The notes beneath the pieces were generated by a model, which saw nothing but the letters and a program-made list of their open reading frames with translations, had not been told where the DNA came from and ran no database searches. This document shows positions 1 to 64,000 of a stretch of DNA of 64,000 nt, in pieces. The first letter of the stretch is position 1, and every line of letters begins with the position of its first letter. Source of the DNA: Dechloromonas denitrificans. GTDB taxonomy: Bacteria; Pseudomonadota; Gammaproteobacteria; Burkholderiales; Rhodocyclaceae. The stretch lies in contig NZ_CP075185.1 of NCBI RefSeq assembly GCF_020510685.1, positions 4,047,001 through 4,111,000 on the forward strand. The letters run 5' to 3'. A program made the translations under genes and the position numbers.

Positions 1-299
1 GCGTGCCCGGCGTGGACGCCCGGCGCGGCCCGCGCTTTTCGAATGCGGTGCTCGCCGTCGAAGCGGCGCTCGATGGCCAGGGCGTCGCGCTCGCCCTGTC
101 GCCGCTGGTCGAGGCCGAGGTCGCCGCCGGGCGCTTGTTGATGCCCTTCGCGCTGACCATCCCGTCGCCCTACGCCTACTACCTGGTGATGTCGGAAGCG
201 ATGGCCAGTCGGCCCTCGGTGGCCGCCTTCAGCGACTGGCTGCAGGCCGAAGGCCGGCAGGTAAACCGGCCGGCGACGCGCCGCCCCGGGAACGCTTAG
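1..299 (+). CDS. LysR-family regulator, C-terminal fragment (5' end outside window)
   Basis: The reading frame is open from the first base and ends at a TAG at 297-299, so only the last ~98 residues of a larger protein are visible. They look like the end of a GcvA-type LysR effector-binding domain: an 'AVEAALDGQGVALAL' helix, then 'LVEAEVAAGRLLMPF' and a final helix ending 'FSDWLQAEG'. The DNA-binding N-terminus lies upstream of the window, so the target cannot be inferred. The stop overlaps the stop of the convergent diguanylate cyclase gene by a few bases. GTG codons near the left edge are internal and are not proposed as starts. Confidence 0.8.
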   Translation, partial: VPGVDARRGPRFSNAVLAVEAALDGQGVALALSPLVEAEVAAGRLLMPFALTIPSPYAYYLVMSEAMASRPSVAAFSDWLQAEGRQVNRPATRRPGNA

Positions 300-1918
300 T
301 CGGCCGCGGCGCCAGCCATCACATAGCGCCCGCGTCCCGCCTGTTTGGCCTGGTACATGGCGCGGTCGGCCAGGGACATCAAGTCGTCGGCATCGCTTCG
401 CCCGTCGCCGAGCGCGATCCCGACCGACAGGCCGAGTGAGCATTCCTGGCCGCGCAGATGGAATGGCTGGTCGATCGCCTTGATGCATTTGGTGGCGACG
501 GCCTTGGCCGATTCTTCGAGATAGCCCGGCTCGGCCCCGAGATCGCCGACCACGATGACGAATTCGTCGCCACCGACCCGGGCCAGCGTATCGGTCTCCC
601 GGATGCTCGCCTGCAGGCGCTGCGCCACCTGGACCAGGGCCAGATCGCCCGCCTCGTGGCCGAGGGCGTCGTTGATCGCCTTGAAGCCGTCGAGATCGAG
701 GAAAAGGATGGAGAACCGGGTGTCGTTGCGATGCGCGCGGCGCAACACCTGCTGAATCCGGTCGCAGAGCAGTGCCCGATTCGGCAGACCGGTCAGGGTG
801 TCGTGATGCGCCATGCGGGCGAATTCGGCCTGGGTCGCCTGCAGTTTGACCAGCAGCCGGTTGAAGGCTTCCGTCAGATGGCCGACCTCGTCGGCCCGGG
901 CCACCGGAAGCGGTTCGAGCGGCAACTCGCCGCGCGTCATTTTGTCGGCATGGTCGGCCGCCCGGAACAATGGCCGAAAAACGGCGAGCAGACTGCCGGT
1001 CGCCACCAGCAGGAAGAAGGCAATGGACGTGGCGGCATGCCGCAGCACGAAATTCTGAACATGCTTGACCAGGGCAAAGGCTTCGGCGGTCGGCAGGCGG
1101 GCCACCACGAACCAGCCGGTGCTGGCGACCGAAGCCATGGCCGACACTTCTTCGACGCCCCGCGCATTGGTCGTCACGCCGTGCCCTCGATAGCCGCCCA
1201 TGGCCCGATCGTGCAACGGGTTAACGCCGGGCGGCGGCGTCGCCTGGAGGACCATGGCCGGATCGCTGGCGGCGACGAACAACTGGTCGCGCGGCGAGAC
1301 CAGCAGGAAACCGCCGCTTTCGCCAATCCGGCCCTGCTGCAACAGGTCGAGGAAACCCGGGGCGCCAATGGCCGTGATGCCGACCAGCACGGCCTGAACT
1401 TCGCCGTTCGCCTTCCTGACAGGTACGGCGAGCGGCAGCACCGGCTCCTTGGTGATCCGGCCGACCACCGGCCGACCAACCGCTGCCTTGCCGGCCAGGG
1501 CCTCGCGCACGTAGTCGCGATCGCGATAACTCATCCCGAGCCGCTCGGGCCGCCGCGGATAATCGCCCAACACCAGGCCGCTCGGATCGACGACGAACAG
1601 GCCTTGCGAAAACAGCGGCTGCCATTCGTGGCGCTCGCCGAGCCACGCCCGGAGTTCCTCGGGGCGATGCAACAGGTGCGCCGGGAGGACCTTGGCCAGT
1701 TGCCTGAGCATCGCCTGCCGTTCGCGAATCTTGTAGTCGATATCGTGCGCGACGTAAGTGGCCAGGGCCAGCTGTTGAGCCGAAACGACCTTCTCGACAT
1801 CTTCGCGCAGATAGGCGCCGAGCAGCGTATAGCGCGCCACGACACCGGCCAGAACGATGACGATGCCGAGCAGGAGCAGGCGGGTGACGATGCTGTTGGC
1901 GATACGGCGAAAATTCAT
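296..1918 (-). CDS. Membrane-bound diguanylate cyclase (Cache-HAMP-GGDEF)
   Basis: This should make cyclic di-GMP from two GTP at the inner membrane in response to a periplasmic signal. From the ATG at 1918 (540 aa) there is a first membrane helix at about residues 8-30, a periplasmic Cache-type sensor to about 300, a second helix ('ATSIAFFLLVATGSLLAVF'), a HAMP linker ('HADKMTRGELPLEPL') and a GGDEF domain from about 385. The active-site GGDEF is intact in 'ARVGGDEFVIV', and an RxxD product-inhibition site (RETD) sits five residues upstream of it, so the enzyme looks active and feedback-inhibited. A TTG at 1963 would add 15 residues, but the ATG directly precedes the membrane anchor. It is divergent from cbbM and shares its upstream region. 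Confidence 0.9.
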   Translation of the reverse strand: MNFRRIANSIVTRLLLLGIVIVLAGVVARYTLLGAYLREDVEKVVSAQQLALATYVAHDIDYKIRERQAMLRQLAKVLPAHLLHRPEELRAWLGERHEWQPLFSQGLFVVDPSGLVLGDYPRRPERLGMSYRDRDYVREALAGKAAVGRPVVGRITKEPVLPLAVPVRKANGEVQAVLVGITAIGAPGFLDLLQQGRIGESGGFLLVSPRDQLFVAASDPAMVLQATPPPGVNPLHDRAMGGYRGHGVTTNARGVEEVSAMASVASTGWFVVARLPTAEAFALVKHVQNFVLRHAATSIAFFLLVATGSLLAVFRPLFRAADHADKMTRGELPLEPLPVARADEVGHLTEAFNRLLVKLQATQAEFARMAHHDTLTGLPNRALLCDRIQQVLRRAHRNDTRFSILFLDLDGFKAINDALGHEAGDLALVQVAQRLQASIRETDTLARVGGDEFVIVVGDLGAEPGYLEESAKAVATKCIKAIDQPFHLRGQECSLGLSVGIALGDGRSDADDLMSLADRAMYQAKQAGRGRYVMAGAAAD

Positions 1919-1978
1919 GCCGCCGATGATACCGAATGCGTCGGGGAAATGCCGACCGGCCAATCAATCAGCAAAAGC

Positions 1979-2020
1979 TTATCGATTGGATAAAAACATC
2001 TGACTGTTGTTTATCTATTG
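1979..2020. promoter_or_regulatory. Candidate CbbR operator pair upstream of cbbM
   Basis: TTATC-N5-GATAA at 1979-1993 is a perfect inverted repeat. A second half-copy, TTATC followed by TATTG, lies at 2011-2020. The two ten-base units TTATCgATTG and TTATCtATTG differ at one base and start 32 bp apart, about three helical turns, which suits a LysR-type tetramer. CbbR sites are typically TTA/TAA dyads. The sites lie 60-100 bp before the cbbM start. Assignment to CbbR is inference. Confidence 0.5.
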
Positions 2021-2078
2021 AAGCTCCTAGCATTCAGTCCATCGCAGCACGCCTTCCGCCCCCCTAGGAGACAAGACG

Positions 2079-3461
2079 ATGGACCAGTCAAACCGCTACG
2101 CCGACCTCAGTCTGAAGGAAGAAGACCTGATCGCCGGAGGCCGCCACATTCTCTGTGCCTACAAGATGAAGCCGAAAGCTGGCCACGGCTACCTCGAGGC
2201 CGCCGCCCACTTTGCCGCCGAATCGTCGACCGGCACCAATGTCGAGGTGTGCACCACCGACGACTTCACCAAAGGGGTCGATGCGCTGGTCTATCTGATC
2301 GACGAGGCCAGCGAGGAAATGCGCATCGCCTACCCGCTCGATCTGTTCGACCGCAACATCATCGACGGCCGGATGATGATGGTCTCCTTCCTGACGCTGA
2401 CCATCGGCAACAACCAGGGCATGGGCGACATCGAGCACGCCAAGATGTACGACTTTTACGTGCCGCGCCGGGTCATCGAACTGTTCGACGGGCCCTCCGT
2501 CGACATCAGCAACCTCTGGCGCATCCTCGGCCGGCCGGTCGAGAATGGCGGCTACATCGCCGGCACCATCATCAAGCCCAAGCTCGGCCTGCGCCCCGAG
2601 CCGTTCGCCAAGGCCGCCTACCAGTTCTGGCTGGGCGGCGACTTCATCAAGAACGACGAGCCGCAGGGCAACCAGGTTTTTTCGCCGCTGCGCCAGACCA
2701 TCCCGCTGGTCTATGACGCGATGAAGCGGGCGATGGACGAAACCGGCGAGGCCAAGCTGTTCTCGGCGAACATCACGGCCGACGACCACGCCGAAATGAT
2801 CGCCCGCGGCGAATTCATCCTCGAAACTTTCGGCCCGGATGCCGACAAGGTGGCCTTTCTGGTCGATGGCTACGTCGGCGGCCCGGGCATGGTCACCACC
2901 GCCCGCCGCTACTTCTCGCGCCAGTACCTGCACTACCACCGGGCCGGCCACGGCGCCGTCACCTCGCCCTCGGCCAAGCGCGGCTACACCGCCTACGTGC
3001 TGGCCAAGATGAGCCGCCTGCAAGGCGCTTCCGGCATCCACGTCGGGACCATGGGCTACGGCAAGATGGAAGGCGACAAGGACGACCGCGCCATCGCCTA
3101 CATCATCGAGCGCGAGGAATACCAGGGGCCGGCCTACTTCCAGAAATGGCACGGCATGCGGCCGACGACGCCGATCATCTCCGGCGGCATGAATGCGCTC
3201 CGCCTGCCCGGCTTTTTCGCCAACCTCGGCCACGGCAACGTCATCAACACGGCCGGCGGCGGCGCCTACGGTCACCTCGACAGCCCGGCGGCCGGCGCCC
3301 GCTCGCTGCGCCAGGCCTACGAATGCTGGAAAGCCGGGGCCGACCCGATCGAATGGGCCAAGGAGCATCGGGAATTCGCCCGCGCCTTCGCCTCCTTCCC
3401 ACAGGACGCCGACCAGATCTACCCGGGCTGGCGCGACAAGCTGGCCGCCCACTGCCGATAA
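2079..3461 (+). CDS. cbbM: Form II ribulose-1,5-bisphosphate carboxylase/oxygenase
   Basis: This fixes CO2 onto ribulose-1,5-bisphosphate to give two 3-phosphoglycerates. Length is 460 aa, normal for the L2-type form II enzyme. The catalytic lysine in '[13 protein letters not shown]' falls at residue 166 and the carbamylated lysine in '[10 protein letters not shown]' at 191, the same numbers as in Rhodospirillum rubrum CbbM. The loop-6 region ('[12 protein letters not shown]') and the phosphate-binding '[14 protein letters not shown]' and '[10 protein letters not shown]' stretches are present. A good ribosome-binding site (AGGAG at 2066-2070) supports the ATG. A terminator follows, so it is probably transcribed alone. 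No other Calvin-cycle genes are in the window. Form II enzymes suit low O2 and high CO2. Confidence 0.97.
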
Positions 3462-3470
3462 CGCAAGCAA

Positions 3471-3491
3471 CCCCGCTCCGGCGGGGTTTTT
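3471..3491 (+). terminator. Rho-independent terminator after cbbM
   Basis: CCCCGC-TCCG-GCGGGG hairpin followed by five T residues, nine bases after the cbbM stop. It separates cbbM from the LysR gene downstream. Confidence 0.85.
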
Positions 3492-3598
3492 CATCGGCTC
3501 GCCCGACGTTTCCCGTCGGCCATTGCCATCCCCGGAAGCAAAGCCTAAAGTTAAACCCTGCCTTAATTAATCGACATCACTCTTAAGAAACGACCCCG

Positions 3599-4588
3599 GT
3601 GAATTTCATTCGCAGCCTGACGCTTCGCCAGCTCCAGATTTTCGTCGTCGCCGCCCGCCATCTGAGTTATGCCCGCGCCGCCGAGGAATTGCACCTGACC
3701 CCGCCGGCCGTCTCGATGCAGTTGAAACAGCTCGAAGACAACGTCGGCCTGCCGCTGTTCGAGCGCCTGGGACGCGGCGTCGCGCTGACCGGGGCGGGCG
3801 AAATGCTGGTCCATCACGCGCTGCGCGTGCTCGGTGAAATCAAGGATGCCGAAGCCAACCTGCAGGGCCTGCTCGGCGCCGAAACCGGCCTGCTCTCGGT
3901 CGGCCTGGTCAGCACCGCCAAATACTTCATGCCCAAACTGCTCGCCAAGTTCGCCCAGGAACATCCGGGCGTCGAAGTGCAGTTCACCGTCGGCAACCGC
4001 GAGGCCTTGCTCCAGAAACTGCAGGACAACGCCATCGATCTCGCCGTAATGGGCCGGACGCCGGTTGAAATCGACGCCCACGCCGAACCGCTGGCCAGCC
4101 ACCCCTACGTCCTGATCGCCCCGGCCGAGCATCCGCTGGCCGCCGCCCGGCGTTTCGACCTGCACGAACTGCGCCACGAAACCATCCTGCTGCGCGAGGA
4201 AGGCTCCGGCTCGCGCCGGGTGGCCGAGGAAATGTTCAGGAATCACCTATTCACGCCGGCCCGAACGATCAGCCTGGGCAGCAACGAAACGATCAAGCAG
4301 GCAGTGATGGCCGGCATGGGCGTCAGCCTGCTCTCGCTGCATACGCTGCCGCTCGAACTGAAAACCGGCGAAATCTGCCTGCTCGATGTGATCGGCACGC
4401 CGATCGAACGCACCTGGTACGTCGTCCATATGAACAGCAAGCGCCTGCTGCCGGCCGGCCAGAAATTCCGCAACTTCCTGCTCGACCACGCCGCCCCGAA
4501 CCTGGAGCAGGAGTTCGGCAGTTACCTGCTTCGCCTCAAGGCAAACCCAGGCGACCTGCCGAACGCCGCGCCGGACGTGGCACGGTAA
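3599..4588 (+). CDS. cbbR: LysR-family transcriptional regulator, CbbR-like
   Basis: Probable activator of cbbM. The 329-aa protein has a winged HTH at about residues 7-65 ('LRQLQIFVVAARHLSYARAAEELHL' region, then 'PPAVSMQLKQLEDNVGLPLFE') and a LysR effector-binding domain from about 95 to 300. The opening 'TLRQLQIFVVAA' and 'GLPLFERLGRG' resemble CbbR proteins, whose effectors are Calvin-cycle metabolites or NADPH. The start is a GTG at 3599; no ATG is nearby in frame with the HTH. Unlike the usual divergent arrangement, it lies downstream of cbbM on the same strand, behind a terminator. The gene symbol rests on similarity and position. Confidence 0.75.
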   Translation: MNFIRSLTLRQLQIFVVAARHLSYARAAEELHLTPPAVSMQLKQLEDNVGLPLFERLGRGVALTGAGEMLVHHALRVLGEIKDAEANLQGLLGAETGLLSVGLVSTAKYFMPKLLAKFAQEHPGVEVQFTVGNREALLQKLQDNAIDLAVMGRTPVEIDAHAEPLASHPYVLIAPAEHPLAAARRFDLHELRHETILLREEGSGSRRVAEEMFRNHLFTPARTISLGSNETIKQAVMAGMGVSLLSLHTLPLELKTGEICLLDVIGTPIERTWYVVHMNSKRLLPAGQKFRNFLLDHAAPNLEQEFGSYLLRLKANPGDLPNAAPDVAR

Positions 4589-4598
4589 ACACTGCCGC

Positions 4599-4820
4599 TT
4601 ATTGCGCTCCCTGCAAGCAGGCATTGCCTGGAGCGACAAGGGGTAGAAGGGCACGCGCCGAGACAATCAAACGTTTTTTCGTCCCGGAACCCATCTTGCG
4701 TTCAACCTCCCACATCGGGAGTCCTTTGACGACGGCCACCTGCTGAATGGCAGTGACGGCAGCCCCCAGCTTGATGCAAAGATATTCAGTGCCGCGCTCA
4801 ATAGAAGTGGTCATCTTCAT
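4599..4820 (-). CDS. Small orphan protein, 73 aa
   Basis: Family not recognised. The main support is a good ribosome-binding site, AGAGGAG, about nine bases upstream of the ATG at 4820. The protein has an acidic/neutral start ('MKMTTSIERGTEYLC') and a basic stretch ('ERKMGSGTKKRLIVSAR'), with no clear membrane segment or known motif. It is convergent with cbbR. Its amino-acid makeup differs from the neighbouring housekeeping genes, in keeping with an accessory island. It could also be a remnant of a longer gene or chance. Confidence 0.35.
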   Translation of the reverse strand: MKMTTSIERGTEYLCIKLGAAVTAIQQVAVVKGLPMWEVERKMGSGTKKRLIVSARALLPLVAPGNACLQGAQ

Positions 4821-5081
4821 TCGCTTGAATCTCCTCTAGTCATCGGAAGAGCCATCCTACTTGAGGGCGGCAAAAATCCGATAGATGAAAATCCGCTAAA
4901 CAGTTCGAGTAAACCGAAGGACGAGGAATAGCCCGGGCGGGACCGGCAAAACCTTGCCCGGGGCAGTCGGCCGACAGCCAACGCGGGTCGGTGCCATTGC
5001 CATTGATAAGAAAATGCGCACGGGATAACCTCAACTCACTCATTGGGTTACGAGGATTAAAGCCATGTCGCTAATATTGAC

Positions 5082-5109
5082 AATCAGCCGGACGCTTTTG
5101 CGTCTGATT
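5082..5109. repeat. Inverted repeat (hairpin) before the cassette-like gene
   Basis: AATCA-G-CCG-GACGC, loop TTTT, GCGTC-TGATT. The outer and inner arms pair around a small bulge. There is no U-tract on either strand, so it is a poor terminator. A TTGACA at 5078-5083 overlaps its left edge, so an operator or promoter-linked role is possible. Function unknown. Confidence 0.5.
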
Positions 5110-5153
5110 AGCCATTGGGCTACAACAGCGTGCTCGAACGCTTCGGAGGCTCT

Positions 5154-5720
5154 ATGACTTGCCAGCTAGAATGGGTCGGACTATCCATGTGGTGGTGCAA
5201 AATGGACCCAGCAGGCCAAGCCGCTTGGTTTCAGGCAATTGGCGCAATTCTCGCTATAGCCGTCGCAATCTTTGTTCCCTGGCTCCAGCGCCGCGCCGAA
5301 GCACGAGATCGGATGTCCGAACATCGCAGGCGAGTCATGAGTGCTGCCGCGGTGCTCGATATTGAACTCGCGTATGAGTCCGTAATACTGAACTTTGCCC
5401 CTCTTGGTGATGGTGTAGTCGGGCACGAGTTCACGCTTGCACAAGCCGAGCAATTCCTGAAACTTCGACCAGAAGCGCGCTCAGCAATCCATAGCGCCGT
5501 TGAGAATGCCCACTACTTCTCGGACGATTTATGTGAGCAGATCGTTCGGCTAGGCATAGAGGCAGCCGCCTATGATCGAATTATCGAAGATGCGGCCCGT
5601 CGCAAGCCAGCGCGGGACGCGGACGAATTTTTCAGGAGCTGCGCCCCCACGACCGAAATGTTGCAGGATCGAATGGAAGCCGTCCGACATTCGCTCAAGA
5701 GCTATCTTCCGAAAGATTAG
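5154..5720 (+). CDS. Orphan membrane-anchored protein, probable integron cassette ORF
   Basis: Family not recognised. From the ATG at 5154 (GGAGG four bases upstream at 5145-5149) it encodes 188 aa. One membrane helix lies at about residues 20-40 ('AIGAILAIAVAIFVPWL'), followed by 'QRRAEARDR' and a soluble, mostly helical domain. This build (short N-terminus, one helix, helical cytoplasmic tail) is common among hypothetical gene-cassette products. Nineteen bases after the stop comes a 67-bp element with attC architecture, the spacing expected in a cassette. A TTG at 5115 would add 13 residues but lacks a ribosome-binding site. It has no obvious functional link to cbbM/cbbR or the kinase operon on either side, which fits acquisition by transfer. 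Confidence 0.6.
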   Translation: MTCQLEWVGLSMWWCKMDPAGQAAWFQAIGAILAIAVAIFVPWLQRRAEARDRMSEHRRRVMSAAAVLDIELAYESVILNFAPLGDGVVGHEFTLAQAEQFLKLRPEARSAIHSAVENAHYFSDDLCEQIVRLGIEAAAYDRIIEDAARRKPARDADEFFRSCAPTTEMLQDRMEAVRHSLKSYLPKD

Positions 5721-5738
5721 AGATGCACAGGCTATGCC

Positions 5739-5805
5739 GTCCAACCCATCATTCAACCGAACCGCGGTGAAAGGGCGCGCAGGCGGGCGAATTGAGACGT
5801 TGGAT
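5739..5805 (+). other. Integron attC-like recombination site (67 bp)
   Basis: The element opens with GTCCAAC (5739-5745), matching RYYYAAC, and closes with GTTGGAT (5799-5805), matching GTTRRRY. Inside, the arms pair again as TCATTC against TCAATTC, giving one extrahelical base, separated from the outer boxes by a short unpaired spacer, with a GC-rich variable stem in between. This is the R''-L''-L'-R' layout of an attC folded as a single strand. 67 bp is within the usual attC range (about 57-141). No intI gene and no second convincing attC were found in the window, so this would be a lone or decayed cassette. Confidence 0.7.
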
Positions 5806-5878
5806 TTATTGAACCTCTTCGTCATGTACCGAAAAGAGATAGGCTTTGCGTCGGCCGGGGGCGCAGCCAAATATACGA

Positions 5879-6922
5879 TCACGCCTGAACCGGCTGGCTG
5901 ATCGGCAGGCAGATACGAAAGGTCGTGCCCTGGCCGGCGACGCTTGCGACGTGGATGCTGCCGTGGTGTTTCTGGATGATGCCGTAGGACAACGCGAGGC
6001 CCAGGCCCGTCCCCTTGCCGATCGGCTTGGTGGTGAAAAACGGGTCGAAGATTCGGAGCAGATTTTTCTCTTCGATGCCGCCGCCATCGTCGGCGATTTC
6101 GATGCTCACCGTTTCGGCATCGAGTTGCCGGGTGCGTACCGTGATCGTCCCGCGCTTCGTACCGTCCATCGCCTGGGCGGCATTGACCACGAGATTCATG
6201 AAGACCTGGTTGAGCTGCGACGGCAGGCACTCGATGTCCGGAATGTCGCCGTAATCCTTAAGCACATCGGCCTTGTACTTGATCTCGTTGGTCGCGATGT
6301 TGAGCGTCGAGTTCAGCCCGTGGTGAATATTGACCCAGGTGAACACCCCTTTGTCGCTATGGGAAAAGTCCTTCAGGTCATTGACGATTTTCGTGACCCG
6401 GCCGATTCCTTCCCGCGATTCGCCAAGCAGCGCCGGCAATTCCTCCTTGAGATACGGCAGGTCGATCTTTTCGCGCAGGGCCTGCAATTTCTGGCGTTGC
6501 GCCGCCGGCAACTCGGCCTCGCTGGCCTCGTAGCCGGCGAGCAGTTCGAGCAGTTCACCGACGTAAACACCGAGGGTATTGAGATTGGAGTTGATGTAGC
6601 CGACCGGGTTGTTGATTTCGTGGGCCACCCCGGCCGCCAGCTGGCCGACCGACGCCATCTTTTCCGACTGGACCAGCTGGTTCTGCGTATCCTCCAGCCG
6701 ATGCGCCATCGCCGCCTGCGCATCCCGATCCCGGCGCAGGGCATCGTTGCGTTCGTTCAGTTCGCGGGACATCTCGTCGAGCGAATGGGCCAGCAGAGCG
6801 AAATCCGCATCGGCTTTGCCGTAAGCCTGGTCAATCGCCTGAATGAACTCGCTCAGGCCGTCCGGGACGTCATGCAGGCTCCCGAACTGCCGCTTCAACT
6901 GGCGGGCCAGCAAGCGATGCAT
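5879..6922 (-). CDS. Soluble sensor histidine kinase (HisKA-HATPase)
   Basis: A 347-aa kinase without a membrane helix. The N-terminal ~75 residues ('[15 protein letters not shown]' onward) form a helical region, then a coiled coil leads to the H-box '[16 protein letters not shown]', with the phospho-accepting His at about residue 100. The ATP-binding core shows an N-box ('[16 protein letters not shown]'), G1 ('DDGGGI'), F ('FDPFFTTKP') and G2 ('[14 protein letters not shown]'). The frame is open upstream into the preceding gene, so I start at the ATG at 6922, 16 bp after the hemerythrin-kinase stop. It is the third gene of the operon. Its catalytic half closely resembles that of the preceding kinase, suggesting duplication. 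Signal and partner are not visible. Confidence 0.85.
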
Positions 6923-6938
6923 GGCTAGCGCCCCCGTC

Positions 6939-9083
6939 TCATGACCGGCTCGCCGCGTTCGCGTTGGGCACCGTCGGATCTCCGTCCGCGTCATGGCGAA
7001 TGGGCAGCGTGATGCGGAAAGTGCTGCCTTTGCCGACTTCGCTCTCCAGCTCGATGCTGCCATGGTGGTTCCTGATAATGCCGTAGGACAGCGACAACCC
7101 CAGTCCGGTGCCTTTGCCGACCGGTTTGGTCGTAAAGAACGGATCGAAGATCTTTTGCCGGATACTTTCCGGAATACCACTGCCGGTATCGGCAAATTCC
7201 AGCCAGACGCTGTCGCCGCTCACGCCGGTGGTAATCGTGATGCAGCCATGCTCCGGCCCCATGGCATGCGCCGCATTGACCAGCAGGTTGAGAAAGACCT
7301 GGTTGAGCTGGGAAGGCAGGCACTCGACTTCGGGCAGATCGCCGTAATGCTTGACGACATCGGCCTTGTACTTGATTTCGCTGGCCACGATGTTGATCGT
7401 CGAATCGATGCCCTGGTGCAGGTTGACCCGCTGCCAGGACTGGGAACTGTCCACCCGCGAGAAATCCTTCAGATCCTGAACGATTTTCTTGACCCGGGTG
7501 ATCCCTTCCTTCGATTCGTCCATCAGCAGCGGAATGTCCTCTCGCAGGAAATTCAGGTCGATTTCCTGGCGCAGCGCGCCGAGCAAGGCCCCCTGCTCGG
7601 TCGTCCCATCGGGCTCGACGGCCTGGTAGGCCTGGAGAATGCGAAACAGGCTGGCGATATATTTTTCCAGGGCGCCGATGTTGGAATACACGTAGCCGAT
7701 CGGGTTATTGATCTCATGGGCGACACCGGCCGCCAGTTGGCCGATCGAGGCGAGTTTTTCCGACTGGGCCAGTTGCTCCCGGGCAGTCGAAAGCTGCTCG
7801 TTGAGCCGGGTCAGTTCGCTATTGCGCCGCAGCAGTTCGGCCTCCGCTCTTTCCCGCCGGGCATTGTCCTCGGCCAGTTGGCGATTGGCCTCGCGCAACT
7901 CGGCGGTGCGCTGTTCGACCATATGTTCGAGGTGCGCCTGATGGGCACGCAAGGCTTCTTCGGCGCTATGGCGCTCGGTGACATCCTGCAGCGTCTCGAT
8001 GGCCCCGACAATACGGCCGGTGGCATTGCGCAGCGGGGCGGCGGTAAAGAACAACCAGCGGCCGCTTTCCCCGAAATGCGGGAAAAATGCCTCGGCTTCG
8101 AACGCCCCGTCGATCAGCGACGAACGCCGGAATTTGCCCGGGTACAACTGTTCGAACCCACCATCCAGTGCGCCGCTGACAATCAGGTCGGCCATGATCG
8201 GCCGCTCGTTCGGATAGAAGGCCGCCCAGTGCCGGTTGCTGCCCAGCATTTCCGCCGCCGACCGGCCGGTTACCGCGGCACAGGCCTTGTTCCAGTGGGT
8301 TACCTGGTGCTCGGCGTTGATAACCAGGGTCGGCACCGGATCGCCATCGACGATCTGCGTAAGCAATTGCTGCAAGGCCCGCTGCGCGTCGAGTCCGGCC
8401 CGCTTGCGCTCCGACTCGACCAACTGGTGCTGGGTTGCCTCGACGGTCGCCAGCGCCTCCTTGAGTTTGGCCTGTTCAAGCACCAGCTCGCAATTGGCCT
8501 GGGACAACGCCTGCGTCCGCGTCTCGACGCGCTGCTCGAGCTGGCGGTTGAGATCGATCAGCGCCTGATTGCGGCCGGCAATCACCCCATACAGCGAATG
8601 CACCGCGTCGAGCAGGCTGGCCGTGGCCGGATCGGAGACCCGGGCCTGCTCGGTTTCGTAGGCCTGCTGCGGCGACATGCCGCTGCGGATACTCTGGACC
8701 TGGCGGGCCATCGCCTGGTCGGTGCCGAGGATGTGATAGGCCAGCCAGTTGGTCAGAAAACGGAGCAGGAACTCGGTGTCGGCCTGACCGGTATCGACGG
8801 CGCGCATGTTGGAGATCTGCTGCGCGAAATCCTGATGGATGCGTTTGTGCAGCGCGACATGGCGCTCGTCGCAGGCCGATTGGGCCATCAACTCTTCCTC
8901 GTGGGAAAAGTGGGTGACTGCATAGTTCACCAGATAGCCGAATACTCTTTCAACCTCATCCGCCGCGGCTTCCGCCGATTGCAGGCGGCCCACCCAGTTG
9001 ATGATGCGGACCAGCTCCTGATGTTCGGCATCGACAACGGACTCGCCGGTCAGGTAGCGCTCATTCCAGACAAAAGTATCCAT
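6939..9083 (-). CDS. Bacteriohemerythrin-PAS sensor histidine kinase
   Basis: A 714-aa cytoplasmic kinase. Residues 1-130 are a bacteriohemerythrin domain; its di-iron ligands can be placed as H21, H58, E62, H79, H83, H117 and D122, with two residues inserted before H79 relative to typical members. Such domains bind O2 reversibly at a non-heme di-iron site. Coiled coils follow, a PAS domain at about 240-370, another coiled coil, the H-box '[16 protein letters not shown]', and an ATPase domain with '[20 protein letters not shown]'. No membrane helix is seen. A clear ribosome-binding site (GAGGAA) precedes the ATG. It lies 45 bp downstream of the receiver/EAL-like gene and 16 bp before the second kinase. 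An O2, NO or redox signal is inference from the domain. Confidence 0.9.
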
Positions 9084-9128
9084 CGCGTTCCTCAGTGTCT
9101 CAAGCCAGGGCGGGCCGGTGGCTGACCA

Positions 9129-11702
9129 TCAGCCGCCCACCGTGACCGGAAAAATAATCAGCAGACGGCTTTCGGCATGGCGCGGCCCCATCCGTCGATA
9201 CAAGGCGCGCAACGACCCGCTGCCGGCCACCCAATCGACGACATCACCATCGTTCCCCTGCAGCAACCGGAGCAAGGGGGCCGGCAGGCAATCGCTCGCC
9301 GCGCTGCCGAGCAGCGGATTGCCGCCGCCCAGCAGGCGCTCGGCTTCGATATTGGCGAAGACCACCAGATCTTCGTCATCGACCCCGAGCACCGGGAACG
9401 GGATGCACTGCAAAGCCTCCTGCGCGATATCCAGGGTCATTTCATCGCGCTCGATGCGCCGCTCCTTCTCGCCCAGCGTCTGCAGCAGCCGGCCATTGGC
9501 CTCGGCCAGCTGGGTGTTGACCGCCTGCACTTCGCCACTGAGACGGCGGTTTTCATCGGCCATTTCCTTGTGGCGAAAAGCTTCCTCGATGTTGGCGCGG
9601 AGCAGCTCGTCGTCCCAGGGCTTGGTCAGAAACTTATAGATGGCGCCTTCGTTGATCGCGTCGGTGATCGACTGCAGTTCGGTATAGCCGGAGAGCACCA
9701 TCCGCACCGTCTGCGGGTAAAGCGACTTGACGCGGCGCAGGAATTCGACGCCCATCATGCCCGGCATGCGCTGATCCGAGAGGATGATATCGACCTCGTT
9801 CACCGCCAGCAGTTCGAGGCCGGCTTCGCCGCCGGTCGCCGTCAGGATCCGGTAGCCGTTGCGGCGCAGCAGGCGGCGCAACGAAGCGAGGATATTCTCC
9901 TCGTCATCGACGATCAGGATGGTCCGCTCGCGCGGGCTGGGCGCGGCGGGCAGCGCCGGCATCGTGCAACGGTCGGCCAGGATCTTTTCAATGTCGGCGG
10001 CGGGCAGCGGGTGGCTGAAGAAATAGCCCTGGATTTCATCGCAGTGATTGGCGACCAACAGGGCCAGTTGCCCTTCCGTCTCGACGCCCTGGGCGATGAC
10101 CTTGAGCTTGAGATTGTGGGCCATGCCGATCACCGCCCGGGTGATCGAGACGTCGTCGGCTTCGGCCGTGATGTCCTGGATCACCGAGCGGCCCATCTTG
10201 ATGGCATCGAGGGGAAAGCGTTTGAGATACGAAACGCTGGCGTAGCCGGTACCGAAGTTCTCGATGCAAAAGCGCACGCCGAGCCGGCGCAACTCGGTCA
10301 TGATCAACTTGACCCGCTCGACATTGCGCAGCAAGGCGCTTTCCGTCACCTCCAGTTCGAGGCAATCGGCCGGCAGGCCGCTGACGGCCAGCGCTTCGCG
10401 AACGCTGGCGACCAGTTCGCTGCTTTCCAGCTGATACACCGAGAGATTGACGGCGACCGACGGCCGGCCGAAACCGAGATCGTGCCAGTGCTTGAGCTGG
10501 CGACAGGCCTCCCGCAACACCCATTGGCCGACGCCGATGATGAAGCCGTTCTCCTCGAGGGCCGGCACGAAATCGTCCGGCATGACCAGGCCGCGCCCCG
10601 GGTGGCGCCAGCGCAGCAAGGCTTCGAGACCGACGATGTCACCGCTGCTGCAACTGACCTTGGGCTGGTAGAACAATTCGAACTCGTTCCCGGCCAGCGC
10701 CTGGTGCAGGTCGCTATCGAAGCTGAGGCGGGCCAGCGCCCCCTCGTTCATGCTGGCCGTGTAGTAGCGGAAGGTGTTGCATCCGGCGTCGCGCGCCCGG
10801 CGCATCGCCGTATCGGCGAAACCGAGCAGCGTTTCAACGTCGTCGGAATCGCCGGGCGCCAGCGCGATGCCGATGCTGGCGCTGACGAAAACCTTCTGTC
10901 CGTTGATCTCGAAGGGTTGTTCGAGCAAGGCCATCAGCTTGCGGGCAACCACCCCGGCATCGCTGCCCAGACCAACTTCCGCGACCATCACGGCGAATTT
11001 CTGCTGATCGAGGCGGCCCAGCGTATCGCTGTGCCGCAGGCCGTCGGCGATACGCCGGCTGACCCCCTGGAGCAGCAGCTCGCCGGCCGCCCGGCCGAGG
11101 GAATCGCTGATCACCTTGAAACGATCGACATCGATGCACAGCACCGCGACACTCTTGCGCAGGCGCTGGGCCTGGGCCAGCCCGTTGCCCAGGCGGTCGA
11201 GAAACAGCAGGCGATTCGGCAAGCCGGTCAGGGCGTCGAAATGCGCCACGTCGAACAGTTTCTGCTCGGCGAGCACCTCGTGGGTAATATCCGCGAGCAT
11301 CGCCAGCGCCCCCCGTTCGCCGGCCACGGCCAAGGCGGCGAAATGGGCGCGAAACCAGCGCCGGCCATCCGGCGAATCGCTGGGATAGGCAAAGCTGCCG
11401 CCCTCCCGGCTGCCGGCAAGAATTTCCCGCAGATAGAGCGCCGCCTCGCCGGCCGGCATGCCCTCGCAGAGGGCCAGGTAATCGCTCCCCAGCACACTGC
11501 CGGCCGGGATCAGGCAATTGCCGCTGGCCGAAGCCGCCCAGCGCTGGTTGACGGCGACGATGCGACCGCCGCCATCGATATGCGCGACGCTGGCCGGAAT
11601 GGCATCGAGCAGCGCCTGTTCAATGGCCGAATCGGCGTAGCCTGGCGAATCTCCCGAAGGATGCGGAGCGGCAGCGGAGTCGACCAACTTGTCAGGGACC
11701 AT
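9129..11702 (-). CDS. PAS / degenerate GGDEF / degenerate EAL / receiver / PAS-like protein
   Basis: An 857-aa multidomain signalling protein. Rough order: PAS (25-130), GGDEF (150-320), EAL (330-575), receiver (590-705), coiled coil, PAS-like end. The cyclase site reads 'RLDQQKF' where GGDEF is expected, so it should not make c-di-GMP, but an RxxD I-site (RHSD) is kept. EAL keeps 'EALLRW', but the metal-binding 'DDFGTG' is 'ENFGTG', 'KIDRS' is 'KMGRS' and 'AEGVE' is 'AQGVE', so phosphodiesterase activity is unlikely. The receiver has its Asp in 'IILSDQRMPGMMG' and an RpfG-like 'KPWDDELL'. It is first of three genes with two kinases behind it; a good ribosome-binding site (AAGGAGA) marks the start. 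I infer a phosphorylatable c-di-GMP receptor. Confidence 0.88.
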   Translation of the reverse strand: MVPDKLVDSAAAPHPSGDSPGYADSAIEQALLDAIPASVAHIDGGGRIVAVNQRWAASASGNCLIPAGSVLGSDYLALCEGMPAGEAALYLREILAGSREGGSFAYPSDSPDGRRWFRAHFAALAVAGERGALAMLADITHEVLAEQKLFDVAHFDALTGLPNRLLFLDRLGNGLAQAQRLRKSVAVLCIDVDRFKVISDSLGRAAGELLLQGVSRRIADGLRHSDTLGRLDQQKFAVMVAEVGLGSDAGVVARKLMALLEQPFEINGQKVFVSASIGIALAPGDSDDVETLLGFADTAMRRARDAGCNTFRYYTASMNEGALARLSFDSDLHQALAGNEFELFYQPKVSCSSGDIVGLEALLRWRHPGRGLVMPDDFVPALEENGFIIGVGQWVLREACRQLKHWHDLGFGRPSVAVNLSVYQLESSELVASVREALAVSGLPADCLELEVTESALLRNVERVKLIMTELRRLGVRFCIENFGTGYASVSYLKRFPLDAIKMGRSVIQDITAEADDVSITRAVIGMAHNLKLKVIAQGVETEGQLALLVANHCDEIQGYFFSHPLPAADIEKILADRCTMPALPAAPSPRERTILIVDDEENILASLRRLLRRNGYRILTATGGEAGLELLAVNEVDIILSDQRMPGMMGVEFLRRVKSLYPQTVRMVLSGYTELQSITDAINEGAIYKFLTKPWDDELLRANIEEAFRHKEMADENRRLSGEVQAVNTQLAEANGRLLQTLGEKERRIERDEMTLDIAQEALQCIPFPVLGVDDEDLVVFANIEAERLLGGGNPLLGSAASDCLPAPLLRLLQGNDGDVVDWVAGSGSLRALYRRMGPRHAESRLLIIFPVTVGG

Positions 11703-11962
11703 GAATCTCCTTCCGCAATTCTTCAGGCAGCTCGAAAAGTTTCAACCACTTTGCCCCGAACGCTGAGTTCAGACCGGCGCATTGGCCAACGGATGATCGC
11801 CGGAACAGGCCGGTCGATTGCGCAGCATACAACGCAACAGCCGCCTTTTCATCATTTCCGCCAGCCGCTGGGCAGGGCTAGTCGGCAAGCATTTGGCCAG
11901 CGGAACGCAATGCTAGAATCCGGGCAGCCGCCTTGCGCTGACCAACCTGCCCACCACCGCCC

Positions 11963-13279
11963 ATGCACCCGCGATTCACGATTTCCGAACTGGAAGAGCA
12001 TCCGCTCCGGCAGCGCCTCAACAACGAATTCCATGCCCGGCCGCCGATCCCTTTGCAGGACGCGCAACTCGTCTCGCACCTGGTATTCAAGCGCGGTCGC
12101 CACAGCATTGCCGAGGAACGCGACAACCTGACGCGGCTGACCCAGTCCCAGGTGTGCCATTCGATCGAAAGCTCCGACGCCCACCAGATGATCGACGCCG
12201 GCTCCTTCCGGCTGCGCTGGGAAATGCACACGGAGTTTTCCAGCTACACTTTTTTCCGCCCGCTGCCGGTCGGCGGCGTGCTCGACCCCGACGCGACGGC
12301 CTTCGATGCCGTCCATCCCGAATGGATGTCGGCCATTCCCGGCAAACTGATCGTCGCGACGCATGTCGAACTGCGCTCGACCGATGAAATCAGCCCGGAC
12401 TCGGTCCTCGCCAAGCTCAGCCCGAGCGGTCGCCAGATGGTTGCGGCGCAGGTCGCCGACGGCAATGCCTGGGTATTCACCGACTTCAAGATCGACAACG
12501 GCTTCTCGCGCTTCCTCGTCCTCGATACCGGCATGACCCAGCGCCAGGCCGGGCGCACCGTACAACGCCTGGTCGAGATCGAGACTTACCGGATGATGGC
12601 CCTGCTCGGCCTGCCGGTCGCCAAGGAAGTGGCCGGCTGGCTCTACTCCGCCGAAAAACAGCTGGCCGACCTGATGGACCACATCGGCCAGGCCCACACG
12701 CCGGAAGACGAACGCACCGTGCTGGCCAGCCTGTCCAAGCTGGCAGCCGAAGTCGAACGCTCGGTGGCCCGCACCACTTTCCGCTTCGGCGCGGCAAACG
12801 CCTACCATGGCCTGGTGTCGCAACGCATCGCCGAACTGCGCGAGACGCGCATCCCCGGCCTGCCGACCATCGACGAATTCATGCAGCGCCGGCTGGTGCC
12901 GGCGATGGCGACCTGCGAAGCGATCAGCCGGCGCCAGGAAGAACTGTCCGGCCGCGTCGCCCGCAACAGCCAGCTGCTGCGGACCCGCGTCGATATCGAA
13001 CTGGAGCGCCAGAACCAGGAACTGCTCTCGCAGATGAACCGCCGCGCCCGGCTGCAACTGCGCCTGCAGGAAACCGTCGAAGGCCTGTCGGTGGTCGTAC
13101 TGACCTACTACGGTTCGCAACTGGTGCAATATCTGGCCAAGGGCACCAAGGACCTGCACCACCAGTCGACCGACGTGATCACCGCCCTCTCGATCCCGGT
13201 CATTGCCGGCCTGGTCGCCTGGGGTACCCGCCGATTGCGCAAGAAGCTGGCCGCCGAAGAAGGCGAAGCCGCGCAATAA
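11963..13279 (+). CDS. DUF3422 family membrane-anchored protein
   Basis: A 438-aa protein matching the DUF3422 family: N-terminus '[13 protein letters not shown]', a central acidic/helical body, and a single C-terminal membrane helix ('[17 protein letters not shown]') followed by a basic tail. Function is unknown. The shape (large N-terminal domain, long helices around residues 270-390, one or two membrane segments at the end) recalls coiled-coil membrane-tethered proteins. It is divergent from the signalling operon and ends 36 bp before purC, which has its own -10-like sequence. The 260 bp upstream (11703-11962) show no other gene. Confidence 0.8.
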
Positions 13280-13281
13280 TT

Positions 13282-13287
13282 TATAAT
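13282..13287 (+). promoter_or_regulatory. Probable -10 element for purC
   Basis: A consensus TATAAT in an AT-rich patch between the DUF3422 stop and purC, about 28 bp before the purC start. The -35 region is poor, so the call rests on the -10 alone. Confidence 0.4.
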
Positions 13288-13314
13288 GCTCGTTTTGCCT
13301 TCGGGAACATTGCC

Positions 13315-14247
13315 GTGACCGCACCTCTCTTTCAGTCGTCCATCACCAGCCTGCCACTGCTCTCCAAGGGCAAAGTTCGCGACATCTACGCGGTCGACGC
13401 CGACAAGCTGCTGATCATCACCACCGACCGCCTGTCCGCCTTCGACGTCATCCTGCCCGACCCGATTCCGCGCAAGGGCGAAGTGCTGCAGGCCGTCGCC
13501 AACTTCTGGTTCGACAAGCTCGGTCACATCGTGCCCAACCAGCTGACCGGCATCGATCCGGAATCGGTCGTCGCCGACAACGAGCGCGACCAGGTGCGCG
13601 GCCGCGCCGTCGTCGTCAAGCGCCTGAAGCCGCTGCCGATCGAAGCCGTGGTGCGCGGTTACGTCATCGGTTCCGGCTGGAAGGATTACCAGCAAACCGG
13701 CGCGATCTGCGGCATCGCCTTGCCGGCCGGCCTGAAAATGGCCGCCAAGCTGCCCAGCCCGATCTTCACGCCGGCCACCAAGGCCGAGGTCGGCGATCAC
13801 GACGAGAACGTTTCCTTCGCCCAGGCTCAGACCAACTGCGCCGCGACGCTGGCCGACGCACTGCAGGGCACCGGCAAGAACGGCGCCGACCTCTGTGCCG
13901 AAGCCCGTAGCGCGGCCATCCGCCTGTACGAGGAAGCCGCCGTCTATGCGGCGACGCGCGGCATCATCATCGCCGACACCAAGTTCGAATTCGGCATCGA
14001 TGCCGCCGGTACGCTGCATCTGATCGACGAAGCGCTGACCCCGGACTCCTCCCGCTTCTGGCCGGCCGATCAGTACGCCGAAGGCAGCAACCCGCCGTCC
14101 TACGACAAGCAGTACGTCCGCGACTATCTGGAAACGCTGGACTGGGGCAAAGTCGCCCCCGGCCCGAAACTGCCGGCCGATGTCATCGCGCGGACCAGCG
14201 CCAAATATATCGAGGCGTATGAACGCCTGACCGGCAAAACCCTCTAA
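13315..14247 (+). CDS. purC: Phosphoribosylaminoimidazole-succinocarboxamide synthase
   Basis: SAICAR synthetase: it joins aspartate to CAIR using ATP in de novo purine synthesis. At 310 aa it is the longer form seen in many beta- and gammaproteobacteria. Family marks include the nucleotide-binding '[14 protein letters not shown]', 'RLSAFDV', '[17 protein letters not shown]' and the later 'DTKFEFGID' and '[12 protein letters not shown]'. The start is a GTG at 13315, supported by alignment of the N-terminus with the family and by a -10-like TATAAT at 13282. A terminator follows, so it is probably monocistronic. purH and purD lie elsewhere in the window. Confidence 0.96.
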
Positions 14248-14256
14248 AACAACATC

Positions 14257-14279
14257 GGGCGGCTCACACCGCCCTTTTT
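14257..14279 (+). terminator. Rho-independent terminator after purC
   Basis: GGGCGG-CTCACA-CCGCCC hairpin with five T residues, ten bases after the purC stop. Confidence 0.85.
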
Positions 14280-14294
14280 CATTGCCCGGACCCC

Positions 14295-16349
14295 ATGACA
14301 AACCACAATCCCCTGCTCGACTTCTCCGACCTGCCGCGCTTCGACACCGTTCTGCCGGAACACGTCAAACCAGCCATCGAATCGCTGCTGTCCACTGGAC
14401 GCGACCTGATCGAACGCCTGACCGCCGACCGCACGCCGGCCACCTGGCGGGATTTCGCCGGCCCGCTGGCCGCGGGACTGGAGCCGTTCAGCCGGGCCTG
14501 GGGCATTGTCGGCCACCTGCATTCGGTCAACGACGTGCCGCCCTGGCGCGAGGCCTACAACGAGATGCTGCCCGAGGTCTCGCGCTTCTACGCCGAGCTC
14601 GGCCAGAACCTGAAACTGTTCGACAAGTACAAGGCCCTGCGCGCCAGCGCCGAGTACGCCACGCTGAGCGTCGAACAGAAGAAGGTCGTCGACAACGAAG
14701 TCCGCGATTTCCGGCTGAGCGGCGCCGAGTTGCCGGAAGACCAGAAGCCGCGCTTCCAGGCGATCATGGAAGAACTCTCCAGCCTGGCCGCCAAGTTCGC
14801 CGAGAATCTGCTCGACGCGACCAACGCCTTCGCCGAAGTCATCACCGACCCGGCGCTACTCGCCGGTCTGCCTGACGACGCCTTGGAGGCAGCCAAGTCC
14901 GCCGCCGTCAAGGCTGGCGTCGATGGCTGGCGCTTCAGCCTGCAGGCGCCGTCCTACGGCCCGGTGATGCAGTACGCCGACAATCGCGAACTGCGCGCCC
15001 GGATGTACCGCGCCTACGCCACCCGCGCCGCCGAATTCAACGACGGGACGAGCAAGCCGGAATGGGACAACACACCGATCATGCAGCGCATTCTGGAACT
15101 GCGCCGCGAGGAAGCCCGCATGCTCGGCTACGCCAATTACGCCGAGGTCTCGCTGGCGCCGAAGATGGCCGACACGCCGGAACAGGTGCTGGCCTTCCTG
15201 CGCGAACTGGCGGCCAAGGCCAAGCCGTTTGCCGCCAAGGACATCGCCGAACTGCGCGCCTTCGCCAAGGATGAACTCGGCCTGGACGACTTCCAGCCAT
15301 GGGATGCGGCCTACGTTTCGGAAAAGCTGCTGCAAAAGCGCTACGCTTTTTCCGAACAGGAAGTGAAGCAGTACTTCACCGAACCGAAGGTGCTGGGCGG
15401 CCTGTTCAAGGTCATCGAGAGCCTCTTCAACGTCAAGGTCAAGCCCGATAGCGCGCCGACCTGGCATGAGGACGTCCGCTTCTACCGCCTGGAAACGCCG
15501 GCCGGCGAACTGGTCGGCCAGTTCTACCTCGACCTCTATGCCCGCGAAACCAAGCGCGGCGGCGCCTGGATGGACGAAGCCCGGTCGCGGCGGCGGACGG
15601 CCGGCGGCATCCAGAAGCCGATCGCCTACCTGAACTGCAACTTCGCCCGCCCGAACGGCGACAAGCCGGCCACCTTCACGCACGACGAAGTGACCACGCT
15701 GTTCCACGAAACCGGCCACGGTCTGCATCATCTGCTGACGCGCGGCGAGGAACTGGGCGTTTCCGGCATCCACGGCGTCGAATGGGACGCCGTCGAACTG
15801 CCGTCGCAATTCATGGAAAACTATTGCTGGGAATGGGAAGTCGTCGAAGGCATGACGGCCCACGTCGATAGCGGCGCCACCCTGCCGCGCGCCCTGTTCG
15901 ACAAGATGCTGGCCGCCAAGAATTTCCAGAGCGGCATGATGGCGGTCCGCCAGATCGAGTTCTCGCTGTTCGACATGCTGCTCCATTCGAGCTTCGACCC
16001 GGCCGGCCCGCAGAGCGTCATGCAGCTGCTCAACGAGGTGCGCCGCGAAGTCGCCGTGCTGCTGCCGCCCGAATGGCATCGTTTCCCGAACAGCTTTTCG
16101 CATATTTTCGGCGGCGGTTACGGCGCCGGCTACTTCAGCTACAAGTGGGCGGAGGTTCTCTCGGCCGACGCCTATGCCGCCTTTGAAGAAGCCGGCAATC
16201 CCTTCGACGCGGCGACCGGCCAGCGCTTCCTCGACGAGATCCTGTCGGTCGGCGGTTCGCGCCCGGCCATCGAGTCGTTCAAGGCCTTCCGCGGTCGCGA
16301 GCCGAGCGTTGACGCGCTGCTCCGCCATAGCGGTATGATTGCGGCCTAA
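14295..16349 (+). CDS. prlC: Oligopeptidase A (M3 family metallopeptidase)
   Basis: A cytosolic zinc endopeptidase that degrades short peptides, including cleaved signal peptides. It has 684 aa, the normal size for PrlC/OpdA. The zinc site HExxH is seen in 'LFHETGHGLHHLL', with the third ligand in the following 'HGVEWDAVELPSQFMENYC' region. The C-terminal 'FSHIFGGGYGAGYFSYKWA' is typical of M3 peptidases. The ATG at 14295 follows the purC terminator. The downstream redox-like secreted protein begins 19 bp after the stop. Confidence 0.95.
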   Translation: MTNHNPLLDFSDLPRFDTVLPEHVKPAIESLLSTGRDLIERLTADRTPATWRDFAGPLAAGLEPFSRAWGIVGHLHSVNDVPPWREAYNEMLPEVSRFYAELGQNLKLFDKYKALRASAEYATLSVEQKKVVDNEVRDFRLSGAELPEDQKPRFQAIMEELSSLAAKFAENLLDATNAFAEVITDPALLAGLPDDALEAAKSAAVKAGVDGWRFSLQAPSYGPVMQYADNRELRARMYRAYATRAAEFNDGTSKPEWDNTPIMQRILELRREEARMLGYANYAEVSLAPKMADTPEQVLAFLRELAAKAKPFAAKDIAELRAFAKDELGLDDFQPWDAAYVSEKLLQKRYAFSEQEVKQYFTEPKVLGGLFKVIESLFNVKVKPDSAPTWHEDVRFYRLETPAGELVGQFYLDLYARETKRGGAWMDEARSRRRTAGGIQKPIAYLNCNFARPNGDKPATFTHDEVTTLFHETGHGLHHLLTRGEELGVSGIHGVEWDAVELPSQFMENYCWEWEVVEGMTAHVDSGATLPRALFDKMLAAKNFQSGMMAVRQIEFSLFDMLLHSSFDPAGPQSVMQLLNEVRREVAVLLPPEWHRFPNSFSHIFGGGYGAGYFSYKWAEVLSADAYAAFEEAGNPFDAATGQRFLDEILSVGGSRPAIESFKAFRGREPSVDALLRHSGMIAA

Positions 16350-16368
16350 GCTGCCCAGGGGGAAAACC

Positions 16369-16881
16369 ATGCGTCGCCTGCTCGTACTGTGTCTGGTCCT
16401 AACCAGCGTCTGCGCTTCGGCCCAGACCTATCGCTGGGTCGACCCGGCCGGTCGAACCGTCATTTCCGACACCCCGCCGCCCGGCAAGGTCAAGAGCGTC
16501 GCCAAGACCGGCGACGCCGCCGAAACCGGCGACAACCTGCCATTCGCCGTCAAGAAGGCGATGGAAGCCTTCCCGGTGACGCTCTACACCTCGGCCGACT
16601 GTGCCAGCGAATGCAAGCAGGCGCGCGATCTGCTCAATGGCCGGGGCGTGCCGTTCAGTGAAAAGATGCTGCAGTCGGCGGCCGATGCCAACGAGTTGAA
16701 ACAGCTCGTCGGCGACGTCTTCGTCCCCTCGGTGAAGGTCGGTAATCAGCGCGTCCGCGGCTTCGAAGCCGGCGCCTACGACAACCTGCTGGATCTGGCC
16801 GGTTATCCGAAAACCGCCGCCTACGGTAGCAAGCCCTCGGGTGGCCTGACCCCGGCAGCGAAGCCGGCGGCGGCGCCGTAA
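16369..16881 (+). CDS. Secreted DUF4124 / glutaredoxin-like protein
   Basis: A 170-aa exported protein. A signal peptide ('MRRLLVLCLVLTSVCASA') is followed by a DUF4124 motif ('QTYRWVDPAGRTVISDTPPP') and a glutaredoxin-like fold from about residue 60 ('FPVTLYTSADCASEC' and 'VFVPSVKVGNQRVRGFEA'). The candidate redox motif is CASEC (CxxxC) instead of the usual CxxC, so classical glutaredoxin chemistry is uncertain. Start chosen at the ATG at 16369, preceded by AGGGGGA; an in-frame ATG ten codons earlier would lie inside the end of prlC and spoil the signal peptide. The C-terminal tail is rich in Gly, Pro and Ala. A periplasmic thiol role is inference. Confidence 0.8.
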   Translation: MRRLLVLCLVLTSVCASAQTYRWVDPAGRTVISDTPPPGKVKSVAKTGDAAETGDNLPFAVKKAMEAFPVTLYTSADCASECKQARDLLNGRGVPFSEKMLQSAADANELKQLVGDVFVPSVKVGNQRVRGFEAGAYDNLLDLAGYPKTAAYGSKPSGGLTPAAKPAAAP

Positions 16882-17008
16882 CCGCCACTGGGCGGTTAAT
16901 CGACCGCATCGACGACCGCGGCACGCTGCCCGTTACCCGTTATCAAGGCGAATGGCACCGGCCATTCGTCTTGGCAGAATCGTCTGCCGACTCTCTCATT
17001 CCGAAGAT

Positions 17009-17773
17009 ATGAAAATCGCCACCTGGAACGTCAATTCGCTGAAAGTTCGCCTGCCACATCTGCTCGACTGGCTCGCCGAGCAGCAGCCGGATGCGCTGTG
17101 CCTGCAGGAACTGAAGCTGGAAGACCAGAACTTTCCGCGCGCCGAAATCGAGGCGGCCGGCTACCAGGTCGCCTTTTCCGGCCAGAAGACCTATAACGGC
17201 GTCGCCCTCCTCGCCCGTCAGCCGATCAACGATGTGCTGTGCGGCAACCCACGCTTTCCCGACGAACAGAAACGCCTGATTACCGGCACCGTCGGCGACA
17301 CGCGCATCGTCTGCGCCTACATGCCGAACGGCCAGGAAGTCGGCTGCGACAAGTACGACTACAAGCTGCGCTGGCTGGATGCCCTGGCCGACTGGCTGGG
17401 CGACGAGCTGGCCAGCCACCCGCGACTGGCGCTGTGCGGCGACTACAACATCGCGCCGGACGACCGCGACGTCCATGACCCGAAACGCTGGGCCGACTGC
17501 ATCCTGGTCTCCCCCCCCGAGCGCGCCGCTTTCCAGCGCCTGTGCGGCCTCGGGCTGGAAGACAGCTTCCGGCTGTTCGAGCAACCGGAAAAGACCTTCT
17601 CCTGGTGGGACTACCGGATGCTGGGTTTCCAGAAGAACCTCGGCTTGCGCATCGATCACATCCTGCTGTCGAAACCGCTCGCCGAGCAATGCACGGCGGC
17701 CGGCATCGATCGTGCCCCGCGCAAACGCGAACGCCCGTCCGATCACGCACCGGCCTGGGCGATCGTCAACTGA
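17009..17773 (+). CDS. xthA: Exodeoxyribonuclease III
   Basis: An AP endonuclease / 3'-5' exonuclease of base-excision repair, 254 aa. Catalytic signatures of the exonuclease-endonuclease-phosphatase family are clear: 'TWNVNSLKVRL' with the conserved Asn, 'LCLQELKLED' with the metal-binding Glu, 'GDYNIAPDDRDVHDP', 'LRIDHILLS' and the terminal 'SDHAPAW' with the catalytic Asp-His. The start is the ATG at 17009, matching the family N-terminus; a longer frame upstream to 16952 has no support. The Crp/Fnr gene starts one base after its stop, so the two are probably co-transcribed. Confidence 0.95.
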   Translation: MKIATWNVNSLKVRLPHLLDWLAEQQPDALCLQELKLEDQNFPRAEIEAAGYQVAFSGQKTYNGVALLARQPINDVLCGNPRFPDEQKRLITGTVGDTRIVCAYMPNGQEVGCDKYDYKLRWLDALADWLGDELASHPRLALCGDYNIAPDDRDVHDPKRWADCILVSPPERAAFQRLCGLGLEDSFRLFEQPEKTFSWWDYRMLGFQKNLGLRIDHILLSKPLAEQCTAAGIDRAPRKRERPSDHAPAWAIVN

Positions 17774-17774
17774 C

Positions 17775-18449
17775 ATGGCGCCGACTGCCGCGGTCGAACC
17801 GCAACGGCTGCTGAACCTCTACCCGGCCCTGTCCGGTTTGCCGGCCGAGCGTCTGGCCGCGCTGCTTCAACCCGGCGCCGTCATGCATCTGCCGGCCGGC
17901 GCCGCAGTTTTCGCCGAGCACCAGCCGTGCCAGGGCTTTCCGCTGCTACTCGAAGGCAGCATCAAGGTCGTCAAACTGGCCGCCAGCGGCCGCGAATTGA
18001 TGCTCTACCGCGTCGGCCCCGGTGGCTCGTGCATCATCAGTTCGAGCTGCCTGCTCGGCCATACCGAGTACAACGCGCGCGGCATCGCCGAAACACCGCT
18101 CACCCTGCTTGCCCTCCCGGTAACGGCCTTCGCGGCGCTGATGCTCGAGCACGCCCCGTTCCGCGACTTCGTCTTTCACCTGTTCGCCGAGCGCATCGGA
18201 GAACTGATGCAACTGGTCGAGGAAGTCGCCTTCGCCCGCCTCGATCAGCGCCTGGCCAAGCTGCTGCTGGCCCGCAACGAAGCCGTTCTGAATGTCACGC
18301 ACCAGCAACTGGCCGACGAACTGGGCAGCGTCCGTGAAATCGTCAGCCGCCTGCTCAAGGGGTTCTCCGCCCAAGGCCTGGTCACACTCGGCCGGGAGCA
18401 ACTGAGCATCGTTGACCGTGCCGGCCTGCAGAAGATGGCGCTTGTGTGA
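17775..18449 (+). CDS. Crp/Fnr-family transcriptional regulator
   Basis: A 224-aa regulator with an N-terminal cyclic-nucleotide-like beta-barrel (about 20-130) and a C-terminal winged HTH ('THQQLADELGSVREIVSRLL'). The effector domain carries 'GGSCIISSSCLLGHTEYNA' with two cysteines; similar Cys pairs occur in a subgroup of Crp/Fnr proteins, but the Fnr Fe-S cysteine pattern at the N-terminus is absent. It begins one base after xthA. The gene 73 bp downstream is a small DUF2892 membrane protein, and this pairing may indicate its target. The ligand is unknown. Confidence 0.88.
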   Translation: MAPTAAVEPQRLLNLYPALSGLPAERLAALLQPGAVMHLPAGAAVFAEHQPCQGFPLLLEGSIKVVKLAASGRELMLYRVGPGGSCIISSSCLLGHTEYNARGIAETPLTLLALPVTAFAALMLEHAPFRDFVFHLFAERIGELMQLVEEVAFARLDQRLAKLLLARNEAVLNVTHQQLADELGSVREIVSRLLKGFSAQGLVTLGREQLSIVDRAGLQKMALV

Positions 18450-18452
18450 CTG

Positions 18453-18465
18453 AGGTTACATACCT
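18453..18465. promoter_or_regulatory. Small dyad upstream of the DUF2892 gene
   Basis: AGGT-TACAT-ACCT, a short inverted repeat between the Crp/Fnr stop and the DUF2892 gene. It could be an operator for the adjacent regulator, but it is short and does not match the Fnr consensus. Confidence 0.25.
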
Positions 18466-18522
18466 GGTCATCAACCATCGTTAAAGTCCGGCCCGTACCC
18501 ACTAATCGACGGAGAACACATC

Positions 18523-18714
18523 ATGAAAACCAATGTTGGCGGCATCGACAAAATTTTGCGCATCGTCGTTGGCCTCGGCCTGATCGGCGCCACGGCAGCC
18601 GGCATGCTGCCGGTCTGGGGCTACATCGGCATCGTCCCGCTCGCCACCGGCTTGATGGGCTGGTGCCCGGCCTACTCGCTGTTCGGCATCAAGACCTGCC
18701 CGATGAAGAAGTAA
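18523..18714 (+). CDS. DUF2892 small inner-membrane protein
   Basis: A 63-aa protein matching the DUF2892 family (as in the C-terminal part of YgaP): 'VGGIDKILRIVVGLGLIG', two membrane helices ('LRIVVGLGLIGATAAGML' and 'GYIGIVPLATGLMG'), then 'WCPAYSLFGIKTCPMK' with two conserved cysteines. A GGAGA ribosome-binding site precedes the ATG. The role is not established; YgaP-type members are tied to rhodanese/sulfur chemistry. It follows a Crp/Fnr regulator and is closed by a strong terminator. Confidence 0.85.
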   Translation: MKTNVGGIDKILRIVVGLGLIGATAAGMLPVWGYIGIVPLATGLMGWCPAYSLFGIKTCPMKK

Positions 18715-18732
18715 TTCGGCCACAGCAAATAA

Positions 18733-18757
18733 AAACCCCGCCGCGGCGGGGTTTTTT
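18733..18757. terminator. Bidirectional terminator between DUF2892 gene and rsmA
   Basis: AAAAACCCCGCC-G-CGGCGGGGTTTTTT: a GC-rich stem flanked by A-tract and T-tract, so it can serve both the plus-strand DUF2892 gene and the minus-strand rsmA operon. Confidence 0.85.
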
Positions 18758-18794
18758 GTCACCTGCGAAACGCGGGCGATGGTATCCCTTGAGG

Positions 18795-19562
18795 TTAACT
18801 CAGATAGTTGGCAATGCGGACATAGCCTTCGACCGGAATATCTTCAGCCCGACGGGTCGGATCGATGCCGAGCTCGGCAAATCCGGCATCGCTGAGCATG
18901 CCTTTCAGCGTGTTGCGCAGCATCTTGCGGCGCTGCGAGAAGGCCGTCTGGACAACCTGCGACAGCTTGGCCTGGCTTTTCGCGGTGAGTTCTGAAACAT
19001 CCTTGGGGATCAGGCGGACCACGGCCGATTGAACCTTGGGCGGCGGATCGAAGCATTCCGGCGGCACGTCGATCAGCCACTCGAGGTGAAAGCGGTATTG
19101 CAACATCACCGAAATCCGGCTGAAGTCGGTTTCGCCAGGCACCGCCACCAGCCGCTCGACAACTTCCTTCTGCAGCATGAAATGCATGTCATGGACGATG
19201 CCGACGTACTCAGCAAGATGGAAGAGCAGCGGCGTCGAGATGTTGTAGGGCAGATTGCCGACCAGCCGCAGATCCTTGCCGATAGTGGCGAAGTCGAAAG
19301 CCAGCGCGTCGCCTTCGTGGATCGTCATGCGAGCGGGTGGGTGCAGAGTCTTCAGCCGGGCGATCAGGTCGCGGTCGATTTCGACGACATGCAGATGATC
19401 GAGGCGGGCCATCAGCGGCTCGGTGATCGCCCCCAGGCCGGGGCCGATTTCGACGACGGTATCGCCACGCTGCGGATCGATGGCCGAAACGATGGCATTG
19501 ATGATGCCGTGGTCGACAAGGAAATTCTGGCCGAAGCGTTTGCGAGCGACGTGGCCTTTCAT
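18795..19562 (-). CDS. rsmA: 16S rRNA dimethyladenosine transferase (RsmA/KsgA)
   Basis: It dimethylates two adjacent adenines in helix 45 of 16S rRNA late in 30S assembly, using S-adenosylmethionine. The 255-aa protein starts '[14 protein letters not shown]', has the SAM-binding '[14 protein letters not shown]' and the catalytic '[14 protein letters not shown]'. The frame is open further upstream but the ATG at 19562 fits the family start and overlaps the pdxA stop as ATGA. It is the last gene of the lptD-surA-pdxA-rsmA operon and ends at a bidirectional terminator. Confidence 0.96.
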
Positions 19563-20554
19563 GGGGTGTGTACCTTTACAGTGGCCATGCGGGCCGCCTC
19601 GGCGACCGCTTCGAACAGGCTGCCCGGATCGGCGCGGCCGGTGCCGGCGAGTTCCAGCGCGGTGCCGTGGTCGACCGACGTGCGGATGATCGGCAATCCC
19701 AGCGTGACATTGATGCCGTGGCCGAAAGTGGCGTATTTGAGAGCGGTCAGTCCCTGGTCGTGATACATGGCGAGGACGGCATCGCCCTGGGCCAGCATCG
19801 GCGGCGTGAACATCGTGTCGGCCGGTAGCGGACCGATCAGTTGCATGCCGGCGGCACGCAGTTTCTCGAGCACCGGGGTGATGATCTCGATTTCCTCGCG
19901 GCCCAGATAACCGCCTTCGCCGGCATGAGGATTGAGCCCGGCAACCAGGATGCGCGGTTGGGCCAGCGCGTATTTCTGCTGCAGATCCGCCTGCAGGATG
20001 CGCAGCGTTTGCTCCAGGACGTCGGCGGTAATCGCCGCCGGCACATCCTTCAGCGGCAGATGCGTGGTGACCAGCGCGACGCGTAGCGGACCGCGTTCGG
20101 TGCTGCCGGCCAGCATCATGACGACGAGCGGCGTCGCAGTCTTTTCCGCGAGATATTCGGTGTGGCCGGTGAACGGCACGCCGGCTTCGTTGATCACCCC
20201 CTTGTGCACCGGCGCGGTGACCATCGCGGCGAATTCGCCGGACTGACAGCCGGCCAAGGCGCGATCGAGCAGAGCGAGAACATAAGCGCCGTTGGCGGCG
20301 TTCAGCACGCCGGCCTTCGCCGGCGCGGCGAGCGGAACATGCAGGACATCGAGCACGTTCCGGTCTGCCGGATTGCTCGGGCAATAATCGCGCAGGCTGA
20401 CGTCGAGCCCGAGGCTTGCCGCCCGTTCAGCCAACAGCGAGCGATCGCCCAGGATGACCGGTTGCGCATCGCCCGCGTAGCCGGCCAACCGCAGGCACAG
20501 CTCCGGGCCGATGCCGGCCGGTTCGCCGCTGGTCACGGCAATGATCGGCCGCAT
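19559..20554 (-). CDS. pdxA: 4-hydroxythreonine-4-phosphate dehydrogenase
   Basis: It oxidises 4-phosphohydroxy-L-threonine in the DXP-dependent pyridoxal 5'-phosphate pathway (NAD, divalent metal). The 331-aa protein has the family opening '[15 protein letters not shown]', '[11 protein letters not shown]' with a metal-ligand His, '[14 protein letters not shown]' and '[12 protein letters not shown]' with another metal-ligand His. The stop of surA and the start of pdxA share one base (TGATG), and the pdxA stop overlaps the rsmA start, so translation is probably coupled. Confidence 0.96.
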
Positions 20555-21870
20555 CAGTTTTCTTCGAGGCGGTTTTCGACGTAACTGCGGTCGCGCATCT
20601 GGCGTAGCCAGTCCTGATAGGCCTCATCAAGTTTGCGGTCGCGCAAGGCCTGGCGGGCGACGCCACGCTGGCGCTCGACCGAGACATCACGCTCGCGACG
20701 CTCCTGAACCTGGATCAGATGCATGCCGAAAGGCGACTGGACGACAGGGCTGAGGTCGCCCGGTTTCAGCGCGTCCATCGCCCTCTCGAACTCGGGTACC
20801 GTATCACCCGGGCTCAGCCAGCCGAGATCGCCGCCCTTGGCGGCGGAACCGTCTTGCGAGTAGAGGCGGGCCTGTTCGGCAAAATCGATACCGTTGACGA
20901 TGCGCTCGCGCACATTTTCCAGCTTGCGGCGGGCTTCGCTTTCCGAAACCACTTCATTGATGCGCACCAGGATGTGGCGAGCCTTGGTTTGCTGGACCGA
21001 CGCCGGCGCGCTGCCACCGCGCTTGGCGATCAATTTGACAATATGAAAACCAGCCGAGGAGCGCAGCAGCTCGCTGACTTCACCGACCGGCAAGCGGGCC
21101 GCCACCTCCGAATAAAGCGCCGGCAAACGATCCAGTGGCCGCCAGCCGAGGGCGCCGCCTTGCAATGCATCGGGGGCATCGGAAAAGGCCGCCGTCAGGA
21201 CGGCAAAATTCTCGCCGGCCCGCGCCCGCGCCAATGCCTGTTCGCCGCGCAGGCGAAGTTTCTGCAGTTGTTCCGGACTGGCCGACTCGGGGGCACGCAA
21301 CAGGATGTGCGCCAGCTCGTACTCCTCGTTGCCGCCGGTAGCCACCTGGCTTGCCAGATAGTTGTCGATTTCTCCGTCGGAAATAACCAGTTTGCTATCG
21401 ACTTCGCGCTCACGCAGGCGAACCGTGGTCAGTTCATTGCGGATCTCCTCGCGGAATTTGGCGTACTCGATGCCGTCTTTTTCCAGCGCCTGACGGAACT
21501 GCGGCAGCGACAGCTTGTTATTGGCGGCAATCCGGTTGATCGCCTGATCAAGCTGGGCGTCATCGATGCGCAGACCGCTCTCGCGGGCATATTGCAACTG
21601 CACACGGTCCATGATCAGGCGCTCGAGCATCTGGCGCTCCAGCACATCCTGCGGCGGTAGCGGCGTACCCTGTTTCTGCAGCTGCTTCAGCGCCGATTCC
21701 AGGCGGCTGCGCAACTCGTAGTAGGTAATGACCTCATTGCCGACGACCGCGACAATGCGGTCGGCCTCGACCGGCTCGTCCGGTGCGGCCTGCACGGGAG
21801 TGCCGAGAAAGACACTGAGACTGAAGATCAAGGCAAGCAGACGACTGATAAGTTTGGGCATGGTGATCAT
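20554..21870 (-). CDS. surA: Periplasmic chaperone / peptidyl-prolyl isomerase SurA
   Basis: A chaperone for outer-membrane beta-barrel proteins, including LptD encoded just upstream. The 438 aa include a signal peptide ('[22 protein letters not shown]'), an N-terminal chaperone domain ('[15 protein letters not shown]'), and two parvulin domains at about 175-275 ('[16 protein letters not shown]') and 285-385 ('[15 protein letters not shown]', '[14 protein letters not shown]'), then the C-terminal helix. The ATG at 21870 overlaps the lptD stop (ATGA); a second in-frame ATG three codons later is possible. Confidence 0.95.
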
Positions 21871-24404
21871 TGTGGGGTGAGCAGGCTGCTACTGACGGGC
21901 AACTCGTTGGTTTTACCGTAGCCTGGAATGCTGCGCCGGAGAAGGCCGAGAGGATTGGAGCCGATACTGCCAAAATCGCTCAGCTCGAGCTGGAAGAATA
22001 CATTGGTACTCGGTGTACCGGAAACGGCCTCGAGACGCTGGGCAACAACACGCACCGCCCAGCAGCCGGTATTGTATTCGACACCACCAATGGCTTCGAG
22101 CAATTGACTGTCCTTGAGCGACCAGTTGTAACGTCCGACAGCATACCAGTTGGCAGCAAGCGGCCACTGGCCGGCGATATCGATCTGGTCGACCAGGCCT
22201 TTGCTGGTCAGCGGGTCGCGTGTATAGCGGTAGCTGGCACTCAATACCTTGCCGAAATCCGGTTGGTAACGCGCACCGACCGACAGCCGCTCGCTGGCCC
22301 CGTCGCGATAGTTGTATTCCCAGGCCGCATCGGCATAGGTTTTCGGCAAGACCAGGCCGTTGACCGCGGCAACCAGGTTGGAGAAATCTTCGGCGCGGCG
22401 GGTTTCACCGGGAATAGTGACCCGTTGCGGCTTGAAATAGTAGCGCTGGCCGATCATCGCCTTGAAGCGCTCGACACCGGTACTGGCATCGAGCAGACGG
22501 GTGGTCAACGCCGCCGTCAGCTGATTGGCATCGTTGATCCGGTCATAACCGCTGTAACGGTTCTCGGCAAAAATCTGGGCGAAATTGAAGTCGGACAGAC
22601 CGGCATCGAAGACCGGAATCTTGCTCTGGTCCTTGTACGGAATGTTGACGTAATAGAGGCGCGGCTCCAACGTCTGGATGTAGTCGGTATCGAGCCATTT
22701 GCTCTCGCGCTCGAAAATCGCCGTCGAGTCGAGCGTGAAAACAGGCAACGTGCGGCTGACGCTGGTCGGCTCACCGGCAAGCTGCTGATCAAGCGCATAG
22801 CGGGTCATATGCACGCCAACCTTGGGTGTGATCTGGAAGGCCGGATGGACGATTGGCAGCGACACTTGCGGATAAAGGACGAAGCGGTCGCCAACAACCT
22901 TGTCCGGGTGGGTGAAGCGCGAGAACTGGGCAATCATGCTGAGATCGGTCTTCAGTACATTCGGCCGGAAGCCGACGATGTTGATTTGCGGTTCAAGGAA
23001 ATAAGGCCGGACAACCGGGTTGAGTGGATCCGGCTGCAAGGTCTGATAGCGCAACATCTGGGTCGTCGTTTGCAACCATGGCGACGGCGCATAAGTCAGC
23101 GAGAGCTGCTGCGGCAGTTGGGTCTGCGAAGTCTGCAACATGCGGGAAGACATATCTTCCCAGTAGCGATCGTCGGACACCTCCTGCCAGTTTACCGCCG
23201 CTGAAAAGCCGCGTCCGAGGTAGTGCTGGTGCTGAATGTTGTAGGCGTAACGACGGCGATTCTCGATCTCGTCGTTGGGCATGTACTCCAGACGCGTTAC
23301 GCCGCGGTAATTCGAATCGAGGTACTGCCCTTCGACCCCGAGCTGGAAGCCGCGCTTGCTCATGTAGCGCGGATAGAAGGTCGCATCGTAATTCGGCGCA
23401 ATGTTCCAGTAGTAGGGCACGGTAACATCGAGGCCATTCAGGGTCGATGTCGAGAAAAACGGGTGCAGCACGCCGGAACGGCGCTGATTGTTCAGGGCGA
23501 AGGAAGCCAGCGGCGAATAGAAGATCGGAACATCCTTGAACCACAACGAGACATTGCTACCATCTCCGACATTCCGGTCGTAGTCGAGGTGCATGTCCGA
23601 GGCCTGCAGATACCAGTCCGTCTGGCCCGGCTTGCAGGTCGAGTAGGTCGCGTTGGTCAGGTTGATCTGGTTCTCGCCCTCGAAATCGGTCCGTTCGGCA
23701 TGACCGCTCGCTGACGACAGGCGACGGGCCGGCGCAACCGTCGGCAAGCCATAGCTGTTGGGTACGTTCAGCATCATCGGTGCACCGGTCGATCCGGCAT
23801 TGCTGCTGGCCACGGTAACGACCGTCTGTTGCTGCCGATAGAGCTTGCTGGCCACTTCCTTGACGATGTAATAATCGGCGTTCTCGGCAAAGCCGATCTG
23901 CTCGGCCAGCTTCATCCGCAGATGCGGCGTCGTTACCTCGGTCCCTTCCTGCAGCAAACGGACACTGCCGGTCGCATCAACTTCATCTTCGATCGGCCAG
24001 TAGACGAGCTTGTCGGCAAAAAGCAGCGAGCCGGCCTTGCGCAATTCGACATCGCCATCCGCCTCGGTCACTTCGTTGGTGCGCCCCTCGATGTGATCGG
24101 CAACCAGAAACATCGGGTAACTATCGTCTTTTTTCAACTCGACGGGATTCTCGACGCCGACCCCGGACGACCGTGACGGCCTGGACTTGCCGAGCACATT
24201 GAACTTGCGCTCGGTGCGCAAACGCACCGGAGTATCGTTAGCCGCCAGCTGCATTACCGTGATCGCTTCGCCGGCCGGGGGCAAATCACCGGCCACACCT
24301 TGGATTACCGGCAGATGCGCCGCGTCGACTGCGTGACTCGCCTGCATTCCGGCGAACAGGCAACAAACGAAAAAGGCAAGCGGACGGCGGGCAAAACCGG
24401 TCAT
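21867..24404 (-). CDS. lptD: LPS-assembly outer-membrane protein LptD
   Basis: An outer-membrane beta-barrel that with LptE inserts lipopolysaccharide into the outer leaflet. 845 aa from the ATG at 24404: signal peptide ('[20 protein letters not shown]'), periplasmic beta-jellyroll (about 75-230, '[14 protein letters not shown]' onward), then the barrel with conserved '[19 protein letters not shown]' and '[20 protein letters not shown]'. After the signal peptide I find only two cysteines, in 'TYSTCKPGQ' and 'NTGCWAVRV', instead of the four of E. coli; they match the long-range disulfide pair. A TTG at 24419 was rejected as start. First gene of lptD-surA-pdxA-rsmA. Confidence 0.95.
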
Positions 24405-24452
24405 CTGGGCAATCAGCAAAGGGCCAGACCGGAATGGCCGATGCCCGAGTGT

Positions 24453-24470
24453 TAAAATCGGGCCATTTTA
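24453..24470. promoter_or_regulatory. Divergent -10-like dyad between lptD and amgK
   Basis: TAAAAT-CGGGCC-ATTTTA gives a -10-like hexamer on each strand within one 18-bp dyad, in the 87-bp gap between the two divergent genes. The -35 regions are poor on both sides, so this may be an operator instead of paired promoters. Confidence 0.35.
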
Positions 24471-24491
24471 CAACGAACCCACCCCAGGCAC

Positions 24492-25505
24492 ATGTCGCGC
24501 GATCAACTTGTTACAGACTGGGTTGCCAGTCGCTTTCCCGGACAGTCCGTCCAGATCACTCCGGCCTCGGCCGACGCCAGCTTTCGCCGCTATTTCCGGC
24601 TGACCTGGCCGGACGGCAGCACGCGCATCCTGATGGACGCGCCGCCCGACAAAGAGGACTGCCTGCCCTTCATCCACGTCGCCGGCCTGCTCGCCAAGGC
24701 TGACCTGGCCGCCCCGCGCGTCCTCGACAAGGATCTCGACAACGGTTTTCTGGTCCTCACCGACCTCGGCCGCATCGGCTATCTCGACGCCCTGAATGCC
24801 GACCTCAGCCTGGCCGACCTGCTGATCCGCCCGGTACTCGACGTGCTGGTCAAGTGGCAACTTGCCTCCAAGGCGAGCACGCTGCCGCCCTACGATGCCA
24901 CCCTGCTGCGCCGCGAACTCGACCTTTTTCCCGAGTGGTTCATCAGCCGTCATCGCGGCTACCCGTTGAGCGACGACGAGAAATCGATGCTCGACCGGAC
25001 CTTCAAATTCCTCATCAACTCGGCGCTGGCTCAGCCCAAGGTCTTCGTGCACCGCGATTTCATGCCGCGCAACCTGATGGTTGTCGAAAGCGCCGCCCGC
25101 CTGACACCGGGCATCATCGACTTCCAGGACGCCGTCTATGGTCCGATCAGTTACGACGTCGTTTCCCTCTTCCGCGACGCTTTCATTTCCTGGGAAGAAG
25201 AACAGGAAATCGACTGGGTCGTCCGCTACTGGGAAAAGGCCCGCGCCGCCGGCCTGCCGGTCCGTGCCGATTTCGGCGATTTCTGGCGCGATTACGAACT
25301 GATGGGCCTGCAGCGCCACCTCAAGGTACTCGGCATCTTCTGCCGCCTGAAGTACCGCGATGGCAAGGACAAATACAGCGAAGACCTGCCGCGCTTCATG
25401 AACTATGCGCGCAAGACGGCCGGCCGTTATGTCGCCCTGAAACCCTTGCTCAATCTGCTCGATGCGCTGGAAGGCAACACCCTGCAGGAGGGGATCAGAC
25501 GGTGA
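24492..25505 (+). CDS. amgK: N-acetylmuramate/N-acetylglucosamine anomeric kinase
   Basis: It phosphorylates MurNAc (and GlcNAc) at C1 in the peptidoglycan recycling route that bypasses de novo UDP-MurNAc synthesis. The 337-aa protein has an aminoglycoside-phosphotransferase-like kinase fold: N-lobe 'ASADASFRRYFRLTW', catalytic loop 'VFVHRDFMPRNLMV' (HxDxxxxN) and metal-binding 'GIIDFQDAVYGP'. Identification rests on the fold plus the gene directly downstream, murU. Divergent from lptD, the same order seen in Pseudomonas. This pathway commonly confers intrinsic tolerance to fosfomycin because it bypasses MurA. Confidence 0.9.
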   Translation: MSRDQLVTDWVASRFPGQSVQITPASADASFRRYFRLTWPDGSTRILMDAPPDKEDCLPFIHVAGLLAKADLAAPRVLDKDLDNGFLVLTDLGRIGYLDALNADLSLADLLIRPVLDVLVKWQLASKASTLPPYDATLLRRELDLFPEWFISRHRGYPLSDDEKSMLDRTFKFLINSALAQPKVFVHRDFMPRNLMVVESAARLTPGIIDFQDAVYGPISYDVVSLFRDAFISWEEEQEIDWVVRYWEKARAAGLPVRADFGDFWRDYELMGLQRHLKVLGIFCRLKYRDGKDKYSEDLPRFMNYARKTAGRYVALKPLLNLLDALEGNTLQEGIRR

Positions 25506-25509
25506 AGCG

Positions 25510-27546
<2,037 letters not shown>

Positions 27547-27554
<8 letters not shown>

Positions 27555-28692
27555 ACCGGTCGTCACCGACATCGACATCCTGATCATTGGCGCCGGCCCG
27601 GTCGGCATGACGCTGCACCTGGCACTGGCGGCCGGCGGCCAGCCGTCACTCCTCCTTGATCGCAACTCGCCGAACTCGGCCCAGGACGACCCGCGCGCCC
27701 TCGCCCTGGCGCATGGCGCCCGCCAGTTGCTGGAACAGATCAACGCCTGGCCGGCACGGGCCGCAACGCCGATCGAAACAATCCACGTTTCGCAAAAGGA
27801 CGGCTTCGGGCGGACGCTGATCAATTGCACCGATTACGCCCTGCCGGCGCTCGGCTATGTCGTCCGCTACCGCGACCTCGCCGCGGCGCTGGCCGGGCAA
27901 CTGGCGCCCGCCGCCCGGCTCGATGGGGTCGAAGTGCTCACCATCGCCCCGGGCGAAGGGCACGTCACCGTCAGCTTGCGCCAGGCCGGAACCCTGCGCA
28001 CGATCCGGACCAAGCTGCTGGTGCACGCCGAAGGCACGCCCGGCGACGACCCGGCCGTCACGGTCAGCGACTACGACCAGCATGCGGTGATTGCCGAAAT
28101 CACGCCACAACCCGGCCACAACCATTGCGCCTGGGAACGCTTCACGCCGGACGGCCCGCTCGCCCTGCTGCCGCTCGGCAACGAATACTCGGTGGTGTTC
28201 ACGCTGCCGCCGGCCAAGGCCGATGCCGTGATGGCGATGGACGACAGCGCCTTCACCGCCGCCCTGCAAAAACAGTTCGGCCAGCGCCTGCGCTTCGCCC
28301 AACCCGGCCCGCGCAGCCGCTTCCCGCTCGCCCTGCGCTTGCGCGACACGCTGGTCGAGGGCCACGAAGTGTGGATCGGCAATACCGCGCAAACCCTGCA
28401 CCCGGTTTCCGGCCAGGGTTTCAATCTCGGCATCCGCGACGCCTGGCAGCTCGCCGAAACATTGCTCAACAACGGCCTCGACCAGGCCAGCCTGGCCGCC
28501 TACGCCGCCAGCCGGCGCCTTGATCGCCGGGGCAGCGCTCTGTTCACCGACCGGATCGTCCGCGCCTTTTCGAACGACTGCGGCCCGCTCAAGCTGGCCC
28601 GCGGCCTCGGCCTGCTGGCCCTCGACCTCTGTCCGCCGGCCCGCCATTTCGTCGCCAAACGGATGATCTGGGGCGCCCGGGCTTGGCCATGA
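27547..28692 (+). CDS. ubiH: UbiH-type FAD-dependent hydroxylase (ubiquinone biosynthesis)
   Basis: A flavoprotein monooxygenase of the UbiH/UbiF/VisC group, 381 aa. FAD-binding motifs are clear: 'DILIIGAGPVGMTLHLAL' near the N-terminus, 'RYRDLAAALAGQL' and 'VWIGNTAQTLHPVSGQGFN' near residue 280. The neighbour pepP favours UbiH, which hydroxylates C6 of the ring, but members of this group vary in regiospecificity and one enzyme can do several steps in betaproteobacteria. Its start lies inside pepP (8-bp overlap) and its stop overlaps menA (ATGA). Confidence 0.88.
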
Positions 28693-29570
28693 CCCCCGGG
28701 CGGCTGCACGCCTGGTTCCTCGCCTGCCGCCCGAAAACCCTTTCGGTCTCGCTGTCACCGGTACTCGTCGGCACCGCCGTGGCCTGGCACGATACCAGCC
28801 AGGTGCTCTGGCTGCCGTTGCTGGCCGCCGCGCTGGGCGCCGCCTTCATCCAGATCGGCACCAACCTGTTCAACGATGTCGGCGATTTCCTGCGCGGCAC
28901 CGACACGCCGGATCGCCTTGGCCCCAAGCGGGCCACGGCGGAAGGCTGGCTGACCCCGGGCAAGGTCAAGAGCGGCGCCTGGCTGTCGTTCGCCCTGGCC
29001 TTTCTCTGCGGCATTTACCTCGTCTGGCATGGCGGCCTGCCCATCGTCGTCATCGGGCTTGCTTCGCTGGCTGCCGGCTGGGCTTATACCGGCGGGCCGA
29101 AACCGATTGCCTACGGGCCGTTCGGCGAAGTCTTCGTGTGGATTTTTTTCGGTCTGGTTGCCGTCGGTGGCAGCTACTACCTGCAAACCCTGAGCCTGAC
29201 GCCCATCGCGCTGCTCGCCGCCAGCTTGGTCGGGATGCATGCGGCGGCGGTGATCACCGTCAACAATTACCGCGACCGCGATGGCGATGCCCGCAGCGGC
29301 AAGAACACGCTGGCCGTGCAGCTTGGCCGGGCGGCGACCAAACGGATTTACACCGCTGAAATGCTCGCCCCGTATGCCCTGCTGCCGCTGCTCGCGCCGA
29401 GTCTCGGCTGGTCGGCCGGATTGCCGCTGCTGTCGCTGCCACTGGCCCTCAAATTGATTCGCCGTTTCCGCCAGACCGCGCCCGGACCGGTGTTCAACAC
29501 CATCCTGGCCATGACAGCCGGATTGCAGCTTATTTTCGCCCTGCTGTTAACCCTCGCCTTGACGATTTGA
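28689..29570 (+). CDS. menA: UbiA-family prenyltransferase, MenA-like
   Basis: A polytopic membrane protein (293 aa from the ATG at 28689, about eight helices) resembling 1,4-dihydroxy-2-naphthoate prenyltransferase. The first Asp-rich motif is in 'GTNLFNDVGDFLRGTD' and the second in 'VNNYRDRDGDARSGKNTLA'; 'GPKRATAEGWLTPG' is typical of MenA. It would make demethylmenaquinone. A TTG six bases upstream was rejected. It is tightly coupled to ubiH, so a ubiquinone gene and a menaquinone-type gene share one operon. No other men or mqn genes are in the window, so the exact substrate is inferred. Confidence 0.82.
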   Translation: MTPGRLHAWFLACRPKTLSVSLSPVLVGTAVAWHDTSQVLWLPLLAAALGAAFIQIGTNLFNDVGDFLRGTDTPDRLGPKRATAEGWLTPGKVKSGAWLSFALAFLCGIYLVWHGGLPIVVIGLASLAAGWAYTGGPKPIAYGPFGEVFVWIFFGLVAVGGSYYLQTLSLTPIALLAASLVGMHAAAVITVNNYRDRDGDARSGKNTLAVQLGRAATKRIYTAEMLAPYALLPLLAPSLGWSAGLPLLSLPLALKLIRRFRQTAPGPVFNTILAMTAGLQLIFALLLTLALTI

Positions 29571-29638
29571 CTATTTTTTAGGCGCCGACTCGGGTAAAAT
29601 GCGCGACCTCCCTTGATGTGCCTGCCACCTGATCGCCC

Positions 29639-30655
29639 ATGGACTTTGTCGGATTTCAGCTTCGCAACAATCTGTTCGTCGCCCCCATGGCCGGCGTGAC
29701 GGATCGTCCTTTCCGGCAGTTGTGCAAAAAAATGGGGGCCGGTCTGGCCGTCTCCGAAATGGTCACTTCGAACTCGCTGCTCTATGGCAGCGCCAAGACC
29801 TTGCGCCGGGCCAATCACGAAGGGGAAGTGGCACCGATTTCAGTGCAAATCGCCGGGGCCGATCCGAAGATGATGGCCGAGGCGGCCCGCCACAACGTGG
29901 ATAACGGGGCGCAGATCATCGACATCAACATGGGTTGCCCGGCCAAGAAAATCTGCAACGTGATGGCCGGTTCGGCGCTGATGCAGGACGAGCTGCTGGT
30001 CGGCCAGATCCTCGACGCCGTGGTGGCCGCCATCCCGAACACCCCGGTGACGCTGAAATTCCGTACCGGCTGGAACCTGGCCAACCGCAACGCGCCGACC
30101 ATCGCCCGCATAGCCGAAAGTGCCGGCGTGCGCGCCGTCGCCATCCATGGCCGGACGCGCTGCCAGCAATACACCGGCGAAGCCGAGTACGACACCATCG
30201 CCATGGTCAAGACCCTAATCAAGATCCCGGTCATCGCCAACGGCGACATCACCAGCCCGGAAAAAGCCAAGCACGTGCTCGACGTCACCGGCGCCGATGG
30301 CATCATGATCGGCCGTGCCGCCCAGGGCCGCCCCTGGCTGTTCCGTGAAATCGAGCATTACCTGAGCACCGGCGAACACCTGCCGCCAGCCAAGGTCAGC
30401 GAGATTCACGAAATCCTCAAGGCGCACCTGGTCGACCTGTACGACTTCTACGGCCCGGAAACCGGCTTCAAGGTCGCCCGCAAGCACATCTCCTGGTACA
30501 CCAAGGGGCTGGTCGGCTCAGCGGCCTTCCGCAAGGAAATGAATGTACTTCCCAGCATCGATCAACAGATGCAGGCGGTAAATGACTTCTTCCTCCAACA
30601 GGCAGAAGCGCACGAACATCTTAAATATATTTCAGAGGAGGCGTTGGCAGCATGA
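29639..30655 (+). CDS. dusB: tRNA-dihydrouridine synthase B
   Basis: An FMN enzyme that reduces uridine to dihydrouridine in the tRNA D-loop. 338 aa with TIM-barrel motifs 'APMAGVTDRPFRQLCKK', the catalytic Cys in 'INMGCPAKKICN', 'VTLKFRTGWN', 'AIHGRTRCQQYTGEAEYD' and the FMN-phosphate 'VIANGDITSPEKA'. The DusB subtype is supported by the fis gene overlapping its stop (ATGA), a classic pairing. Confidence 0.96.
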   Translation: MDFVGFQLRNNLFVAPMAGVTDRPFRQLCKKMGAGLAVSEMVTSNSLLYGSAKTLRRANHEGEVAPISVQIAGADPKMMAEAARHNVDNGAQIIDINMGCPAKKICNVMAGSALMQDELLVGQILDAVVAAIPNTPVTLKFRTGWNLANRNAPTIARIAESAGVRAVAIHGRTRCQQYTGEAEYDTIAMVKTLIKIPVIANGDITSPEKAKHVLDVTGADGIMIGRAAQGRPWLFREIEHYLSTGEHLPPAKVSEIHEILKAHLVDLYDFYGPETGFKVARKHISWYTKGLVGSAAFRKEMNVLPSIDQQMQAVNDFFLQQAEAHEHLKYISEEALAA

Positions 30656-30888
30656 GCCAACAACAAGACATATCCGCTTGCGTGCTGGGGGCACTCGAGC
30701 AGTATTTTCGCGATCTCGATGGCGAAAAACCCTGCGCGATCTATGACATGGTGCTGAAAAGCGTCGAAAAGCCAATGCTCGAAGTCGTCCTCGCCAAGGC
30801 GGGCGGCAACCAGACGCTGGCCTCGGACATGCTCGGCATCAACCGCAACACCCTGCGCAAGAAACTCACCGAACACCAGTTGCTGTAG
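30652..30888 (+). CDS. fis: Nucleoid-associated DNA-binding protein Fis
   Basis: A homodimeric DNA-bending protein acting on rRNA promoters, recombination and replication. At 78 aa it is shorter than E. coli Fis (98 aa), as in other betaproteobacteria, lacking part of the N-terminal beta-hairpin arm. The C-terminal helices read 'KPMLEVVLAKAGGNQTLA' then the HTH 'DMLGINRNTLRKKL'. It overlaps dusB by four bases, so the two are co-translated. It is followed directly by the intergenic repeat. Confidence 0.95.
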   Translation: MSQQQDISACVLGALEQYFRDLDGEKPCAIYDMVLKSVEKPMLEVVLAKAGGNQTLASDMLGINRNTLRKKLTEHQLL

Positions 30889-30983
30889 TTGCTAGTCATT
30901 AGTCCTTAGTTATTAGCTAACGACTAAAACCTGGCACCCCGCAATTTGCAGCTACCGACTAACAACTAACTACTACCGACTAA
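30889..30983. repeat. Hairpin-forming intergenic repeat, copy 2 (between fis and purH)
   Basis: Left arm GCTAGTCATTAGTCCTTAG-type units, a short unrelated middle (about 30930-30950), and a right arm with the core CCGACTAACAACTAA at 30955-30969. The purH ATG comes two bases after the final CGACTAAC unit. Confidence 0.75.
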
Positions 30984-30984
30984 C

Positions 30985-32577
30985 ATGTCCATCAAGCAAG
31001 CACTGATTTCCGTTTCCGATAAAACCGGCGTCCTCGAATTTGCCCAGGGCCTTGCCGCCCAGGGCGTCAAGCTTCTGTCCACCGGCGGCACCGCCAAGAT
31101 GCTGCGCGATGCCGGCCTGACCGTCACCGAGATCGGCGACTACACCGGCTTCCCGGAAATGCTCGACGGCCGCGTCAAGACGTTGCACCCGAAGGTGCAC
31201 GGCGGCATCCTGGCCCGCCGCGATCTGCCGGAACACCTGGCGACCATCGAAGCGCACGGCATTCCGACCATCGACCTGGTCTGCGTCAATCTCTACCCGT
31301 TCGCCGCGACCATCGCCAAGGCCGGTGTGACGCTGGAAGACGCGATCGAGAACATCGACATCGGCGGCCCGGCCATGGTCCGCTCCTCGGCCAAAAACTA
31401 CGCCGGCGTCGCCATCGTCACCGACCCGGAAGACTACGCCCCGTTGCTCGCCGAGATGCAAGCCAATGGCGGCGCGCTGCAACTGGCCACCCGTTTCGGC
31501 CTGGCCAAGAAGGCCTTCACCCATACCGCCCGCTACGACAGCATGATCGCCAACTGGCTGACCGGTCTTGATGACGGCGCCGAAGCCAAGCCGGAGGCGG
31601 CTGCCCCCGCCCCCTCGATCTTCCCGGCCAAGCTGCAACTGGCTTTCGACCGTGTCGAAACCCTGCGTTACGGCGAAAACTCGCACCAGTCCGCCGCTTT
31701 CTACCGCGACACCAACCCGGTCGCCGGCAGCATCGCCGCCTACAGCCAGCTGCAGGGCAAGGAACTGTCCTACAACAACATCGGCGACTCCGATGCCGCC
31801 TGGGAATGCGTCAAGACCTTCGACGTCCCGGCCTGCGTCATCGTCAAGCATGCCAACCCGTGCGGTGTGGCCATTGATGGCACGCTGCTCGCCGCCTACG
31901 AAAAGGCCTTCAAGACCGATTCAACCTCGGCCTTCGGCGGCATCATCGCCTTCAACGGCGAAGTCGGCATGGATGTCGTGAACGCCATGAACGAACGCAA
32001 GCACTTCGTCGAAGTCCTGATCGCTCCGTCCTTCACCGCCGAAGCCAAGGCCGCGCTGGCCGGCAAGACCAACTTGCGCGTCCTGGTCGTGCCACTCTCC
32101 CGCGAATTGAATGCGCTCGAATACAAGCGCGTCGGCGGCGGCCTGCTGGTCCAGACGCCGGACAACTTCACCGCCCAGGCTTCCGGCCTGAAGATGGTCA
32201 CCAAGGTGCAGCCGACCGCCCAGCAGATCGAAGACCTGCTGTTCGCCGAGCGCGTCGCCAAATTCGTCAAGTCCAACGCCATCGTCTTCTGCGGCAACGG
32301 CATGACGCTCGGTGTCGGCGCAGGCCAGATGAGCCGCGTCGATTCGACCAAGATCGCCAGCATCAAGGCCCAGCACGCCGGCCTCGAACTCACGGGTTCG
32401 GTCGTCGCGTCCGATGCCTTCTTCCCGTTCCGCGACGGCGTCGACGTGCTGGCCGCAGCCGGCGCCAAGGCGGTGATCCAGCCGGGCGGTTCGATGCGCG
32501 ACGAAGAAGTCATCGCCGCCGCCGACGAGCATGGTCTGGCCATGGTCTTTACCGGCAACCGTCACTTCCGTCACTAA
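30985..32577 (+). CDS. purH: Bifunctional AICAR transformylase / IMP cyclohydrolase
   Basis: Catalyses the last two steps of de novo purine synthesis: formylation of AICAR with 10-formyl-THF and cyclisation to IMP. 530 aa. The N-terminal IMP cyclohydrolase (MGS-like) domain, about 1-150, starts '[19 protein letters not shown]' and includes '[15 protein letters not shown]' and '[12 protein letters not shown]'. The C-terminal transformylase includes '[14 protein letters not shown]', '[12 protein letters not shown]' with the catalytic Lys-His, and '[21 protein letters not shown]'. It starts right after repeat copy 2 and is followed by repeat copy 3. Confidence 0.97.
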
Positions 32578-32579
32578 AA

Positions 32580-32656
32580 ACAGTCGCGAGTCGTTAGTTG
32601 CTAGCAACACGCGCTCACTAATCGCTCCCGACTAATAACTAACGACTAGGAACTAG
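32580..32656. repeat. Hairpin-forming intergenic repeat, copy 3 (between purH and purD)
   Basis: Left arm GAGTCGTTAGTTGCTAGC, middle of about 20 bases, right arm with core CCGACTAATAACTAA at 32628-32642, continuing CGACTAGGAACTAGC. Same organisation and position (immediately before a start codon) as copies 1 and 2. Confidence 0.75.
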
Positions 32657-32659
32657 CAA

Positions 32660-33937
32660 ATGAAACTACTGGTAATCGGTTCCGGCGGCCGCGAGCACGC
32701 CATGGCCTGGCGCCTGGCCCAGACGCCCGGTCTGCAGAAGGTTTATGTCGCCCCCGGCAATGCCGGCACGGCGCGCGAGCACGAGCTGGAAAACATCGAC
32801 ATCACCGATCCGCAGGCGCTGGCTGATTTCGCCGAGCAGAACAAGATTCATCTCACCCTGGTCGGCCCGGAAGCGCCACTGGCCGCCGGCGTGGTCAATG
32901 TCTTCCGGGCGCGTGGCCTGAAGATTTTCGGCCCGACCAAGGAAGCCGCGCAGCTGGAGTCCTCGAAGGATTTCGCCAAGCGCTTCATGGCTCGCCACAA
33001 CATCCCGACGGCCGCTTTCGGCACCTTCACCGAGGCTGCCGCAGCCCACGCCTACATCGACCAGCAAGGCGCCCCGATCGTCATCAAGGCCGACGGCCTG
33101 GCTGCCGGCAAGGGCGTCGTCGTGGCGATGGATCTGGCCGAAGCGCACGCCGCGATCGACGACATGCTGTCCGGCAACAAGCTGGGCGAAGCCGGCGCCC
33201 GCGTCGTCATCGAGGAGTTCCTCGATGGCGAGGAAGCCAGCTTCATCGTCATGGTCGATGGCAAGAACGTGTTGGCCCTCGCCTCCAGCCAGGACCACAA
33301 GCGTATCGGCGACGGCGACACCGGCCCCAACACCGGCGGCATGGGCGCCTATTCGCCCGCCCCGGTGGTCACCCCGGAAGTGCACGCCAAGGCGATGCGC
33401 GAAATCATCCTGCCGACCGTGCGCGGCATGGCAGCCGACGGCATCCCGTTCACCGGCTTCCTCTATGCCGGCCTGATGATCGGCAAGGACGGCTCGGTCA
33501 AGACGCTGGAATTCAACTGCCGGATGGGCGACCCGGAAACCCAGCCGATCCTGATGCGCCTCAAGTCCGATTTCGTCGACCTGCTGGAACACGGCATCGA
33601 CGGCACACTCGACCAGATCGAAGCCGAATGGGATCGTCGCGTCGCCCTCGGCGTCGTGCTGGCCGCCGCCAACTACCCGGACACCCCGCGCAAGGGCGAT
33701 CCGATCGCCGGCCTGCCGACCGGCAACAGCTTCGGCGAAGGCGCCCACGTCTTCCACGCCGGCACCGCCAGGCAGGATGACAAGGTGGTGACCAGCGGCG
33801 GGCGCGTGTTGTGCGTCACGGCGCTCGGCGAAAACATCAAGCTGGCGCAGAAACTGGCTTATGAATGTGCGGCCCAGATTCACTTCGACGGCATGCAGTT
33901 CCGCCAGGATATCGGGCACCGCGCGCTCAGCCGCTGA
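32660..33937 (+). CDS. purD: Phosphoribosylamine-glycine ligase (GAR synthetase)
   Basis: It ligates glycine to phosphoribosylamine in the second step of purine synthesis. 425 aa ATP-grasp enzyme: 'LLVIGSGGREHAMAWRLAQ' at the start, ATP-grasp motifs 'VIKADGLAAGKGVVVAMD', 'EEFLDGEEASFIVMVDG', 'PNTGGMGAYSPAP' and 'EFNCRMGDPETQPIL'. It lies downstream of purH on the same strand, separated by repeat copy 3, so it is either co-transcribed through the repeat or has its own promoter there. A strong terminator follows. Confidence 0.97.
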   Translation: MKLLVIGSGGREHAMAWRLAQTPGLQKVYVAPGNAGTAREHELENIDITDPQALADFAEQNKIHLTLVGPEAPLAAGVVNVFRARGLKIFGPTKEAAQLESSKDFAKRFMARHNIPTAAFGTFTEAAAAHAYIDQQGAPIVIKADGLAAGKGVVVAMDLAEAHAAIDDMLSGNKLGEAGARVVIEEFLDGEEASFIVMVDGKNVLALASSQDHKRIGDGDTGPNTGGMGAYSPAPVVTPEVHAKAMREIILPTVRGMAADGIPFTGFLYAGLMIGKDGSVKTLEFNCRMGDPETQPILMRLKSDFVDLLEHGIDGTLDQIEAEWDRRVALGVVLAAANYPDTPRKGDPIAGLPTGNSFGEGAHVFHAGTARQDDKVVTSGGRVLCVTALGENIKLAQKLAYECAAQIHFDGMQFRQDIGHRALSR

Positions 33938-33959
33938 ACTCTGCATCATTCGAACAACA

Positions 33960-33986
33960 CGGGCGGCCATGACCGCCCGTTTTTTT
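33960..33986 (+). terminator. Rho-independent terminator after purD
   Basis: CGGGCGG-CCATGA-CCGCCCG hairpin followed by seven T residues, between purD and hemF. Confidence 0.88.
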
Positions 33987-34000
33987 ACCCCGGAGATTTT

Positions 34001-34897
34001 ATGGACACCACCCGCCTCAAGGAATTTTTCACCGGCCTGCAAAACCGCATCGTCGCCGACCTCGAAGCCTTCGACGGTCAAGCCTTCCGCACCGACAGCT
34101 GGCAGCGCCCGGAAGGCGGCGGCGGCATTTCGCGGCTGATCGAGGAAGGCGACTTTTTCGAGCGCGGCGGCGTCAACTTTTCGCACGTCACCGGCGCCTC
34201 GCTGCCCGCCTCGGCCACCGCCGTCCGCCCGCAACTGGCCGGGCGCGCCTGGGAGGCGATGGGCGTCTCGCTGGTCCTCCACCCGCGCAACCCGTACTGC
34301 CCGACGGCGCACATGAACGTCCGCTGCTTCGTTGCCAGCAAGGTAGGCGAAGAGGATGTCTGGTGGTTCGGTGGCGGCATGGACATGACGCCTTACTACG
34401 GCCAACGGGAAGACGTCGTCCATTTCCACCAGACCTGCAAGGATGCCCTCGCCCCCTTCGGCGACGAGGTCTATCCGAAGTACAAGAAATGGTGCGACGA
34501 GTACTTTTTCCTGAAACACCGCAACGAACCGCGCGGCGTCGGCGGTATCTTCTTCGACGACCTGAGCGAAGGCGGCTTCGCGCGCTGCTTCGATCTGACC
34601 CAGGCGGTCGGCAATGCTTTCAGCGAAGCCTACCTGCCGGTGCTCGCCAAACGCCGCGCCATGCCTTACGGCGAGCGCGAACGCGACTTCCAGGCCTACC
34701 GCCGTGGCCGTTACGTCGAGTTCAACCTGGTCTGGGATCGCGGCACGCTGTTTGGCCTGCAATCGGGCGGCCGCACCGAATCGATCCTGATGTCGCTGCC
34801 GCCCATCGTCAAGTGGCGCTACGACTGGCAGCCGGCGGCCGGCACGCCGGAAGCCGAGCTTTACGAAGTTTTCCTCAAGCCGACCGAATGGGTCTGA
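34001..34897 (+). CDS. hemF: Oxygen-dependent coproporphyrinogen III oxidase
   Basis: Aerobic oxidative decarboxylation of coproporphyrinogen III to protoporphyrinogen IX. 298 aa, with family motifs '[19 protein letters not shown]', '[15 protein letters not shown]', '[15 protein letters not shown]', '[14 protein letters not shown]' and '[13 protein letters not shown]'. A CGGAGA ribosome-binding site precedes the ATG just after the purD terminator. Its stop abuts the stop of a small minus-strand gene with no gap. This step needs O2; an anaerobic alternative (hemN) is not in the window. Confidence 0.96.
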
Positions 34898-35137
34898 TTA
34901 CTTGAGTTTGCCTCTGACCACCCGGACCCGTTCCGGGTTTTCCACCTGGAGCAGGCCGCCACTGCCTTGCAGATTGCCGCAGACGCAGAGCGCCTTGATA
35001 TGCGGCACCGAATTGATCACCGCCGAGCAATCCAGGCATTCGTAGTAGATATCGCCGCCGGTCGGCAAACCGGCGGGATCGGGCGCCGGCTCGATGGGGT
35101 AAAAGTTATAGATTTTGCGCATGTCGATATTCAGCAT
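34898..35137 (-). CDS. Small cysteine-rich protein, possible zinc ribbon
   Basis: Family not recognised. 79 aa with 'YYECLDCSAVINS' (CxxC) and 'KALCVCGNLQG' (CxC), a spacing that could bind one metal ion. A strong GGAGGGG ribosome-binding site lies before the ATG at 35137; an alternative ATG is five codons in. It starts 27 bp after the hemY stop on the same strand, so it probably sits at the end of the hemCDXY operon, and is convergent with hemF. A metal or heme-related role is inference from position only. Confidence 0.65.
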   Translation of the reverse strand: MLNIDMRKIYNFYPIEPAPDPAGLPTGGDIYYECLDCSAVINSVPHIKALCVCGNLQGSGGLLQVENPERVRVVRGKLK

Positions 35138-35164
35138 TTTCCCCTCCGCCCCCGCATGCAGCGC

Positions 35165-36349
35165 TCAACTCACCTCGAGTAAAGCACTGGCCCGGTAATG
35201 TTTGTTCGCTTCTTCGGTACGCTCCAGCTGGTCGCACAAACGGGCCAGTTCGAGATGCGCTTCCGGCGTCGGCTGGACTGCCAGCGACGCCTCCAGGTAA
35301 CTCTGTGCCTTGCCCCACAGCCGCTGGCGCAAGCACATCCGGCCGAGCGCCTTGAGCAGGCGGGCATCGTCCGGATGCTTCCTGAGCCAGGCTTCGGCCT
35401 TGGCAATGCGCAAGGTCTGCCCCTCGCCCGCCAGGCGACCATAGATGGCAACCAGTTCGGGCTGCCAGAGATCATCCGTCGCGGCGTCGAGGACCGCTTC
35501 GATCAGCTGCTGAGCCTCGGCCTCGGCACCCAGCGCCAGTAAAGCTCTGGCGGCGGCGAGAACGACACGCCGCCCCCGCTCGTCGACCGGCAAGGCGCGC
35601 AAATAGCTGGTCAGTTGCCCGAGATCGGCAGCCCGCTTGGCGATGTTGCCGAGATGCGCCTGCGTCCTGACCTCTCCGACAACTTCGGCGGGCAGCGCAT
35701 CGCGCTTGACCAGTTGCCGGGCCAGTTTGAGTACCCCGTCCCAGTCGCCCAGCCCCTGGCGCGCCCGCAACTCCAGGCGAAGGGCGGCGATGTGGCGGCC
35801 CTGCTTGCCCTGCAGTTTGTCGAGTGCAGCCAGCGCATCGGCGAAATGCCGCGCCTCATTCATCATCTCGGCTTCGAGCATCAAAGTCGCCGCTTCGGTG
35901 CGCGGATCGTCGATCTTGGCCCGCGCCATCCAGCCCTGCTGCTTTTCCGACTCGCGCATGCGCTGTGCGGCGCGCGCCGCGATCAAGGCGGACAAGCCGG
36001 GCGCCGTGCCGGCGGCATGCGCTTCGGCAGCTTTCTTCAGGGCCTGGCCGAAGCGCCCCTCGAACAGCAGGCGCACCGCATCCTGGAATACCAGGCTGCT
36101 CCGTTCGCGCTGCCGATTCTCGCGATACTGGCGGACCCGTTGCGGCAGACCGAAAGTCAGCGCCATGCCGCGCATGCCGAGGTAAAGCACGAAGAACAGG
36201 CCAAGCAGCGCCAGAATGAACAGGTTGAGCGTAACTTCCGCCCGCCACGGTGGGAAGACCAGCAGTACATAACCGTCGTTCAGCCGGGCGCCGAGGGCAA
36301 CGGCCACCGCCAGCGCAAACAGCGCCAAGACCCAGAACAGGCCTCTCAC
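35165..36349 (-). CDS. hemY: HemY-like membrane TPR protein
   Basis: A proteobacterial HemY (not the protoporphyrinogen oxidase of the same name in Bacillus). 394 aa with two N-terminal membrane helices ('GLFWVLALFALAVAVALGA' and 'TLNLFILALLGLFFVLYLG') and helical TPR-like repeats to the end, the last around 'SYLEASLAVQPTPEAHLELA'. Role in heme synthesis is inferred from linkage; biochemical function is unsettled. Its start overlaps the hemX stop (ATGA). Confidence 0.9.
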   Translation of the reverse strand: MRGLFWVLALFALAVAVALGARLNDGYVLLVFPPWRAEVTLNLFILALLGLFFVLYLGMRGMALTFGLPQRVRQYRENRQRERSSLVFQDAVRLLFEGRFGQALKKAAEAHAAGTAPGLSALIAARAAQRMRESEKQQGWMARAKIDDPRTEAATLMLEAEMMNEARHFADALAALDKLQGKQGRHIAALRLELRARQGLGDWDGVLKLARQLVKRDALPAEVVGEVRTQAHLGNIAKRAADLGQLTSYLRALPVDERGRRVVLAAARALLALGAEAEAQQLIEAVLDAATDDLWQPELVAIYGRLAGEGQTLRIAKAEAWLRKHPDDARLLKALGRMCLRQRLWGKAQSYLEASLAVQPTPEAHLELARLCDQLERTEEANKHYRASALLEVS

Positions 36350-37392
36350 GGCTTTTCCTTGCCGGTCCGCACGTTACGCAGTGCTGCCTGGCTCTGATTC
36401 AGGCTGGGCAGTTCGACGTTGATTTCGGTCGCCGACATCTGGCGCAAAGTGGCCTGGGCCGCCTGCACCGCCTTGTCGTCGGCGACGAAATGGCGCGTCA
36501 GCCATTGCTGGGCGACCTTCAATTCGTTGCGAAAAGTCCATTGATCGCGCGACAGCAGCGCCAGACGGGCATTCAGCAGACGCAGCTTGAGATTTTCGCG
36601 GAGGAAGAAACTCTGCCCCGGCGCGAGCAAGACCGGCTCTTCGCGATCGAAACGCTGGATCCGCACCAGGCCCTTGAGCTCCTGCCATATTTCGCCGCCC
36701 GAGCGTTGCCACCAGGGCAACACGTTACCGGCCGGCGGATTTTCGGATGACTCGACGGGGCGGCCATAGGCGGCGAGCGGCAGCTTGTCGATCCCGGCGA
36801 CGACCTGTTCGAGACGCAGGCTGATACCCGGCACATCGACGAAGGGCAGCCCGGTCAGTTGCGCCAGATCCTTGGCCAGCGCCTTGCGCAGCGGCATGTA
36901 TTGCGGCCGGTCGAGGCGGGCCAGACGGGCATCGGCCGTCTGCAGCGCGAGCACGGCGACCGGCACATTGCCGGCCAGTTGCAGTTGTTGTCCGGCCAGC
37001 GTGACTGCCTGCTCGACTTCAAGCAGCGTCGCTTCCTCACGGCTGCGCGCCATCTCCTGATAGAACGATTGCAAGGTTTCGCTCTGCCCCTGGAATTCGG
37101 CCAGCTTGCCATCCAGAGCGCCGAGCTTGGCCTGCAAATCCGCGACCTGGGCCAGCAACTGCTTCTGGGCGCCACGGTCTTCCTTGTTGCCGGCTTCGGA
37201 TTCGGCCAGACGACGGGCCACTTCCTGCTGCACGTTGTTCAGTTGCTGGCGGGTTTCCAGCCATTGCCAGCCGGCCAGCGCGAGGGCTGCGAGGGCGACG
37301 AACAGCCAGGGATTTTGCCAGGCGGACCTGGTCGGGGATGATGAGCTTGGGGTCACGTTCGCAGCGGGGAGATTATTGTTGTCGGGCATCAT
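36346..37392 (-). CDS. hemX: HemX-like membrane protein
   Basis: 348 aa from the ATG at 37392, which overlaps the hemD stop. It has a Pro/Asn/Ser-rich cytoplasmic leader, one membrane helix ('NPWLFVALAALALAGWQWL'), a long coiled coil ('LNNVQQEVARRLAESEA' onward to about residue 120) and a periplasmic helical domain ending near 'NQSQAALRNVRTGKEKP'. Often annotated as uroporphyrinogen-III C-methyltransferase, but no SAM-binding methylase motifs are seen, so that label is not supported here. Third gene of hemCDXY. Confidence 0.9.
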   Translation of the reverse strand: MMPDNNNLPAANVTPSSSSPTRSAWQNPWLFVALAALALAGWQWLETRQQLNNVQQEVARRLAESEAGNKEDRGAQKQLLAQVADLQAKLGALDGKLAEFQGQSETLQSFYQEMARSREEATLLEVEQAVTLAGQQLQLAGNVPVAVLALQTADARLARLDRPQYMPLRKALAKDLAQLTGLPFVDVPGISLRLEQVVAGIDKLPLAAYGRPVESSENPPAGNVLPWWQRSGGEIWQELKGLVRIQRFDREEPVLLAPGQSFFLRENLKLRLLNARLALLSRDQWTFRNELKVAQQWLTRHFVADDKAVQAAQATLRQMSATEINVELPSLNQSQAALRNVRTGKEKP

Positions 37393-38171
37393 GCTGCCCA
37401 ATTATAAGCACCTAAGCCGGCCATGATGCCGCTGTCGGCTGCTTCCGTCAGGATAATGTTGTTTAAACCCAAAGCCCGGGCGCTCTCGGCAATCCGGGCA
37501 TGCGGGACGAACAGCGGGGTGGTTTGCAGAAAGCGCCGGCCTTCGGCATCCAGGCAGTCAACCAGGTAACGCAGGCCCTCGCTACTCGATACCGTCAGCG
37601 CATCGAGTCGGCCGGCCCGCCAGGCATCAAGCAATGGCCCCGGGCTGACCGACGGACCGCGGCGCCGGTAGCAGGTGATGCAATCGACTTCGGCGCCGCG
37701 CGCGCGCAGCGTCTCGGCCAGCAACTCACGTCCGCCATCGCCGCGAAAAATGGCGACCCGCCGGCCGGCAATGTGCTCGGCGGCCAGTTCCGGCAAGGCG
37801 AGCAGGGCTTCCGAATCGAACTGCCGGCGCGGTGCCAGGCAACCGGCAATGCCGTGGGCCAGCAGCGCCTTGACCGTACCCTGGCCGACCGCGGCGGGAA
37901 TCAGCGCGGCGGGCCAGGGACCGTGCGCCAGAATGGACGGCAGCGCATGGTCGACAGCATTCGGGCTGATGAAAATGGCCAGCCCGTAATCGGCGAGCCG
38001 CGCCACGGCCTCGCGCAGGGGTTGCGGATCGGCAGCCGGGGAGATCTCGAGCAAGGGAAAAATCAGCGGCTGGCCACCGGCCGCAACGATCGCCTCAGCC
38101 AGCGCTCCGGCTTGGGCGACCGGCCGGGTGACCACGATGGTCCGGCCGGCCAGCGGGCCGCTAGCGCTCAT
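37389..38171 (-). CDS. hemD: Uroporphyrinogen-III synthase
   Basis: Cyclises hydroxymethylbilane with inversion of ring D. 260 aa from the ATG at 38171, which overlaps the hemC stop (ATGA). The family is weakly conserved; supporting marks are the opening '[19 protein letters not shown]', '[14 protein letters not shown]', '[16 protein letters not shown]', '[17 protein letters not shown]' and '[14 protein letters not shown]'. The reading frame extends upstream as the antisense-free shadow of hemC, which should be ignored. Confidence 0.93.
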
Positions 38172-39103
38172 CGGCAGTGGGCGAGCTGTTCCAGAATGGC
38201 ATCGGCGCCTTGCGCCCGCAGTTGCTCGGCGAGCTGGCGGCCAAGCGCTTCGTCGTCGGCCGGATGGCCGCGCAATTCGGCGCTGACCATCTCCTTGCCG
38301 TCCGCCGTGGCAACAAAGCCGCGCAGCCAGAGCTGGCCGTTCTCGATGATCGCGTAGCCGCCCAGCGGCACCTGGCAACTGCCCCCGAGGGCACGCGAGA
38401 AGGCGCGCTCGGCCTTGACGCAATGCGCCGTTTCCGGGTCGTTCAACGGCGCGACGACCGGCGCCATGTCGGCCGCTCCGGCCACCAGTTCGATGCCGAG
38501 CGCGCCCTGGCCCGGGGCCGGCAGCGACTGTTCGGCGGTCAACACCGATTTGATGCGGGTTTCCAGGCCGAGCCGGATCAAACCGGCGGCGGCGAGGATG
38601 ATCGCATCGTATTCGCCGGCATCGAGCTTGCGCAGGCGGGTATCGAGGTTGCCGCGCAAGCTCTTGATGACCAGCTGCGGATACTTTGCACGCAGGATGG
38701 CTTCGCGACGCAGACTGGAGGTGCCGACGACGGCGCCGGCCGGCAGCTCGTCGAGACCGGCGAACTTGTTCGAGACAAAGGCATCGCAAGGATTTTCTCG
38801 GGCCGAGATGGCGGCCAGCACGAAGCCTTCCGGCATCACCATCGGCACATCCTTCATCGAATGCACGGCGAGATGGGCCCGCCCTTCCTCCATCGCCACT
38901 TCCAGTTCCTTGATGAACAGCCCCTTGCCGCCGATTTCGGCGAGCGGCCGGTCGAGAATCTGGTCGCCCTTGGTGGTCATGCCGAGAATGACAACTTCGG
39001 CTCCCGGATTTAGACTCGCCAGACGGCCCTGCACATGAACAGCCTGCCACATGGCCAGGCGGGATTCGCGGGAGGCGATGACTATCTTCGAGGGAGCAGG
39101 CAT
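38168..39103 (-). CDS. hemC: Porphobilinogen deaminase (hydroxymethylbilane synthase)
   Basis: Polymerises four porphobilinogens on a dipyrromethane cofactor. 311 aa, with '[16 protein letters not shown]', '[15 protein letters not shown]', 'HSMKDVPM', '[16 protein letters not shown]', '[18 protein letters not shown]' and the cofactor-binding cysteine in '[15 protein letters not shown]'. It is the first gene of hemCDXY. A short gap separates it from the divergent methyltransferase gene at 39146. In Pseudomonas-type genomes algZR lies directly upstream; here three plus-strand genes intervene. Confidence 0.97.
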
Positions 39104-39145
39104 GGGGCGTCAGGCAGCAAAGTTTTCGAGGGGGGCAATCTTAGC

Positions 39146-39796
39146 ATGAGCGACCAGCCCCCCACTTCGACCCAGATCAAGCCGCCGGACCAGCGTCCGG
39201 AACATCCGGACTTCTGGTGCAAGCGCTTTGGCGACGGCCTTACTCCCTGGGATGCCGGCGCCGTGCCGGCCGCCTTTGCCCAATTCGTGGCCGAGCAACC
39301 CGGCCCGTTGAACACGCTGATCCCGGGGTGCGGCAGTGCCTGGGAGGCAGCCCATCTGGCCGAACGCGGCTGGCCGGTGACGGCGCTCGACTTCTCGCCG
39401 GTTGCCGTCGCCACCGCCCGTGGGATTCTCGACGATGCGGCGAGCCACGGGGTCTTCGCGCCGGGGGCAGTGGACCTGCTGTGCGCCGACTTTTTCACCT
39501 TCACGCCCGCCGCCCCCTACGCCCTGCTCTACGAACGCGCCTTTCTCTGCGCCCTACCGCGCAAACTGTGGGCCGACTGGGCCAGGCGCGTCGCCGAACT
39601 GCTGCCCTCGGGCGGCCGGCTGGCCGGCTTCTTTTTCCTCTGCGATCAAGCCAAAGGACCACCGTTCGGCATCCTGCCGGAACAACTCGATGATTTGCTG
39701 AGCCCCAACTTCCTGCGCCTCGCCGATAGCGCAGTCGCCGACTCGATTCCGGTATTTGCCGGCCGGGAACGCTGGCAGGTCTGGCAGCGGCGCTAG
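39146..39796 (+). CDS. TPMT-like SAM-dependent methyltransferase
   Basis: 216 aa resembling the thiopurine methyltransferase family: 'DFWCKRFGDGLTPWDAG' at the N-terminus, the SAM-binding 'LNTLIPGCGSAWEAAHLAE', 'VTALDFSPVAVATAR' and 'YALLYERAFLCALP'. Bacterial members methylate thiols or selenium/tellurium oxyanions, and the substrate cannot be told from sequence. The ATG at 39146 is chosen because the frame upstream lies within the hemC promoter side and the GAGGGGGG tract before it can act as a ribosome-binding site. pepN follows after 64 bp. Confidence 0.85.
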   Translation: MSDQPPTSTQIKPPDQRPEHPDFWCKRFGDGLTPWDAGAVPAAFAQFVAEQPGPLNTLIPGCGSAWEAAHLAERGWPVTALDFSPVAVATARGILDDAASHGVFAPGAVDLLCADFFTFTPAAPYALLYERAFLCALPRKLWADWARRVAELLPSGGRLAGFFFLCDQAKGPPFGILPEQLDDLLSPNFLRLADSAVADSIPVFAGRERWQVWQRR

Positions 39797-39860
39797 CCAA
39801 TTCGGCCCCCTTCGGGTTTGGCGTATCATCGGACGCTTACTCCCCACGCACCGTCAAACA

Positions 39861-42467
39861 ATGAAAACCGATACCCCGCAGACCGTTTACCTCAAGGACT
39901 ACACCGCTCCTGCCTACCTGGTGGACACCGTCGATCTCGATCTCGACATCCATCCAGGGGCGACGACGGTCACCGCGACGCTGGCCATCCGCCGCAATCC
40001 GGCGGTCGCCGATCAGCCGCTGATCCTTGATGGCGACGAACTGGGAACCATTGCCGTCAGCGTTGACGGCCAACCGGTCGACTACACGCTGAGCGCCACG
40101 CAATTGAGCATCGCCAGCGTACCGGCCCAATTCACGCTGCAGACCGTGGTCCGCATCAACCCCGACAAGAACACCCGCCTTTCCGGCATGTACCGTTCCA
40201 AGGATGGCTATTTCACGCAATGCGAGGCACAGGGTTTCCGCCGCATCACCTGGTTCCTCGACCGGCCGGACGTCATGTCGACCTACACGGTGACGCTGCA
40301 CGCCGACAAGGCGGCGCTCCCTGTGCTGCTCGCCAACGGCAACCCGCTCGCCGCCGGCGACGAGGCCGACGGCCGCCACTGGGCGCGCTGGGGCGATCCG
40401 TTCCGCAAGCCCTGCTACCTGTTCGCCGTCGTCGCCGGCAAGCTGGATGGCCTGTTCGACACCTTCAAGACCGCCTCCGGACGGACGGTTCAGCTCGCCA
40501 TCTACGTCGAACCGGGCAAGCTCGACCAGTGCCCGCACGCCATGGCGGCGCTGCAAAAGTCGATGAAATGGGACGAAGAGCGCTTCGGCCTCGAATGCGA
40601 CCTCGACCATTACATGATCGTCGCCGTCGGCGACTTCAACATGGGCGCCATGGAGAACAAGGGCCTCAACATCTTCAATACCAAGTACGTGCTGGCGCGC
40701 AGCGACGTGGCGACCGATGTCGATTTCGAGAACATCGACCGCGTCGTCGCGCACGAGTATTTCCACAACTGGACCGGCAACCGGGTGACCTGCCGCGACT
40801 GGTTCCAGCTGTCGCTGAAGGAAGGCCTGACGGTCTTCCGCGACCAGGAATTCGGCGCCGACCTGCACAACCGTCAGACCGCCCGCATCCGCGAAGTGCG
40901 CGGCCTGCGCGCCGCCCAATTCCCGGAAGACGCCGGGCCGATGGCGCACCCGATCCGGCCGAGCAGTTTCGTCGAGATCAACAATTTCTATACGTCGACG
41001 GTCTATGAAAAGGGTGCCGAAGTCATCCGCATGATCCAAACCCTGATCGGTCGCGACGGCTTCCGTGCCGGCATGGACGAATATTTCCGTCGCCACGACG
41101 GCCAGGCGGTGACCTGCGAGGACTTCGTCGCGGCGATGAGCGCCGCCAGCGGCTTCGATTTCAGCCAATTCATGCGCTGGTACAAGCAGCCGGGCACGCC
41201 ACACATTGCCGCGAGCGGCAGCTTCGACGCGCCCAGCAGCCGCTACACGCTGCGCTTTACCCAGTCCAACCCGCGCGCCAGCGATGCCGCGCCTTATCTG
41301 ATCCCGATCCGCGTGGCGCTGTTCGATGCCGCCGGCCAGATCATTCCGGGCAGCGAAAAAACGCTGCAGCTGACCGAAACGACGCAACAATTCACTTTCG
41401 ACGGCATCGCCAGCGAACCGGTGCCCTCGCTGCTTCGTGACTTCTCGGCGCCGGTCGTCCTCGATTTCGCCTACACGGCGCAGCAACTGAGCCACCTGCT
41501 AAGTTTCGAAAGCGATCCGTTCAACGCCTGGGAGGCCGGCCAGCGCCTGGCTTCCCAACTGATCCTGGCAGCTACCGCGCGCCTTGCCGACGGTCTGGCA
41601 CCGAACTGGCCGGCCAGCTTCGTCGACGCGATTCGCCGCCTGCTCGAGCAGCATGCCGCACGCGGCAGCGCCTTCGTCGCCGAAGCGCTCAGCCTGCCCG
41701 GCGAAGCGACGCTGGCCGAAGCGCTCGCCGAAGTCGATCCGGATGCGCTGCACGCCGCCCGCAACGGCCTGCGTCGACATCTCGCCGAGCAACTGGAAGG
41801 CGAATTGCGCGCCATCTACGCCGCCCTCGCCCCCTCCGGCCCCTACCAGTCGACGGCCGACGAAGCCGGGCGCCGCGCCTTGCGCAACACCTGCCTCGGC
41901 TACCTGCTCGAACTGAACAGCGAATCGGTTCGCCAGCTGGCGCTGCAGCAATACGAGCAGGCCGACAATATGACCGACCAGTTTGCCGCCCTGGCCGCCT
42001 TGGCGCAGACCGAGTGCGGCGAGCGCCTGACGGTGCTGGCCGACTTCTACCAGCGCTGGCAGCACGAAGCGCTGGTCGTCGACAAATGGCTGGCCGCCCA
42101 ATCGGGCAGCCGCCTGGCGAACACGCTGGAAACCGTCAGGAACCTGACCAGCCACCCGGCTTTCGAGCTGAGCAACCCGAACAAGGTCTATTCGCTGATC
42201 CGTAATTTCGGCGCCAATCTGGTGCGCTTCAATGCCGCCGACGGCAGCGGCTACCGTTTCATGGCCGAGCGCATCAGCGAACTCGACGCGATGAACCCGC
42301 AAGTTGCCTCCCGACTAGTCCGCAGCTTCGACCGCTGGCGGAAATTCGATAGCGGCCGCCAGGCCCATGCCCGCCTCGCCCTGGAACAAATCAGGAAGCG
42401 GCCCGGCCTGTCGGGCGACGTCTTCGAGGTAACCGGCAAGCTGCTGGGCGACACCGCATCGTCCTGA
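39861..42467 (+). CDS. pepN: Aminopeptidase N (M1 family)
   Basis: The main broad-specificity cytosolic aminopeptidase. 868 aa, as in other proteobacterial PepN. The exopeptidase motif 'GAMENKGLN' and the zinc site 'VVAHEYFHNWTGNRV' with the third ligand in 'LSLKEGLTVFRDQEFG' are intact, followed by the C-terminal helical domain ending 'EQIRKRPGLSGDVFEVT'. The ATG at 39861 matches the family N-terminus; the frame extends further upstream without support. A long perfect hairpin terminator follows. Confidence 0.96.
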   Translation: MKTDTPQTVYLKDYTAPAYLVDTVDLDLDIHPGATTVTATLAIRRNPAVADQPLILDGDELGTIAVSVDGQPVDYTLSATQLSIASVPAQFTLQTVVRINPDKNTRLSGMYRSKDGYFTQCEAQGFRRITWFLDRPDVMSTYTVTLHADKAALPVLLANGNPLAAGDEADGRHWARWGDPFRKPCYLFAVVAGKLDGLFDTFKTASGRTVQLAIYVEPGKLDQCPHAMAALQKSMKWDEERFGLECDLDHYMIVAVGDFNMGAMENKGLNIFNTKYVLARSDVATDVDFENIDRVVAHEYFHNWTGNRVTCRDWFQLSLKEGLTVFRDQEFGADLHNRQTARIREVRGLRAAQFPEDAGPMAHPIRPSSFVEINNFYTSTVYEKGAEVIRMIQTLIGRDGFRAGMDEYFRRHDGQAVTCEDFVAAMSAASGFDFSQFMRWYKQPGTPHIAASGSFDAPSSRYTLRFTQSNPRASDAAPYLIPIRVALFDAAGQIIPGSEKTLQLTETTQQFTFDGIASEPVPSLLRDFSAPVVLDFAYTAQQLSHLLSFESDPFNAWEAGQRLASQLILAATARLADGLAPNWPASFVDAIRRLLEQHAARGSAFVAEALSLPGEATLAEALAEVDPDALHAARNGLRRHLAEQLEGELRAIYAALAPSGPYQSTADEAGRRALRNTCLGYLLELNSESVRQLALQQYEQADNMTDQFAALAALAQTECGERLTVLADFYQRWQHEALVVDKWLAAQSGSRLANTLETVRNLTSHPAFELSNPNKVYSLIRNFGANLVRFNAADGSGYRFMAERISELDAMNPQVASRLVRSFDRWRKFDSGRQAHARLALEQIRKRPGLSGDVFEVTGKLLGDTASS

Positions 42468-42512
42468 ACGGAAATAATTCACGCTGACAAACGAAAACCT
42501 TCGATAAAATGC

Positions 42513-42549
42513 AAAGGTCATCCGCGGCCAGGCGCCGCGGATGACCTTT
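42513..42549. terminator. Long-stem terminator after pepN
   Basis: A 15-bp perfect stem (AAAGGTCATCCGCGG / CCGCGGATGACCTTT) with a 7-base loop, flanked by A and T tracts. The flanking tracts would allow termination in both directions. Confidence 0.9.
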
Positions 42550-42619
42550 TAAATTTCAGGCAGCGCCGGGTTGCGCCAGCATCCGACCGGCAACATGGCA
42601 GTCGATTGAAGAGGTGGTC

Positions 42620-43168
42620 GTGGGAATACTTGAACAACTGAAGGCCCTGCTTGGACGCAATATGCCGGCCTCTACCGCCGCGCCGTCCGAACAGGCCGCC
42701 GCCGAACGGCGCCGCCGGCAACGGGTCGATGCTCGCGAAGGCACCCGCGTTCTGATCATCGATGACTCGAAGACGATCGTCACGGTGCTCAAGAAATTCC
42801 TCCGTTCAGCCGGCTACGAAACGCTCGAAGCACTCGATGCCGAAACCGGTCTGGTGCTGCTGCAGGAGCATCAGCCGGAACTGATCTTTCTCGACATCAT
42901 GCTGCCCGGCATGAACGGCTTCGCCGCTCTGCGCGCCATCCGCCGCGATCCGCGGACACGCGACACGCCGGTCATCATGATGAGCGGCAACGAACAAGCC
43001 ATGGAGCAGTTCTTCGGAGCGCGCATCGGGGCCGACGATTTCATGAAGAAGCCGTTCTCGCGCCATGAGGTTTTTTTCCGCATCGAACGCTTGCTCGACG
43101 ACCAACTCGTGCCGCGTCGTGCCGTTCGCCCCAGCGAGCCGCCACCGGTGGTGGCCGCCGGTTGCTGA
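42620..43168 (+). CDS. Single-domain response regulator (PilG-like receiver)
   Basis: 182 aa: a ~40-residue N-terminal extension rich in Ala and Arg, then one receiver domain with 'VLIIDDSKTIVTVL' (acidic pocket), the phospho-Asp in 'LIFLDIMLPGMNGF', Ser in 'VIMMSGNEQ' and Lys in 'DFMKKPFSRHEV'. There is no output domain. It resembles PilG-type receivers of chemotaxis-like pilus systems, but no che/pil genes are nearby. The GTG at 42620 is chosen because GAAGAGG lies six bases before it; a GTG at 42614 overlaps that site. Convergent with the LytTR regulator. Confidence 0.8.
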   Translation: MGILEQLKALLGRNMPASTAAPSEQAAAERRRRQRVDAREGTRVLIIDDSKTIVTVLKKFLRSAGYETLEALDAETGLVLLQEHQPELIFLDIMLPGMNGFAALRAIRRDPRTRDTPVIMMSGNEQAMEQFFGARIGADDFMKKPFSRHEVFFRIERLLDDQLVPRRAVRPSEPPPVVAAGC

Positions 43169-43174
43169 AGCACT

Positions 43175-43951
43175 TCAGTTAACCACCAGCGCCTTGGCCG
43201 CCGCCCACTGCCGCCGACTGACCGGCAGTTTCTCGGGCAGGCCGCGCAGCAGCGCCCAGCCGTAGGCATCGGCGTCGTCATCGACGGCTTTCTCGAAACC
43301 GGCCAACGCCGATTTACCGACCAGCACGGCCCGATGCAAGCGGATAAAGCGCTCGGCGAATTCGTTTTCGAGATGGGTCAAAGCCTCGTCGAGCAGATAT
43401 TCGCGCTCGACGGTACGGGCGGTGACGTATTTCAGATCCGCCTTGAAGTAGAGCACCTCGGCCACCGGTACCAGCAACAGCCGGCCGCGCTCATGGCAGG
43501 ACAGATGCGTCCGGCCGCCGCCGCGCACGGCGCGGCCGATGCCGGCCAGCAGTTCGGGAGCGGGGCGCGGGGCGCCCCGGGCTTTCTGCAGGGCGGTCAG
43601 CAAGCGCTGGGTCCGCACCGGCTTGAGCAGGTAATCGACGGCATTGAGATCGAAAGCCTGGACCGCGTAATTGTCGTAGGCCGTCGTGAAGATGACCGCC
43701 GGCGGATGCTCGAAGGCCCCGAGGTGGCCGGCCAGTTCGATGCCGTCCATGGCCGGCATGCGGATATCGGCCAGCACGACATCGACCGCCTGCTCGCGCA
43801 GGAAGGCCAGAGCAGCCAGGCCATTACCCGCTTCGCCGACGACTTCGCTCGGCAACTGCAGGGCGATATCGCCGAGCAGCGTGCGCAGGCGTTGGCGGGC
43901 CAGCGGCTCGTCATCGACCAACAGTATTTTCAGCGGGCGGTCTTGGGACAT
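43175..43951 (-). CDS. algR: LytTR-family response regulator (AlgR-like)
   Basis: 258 aa: receiver domain ('ILLVDDEPLARQRLRTLL', phospho-Asp in 'VVLADIRMPAMDGIEL', Lys in 'VDYLLKPVRT') and a C-terminal LytTR DNA-binding domain ('VAEVLYFKADLKYVTAR', 'FIRLHRAVLVGKSAL'). Its start overlaps the 3' end of the upstream sensor gene by 22 bp, so they form a two-component pair. The argH-divergent position and partner type match AlgZ/AlgR of pseudomonads. Targets are unknown here, and the symbol is by similarity. Confidence 0.88.
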   Translation of the reverse strand: MSQDRPLKILLVDDEPLARQRLRTLLGDIALQLPSEVVGEAGNGLAALAFLREQAVDVVLADIRMPAMDGIELAGHLGAFEHPPAVIFTTAYDNYAVQAFDLNAVDYLLKPVRTQRLLTALQKARGAPRPAPELLAGIGRAVRGGGRTHLSCHERGRLLLVPVAEVLYFKADLKYVTARTVEREYLLDEALTHLENEFAERFIRLHRAVLVGKSALAGFEKAVDDDADAYGWALLRGLPEKLPVSRRQWAAAKALVVN

Positions 43952-44943
43952 GGCAGGGCGATCCGAACCTCGTAAGTTTTCTCGCCGGCAACAATCTCCA
44001 GCCGGGCCTCCAGATCGTAATACAAGGCCAGCCGTTCGCGAATATTGGCGACGGCAATCTGGTTGCCGGCGGCATGCTGAACCTGACCGGTAGTCGGGTT
44101 GGCGATGGCGATGTGCAGTTCGTCGCCCTGCTGGTCTATCGAAATGCGCACGACGCCACCTTCGGCAGCCGGTTCGATACCGTGATAGACGGCATTTTCC
44201 AGCAGCGGCTGCAGCATCAGCGGCGGGATCGGCAGGTTCAGCGCAACCTCGCCAACCTGCCAGTCGACCACCAGGCGATCGCCCAGCCGCAACTTTTCCA
44301 GCGCCAGATACTGCTTGCCGAGGGCGATCTCGTCGGCCAGGCTGACCAGTTCGCCCGGATCGCGCATCGCGGCGCGAAACAGGTCGGACAGCGACTCGAG
44401 CGCCTCCTCGGCCTGCTGCGGCCGGGCCCGGATCAGCGACAGGACGGCATTCAGCGAATTGAACAGGAAATGCGGCCGGATGCGGGCATTCAAGGCCGCC
44501 AGCCGGGCTTCGGCCTGGGCCGGCGAAAAAGCCGCGGCGCGCAACTCGAAATAACCGAGCAGCAGACCGGCCGCCGCCACCGCCAGCAAGGCCGCCCGCC
44601 AGGCACTGCCGCCCTCGGCGGCGAGCAGCGATTGCCAGTAGCCGTAGAGGGCGAACGCCAAGGCCCCGGCGAGCAGCAGCACGCCCCCCTGGCCGAGCCG
44701 CAACGGCAGACGCCACAAGACGTCGCGCAAGATGGACAGGAGGCCTAGAGAGATCAGCAGGCACGGCTCGACGACCGCCGCCAGTTCGACGTAGGCACTC
44801 GGCCAGCCGCCCAGATCGGGCGCCAGAACGAGCGCCGCGAGCAGCGCCATGGCATTGACGCCGAGCAGCACGCGCAGCATCACGCCAAAATTACGCCAGT
44901 CGGGCAGCGGATGTGTCGCGGGAAAGTGCCGTATACTTGTCAT
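43930..44943 (-). CDS. algZ: LytS/YehU-type sensor histidine kinase (AlgZ-like)
   Basis: 337 aa with four predicted membrane helices in the first ~150 residues (for example 'GVLLLAGALAFALYGYW' and 'AALLAVAAAGLLLGYFEL'), then a His_kinase domain with the phospho-accepting His in 'ARIRPHFLFNSLNAVLSLI' and an ATPase domain ('PPLMLQPLLENAVYHGIEP'). It overlaps the LytTR regulator gene by 22 bp. The 58-bp gap to divergent argH holds both promoters. The signal is unknown. Confidence 0.88.
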   Translation of the reverse strand: MTSIRHFPATHPLPDWRNFGVMLRVLLGVNAMALLAALVLAPDLGGWPSAYVELAAVVEPCLLISLGLLSILRDVLWRLPLRLGQGGVLLLAGALAFALYGYWQSLLAAEGGSAWRAALLAVAAAGLLLGYFELRAAAFSPAQAEARLAALNARIRPHFLFNSLNAVLSLIRARPQQAEEALESLSDLFRAAMRDPGELVSLADEIALGKQYLALEKLRLGDRLVVDWQVGEVALNLPIPPLMLQPLLENAVYHGIEPAAEGGVVRISIDQQGDELHIAIANPTTGQVQHAAGNQIAVANIRERLALYYDLEARLEIVAGEKTYEVRIALPCPKTAR

Positions 44944-45001
44944 TCTTCGTGCGAGTTTTCGTTCAATTCTTCGCTTAACTGCCCCATTCTAGACCAGAGT
45001 C

Positions 45002-46387
45002 ATGACTTCCAACGCCACGCAATACACTTGGGCCGGCCGTTTCTCCGAGCCGGTTTCCGATCTCGTCAAACGCTATACCGCTTCGGTCGATTTCGACCAG
45101 CGGATGTGGCGCCAGGACATTCGCGGCTCGCTGGCCCACGCCAAGATGCTGGCCAGGCAGGGCATCATCAGCGCCGCCGACCATGCCGATATCGTCAGCG
45201 GCATGGAAACGGTGCAGCGCGAGATCGAAGCCGGCCATTTCGAATGGTCGCTCGATCTCGAAGATGTGCACCTCAATATCGAAAAGCGCCTGACCGCGCT
45301 GGTCGGCGATGCCGGCAAGCGGCTGCACACCGGGCGCTCGCGCAACGACCAGGTAGCGACCGACATCCGCCTCTACCTGCGCGACGCGATCGACGACATC
45401 CTGGTGCTGATCAAGGCTTTCCGCTCGGCACTGGTCGATCTGGCCGAACAGGAAGCGGCGACGCCGATGCCCGGCTTCACGCACATGCAGGTCGCCCAGC
45501 CGGTGACTTTCGGTCATCACGTGCTGGCTTATTTCGAAATGTTCGGGCGCGATGCCGAGCGCTTCGTCGATGCCCGCAAGCGCACCAACCGCCTGCCGCT
45601 CGGCGCCGCCGCGCTGGCCGGCACGACCTACCCGATCGACCGCGAATTCGTCGCCGCCGAACTGGGCTTCGAGGGCGTCTGCGAAAACTCGCTGGATGCC
45701 GTCTCGGATCGCGACTTCGCCATCGAATTCACCGCCGCCTGCGCGGTCCTGATGATGCACATCAGTCGCCTGTCGGAAGAACTGGTGCTGTGGATGAGCC
45801 CGCGTGTCGGCTTCATCCAGATTGCCGACCGCTTCTGCACCGGCTCCTCAATCATGCCGCAGAAGAAGAACCCGGACGTGCCGGAACTGGCGCGCGGCAA
45901 GACCGGCCGCGTCTACGGCCAGCTGATCAGCCTGCTGACCCTGATGAAATCGCAGCCGCTGGCCTACAACAAGGACAATCAGGAAGACAAGGAACCGCTG
46001 TTCGACGCCGTCGACACCGTCACCGATACGCTGCGCATCTTCGCCGACATGGCCGGTGGCATCACCGTCCGGGCCGAGAACATGCAGGCCGCGCTGACCC
46101 AGGGGTTCGCCACGGCCACCGACCTTGCCGACTACCTGGTCAAGAAGGGCCTGCCCTTCCGCGACGCGCACGAAGCGGTCGGCCACGCCGTCAAGGCCGC
46201 CGAGCAGAAAGGCGTCGATCTGCCGCAGCTGACGCTCGACGAGTTGCGCGCCTTCTGCCCGCAGGTCGAATCCGACGTCTTCGCCGTGCTCACCGTCGAA
46301 GGCTCGCTGGCCTCGCGCAACCACATCGGCGGCACCGCACCGGAGCAGGTCCGGGCCGCCATCGCCCGGGCCCGCAAGCGCCTGTAA
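45002..46387 (+). CDS. argH: Argininosuccinate lyase
   Basis: Final step of arginine synthesis: argininosuccinate to arginine and fumarate. 461 aa, family marks '[19 protein letters not shown]', '[17 protein letters not shown]', '[17 protein letters not shown]' and the fumarase-superfamily signature '[19 protein letters not shown]' with the catalytic Ser. Divergent from the AlgZ-like sensor, the same neighbour as in Pseudomonas. The kinase gene begins 30 bp after its stop. Confidence 0.97.
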
Positions 46388-46417
46388 TGCCATAAAAGCA
46401 AAGGCTGGCACCAGGCG

Positions 46418-47698
46418 ATGATCAGAAAGCTCGGCAAATACGAGCTTTTCAAGAAGCTTGGCGAAGGGGCGAGCAGCACCGTCTATCTCGGTCGCGACCC
46501 TTTCGCCCAGCGTGACGTGGCGATCAAGGTGGCGACGCCGGAAATCCTGAGCGATGCCAATAAAGGCAAGCTGTACACCAACCTGTTCCTGAACGAAGCC
46601 TCGCTGGTCGGCAAATTGAAGCACCCGCACATCGTCCAGATCTACGATGCCGTGGTCGCCGAAAAGCTCTGCTACATCGTCATGGAATACGTCGCCGGCG
46701 GCACGCTCGACGAGCACGCCCGGCCCGGCCGGCTGCTCGAGGTCGACCGCGTTGTCGAACTGATCTTCAAATGCAGCCGGGCGCTCGATTTCGCGCATCG
46801 GCAGGGGATCACGCACCGCGACATCAAGCCGGCCAATATCCTGCTGAGCGGCGAGTCGGGCATCAAGATTACCGATTTCGGCGCCGCCATCACCAATGGC
46901 CACAATGAGCGCACCCAGGTCTCGGGCATCGGCTCGCCGGCCTATATGTCGCCGGAACAGATACTGGAATTGCCACTCGACCATCGAACCGACATCTATT
47001 CGCTCGGCGTCGTGATGTTTCAACTGCTCACCGGCCGCCTGCCGTTTGAGGCCGACAACCAGTTCAACATGGTGTACCAGATCATCCACAGCCTGGCGCC
47101 CACGCCATCGAGCCTGCGCCCCGGCCTGCCGCCGGTGCTCGACGAGATCGTCGGCCGGGCAATGACCCGCGAGCGCGACGAGCGCTACCCGAGCTGGGAG
47201 CCCTTCGCCCACGACCTGGCCCGAGCCGTGCGCAAGCGCCAGTTGCAAAAGACCACTGGCGAGTTCGCCGATACCGAAAAATTCGGCATCCTGCGCGCCC
47301 TGCCCTTCTTCGCCCATTTCAGCGATGTCGAAATCTGGGAAGTCCTGCGTTTCTCGCACTGGCAGCGCGCCACGCCGGGCAGCGTGATCATCCACGATGG
47401 CGAACCCGGCGACTTTTTCTGTTTCCTGGCCGAAGGCCAGCTCAAGGTCAGCAAGGGCGGCAAAACGCTCAATGTCTTGACCAAAGGCGACTGCTTCGGC
47501 GAAATGGCGGTGATCAGCCGACCGGCCCAATTGCGGGCGGCCGACATCACGGCGCTCAGCGCAGCCGACATCATCACGGTACGCGGCGAAGCACTGCACA
47601 AGGCCTCGGAAGCCTGTCGCATGCATTTCTACCAGGGCTTTCTCGAGGTGCTGGCCGCCCGCCTGGCGCTGGCCAACCAGCGGCTGGCCACGGCCTGA
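46418..47698 (+). CDS. Ser/Thr protein kinase with C-terminal cyclic-nucleotide-binding domain
   Basis: 426 aa cytoplasmic protein. Kinase domain (about 1-270): Gly loop 'KLGEGASSTVYLGRD', catalytic Lys in 'VAIKVATPE', 'THRDIKPANILLSG' with the catalytic Asp and Asn, 'ITDFGAAITN' and 'GSPAYMSPEQIL', so it looks active. A cNMP-binding beta-barrel follows (about 290-410: 'VIIHDGEPGDFFCFLAEG', 'LTKGDCFGEMAVISRPAQLRAA'), with the phosphate-binding-cassette-like 'GEMAV...RAA' pattern. No membrane helix is seen. This fusion suggests a Hanks-type kinase controlled by a cyclic nucleotide, analogous to but independent of PKA/PKG. It may be co-transcribed with argH (30-bp gap). Confidence 0.88.
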   Translation: MIRKLGKYELFKKLGEGASSTVYLGRDPFAQRDVAIKVATPEILSDANKGKLYTNLFLNEASLVGKLKHPHIVQIYDAVVAEKLCYIVMEYVAGGTLDEHARPGRLLEVDRVVELIFKCSRALDFAHRQGITHRDIKPANILLSGESGIKITDFGAAITNGHNERTQVSGIGSPAYMSPEQILELPLDHRTDIYSLGVVMFQLLTGRLPFEADNQFNMVYQIIHSLAPTPSSLRPGLPPVLDEIVGRAMTRERDERYPSWEPFAHDLARAVRKRQLQKTTGEFADTEKFGILRALPFFAHFSDVEIWEVLRFSHWQRATPGSVIIHDGEPGDFFCFLAEGQLKVSKGGKTLNVLTKGDCFGEMAVISRPAQLRAADITALSAADIITVRGEALHKASEACRMHFYQGFLEVLAARLALANQRLATA

Positions 47699-47740
47699 AT
47701 CGACCGGCTTGCGGCACGACAAGTCCGGCAGCAATTGCAC

Positions 47741-47768
47741 GTTAGTATATTAGAGTATTAATATATAC
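47741..47768. promoter_or_regulatory. AT-rich operator/promoter-like dyad before the OsmC gene
   Basis: An almost pure A/T stretch in a GC-rich setting with inverted repeats: GTATAT (47745-47750) against ATATAC (47763-47768), and TATTA/TAATA elements inside. It resembles the ATATTAG-type dyads bound by ArsR-family BigR/YgaV repressors of sulfur-stress genes, but that link is inference. Confidence 0.45.
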
Positions 47769-47831
47769 ATGGGCGTCGATACCAAGAAGCCCGGCCACGA
47801 TGGCAAAAAAACCAAACCCAGGACGAACCGC

Positions 47832-48209
47832 ATGTACTCAACCGTTATCGATAACACGCCACTTATCCACGTCAGCGCCGGCAAGCACGCTGCCGATTAT
47901 TCCGTAAACGGTTCGTTGATGAATCCGCTGGAAGCGTTCTACGCTTCGCTGGCTGCCTGCGCTGCCGTCTTTGCCAAGAAAGCCTGCAAGGAGCTGGGCG
48001 TAGCAGCCGAAGGCATCGAAATCAACTGCAAGCCATTCGCCGGTAGCGGCGGCCCGCTGACCCTCGGCAAGTTCAAGACCGAAGTGCGCTTCCCCGAACA
48101 TTTCACCGCCGAGCAGAAGGCCAAGGTACTCGACAGCATTGCCCATTGTGCGGTCAAGGAAATCGTTGCCGAAGGCCCGACCATCGAATTCTCGGCCGCC
48201 GAAGTGTAA
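47832..48209 (+). CDS. OsmC-family protein
   Basis: 125 aa of the OsmC/Ohr superfamily, which often reduces organic peroxides or handles reactive sulfur through two cysteines. 'GSLMNPLEAFYASLAACAAVFAKKACKELG' region: the first Cys is in 'LAACAAV' and a second, ten residues on, in 'KKACKEL'; a further Cys is in 'SIAHCAVKEI', the usual resolving position. The ATG at 47832 has an AGGAC ribosome-binding site; an upstream in-frame ATG at 47769 lies against the AT-rich dyad with no ribosome-binding site but would add 21 basic residues. A bidirectional terminator follows. Confidence 0.82.
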   Translation: MYSTVIDNTPLIHVSAGKHAADYSVNGSLMNPLEAFYASLAACAAVFAKKACKELGVAAEGIEINCKPFAGSGGPLTLGKFKTEVRFPEHFTAEQKAKVLDSIAHCAVKEIVAEGPTIEFSAAEV

Positions 48210-48222
48210 AAACCGGATTGCC

Positions 48223-48259
48223 ATGAAAAAGGCCCACCGGACTGGTGGGCCTTTTTCAT
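48223..48259. terminator. Bidirectional terminator between the OsmC gene and grxD
   Basis: ATGAAAAAGGCCCACC-GGACT-GGTGGGCCTTTTTCAT: 16-bp perfect stem with A- and T-tracts, serving both convergent genes. Confidence 0.9.
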
Positions 48260-48273
48260 TTCGGCAGCGCAGA

Positions 48274-48597
48274 TCAGGCCTGGGCGACGTCTTCCAGCAA
48301 TTTCTGCATTTCGCCGGCCTGGTACATCTCTTTCATGATGTCGCAACCGCCGACGAACTCGCCCTTGACGTAGAGTTGCGGAATGGTCGGCCAGTTGGCG
48401 TATTCCTTCACGCCATTGCGGATTTCCTCATCGGCCAGCACGTTGACCGTGACGAAGTCATTGACCCCGCAGGCTTTCAGGATTTGCACGGCGGTCGCCG
48501 AAAAGCCGCATTGCGGAAAACGCGCGTCGCCTTTCATGTAGAGGACCACGGGATTGTTGGTAACGGTTTCGTGAATGCGTTGCTGCACGTCGGACAT
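48274..48597 (-). CDS. grxD: Monothiol glutaredoxin (Grx4-type)
   Basis: 107 aa with the monothiol CGFS active site in 'FPQCGFSATAVQILKACG', 'WPTIPQLYVKGEFVGG' (cis-Pro and GSH site) and 'DIMKEMYQAGE'. CGFS glutaredoxins carry [2Fe-2S] clusters with glutathione and BolA and act in Fe-S delivery. It lies 12 bp downstream of prmC on the same strand, at the end of the prfA-prmC-grxD operon. Confidence 0.96.
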   Translation of the reverse strand: MSDVQQRIHETVTNNPVVLYMKGDARFPQCGFSATAVQILKACGVNDFVTVNVLADEEIRNGVKEYANWPTIPQLYVKGEFVGGCDIMKEMYQAGEMQKLLEDVAQA

Positions 48598-48609
48598 GAT
48601 TTCTCCAGA

Positions 48610-49422
48610 TTACAGGGAAGCGCCTGAAACACGGTCGATGCCGGACAGGTCGCGATGAGTGAATGTCGCTTTGAACGCGCCATCGGTTAATAAGTTCCGG
48701 CTCGCCTCGCCCTGGTCGTAACCGTGCTCGAAAAGCAGCCAGCCGCCAGCTTGCAGATGCGCCGGAGCTCCGGCGACGATGTGGCGGATACAGGACAGCC
48801 CGTCGGCCCCATCGGTCAGCGCCAGCTGCGGCTCGAACGGCAAGCCGTTGAGGGCGAGATGCGGATCACCGCCGGCGACGTAGGGCGGATTCGAAACGAT
48901 CAGGTCGAAGCGTTCACCGGCCACCGGCGCAAACCAGTCACCGGCCCGGAAATCGACCGGTGCCGCCAAACGGCCGGCATTGGTACGGGCGACGGACAGT
49001 GCCTCGGGCGAGACATCGACGGCAACCAGCCGGGCCGCCGGGCATTCAAGGGCCAGCGAAATGGCGACGATACCGGACCCGGTGCCGAGATCGAGCACCC
49101 GTGGCGCTGCGAAGCCGCGCAGCTTGTCGAGCGCCAGTTCGATCAGCACTTCGGTTTCCGGCCGCGGAATCAGCACCGCCGGCGAAACCTGGAAGACGCG
49201 GCCGCGGAATTCGGCCTCACCGACCAGATAGGCCAGCGGCTCGCCGGCCCCCCGGCGCTCGACCCATGCCGCGAATTGCGCATAGGCCAGGGCAATGAGC
49301 GGCGTTTCCGGCCGCGCCAGCAGATCGGCATGGCTGCAGCCGGTGGCGTATTGCAGCAGCAGCCGGGCGTCGAGCCGGTCGATCTTCTGCCTTGCTGCAG
49401 CCAAGGCCTCGCCGAGGGTCAT
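48610..49422 (-). CDS. prmC: Release factor glutamine methyltransferase
   Basis: Methylates the Gln of the GGQ motif in RF1 and RF2. 270 aa from the ATG at 49422: helical N-terminal domain ('TLGEALAAARQKIDRLDAR'), SAM-binding 'VLDLGTGSGIVAISLALE' and the substrate motif 'LIVSNPPYVAGG'. It begins two bases after prfA, its substrate gene. The reading frame continues upstream antisense-free into prfA but has no support there. Confidence 0.96.
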   Translation of the reverse strand: MTLGEALAAARQKIDRLDARLLLQYATGCSHADLLARPETPLIALAYAQFAAWVERRGAGEPLAYLVGEAEFRGRVFQVSPAVLIPRPETEVLIELALDKLRGFAAPRVLDLGTGSGIVAISLALECPAARLVAVDVSPEALSVARTNAGRLAAPVDFRAGDWFAPVAGERFDLIVSNPPYVAGGDPHLALNGLPFEPQLALTDGADGLSCIRHIVAGAPAHLQAGGWLLFEHGYDQGEASRNLLTDGAFKATFTHRDLSGIDRVSGASL

Positions 49423-49424
49423 GC

Positions 49425-50507
49425 TCAGTTTTGCTCGGCCAGTTCGGCCAGCAGGTCGGCCTGGTGTTCGGCGGCCAGCGCGCCGAGCAGTTCGTCCATG
49501 TCGCCGTCCATGATCGCGGCGATCTTGTACAGCGTCAGGTTGATGCGGTGGTCGGTGATCCGGCCCTGCGGGAAGTTGTAGGTGCGGATGCGCTCGGAGC
49601 GGTCGCCGGAGCCGATCAGGCTCTTCCGGGTGCTCGAAATATGGGCCTGCTGGGCGCGTACCTGGACGTCCTTGATGCGGGCCGCCAGCACCTTCATCGC
49701 CGAGGCCTTGTTGGCATGCTGCGAGCGGCCGTCCTGGCACTCGGCGACGATGCCGGTCGGCAGGTGGGTGATGCGTACCGCCGAGTCGGTCTTGTTGATG
49801 TGCTGGCCACCGGCGCCGGAGGCGCGGAAAGTATCGATCCGGAGATCGGCCGGGTTGAGATTGACGTCCTCGACCTCATCGACTTCCGGCATGATCGCCA
49901 CGGTACAAGCCGAGGTATGGATGCGGCCCTGGGTTTCGGTTTCCGGCACGCGCTGCACGCGATGCCCGCCCGACTCGAACTTGAGGCGCGAATAGGCACC
50001 GTTGCCGCCGATGCGACAAATGATTTCGCGATAGCCGCCGAGTTCCGATTCGCTGGCCGACAGCACCTCGACCTGCCAGCGCTGACGCTCGGCATAGCGT
50101 GAATACATCCGGAAGAGGTCGCCGGCGAACAGCGCCGATTCGTCGCCGCCGGTCCCGGCCCGGATTTCCAGCAGCACGCTGCGCTCGTCGTTGGGGTCTT
50201 TCGGCAGCAGCAACTTCTGCAATTCGATTTCCAGCTCGGGCAAGCGGGCCTTGGCGGCCGCCATTTCCTCCGCGGCAAAGTCGCGCATGTCGGGGTCGGC
50301 GAGCATCGCCTCGGCTTCGGCCAGATCGTTCTCGGCCTGGCGGAAAGCGGTGAACTGGATGATCACCGGCTCCAGTTCGGCGCGCTCGCGCGACAGTTTG
50401 CGGAACTGGTCCATGTCGTTGGCGGTACTGGGCGCCGAAAGCATGCGGTCGATTTCATCGAGACGGTCGACCAGCAGCTCGAGTTTTTGGCGGATGCTCG
50501 ATTTCAT
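49425..50507 (-). CDS. prfA: Peptide chain release factor 1
   Basis: Reads UAA and UAG stop codons. 360 aa from the ATG at 50507, the standard RF1 length; a longer frame to 50537 adds ten unsupported residues. The GGQ motif is in '[19 protein letters not shown]', and '[19 protein letters not shown]' is typical. It heads prfA-prmC-grxD. In related genomes hemA is directly upstream; here a plus-strand receiver-GGDEF gene separates them. Confidence 0.97.
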
Positions 50508-50640
50508 TTCTGATGGTCGGCCGGCTAAATGGTTCAAGGGGGCGTTATGGTACCCGAGAACACCTGCCGTCGGCGATGAACGGCGTTGCCAGCAGCCGAC
50601 GCATCCCGCATAATCGCCCGATTCCGGATACCCCTACGCG

Positions 50641-52311
50641 ATGCCCCATATCTCCCATTCCGTCATTGCCCTGGCGGAAACCCTGGAACAGCACTGGACA
50701 AACTATCGCGAGTCCGGTGACTTCGACCTGTTCGTCGAATTCACCCTGCTCCTGAACGGCTTGACCGAGCAGCTCAACCGCCTGCATCTGCCGGGGCTGG
50801 TGCGCGCCTGCCAGGAACTCGAAAACACCGCGCTGGCACTGTTCGGCGACAGCTCGATGCACCCGGTGGCGATCGATCAGGCCATCGCCATCGAACGCAA
50901 ACTGAGCATCATCCTGGGCGAACTGCGCCGCCACGAAACGCCGGCCGTGGCGACCCGGCGCCTGGCTGATGCGCCAAGCAACAGCGACGACCTGAGAGAT
51001 TACCCGCGGCGGGTGTTGATCGTTTCCCGCGCCGCACACCCGTGGAGCGCAGCCCTGGCCGAACAACTCGCCTTTTTCGGCTTCACGCCGGAAGAGCTGC
51101 GCTGGGCCGGCCGGCCGGATAGTGCCGAAGCGCCGCTGGCCATCGTCTTCATCCCGGATCGGGAAGGCTGCATTTATCCGCCGAGCAGCGTTTCGTGCAT
51201 CATGGAGTTGCGAACGCTTTTTCCGACCAGCTATTTCTACTGCCTGTCGGTGCCCTCGAATCTGGAAAGCATCGTGCTGCTCCAACGGGCCGGCGCCGAC
51301 ACCTGTGTGCCGGTCGGCAACAAGGTCAGCGACGTGCTGTCGCGCATTCTCGATCTGGTCCAGACGCACGAACACGAAACGCACCGCGTTCTGGTCGTCG
51401 AGGACTCCGCCACGGCCGTCGCCCATATCCGCCGTTCGCTGCCCCAGCAGGGCATCGACAGCCGCGCCATCAACGACCCGCGAACCCTGCTCGAAGCGGC
51501 CGCCGACTACCAGCCCGACGCCATCCTGATGGACATGCACATGCCGTTCTGCACCGGCGTCGAGGTGACCAGCGCGCTGCGGCAGATTCCCGAATTCCAT
51601 GCCCTGCCGGTAATCTACCTGTCGAGCGAAACCGACATCGCGCTGCAGGTCGAAGCCTTGCGCCTCGGCGGCGACCAGTTCCTGACCAAGCCGGTCAATC
51701 CGATCATCCTCGCCTCGGTCGTCAAGACCAAGATCGAGCGCTACCGGGAAATGCTCCATTCCGGCCGCCATGACAGCCTGACCGGCCTGCTCAACCACTC
51801 GACCGCCAAGGGCCAGCTGGAGCGCATGCTGCAGACGGTCTCGACGGCCGGCCGGCTGGTCGTGGCGATGATCGATATCGATTTTTTCAAGTCGGTCAAT
51901 GACAACTACGGTCACCCGGTCGGCGACCAGGTCATCCGCAGCCTAGCCTGGCTGCTCCGCGGCCGTTTGCGCAACACCGATCTGGTCGGCCGCTACGGCG
52001 GCGAGGAATTCATTCTGGCATTGTCCGACATCGAGACCGACCGTGCGGTCAGCCTGCTTGAGCAGATCCGTCAAGATTTTTCCAACCTGCCGCACGCCCA
52101 TGCCCATGGCGCCCTGCGCGCCACCTTCAGCTGTGGCGTCGCCAGCTTGCCGGACTACCTGACGGCGGCGACCCTGATCGAGGCGGCCGACAACGCCCTG
52201 CTCGAAGCCAAGCGCACCGGCCGCAACCGGCTGGTCATGGCACCGCCGCCAGCCGCTGGCGACTCAGTCGTTGGCGTGGAGATGGAAAAGCCGGCCAACC
52301 GCCGACTGTAG
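50641..52311 (+). CDS. Receiver-GGDEF diguanylate cyclase with extra N-terminal domains
   Basis: 556 aa. An N-terminal helical region (about 1-105) may be an Hpt-like domain, followed by a receiver-like domain that lacks an obvious phospho-Asp (about 125-240), a canonical receiver (about 250-370: '[17 protein letters not shown]', phospho-Asp in '[15 protein letters not shown]', Lys in '[10 protein letters not shown]') and a GGDEF domain. The active site is '[12 protein letters not shown]' with an I-site RxxD (RNTD) upstream, so it should be active and product-inhibited. No membrane helix. Its 3' end overlaps the hemA 3' end by 48 bp. It lies between hemA and prfA on the opposite strand. Confidence 0.9.
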
Positions 52312-53514
52312 TTCGAGGCGCTCCTGACCATCGGCCAGATTCAGGGCCTGGGTCGGGGCGTGCAGCAGCTTGTTGGTCAGGCGATGCGACAGTTGATCGA
52401 GCACCTTGTCGGCCGATTCGCCCTTGGCCAGCAATTTCATCGCGTGCTCGAGTTCGTGCCGGCGCATGCGCTCGGCCGAATCGCGCAGCGAACGAATGAC
52501 CGGCACGGTATCCCGCGACTGCAGCCAGCCGATGAAGTCCTGCACCCGGTTGGCGATAATCGTCTCGGCCTCGACCACCGCCGCCTGACGCGACTCCAGG
52601 CCGCTCTCGACGACCAGGGCCAGATCGTCGACGGTATAGAGAAAAACGTCGTCGAGATTGCCGACATCCTCCTCGATATCGCGCGGCACGGCCAGGTCGA
52701 TCATGAACATCGGCCGGTGCCGCCGGGCCTTGATCGCCCGTTCGACCAAGCCGAGGCCGATGATCGGCACCGGGCTGGCAGTGCAGGAAACGACGATATC
52801 GTTCTGCGCCAGATGCTCGCCCAGTTCGTCGAGACGGATGGCCGTGCCGTTGAAGCGCTCGGCCAGTTCCCGGCCGCGTTCCAGCGTGCGGTTGGCGATG
52901 GTCACCTGCTTCGGATGACGGGCGCAGAAATGGGTGGCACACAGCTCGATCATTTCGCCGGCGCCGATGAACAGGATGCGCTGCGTCTCGATCGATTCGA
53001 AAATCCGTTCGGCCAGATGCACGCCGGCCGCCGCCATCGACACGATATTGGCGCCGATCGCCGTCGTGCTGCGCACTTCCTTGGCGACCGAGAATGAGCG
53101 CTGGAACAGCTTGTGCAGCTGGGTGCCGAGCGTCCCGCTCTCTTCGGCGACGCGCACGGCGTCCTTCATCTGGCCGAGGATCTGCGGCTCGCCGATAACC
53201 ATCGAGTCGAGGCCGCTGGCCACCCGGAAGGCATGGCGAATGGCTTCCGGCTGGTCGTGGGTATACAGATAGGGAGCGATTTCACTGCGCTCGACCTGGT
53301 GATAGCGGGCCAGCCAGTCGATCACCACGTCCGGCGTTTCGGCGGCGCAGTAAATTTCCGTGCGGTTGCAGGTGGACAGGATCGCCACCTCCTTGACCGG
53401 CTGGCTATGCACCAGATCGGCCAGCGCCTGATGCAACTTGTCGGCATTGAACGCCACCCGCTCACGGATGGCGAGGGGTGCGGAGTGATGATTGATGCCG
53501 AGGGTAAAGATCAC
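52264..53514 (-). CDS. hemA: Glutamyl-tRNA reductase
   Basis: First committed step of C5-pathway tetrapyrrole synthesis: Glu-tRNA to glutamate-1-semialdehyde with NADPH. 416 aa; catalytic Cys49 in '[12 protein letters not shown]', '[15 protein letters not shown]', NADPH-binding '[17 protein letters not shown]' and a C-terminal dimerisation helix. The start is GTG at 53514 with an extended -10 promoter about 35 bp upstream. Tail-to-tail overlap of 48 bp with the receiver-GGDEF gene. Confidence 0.96.
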
Positions 53515-53547
53515 CGGTTTGGGCTGGCGGACACGAAATGGGTGGCG

Positions 53548-53556
53548 ATTATAGCA
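53548..53556 (-). promoter_or_regulatory. Extended -10 promoter of hemA
   Basis: On the minus strand TGCTATAAT, a TGn-extended consensus -10, about 34 bp before the hemA GTG. The -35 region is GC-rich and poor, as allowed for extended -10 promoters. Confidence 0.6.
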
Positions 53557-53586
53557 CCCGCCCCCAAGCGCCCTCCTTGACCGGGT

Positions 53587-54654
53587 TCAGAACAGAAACG
53601 CCTGCTTTTCCGGCGTCGGGCACGCCACCTCGTCGGCCCCGAAGACCTTCATCTGCCGCGGCCGGAACCACACCGACTGACCGGCCGCCAGTTGCAGCGA
53701 CTCGTGCCGCTCGCGCGACAGTTCGACTTCGATGATCTCGCGTTCATGCAGCAGCTCGACGCGCACCACCGGACCGATCGGATGAACATGCTGGACGGTC
53801 GCCTGCAAGCCGTCCTCGATCGGTTGATGGGTGATGTCGATATCGTGCGGGCGGACAAAGGCCGTGGTCTTTTCCGTCGCTTCGCCGCGCTCGACTTCGG
53901 CATAGGCCCCCTGGACCCGGCTATGGAAGACATTGACGTTGCCGAGGAACTGATAGACGAAGGGCGAGGCGGGGCTGGAGTACACCTCGTCCGGTGAGCC
54001 GATCTGCTCGATCTTGCCGTGATTCATCACCACCACCCGGTCGGCCACTTCCAGCGCCTCCTCCTGGTCGTGCGTGACGAAGACGCTGGAGATGTGCATG
54101 TCGTCGTGCAGGCGGCGCAGCCAGCGGCGCAGCTCCTTGCGCACCTTGGTGTCGAGCGCCCCGAACGGCTCGTCGAGCAGCAACACCTTCGGCTCGACGG
54201 CCAGCGCCCGGGCCAGCGCGATGCGCTGGCGCTGGCCGCCGGACAGTTGCGACGGATAGCGGTCGGCCAGCCAGTCGAGCTGGACCAGGCCGAGCAATTC
54301 CATCACCCGGCGCTTGATCTCGGCCTCGGCCGGCCGCTCCTTGCGCGGCTTGACGCGCAGGCCGAAGGCGACATTCTCGAATACCGTCATGTGACGGAAC
54401 AGCGCGTAGTGCTGGAAGACGAAACCGACCTCGCGCTCGCGGGCGTGCAGGTGACTGGCGTCGGCCCCGGAGAACAGCACCTCGCCGCCATCGGCGCTTT
54501 CCATCCCGGCGATGATCCGGAGCAGCGTTGTCTTGCCGCAGCCGGAGGGACCGAGCAGGGCGACCAGCTCGCCAGTCGGGATGGCGAGGTTGATGTTGTC
54601 GAGCGCGACGAAATTGCCGAAGCGCTTGGAGATATTGCGGATTTCGATGCTCAT
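53587..54654 (-). CDS. cysA: Sulfate/thiosulfate ABC transporter ATP-binding protein
   Basis: ATPase of the sulfate importer, 355 aa. Walker A '[18 protein letters not shown]', Q-loop '[11 protein letters not shown]', signature '[18 protein letters not shown]', Walker B '[12 protein letters not shown]', H-loop '[15 protein letters not shown]', then the regulatory C-terminal TOBE-like domain. The ATG at 54654 overlaps the cysW stop (TGATG). Last gene of sbp-cysT-cysW-cysA. Confidence 0.96.
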
Positions 54655-55517
54655 CAGGTTTTCTCCGGCGCCAGGACGGTATTCAACATTTCGGTTTCCT
54701 TCTTCATCCGCCATTCGACGGTGGCCTTGGCGACCAGAGTGACCAGGGCGAGCAAGGCAAGGATGGAAGCCGCGGCGAAGGCGCCGATGGCGTTGTATTC
54801 GTTGTAGAGGATTTCGACGTGCAGCGGCAGGGTATTGGTTTCGCCGCGGATATGGCCGGAGACTACGGAGACCGCGCCGAATTCCCCCATCGCCCGGGCG
54901 TTGGAGAGGATCACGCCGTAGAGCAGGCCCCACTTGATATTGGGCAGCGTCACCCGCCAGAACATCTGCCAGCCGGAAGCGCCGAGCGACACCGCCGCCT
55001 CCTCTTCATCCTTGCCCTGTGCCTGCATCAGCGGAATCAGTTCGCGGGCGATGAACGGGAAGGTGATGAACAGCGTGGCGATGATCATGCCGGGCACGGC
55101 GAAGATGATTTTCAGATCGTGTTCCGAGAGCCAGGCGCCGAACGTGCCCTGCGCCCCGAACAGCAGGATGAAGATCAGGCCGGCGACCACCGGCGAAACG
55201 GCGAACGGCAGATCGATCAGCGTGATCAGCAGGCTCTTGCCCTTGAACTCGAACTTGGCGATGGCCCAGGCCGCCGCCACGCCGAAGGCGATGTTGAAGG
55301 GCAGCACGGCAACGGCGATGCCGACGGTCAGCCAGATCGCCGAGCGCGTCTCGGGTTCCTTCAAGGCCTCGACATAGAGCGGCACGCCCTGGGCCAGCGC
55401 CTCGACGAAAACCGCGACGAGCGGCAAGCCAAGGAAGAAAAAGAGAAAGCCGAGGCCGACCGTCAGCAGGGTATAGCGGACCCAGCCGGCCTCCTGGGCT
55501 GCCCGGTTGGTTTTCAT
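54654..55517 (-). CDS. cysW: Sulfate ABC transporter permease CysW
   Basis: Inner-membrane permease subunit, 287 aa, about six helices ('[20 protein letters not shown]' first). The EAA-type loop contacting CysA is at '[19 protein letters not shown]'. A GGAGGTG ribosome-binding site precedes the ATG at 55517, which overlaps the cysT stop. Confidence 0.95.
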
Positions 55518-56389
55518 TGGGCACCTCCGGCGGCCTTGGCCGCGGTCGCTTCGAGCGGCTCGCCATGCTTGTGCCGGTTGGCCGTCCACCACTGCAGCAC
55601 ATTGACGCCGAGCAGCAGCAGAAAGGAAAGGACGAGCATGACGACGGCCAGCGCCGTCGCCCCCAATACGTCGTACTGCTCGAGCTTGGAAATGATCAGC
55701 AGCGGGGTGATTTCGGAAATCATCGGCAGATTGCCGGCGATGAAGATTACCGAGCCGTACTCGCCGATGGCCCGGGCAAAGGCCAGCGCGAAGCCGGTCA
55801 GCAGGGCCGGGAAGATGGCCGGAAAGATGACCCGGGTAAAAGTCTGCCAGCGCGAGGCACCGAGCGAGGCGGCAGCCTCTTCAACCTCGGTTTCGATATC
55901 CTCGATCACCGGCTGCAACGTCCGCACGACAAACGGCAGGGTGATGAAGGTCAGCGCGAAGACGATGCCAAGCGGCGTGTACGCCACTTTCACGCCGAGC
56001 GGTTCGAGGTAGCGACCCAGCCAGCCGTTGCCGGCATACAGCGTGGCCAGCGTGATGCCGGCGACCGCCGTCGGCAGCGCGAAGGGCAGATCGACCAGGG
56101 CATCGACGAAGCGCTTGCCGGGAAAGGAATAGCGCACCAGGATCCAGGCGACGATCAGGCCGAAAAAGGCGTTGATCGCCGCCGCCGCCAGCGACGCCCC
56201 GAAAGTCACGCGAAAGGCCGCCAGCGAGCGCTCGCCGAGCGCGATATCGATGACCTGGCCGACACCGAGTTCGGACGCCTTGAGCACCATGCCGCCGAGC
56301 GGCAACAGGATCAGCAACGAGAGATAAACCAGCGTGTAGCCCAGCGCCAGACCGAAGCCGGGCAACACGCGATGCGTTGTTGTCGCCAT
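55514..56389 (-). CDS. cysT: Sulfate ABC transporter permease CysT (CysU)
   Basis: Second permease subunit, 291 aa, with six helices beginning 'LGYTLVYLSLLILLPLGGM'. The EAA loop is at 'EVEEAAASLGASRWQTFTRV'. Start abuts the sbp stop; its stop overlaps cysW by four bases. Confidence 0.95.
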   Translation of the reverse strand: MATTTHRVLPGFGLALGYTLVYLSLLILLPLGGMVLKASELGVGQVIDIALGERSLAAFRVTFGASLAAAAINAFFGLIVAWILVRYSFPGKRFVDALVDLPFALPTAVAGITLATLYAGNGWLGRYLEPLGVKVAYTPLGIVFALTFITLPFVVRTLQPVIEDIETEVEEAAASLGASRWQTFTRVIFPAIFPALLTGFALAFARAIGEYGSVIFIAGNLPMISEITPLLIISKLEQYDVLGATALAVVMLVLSFLLLLGVNVLQWWTANRHKHGEPLEATAAKAAGGAQ

Positions 56390-57388
56390 TTACTTGCTTT
56401 GGTAGAGCTGGTCGAAGGTGCCGCCGTCCTTGAAGTGCACCGCGAAAGCCTTGGTCGCACTGCCGAACACCGCGTCGACGGTGAAGGTCTTCACCGGCGG
56501 GAAGGACTGGGCGTATTTCTTCAGGATCTCCGGATCACGCGGCCGCAGGTAGTTCTGCGCCGCATTTTCCTGACCCTCCTTCGACCACAGGTAGTCGAGA
56601 TAAGCCTGCGCCTGTTTGCGCGTCCCCTTCTTGTCCACCACCTTCTCGACCAGCGCGACCGGGAACTCGGTCTGCATGGTCAGGCTCGGGTAAACAACTT
56701 CGAAGTTGCCCTTGCCGAATTCCTTGGCGATCATCTCGGCCTCCGATTCGAAGGTGATCAGCACGTCGCCCATCTGGCGCTGCATGAAGGTCGTCGTCGC
56801 GTCGCGGCCGCCGGCGGCGAACAGCGGCGCATTCTTCAGCAGCTTGCCGAGAAATTCCTGGGCGCTCTTGTCGTTGCCACCCGGCTGCTTGAGCGCCCAG
56901 GCCCAGGCCGAGAGATAGGTGTTGCGGCCGTTGCCGGTGTTTTTCGGATGCGGAATGATCATCTGCACGCCGGGCGCCGCAATATCGGCCCAATCCTTGA
57001 TCGCCTTCGGATTGCCCTTGCGGACGATGAAAACCATCGTCGAGGTATAGGGTGAAGCATTGTTCGGAAATTTATGCGCCCAGTCCTTGGCCACCAGCCC
57101 CTTGTCGGCCAGAAACTCGATGTCGTTGGCCTGATTCATGGTCACCACGTCGGCCTCCAGGCCGTCGGCCACCGCCCGCACCTGCTTGGTCGAGCCGCCA
57201 TGCGACTGCTTCAGCTCGAGGCTTTCGCCGGACTTGGCCTTCCAGTATTTCTGGAACAACGGGTTGTAGTCCTTGTAAACATCGCGCGCCACGTCGTACG
57301 ACACATTGAGCAGCGTCGCATCGGCCAGCGCGGCGCCGGCCACCAGCGCCAGCAGCAGGCCGGAAATCGATTTGCGGAATTGGGTCAT
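56390..57388 (-). CDS. sbp: Periplasmic sulfate-binding protein
   Basis: Substrate-binding subunit, 332 aa: signal peptide ('SISGLLLALVAGAALA'), 'LLNVSYDVARDVYKDYN', 'QSHGGSTKQVRAV', 'IIPHPKNTGNGRNTYLSAW' and 'PYTSTMVFIVRKGNPK', all typical of Sbp/CysP. Ribosome-binding site GAGGTGAG before the ATG. The AT-rich 57389-57480 upstream stretch (GTTATAACAACAAAG and more) probably holds the promoter and a CysB site; no gene lies there. Confidence 0.95.
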   Translation of the reverse strand: MTQFRKSISGLLLALVAGAALADATLLNVSYDVARDVYKDYNPLFQKYWKAKSGESLELKQSHGGSTKQVRAVADGLEADVVTMNQANDIEFLADKGLVAKDWAHKFPNNASPYTSTMVFIVRKGNPKAIKDWADIAAPGVQMIIPHPKNTGNGRNTYLSAWAWALKQPGGNDKSAQEFLGKLLKNAPLFAAGGRDATTTFMQRQMGDVLITFESEAEMIAKEFGKGNFEVVYPSLTMQTEFPVALVEKVVDKKGTRKQAQAYLDYLWSKEGQENAAQNYLRPRDPEILKKYAQSFPPVKTFTVDAVFGSATKAFAVHFKDGGTFDQLYQSK

Positions 57389-57579
57389 GGCTCACCTCAG
57401 TGGATATGAGGACGCAATTTAGCCGACTCGGTTATAACAACAAAGATGTTTTGTGAATTTACTTATTACAAACCGCAATAATCAGCAGACCGGCAGGAAG
57501 CCCGGCCGAGCATTCAACCCTGTTCGTCAATGCCCCAAAGAGGCTATCATTCGGGCTTCCTCACGTCGCCGAAATCAAG

Positions 57580-58167
57580 ATGCGCACCTCCCTGCCGGTC
57601 ACCCTCCTGCTGTCCACCCTGCTTGCCGCCTGTGTTTCAACCAAGGACATTCCGCCCAGCAAGCATATTCCCCAGACCGGCTCGCTCAAGGTGCATCCGG
57701 GACTGCTTGGCCAGCCGGTACCGCCGGAGCTCCAGCCGGAACCCCGGCCAGCCGGCACCAACCTGGTCAGCGCCAGCCCGGCTGCCGAGCGCGCCGAAAC
57801 GCCGATCAGGATGGACGAGGCCGGCCTGCGCACCCAGCGTAGCGTTTATTTCGATTACAAGAGCGCCGACCTCAAGGCCGACTACGATCCGGCCTTGCGC
57901 GCCCATGCCCGCTACCTGGCCAGCAATCCGAACGCCCGGCTGCGCATCGAAGGCAATGCCGACGAACGCGGCAGCGCCGATTTCAACCGGCGCCTCGGTC
58001 TGAAACGGGCCGAAACCGTCCGCTCAACGCTGATCGGCCATGGCGCTCCGGAAAAGCAGGTGCTGATCAAGTCGCTCGGCGAATCGAGTCCGAAGCTGAA
58101 GGGCCATGACGAAGAATCGTGGGCCGAAAATCGCCGGGCCGACGTGATTTACGAAAAGGAACAATGA
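57580..58167 (+). CDS. OmpA-domain lipoprotein (Pal-like)
   Basis: 195 aa. A lipoprotein signal with lipobox 'LLAAC' (Cys at about residue 18), a Pro-rich linker (about 20-80) and a C-terminal OmpA/Pal peptidoglycan-binding domain: 'SVYFDYKSADLKADYDPAL', 'RLRIEGNADERGSADFNRRL', 'SLGESSPKLKGHDEESWAENRRADV'. It should sit in the outer membrane and bind peptidoglycan. Pal proper lies with tol genes, absent here, so this is a paralogue. Divergent from the sulfate transporter; a terminator follows. Confidence 0.88.
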   Translation: MRTSLPVTLLLSTLLAACVSTKDIPPSKHIPQTGSLKVHPGLLGQPVPPELQPEPRPAGTNLVSASPAAERAETPIRMDEAGLRTQRSVYFDYKSADLKADYDPALRAHARYLASNPNARLRIEGNADERGSADFNRRLGLKRAETVRSTLIGHGAPEKQVLIKSLGESSPKLKGHDEESWAENRRADVIYEKEQ

Positions 58168-58201
58168 GTTCGGCCCGCTCCCGCGGGCTCGGATAGAAAC
58201 A

Positions 58202-58236
58202 GAGGCCTCGCGAAAAATGCGGGGCCTTTGCTTTTT
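58202..58236 (+). terminator. Terminator after the OmpA-domain lipoprotein
   Basis: AGGCCTCGC-GAAAAAT-GCGGGGCCT hairpin (one G-T wobble), followed by TTGCTTTTT. Confidence 0.65.
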
Positions 58237-58345
58237 CGGCCGCCCGGGTTCGGCCGGCCGAGCTTCCCGGCTCAAGAGCCAGCCTCTGCGGCCGCCGGCC
58301 GCCTCACGTGCTAAGGTTCAGCAACACACACAGCAAAGGCGGCAG

Positions 58346-58729
58346 ATGATTCGGGAGAAGGCTACGCAATCGGAAGTAGGCGATCGCGGAACGTGCATTG
58401 CATTGATTTTTGCCCTGGCGGCCGAGCGCCTGACGATTTACTACGAGCACAGCCAATGGCTGACCGAAGCCCAGGGGGCGACGCTCGCCGCCGACTGGCT
58501 GTGGCGCTCGAAACGCCAGTTGAGCCATGCCGAACGGCGCAAGCTGTCGGGCCTGAGCGATCAGCTGGCCCGCCAGATCGCCGGCACGCTGTCGCGCGAG
58601 GCCGGGCTGTATGCCGCCCACGAGATGACCGAGGCCCTCGACCCGAACTATCACTCGGAGATCGCCGAGACCTTCATGCAGGAATGCGAGCGCCTGTTCG
58701 ATCAGGACGCCGCCGAACCGCCGGCTTAA
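58346..58729 (+). CDS. Orphan soluble protein, 127 aa
   Basis: Family not recognised. From the ATG at 58346 (AGGCGG about seven bases upstream) the protein is helical with no membrane segment: 'GTCIALIFALAAERLTIYY', 'RQLSHAERRKLSGLSDQLA' and 'EIAETFMQECERLFDQD'. The longer frame from 58217 covers the terminator and lacks support. Its stop overlaps the stop of the convergent RND pump gene by four bases. No role can be assigned. Confidence 0.6.
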   Translation: MIREKATQSEVGDRGTCIALIFALAAERLTIYYEHSQWLTEAQGATLAADWLWRSKRQLSHAERRKLSGLSDQLARQIAGTLSREAGLYAAHEMTEALDPNYHSEIAETFMQECERLFDQDAAEPPA

Positions 58730-61700
58730 TGCGGCGGCAAGCCGACCTTGGCGCGCACCAGCGCGATCAGGTCGTCGACGTAGGTAAACACCACCGGGAT
58801 CACCAGCAAGCTGAGGAAGGTCGACGTCACCAGGCCGCCGATCACGACGATCGCCATCGGCGCCCGGAAGCTCGGGTCGGTGCCGATGCCCAGGGCAATC
58901 GGCATCATCCCGGCGCCCATCGCCACCGTCGTCATGACGATCGGCCGGGCCCGCTTGCGGCAGGCGTCGAGCAGCGCGTGCCAACGGTCCAGACCATGCT
59001 CGCGACGGGCAAGGATGACGTAATCGATAAGCAGGATGGAGTTCTTGGTGGCGATGCCCATCAGCATGATCAGACCGATCATCGAGGGCATCGACAAGGC
59101 GGTCTGGCTGATGAACAGCGCCAGGAAAGCCCCGGGCACCGAGAGGACCAGCGCCGCCAGAATGGTCAGCGGCTGGACGAAGTCCTTGAAGAGCAGCACC
59201 AGCACGATGTAGATGCACAGCACGCCGGTCGCCATGGCCAGGGCGAAGCTCTGGAACAGCTCGCCCATCGCCTCGGCATCGCCGACCGTCGTCTGCTGCA
59301 CGCCGGGTGGCAGGGTTTTCAGACTGGGCAGGGCCAGGGCCAGTTTCTCGACTTCGCCGAGCGGCTGGTTGTTCAGTTCGATCTCGAAATTGATGTTGCG
59401 CAGCCGGTCGTAGCGGTCGATCTCGGCCGGCCCGCCGGCCAGGCTCAAGGATGCGACATTGGCGATCATCACCGGGCCATGCTGGCTGGGCACCGTCAGC
59501 CGAGCCAGCAGACTCAGATCCTGACGCGCCGCCGGCGGCAATTTGACGACGATGGGCACCTGGCGCTGCGCCAGATTGAGCTTGGCCAGACTCTGGTCGT
59601 AATCCCCGGCGGTGGCGATGCGCAAGGTGTCGGCGATGACCGCCGAGGTGACGCCGAGATCGGCCATGCGGGCGAAATCGGGGCGAATGACCAGCTCCGG
59701 GCGGACCAGGCTGGCCGTCGTCGTGACGTTGCCGATACCGGGAATGCCGCGCAGCTCGCGCTCGACCAGCCGGGCATGCTCGGACAGCAGCGGGCCGTTT
59801 TCGCTGGCCAGCACCAGCACATATTTTTCGTTGGCGCCACCGAGGCCGACCTTGACCTGAACGCCGGGCAAGTCGGTGAGCATCGTCCGGAACTCGCGCT
59901 CGATGCTCTGCTTGGTCACGCCGCCGCGCTGCTGGCGCGGTGTCAGATTGATCGTCAGCGTCGCCTTGCGCACCTCGGAGGCGCCGCGCGGGGCAAACGG
60001 ATCGCTGCCGGCCGCGCCGCCGCCAATCGCCGTGTAAACCATTTTGACATGCGAATTTTTTTCGACGATCAGCCGGGCCTTCTCGGCGACGGCAAAGGTT
60101 TCCTGGAAGGTACTGCCCGGCGCCAGCGACAGGTAGACCTGGGTCTGCGAGAGATCGTCCGGCGGCATGAAGCCGGTCGGCAGAAACGGCACCAGCGCGA
60201 ACGAGCCGAGGAAAAAAGCCGCCGCCGCCAGCATCGTCAACACCCGGTGCCGCATGCACTTGCCCACCCAGCCGACGTACATCGTCATCCAGCGCGGCTC
60301 CGGGTGGTCGCGGCGGGGCGGTTTGAGAATGTAGGCGGCCATCATCGGCGTCAGCATGCGGGCGACGACCAATGAGAAGAAAACCGCGATGGCGGCGGTC
60401 CACCCGAACTGGATGAAGAATTTTCCGGCCACCCCGCTCATGAAAGCGGTCGGCAGGAAGACGGCGATCAGCGTAAAGGTCGTCGCGATCACCGCCAGGC
60501 CGATTTCGTCGGCCGCTTCCATCGCCGCCTGGTAGGGCGTCTTGCCCATGCGCAGGTGGCGCATGATGTTCTCGATTTCGACGATGGCGTCATCGACCAG
60601 AATGCCGACGACCAGCGACATCGAGAGCAGCGTCACGACGTTGAGCGTAAAGCCCATCAGATACATCACGGCAAAGGCCGGGATGATCGACAACGGCAAG
60701 GCGGTGGCCGAAACCAGCGTCGCCCGCCAGTCGCGCAGGAAGAGCCAGACGACGATGACGGCAAGAATGGCGCCTTCGATCAGCAGCGCCATCGAGCCGT
60801 CGAAATTTTCCTCGACCGGATCGACGAAATTGAAGGCTTCGGTGACGGTGATATCCGGGTGATCGGCTTGCAGTTTTTGCAGTGTGGCGCGCACGCCCTC
60901 GGCGACCTCGACTTCGCCCGCCCCGCGACTGCGCGTAATTTCAAAACCGACCACCGGCTTGCCGTTGAGCAATGCCGCCGAGCGTTGCTCGGCCACCGTG
61001 TCGCTGACCGTCGCCAGCTGATCGAGGCGGATCGTCCGGCCGTCCGAGAGGACCATGTCCAGCGCTCCCAGTTCGGCCGCCGAGTTGACGGTGGCGATGG
61101 TGCGCACCGACTGCTCGATACCGCCGACATCGGCCCGGCCGCCCGAGGCTTCCTGCTGGATCCGGCGCAATTGCCGCGAAATATCGGCGGCCGTCGCGTT
61201 CAAGGCCAGCAGACGGGCCGGATCAAGCGCGATATGCACTTCGCGCGTCACCCCGCCGACCCGCGCCACGGCGCCGACGCCACGCACGCTGAGCATGGCC
61301 TTGCTGACCGTGTTGTCGACGAACCACGACAGCCCCTCGTCGTCCATCCGGCTCGACGCCACCGTATAGGTCAGGATCGGCGCACCGGCGACGTTTATCT
61401 TGCTGATTACCGGGTCCTTGAGGTCGCCCGGCAGGTCGGAACGAATCCGCGACACCGCATCGCGGACGTCGTCGACCGCTTCCTGGGTCGGCTTCTCGAG
61501 GCGGAATTCGATGGTGACGATGGCCGTGCCATCCTGCACCTTGGTATAGATATGCTTGATGCCCTGCAGGGTGGCGACCGAATTTTCGATCTTGCGCGCC
61601 ACCTCGGTTTCCATCTGGGCCGGCGCGGCACCGGGCAGCGAGGCGGTGACGGTGACCATCGGCAGATCGATATCCATGAACTGCTGGATCTTCATGCCCT

Positions 61701-61791
61701 TGAAGGCCAGCAAACCGGCCAGCGTGAGCAGCAGGAAAAAGAGAATGGCCGGGGTCGGATTGCGGATCGACCAGGAGGAAACGTTGATCAC
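58726..61791 (-). CDS. RND efflux pump, HAE1/AcrB-type inner-membrane subunit
   Basis: 1021-aa proton-driven exporter with the twelve-helix RND layout: first helix 'NPTPAILFFLLLTLAGLLAF', large periplasmic loops after helices 1 and 7. Proton-relay residues are kept: the Asp pair in helix 4 ('VVGILVDDAIVEIENIM') and Lys in helix 10 ('LMGIATKNSILLIDYV'). Heavy-metal CzcA signatures are not evident, so an organic substrate is more likely. It overlaps the adaptor gene by four bases (ATGA). No TolC-like gene is in the window. Confidence 0.92.
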   Translation of the reverse strand: MINVSSWSIRNPTPAILFFLLLTLAGLLAFKGMKIQQFMDIDLPMVTVTASLPGAAPAQMETEVARKIENSVATLQGIKHIYTKVQDGTAIVTIEFRLEKPTQEAVDDVRDAVSRIRSDLPGDLKDPVISKINVAGAPILTYTVASSRMDDEGLSWFVDNTVSKAMLSVRGVGAVARVGGVTREVHIALDPARLLALNATAADISRQLRRIQQEASGGRADVGGIEQSVRTIATVNSAAELGALDMVLSDGRTIRLDQLATVSDTVAEQRSAALLNGKPVVGFEITRSRGAGEVEVAEGVRATLQKLQADHPDITVTEAFNFVDPVEENFDGSMALLIEGAILAVIVVWLFLRDWRATLVSATALPLSIIPAFAVMYLMGFTLNVVTLLSMSLVVGILVDDAIVEIENIMRHLRMGKTPYQAAMEAADEIGLAVIATTFTLIAVFLPTAFMSGVAGKFFIQFGWTAAIAVFFSLVVARMLTPMMAAYILKPPRRDHPEPRWMTMYVGWVGKCMRHRVLTMLAAAAFFLGSFALVPFLPTGFMPPDDLSQTQVYLSLAPGSTFQETFAVAEKARLIVEKNSHVKMVYTAIGGGAAGSDPFAPRGASEVRKATLTINLTPRQQRGGVTKQSIEREFRTMLTDLPGVQVKVGLGGANEKYVLVLASENGPLLSEHARLVERELRGIPGIGNVTTTASLVRPELVIRPDFARMADLGVTSAVIADTLRIATAGDYDQSLAKLNLAQRQVPIVVKLPPAARQDLSLLARLTVPSQHGPVMIANVASLSLAGGPAEIDRYDRLRNINFEIELNNQPLGEVEKLALALPSLKTLPPGVQQTTVGDAEAMGELFQSFALAMATGVLCIYIVLVLLFKDFVQPLTILAALVLSVPGAFLALFISQTALSMPSMIGLIMLMGIATKNSILLIDYVILARREHGLDRWHALLDACRKRARPIVMTTVAMGAGMMPIALGIGTDPSFRAPMAIVVIGGLVTSTFLSLLVIPVVFTYVDDLIALVRAKVGLPPH

Positions 61792-62918
61792 GGCTTGCTG
61801 CCTTCGACAACCTTCACGACATCGCCATCGGCCAGGAAGCCGGCACCATTCTCGACCACCCGGGCGTCCGCTGCCAGCCCGGAAACGATCTCGACGCGCT
61901 CGCCGAGACGCCGGCCGAGCGTGACCTTGGCCTGGGCGACGCGATCGGCGCCGTCCAGCCGGAAAGCGTAGGCGAAGCCCTCGCGCAGGACCACCGCCGT
62001 TTGCGGCAGAGTCAGCGCCGGGCGTTGCGCCAGCTGGAATTCGCCGCGTGCGAACATGCCGGCGCGGACGGCGTCGGTAGCCGGCAAATCGACATAGACC
62101 AGCCCGTTACGGGTCTGCGGATCGACGCTCGGTGCAACGACCCGCACGCTACCGCGCACCGTTCCGCCATTCGGGCTGATCAGGACCGCGGCCAGGCCGG
62201 GCTTGAGGTAGACCAGGTCGGTCGACGGGACTTCGGCCCGCCATTCCAGCCGGCCGCCGCGGATCAGCCGGAACAGTTCCTGCCCGGATTGGGTCAGCGA
62301 ACCGACGGTCGCGCTGCGCGCCGAGATCACGCCGGCATCCGGAGCCAGCACGTTGGTCTTGCTCATTTTCACTTCGGCCGCCTGCTGCCGGGCACGCGCC
62401 GCGGCCAGCCGGGCGGCGGCGGTATGCTGGGCCGTCTGGAACTGGGTATTGAGTTGCGAGCTGTAGAAACCCTTGGCCTTCAGCTCCGTGGCCCGCTCGG
62501 CATTGCCCTTCGCTTCCATCGCACTGGCCTGGGTTTCGGCCACGCTGGCCTGGGCTTCGGCGAGTTCGCTGGCCACCGTGTCGCTGGCGATGCGCGCCAG
62601 GGCCTGGCCTTTGCGAACCTGATCGCCGACCTGGACGAGCACTTCGGTGATCCGGTAATTGCTGATTTCCGGCCCGATCACCGCCTCCTGCCAGGCCACG
62701 ACATTGCCATTGGCCGGCAGCACTTGCGGCCAGTCTTCGGCCTGCAGCGAGATCAAACTGACCGTCAGCGCCGGCTTGGCGGCTGGCGCAACCGTCGCTG
62801 CCGGCTTTTTCGCGGCCGGGCCGGCAAAGAAAAGGGCGCCGGCTGCCAGCACGGCAACCAGCACCAGCCCGACGCGGGTCTGCCGCTTGGCAAGCGGCCC
62901 CGAAGAAAAGAGTTTCAT
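61788..62918 (-). CDS. RND efflux periplasmic adaptor (HlyD/MFP family)
   Basis: 376 aa from the ATG at 62918, directly before an N-terminal membrane anchor ('TRVGLVLVAVLAAGALFFAG'). Then a lipoyl-type half motif ('ISNYRITEVLVQVGDQVRKGQ'), a coiled-coil hairpin (about 125-190, 'ELAEAQASVAETQASAMEA'), the second lipoyl half ('VLAPDAGVISARSATVG') and beta-barrel and membrane-proximal domains. It bridges the pump to an outer-membrane channel encoded elsewhere. Confidence 0.92.
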   Translation of the reverse strand: MKLFSSGPLAKRQTRVGLVLVAVLAAGALFFAGPAAKKPAATVAPAAKPALTVSLISLQAEDWPQVLPANGNVVAWQEAVIGPEISNYRITEVLVQVGDQVRKGQALARIASDTVASELAEAQASVAETQASAMEAKGNAERATELKAKGFYSSQLNTQFQTAQHTAAARLAAARARQQAAEVKMSKTNVLAPDAGVISARSATVGSLTQSGQELFRLIRGGRLEWRAEVPSTDLVYLKPGLAAVLISPNGGTVRGSVRVVAPSVDPQTRNGLVYVDLPATDAVRAGMFARGEFQLAQRPALTLPQTAVVLREGFAYAFRLDGADRVAQAKVTLGRRLGERVEIVSGLAADARVVENGAGFLADGDVVKVVEGSKP

Positions 62919-63030
62919 GCAAAAACCTGTGTCGACTGCGACCTGAAGGAAGCCGCCCCCGGTGGAGCGGCAATCGGCCAATGATAGCCTGCCCGCCGCC
63001 GCCCCCGGCCAACAAATGACGCTGTGGTGA

Positions 63031-64000
63031 TCAGCCCTTGCGCAGATTGCCTTCCGCTTCGTCGGCATTCTCGTAGATCTGCGGCGCGATCTGTTGTTTT
63101 TCCAGCGCTTCGCCGAGCTTCATGCGCAGGAAAGTGCTGGCGGTGTAGCGCGTCACATTGTGATAGTGACGCTCCATGATGCCCTTGACGATACCGATGT
63201 AGTCATCGACCAGTTCCGGCACGATCGAGAAGCGGTCGTAATTGACGATGGCATTGACCTTGTGGCCGATCGGCGCCAAGGCGGCTTCGACCGCTTCGAG
63301 AATGCGCGTGATGTCGTTTTCGCTGCGTACCGAGAGGCCGGCGAAATCGACAAAAAACAGGTCCTGCGCGGCATCGTAAGAAAGGCGCTCGGCCAACGGA
63401 CGCTCGAGCATCGCCGGACGGATGCCCATCGGCTGATCGACAAAGATGCGGGCATCCATCAGCTTGGGCGGCTCATGCATGATCGGCGTGAAGGCCATCC
63501 GCTCGAGAATGTCCGTTTGCAGATCGACGCCCGGCGCGACTTCGATCAATTCCAGCCCGTCGGCGGTCAGCTTGAAAACGCAGCGCTCGGTGATGTAGAG
63601 CACGGTCTTGCCCCACTTGGCGGCCTGCGAACCGCTGAAGGTGCGATGTTCGACTTCCTCGACGAACTTGGTCGCCTTGCCGTCCTCGATGATCTGCAGC
63701 TTGCCTTCGTTCACCGCGACTTCCAGATTGCCGGCGGTGAAGGTGCCGACGAAGACCACTTTCTTGGCATTCTGCGAAATGTTGATGAAGCCGCCGGCCC
63801 CGGCCAGGCGCGGGCCGAACTTGGAGACGTTGAGATTACCCTGGCGGTCGGCCTGGGCCAGGCCGAGGAAGGCGATGTCCAGCCCGCCGCCATCGTAGAA
63901 ATCAAACTGGCTGGGCTGGTCGATGATCGCCTGGGCGTTGGTCGCCGCCCCGAAACTCAGGCCGCCGGCCGGCACGCCGCCGATCACGCCGGGTTCGGCG
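63031..64000 (-). CDS. Propionate CoA-transferase-like acyl-CoA transferase (partial)
   Basis: Only the C-terminal ~323 residues are present; the gene continues past the right edge. '[18 protein letters not shown]', '[18 protein letters not shown]', '[18 protein letters not shown]' and '[11 protein letters not shown]' match the Pct/YdiF family of CoA transferases. The glutamate just before 'PGVIGG' (codon 63994-63996) aligns, as I recall the family, with the catalytic Glu. It would move CoA between acetate/propionate and other acids; the exact substrate is open. Confidence 0.88.

Follow-up and report, generated by a model that had tools for sequence, protein, structure and literature searches.

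A hemerythrin histidine kinase linked to a predicted GGDEF-EAL pseudoenzyme with an intact receiver domain in Dechloromonas denitrificans

Background

What would a hemerythrin-bearing histidine kinase signal to when the receiver encoded beside it is carried by a GGDEF-EAL protein whose catalytic motifs are gone? The question is raised by three genes of Dechloromonas denitrificans, here named GER, HrHK and HK2, located in the window, i.e. the stretch of 64,000 nucleotides analysed in this study (contig NZ_CP075185.1, positions 4,047,001 to 4,111,000). An earlier note on this DNA had proposed a new and self-contained phosphorelay. Our analyses give an even chance to a different reading, in which redox state gates the phosphorylation of a receiver that would no longer have an enzymatic output. 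The features are the following (positions of the window):

9129-11702, minus strand: GER, 857 aa; PAS - degenerate GGDEF - degenerate EAL - REC - C-terminal region (Pfam)
9588..9920, minus strand: GER receiver domain, residues 595-705 (Pfam)
6939-9083, minus strand: HrHK, 714 aa; Hemerythrin, PAS and HATPase_c (Pfam, alignment, AlphaFold2 model)
8694..9083, minus strand: HrHK hemerythrin domain (Pfam, alignment, AlphaFold2 model)
5879-6922, minus strand: HK2, 347 aa; HisKA and HATPase_c (Pfam)

Results

Structure of the locus

The coordinates agree with three genes on one strand separated by gaps of 45 and 16 bp, and the Pfam domains with a receiver-bearing GGDEF-EAL protein and two histidine kinases, one of them with a hemerythrin domain, as the earlier note had described. 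All three are uninterrupted ORFs with full-length homologues, which places the observation of a three-gene set beyond chance. The start of HK2 (ATG at 6922) agrees with those of its full-length homologues, found in loci L033, L035 and L087; a longer ORF opening at a TTG at 7195 overlaps HrHK and was discarded as a spurious extension. A divergent gene lies upstream of GER, and no FNR-type site was found between the two; FNR-like sites numbered 22 in the window (11.7 expected, two mismatches allowed), none of them upstream of GER. The promoter scan returned two promoter-like matches (1.3 expected), one at 11745-11718, directly upstream of GER, and the terminator scan two terminator-like matches (5.3 expected).

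Relationship to a Rhodocyclales operon family

Rather than a new system, as had been proposed, the locus appears from its gene content to be a pared-down version of a larger operon of Rhodocyclales, defined here as type A and composed of GER - HDOD - sensor HK - REC-HD-GYP - REC - HK2. The window holds GER, the kinase and HK2 in type A order and lacks three genes, those for HDOD, REC-HD-GYP and REC; no close HDOD was found elsewhere in the window genome (best match 36%). Conservation of the gene neighbourhood was borne out for the linkage between GER and HrHK, which is kept in relatives, but not for the exact three-gene operon, a shape seen only in the window. To examine this linkage, 79 HrHK loci were reduced to 46 by removing those with identical first 300 residues, the 46 having been picked for a match running from residue 5 or earlier to residue 640 or later, and were arranged in a tree, interpreted without support values. 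In the window's HrHK clade, which comprises 16 loci, GER or its receiver half stands upstream of HrHK in 11; no GER adjoins in the remaining five, three of which lie on contigs with just 1.4-2.3 kb upstream. The distances of GER and HrHK are correlated (r 0.81, 10 loci, 0 of 5000 permutations), for which shared vertical descent alone could be sufficient.

On the kinase of this operon, PAS domains replace hemerythrin in Zoogloea, Thauera and Azospira, and a NifB-like gene adjoins in four loci (L061-L064). In a sister operon, genes for an MglA-like GTPase and a REC-PilB-like ATPase precede the hemerythrin kinase, which follows components of this operon in 30 loci of the tree, the ATPase included in 19; the copy in the window genome, at 2.54 Mb, is without hemerythrin kinase. 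The MshEN consensus pattern was not found in the two copies of the PilB-like ATPase checked; the Pfam MshEN model does match the copy of genome G034. No description of the type A or the sister operon was recognised among the CC-licensed literature matches listed.

Further kinases and receivers in the genome

According to Pfam, the receiver of GER is the sole one in the three genes, as the earlier note had held, and neither an HPt domain nor a hybrid receiver was found in GER, HrHK or HK2. The term phosphorelay is therefore wrong for this locus, neither kinase carrying a receiver. HK2 scores above the Pfam cut-off for HisKA (29.7 vs 26.9 bits), with phospho-acceptor H101 and an N-box starting at 238, and has no sensor domain recognised by Pfam. 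Nor is a self-contained system supported: besides HrHK and HK2, the window genome codes for six kinases of the subfamily (55-62% identity) and for five other close receivers (39-66%; we set the cut after the fifth, at 39% and E 5e-21, the next having 34% and E 6e-17), and the loci of relatives hold two additional receivers, or three in L087. Some hemerythrin kinases have no adjoining receiver.

The stretch HEINNPxGxVxSN of HrHK recurs, with small changes, in nine aligned kinases of the window genome, and since paralogous kinases share this interface stretch, HrHK may also serve other receivers. In the kinase helix, specificity is carried by positions H+7, H+11 and H+12. Position H+10 is Y, H or F in the clade linked to GER and N throughout the other, a complete split that hints at some insulation. 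These data bear on a possible alternative, to which we give a lesser though appreciable likelihood, in which HrHK and HK2 would signal mainly in trans within a branched network, where GER would be a phosphate sink or just one target among several. The candidate targets would be the GER_B receiver, REC-HD-GYP, REC-PilB-like ATPase and REC belonging to the 2.54 Mb operon, or an NtrC-type regulator. Six paralogous kinases and five receivers in one genome, the stretch common to nine kinases, hemerythrin kinases lacking a neighbouring receiver, and the 30 loci with a hemerythrin kinase behind sister-operon components, together with a window copy devoid of it, are all consistent with such a network, whereas the complete difference at H+10 and the retention of the GER linkage in 11 of 16 loci argue against it.

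Catalytic loss and receiver maintenance in GER

The receiver residues of GER are intact (D599/D600, D643, S671 and K694); the NCBIfam model of NosR-family response regulators scores 203 bits against residues 595-764 (cut-off 400). Motif comparison confirmed that the active sites of GGDEF and EAL are both destroyed. The GGDEF signature reads D232 Q233 Q234 K235 F236, departing from GG(D/E)EF, and among the equivalents of the RocR ligands E175, N233, E265, D295, D296 and E352 (residue roles as given in the excerpted text of PMC7911125), D295, D296 and E352 correspond to E481, N482 and Q538, which breaks the metal-ligand set. In TBD1265, changing the first E of ExxE, the position of Q538, to A abolished activity (excerpt of PMC12943098). 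Retained in GER are R223xxD226 and, in EAL, Q346, E360, R364, N419, E451, K502 and Q558. The RxxD motif is the usual inhibitory site. Together with the EAL contact residues it would be permissive only for c-di-GMP binding; a role of GER as a c-di-GMP receptor is putative. Overall, GER appears to be a pseudoenzyme that is maintained and has an intact receiver, and is predicted to have neither cyclase nor phosphodiesterase activity.

Motifs were compared in 39 of the 120 listed GER homologues. The dead EAL motifs of the window are common to P0002 (97% identity), P0003 (80%) and P0020 (81%), the latter lacking the GGDEF region. Most full-length GERs compared have an intact EAL, including all five full-length type A orthologues as well as L087, L114, L115, L124 and L129, so that a family-wide loss of the catalytic motifs was rejected. 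Likewise rejected was a loss limited to the window's clade, nine other loci (eight from Zoogloea, and L127, from a proteobacterium) being without EAL motifs. These nine lack GGDEF too but have intact receiver motifs; EAL is partly changed in L035 and missing in L120 (Thauera), and the receiver half alone, i.e. REC and the C-terminal region, remains in L120 and in genome G044 (L061). The receiver residues are present in 20/20 GER or GER_B sequences (two of them partial) and in 19/19 of a second set sharing four sequences with the former. EAL loss in the window's clade is one of several, the receiver remaining constant, and repeated catalytic loss with the receiver kept favours a non-enzymatic output. 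Zoogloea has lost the EAL contact residues as well, which excludes c-di-GMP binding as the common output of the family.

The divergence of the dead domains was assessed by a fit predicting domain identity from that of the receiver in 18 orthologues picked from the 39 for an intact EAL (GGDEF being changed in at least one of them, P0004); the window clade, the degenerate P0017, P0018 and P0025 to P0040 were excluded. Between the window and P0003, identity was 86% for EAL (84% expected) and 81% for GGDEF (69% expected). The window's EAL fell 7 and 4 points below the fit against P0004 and P0008, respectively (sd 5.9), and reached 79% against P0020, vs ~84 calculated by hand from the fit. On these few protein identities, the dead domains of the window's clade appear to have diverged roughly as much as functional ones would.

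A rather improbable alternative is that GER is decaying, the loss of HDOD, REC-HD-GYP and REC being followed by that of its GGDEF-EAL half. The three partner genes of fuller type A loci are indeed missing in the window; G053, G044, Thauera and Zoogloea lack GGDEF or both catalytic halves, the EAL of Zoogloea being unrecognisable at its motifs; the motifs of P0017 have degraded independently; and the EAL identities to P0004, P0008 and P0020 are slightly below the fit. However, the dead state is common to proteins that differ by ~20% and keep open frames, and neither GGDEF nor EAL has diverged between the window and P0003 beyond the prediction from the receiver, for which reason simple decay is not favoured.

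The hemerythrin histidine kinase

HrHK is composed of the hemerythrin domain (residues ~1-130), a long helix, a PAS domain (~250-367), a further long helix and a DHp/HATPase kinase. All seven hemerythrin ligands, which the earlier note had considered placeable, are present (five His, one Glu and one Asp), alignment locating the di-iron ligands at H21, H58, E62, H79, H83, H117 and D122. They are invariant in the 46 deduplicated loci of related HrHK (46/46) and complete in 119 of the 120 proteins listed, the exception, P0179, being without its N-terminal part. The family is present in at least 37 of the 60 genomes searched, from one genus; the genome scan yielded 268 matching stretches, from which 75 distinct loci were retained. 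Of the 31 HrHK matches that came in one piece, those of G018 and G048 have a stop within the matched stretch.

The hemerythrin domain exceeds the cut-offs of PF01814 (56.8 vs 25.3 bits) and TIGR02481 (94.8 vs 51.75), just misses that of the narrower bacteriohemerythrin model NF033749 (81.2 vs 84 bits), and matches DcrH-Hr (2avk) in sequence over residues 6-124. In the AlphaFold2 model it forms four helices (15-36, 41-69, 73-95 and 101-133), with block pLDDT values of 67-91 over residues 11-130; the whole model (mean pLDDT 76.6) has a pTM of 0.33 and is consequently reliable inside domains only. Searching known structures with the whole model, the 50 matches listed were to PAS-kinase, kinase or phytochrome chains, mostly with high rmsd, and included no hemerythrin chain. 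Kinase residues H456, N599, N603, D632, G636, G660 and G662 are invariant in all 46 loci, HisKA itself scoring below the Pfam cut-off (19.8 vs 26.9 bits).

The O2 or NO signal proposed for HrHK in the earlier note is putative. Iron or O2 storage, detoxification or NO sensing in place of O2 or redox sensing is very unlikely: hemerythrins have several roles and the ligand set would not separate O2 from NO or redox state, but the domain has invariant ligands and is joined to a complete kinase, which, like the PAS sensors in the equivalent gene of relatives and the NifB-like neighbour, points to O2 or redox state.

Discussion

Under redox-gated phosphorylation of GER, the reading preferred here, HrHK would sense O2 or redox state via its di-iron hemerythrin domain, and the signal would pass through the long helix and the PAS domain, shifting the balance between the kinase and phosphatase activities of HrHK. 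HK2 would provide the input for a second signal, the GER receiver being the common target of both kinases at the locus, and its phosphorylation would switch a folded GGDEF-EAL pseudoenzyme acting by binding, either of a partner protein or of c-di-GMP. Both kinases probably also signal to other receivers of this subfamily, encoded outside the locus. A broader reading, which we consider unlikely, would make HrHK the O2 or redox input of a modular controller of surface behaviour in Rhodocyclales, in which a c-di-GMP enzyme was repeatedly made a non-enzymatic receptor switched by phosphorylation, and HrHK would signal both to this receptor and, in trans, to a pilus-motor operon. In the window's clade such a conversion would have occurred via point changes in a kept fold; the sister operon, with its MglA-like GTPase and receiver-bearing PilB-like pilus motor, occupies another chromosomal place.

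Because the hemerythrin kinase family has invariant ligands and recurring genetic partners, its partners and outputs are directly testable. A dead GER beside orthologues of sister species whose EAL is intact, together with the separate loss in Zoogloea, constitutes a natural experiment in the passage from c-di-GMP enzyme to receiver, for which the reduced version, in an environmental bacterium, of a gene set common to several related genera offers a test case. Furthermore, the MglA-like GTPase and REC-PilB-like ATPase of the sister operon suggest a common wiring of O2 sensing, c-di-GMP and type IV pili in these bacteria.

Degenerate GGDEF-EAL receptors are exemplified by LapD and FimX. As in GER, both active sites of the pair are lost in these proteins; the C-terminal receiver is a feature of GER, whose c-di-GMP binding is putative, and GER scores far below the cut-off of the LapD model (112 vs 1020 bits). 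Receivers on GGDEF, EAL and HD-GYP proteins are likewise found among the response regulators of Desulfovibrio vulgaris, of which six out of eight were active in vitro (excerpt of PMC4114195), whereas GER is predicted to be dead and lies beside a hemerythrin kinase. Hemerythrin is similarly joined to kinase or PAS modules in uncharacterised hemerythrin-kinase chimeras, four hemerythrin kinases having been counted in 2008 (PMC2556348, in part), and in Bhr-66 of Methylomonas; the excerpted sources describe no link of these to a GGDEF-EAL-REC pseudoenzyme, and the excerpt of a 2022 review includes no characterised hemerythrin histidine kinase among hemerythrin sensors. Among the next-best relatives of the HrHK hemerythrin in the genome scan, the two that were scanned with Pfam are both hemerythrin-GGDEF proteins. 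Finally, an N-terminal hemerythrin is also tied to c-di-GMP signalling in Bhr-DGC of Vibrio cholerae and Bhr-HD-GYP of Ferrovum (PMC9388753 and PMC8846402, excerpts), where it is fused to the enzyme, whereas in the window it forms part of a histidine kinase and a separate c-di-GMP protein is predicted to be inactive.

Operon organization and exchange of the sensor domain

The window occupies 4.05-4.11 Mb of a 4.62 Mb genome made up of one contig. As stated in the earlier note, the three genes share one strand, here the minus strand, and are separated by gaps of 45 bp (GER/HrHK) and 16 bp (HrHK/HK2). Their domains were assigned with Pfam:

9129-11702, minus strand: GER, PAS-GGDEF-EAL-REC protein
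6939-9083, minus strand: HrHK, hemerythrin-PAS-kinase protein
5879-6922, minus strand: HK2, kinase

A longer HK2 ORF from the mechanical ORF list was discarded, since it starts too early and homologues begin at ATG 6922. The operon's 3' end adjoins an ORF of 201 aa (5115-5720, plus strand) that had no match in Pfam or NCBIfam and was not called by the codon-usage gene caller.

Operon components were mapped by translated search of the loci. The fuller Rhodocyclales version of the locus, or type A operon, has the order GER - HDOD - HrHK - REC-HD-GYP - REC - HK2, some loci missing members. GER or its receiver half lies upstream of HrHK in 11 of the 16 loci of the window's HrHK clade, ten with the larger GER and one (L061) with REC and the C-terminal region only. 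HDOD intervenes in nine of the ten larger-GER loci, the window being the sole exception, and HK2 follows in four of the 11; the arrangement closest to the window's is that of genome G047 (GER, HDOD, HrHK, HK2).

The equivalent kinase of Zoogloea, Thauera, Azospira and Oryzomicrobium aligns with HrHK only from about residue 187-240 onwards, and the six such kinases scanned with Pfam carry one or two N-terminal PAS domains where hemerythrin would sit. The input of the module has therefore been swapped among lineages. Operon order is kept at the loci with PAS in place of hemerythrin (L120, L123, L124, L128, L129 and L132).

Conservation and distribution of the hemerythrin kinase

All seven di-iron ligands of HrHK (H21, H58, E62, H79, H83, H117, D122) could be placed, as the earlier note held; they do not vary among 19 aligned proteins and, together with the kinase residues, are invariant across all 46 deduplicated loci. 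They are also present in 119 of the 120 database proteins listed, the single exception having no N-terminal part. In the AlphaFold2 model (mean pLDDT 76.6), whose pTM of 0.33 makes the relative placement of domains unreliable, the hemerythrin part forms four helices; after it come a helix of ~90 residues, a PAS-like fold, another long helix and the kinase core. The 50 fold matches listed for the whole model were PAS-kinase, kinase or phytochrome chains, with no hemerythrin chain among them.

Of 60 genomes searched in the genus, at least 37 have HrHK among the matches listed: 31 give a single match, which in two contains a stop, five a match split in two, and one a truncated match. In the 40 genomes from the order's other families, no listed match extended into the hemerythrin region; a whole-kinase relative is also found in a Candidatus Accumulibacter genome (L115). 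The next-best relatives of the hemerythrin part lie at L139-L154, and both of those scanned with Pfam (L143, L153) proved to be hemerythrin-GGDEF proteins, an architecture that suggests domain exchange between Bhr-DGC and this kinase. Some genomes with the window-type HrHK also encode another hemerythrin kinase, more divergent (~40% identical across the hemerythrin part), at the end of the PilB-type operon (L069:13670-15142, L072:12553-13980).

Repeated loss of catalysis with retention of the receiver

GER residues were placed by alignment to solved GGDEF-EAL structures, MorA among them, with the roles of RocR residues taken from an excerpt of PMC7911125. The GGDEF signature is lost (D232 Q233 Q234 K235), the positions equivalent to RocR D295, D296 and E352 have become E481, N482 and Q538, and the receiver is intact. 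In TBD1265, replacing the equivalent of RocR E352 abolished activity, according to an excerpt of PMC12943098. The GGDEF-EAL half is probably dead, as the earlier note proposed from sequence.

Each of the genus's five full-length type A orthologues has an intact EAL domain, as do all 12 GER_B relatives from the sister operon. Among 39 database homologues, the window's dead EAL state is common to P0002 (97% identical), P0003 (80%) and P0020 (81%, GGDEF region missing), while P0017 shows a different, independent active-site decay with an intact receiver. When 19 loci were checked, the window included, seven had an intact EAL and L035 a partly changed one; Thauera L120 had none, and in nine loci (eight named Zoogloea, and L127) the EAL motifs had disappeared. 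Receiver motifs were intact in all 19. Catalysis has therefore been lost several times while the receiver persisted.

At L123, L127, L128, L131-L135 and L137, the GER equivalent is without GGDEF, has lost its EAL motifs and keeps an intact receiver; by their motifs, these form a second predicted pseudoenzyme lineage, mostly Zoogloea.

Conservation of the dead half was predicted from receiver divergence, using a fit to 18 orthologues whose EAL is intact. For the window and P0003, identity is 86% in EAL against 84% predicted, and 81% in GGDEF against 69%. The window EAL falls below prediction by 7 points with P0004 and 4 points with P0008 (sd 5.9), and is 79% identical to that of P0020, for which the same fit gives about 84 (worked by hand). 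From these few protein sequences, the dead half reads as a putative pseudoenzyme held under constraint.

Sister operons and the nitrogenase-cofactor setting

The remaining 30 loci of the tree carry an HrHK about 50-57% identical to the window's and preceded, where the contig extends that far, by GER_B, a PAS/GAF kinase, REC-HD-GYP and REC. A receiver-bearing T2SSE ATPase is also found in 19 of the 30, accompanied by a GTPase and another kinase in 17, the other two being on contigs that end before these genes; one further locus lacks the ATPase and has both the GTPase and the kinase. The best solved relatives are MglA for the GTPase (E 3.5e-42) and PilB for the ATPase (E 1e-125). Both operon types are joined in one run at L087. 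The window genome has its GTPase/ATPase operon at 2.54 Mb (L067, G000:C1:2543516-2549434), with no hemerythrin kinase at the operon's end.

A recurring operon (L067, L037, L038, L069, L087 and similar loci) comprises an MglA-like GTPase, a REC PilB-like ATPase, kinases, REC-HD-GYP, REC and often a hemerythrin kinase. This gene content is suggestive of a system that controls type IV pili or cell polarity in an O2-linked way.

A third setting involves nitrogenase-cofactor genes: at L061-L064 a NifB-like protein (Radical SAM and Nitro_FeMo-Co) adjoins HrHK on the opposite strand, the kinase standing alone or, in L061, with a REC protein. This neighbour, not seen at L065, fits an O2-sensing role in nitrogen-fixing cells.

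Partner specificity and proposed mechanism

The earlier note suggested a self-contained phosphorelay with the GER receiver as natural phospho-acceptor. Self-containment is not supported by the window genome, in which the HrHK kinase core has seven paralogues, HK2 included (55-62% identity), and the GER receiver five relatives at 39-66% (a cut of our choosing, the next relative being at 34%): the GER_B receiver, REC-HD-GYP, the ATPase receiver, a stand-alone REC and an NtrC-type activator. The core pattern HE-x-NNP-x-G-x-x-x-SN is common to the nine kinases aligned. The GER-linked clade has Y, H or F at position H+10, where the other clade has N throughout, a difference that counts against full cross-talk. 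The local GER receiver is therefore the first candidate, not the sole one. 'Phosphorelay' is also the wrong word, because Pfam revealed no HPt or hybrid intermediate in the three proteins.

We infer the following circuit as a whole, from the observed residues that would carry out its steps. A change in redox or O2 state at the di-iron site would alter HrHK kinase activity, HK2 would supply a second input, and together they would determine how far the GER receiver is phosphorylated; GER, predicted to be without c-di-GMP turnover, would relay the signal through binding to a partner or to c-di-GMP. Of these steps, that of c-di-GMP is the least secure, the retained RxxD and EAL contact residues being only permissive. 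In Zoogloea versions of GER the EAL contact residues are lost too, and output through a partner protein gains on c-di-GMP output because of the EAL loss there.

Comparison with known hemerythrin sensors

In the literature searched, neither the operon types nor the swap of sensor domain nor the dead GER was recognised. Hemerythrin sensors covered in an excerpt of a 2022 review (PMC9388753) comprise a chemoreceptor, a diguanylate cyclase, an HD-GYP phosphodiesterase and P-type ATPases. Hemerythrin kinases are already known as sequences and have been proposed as sensors.
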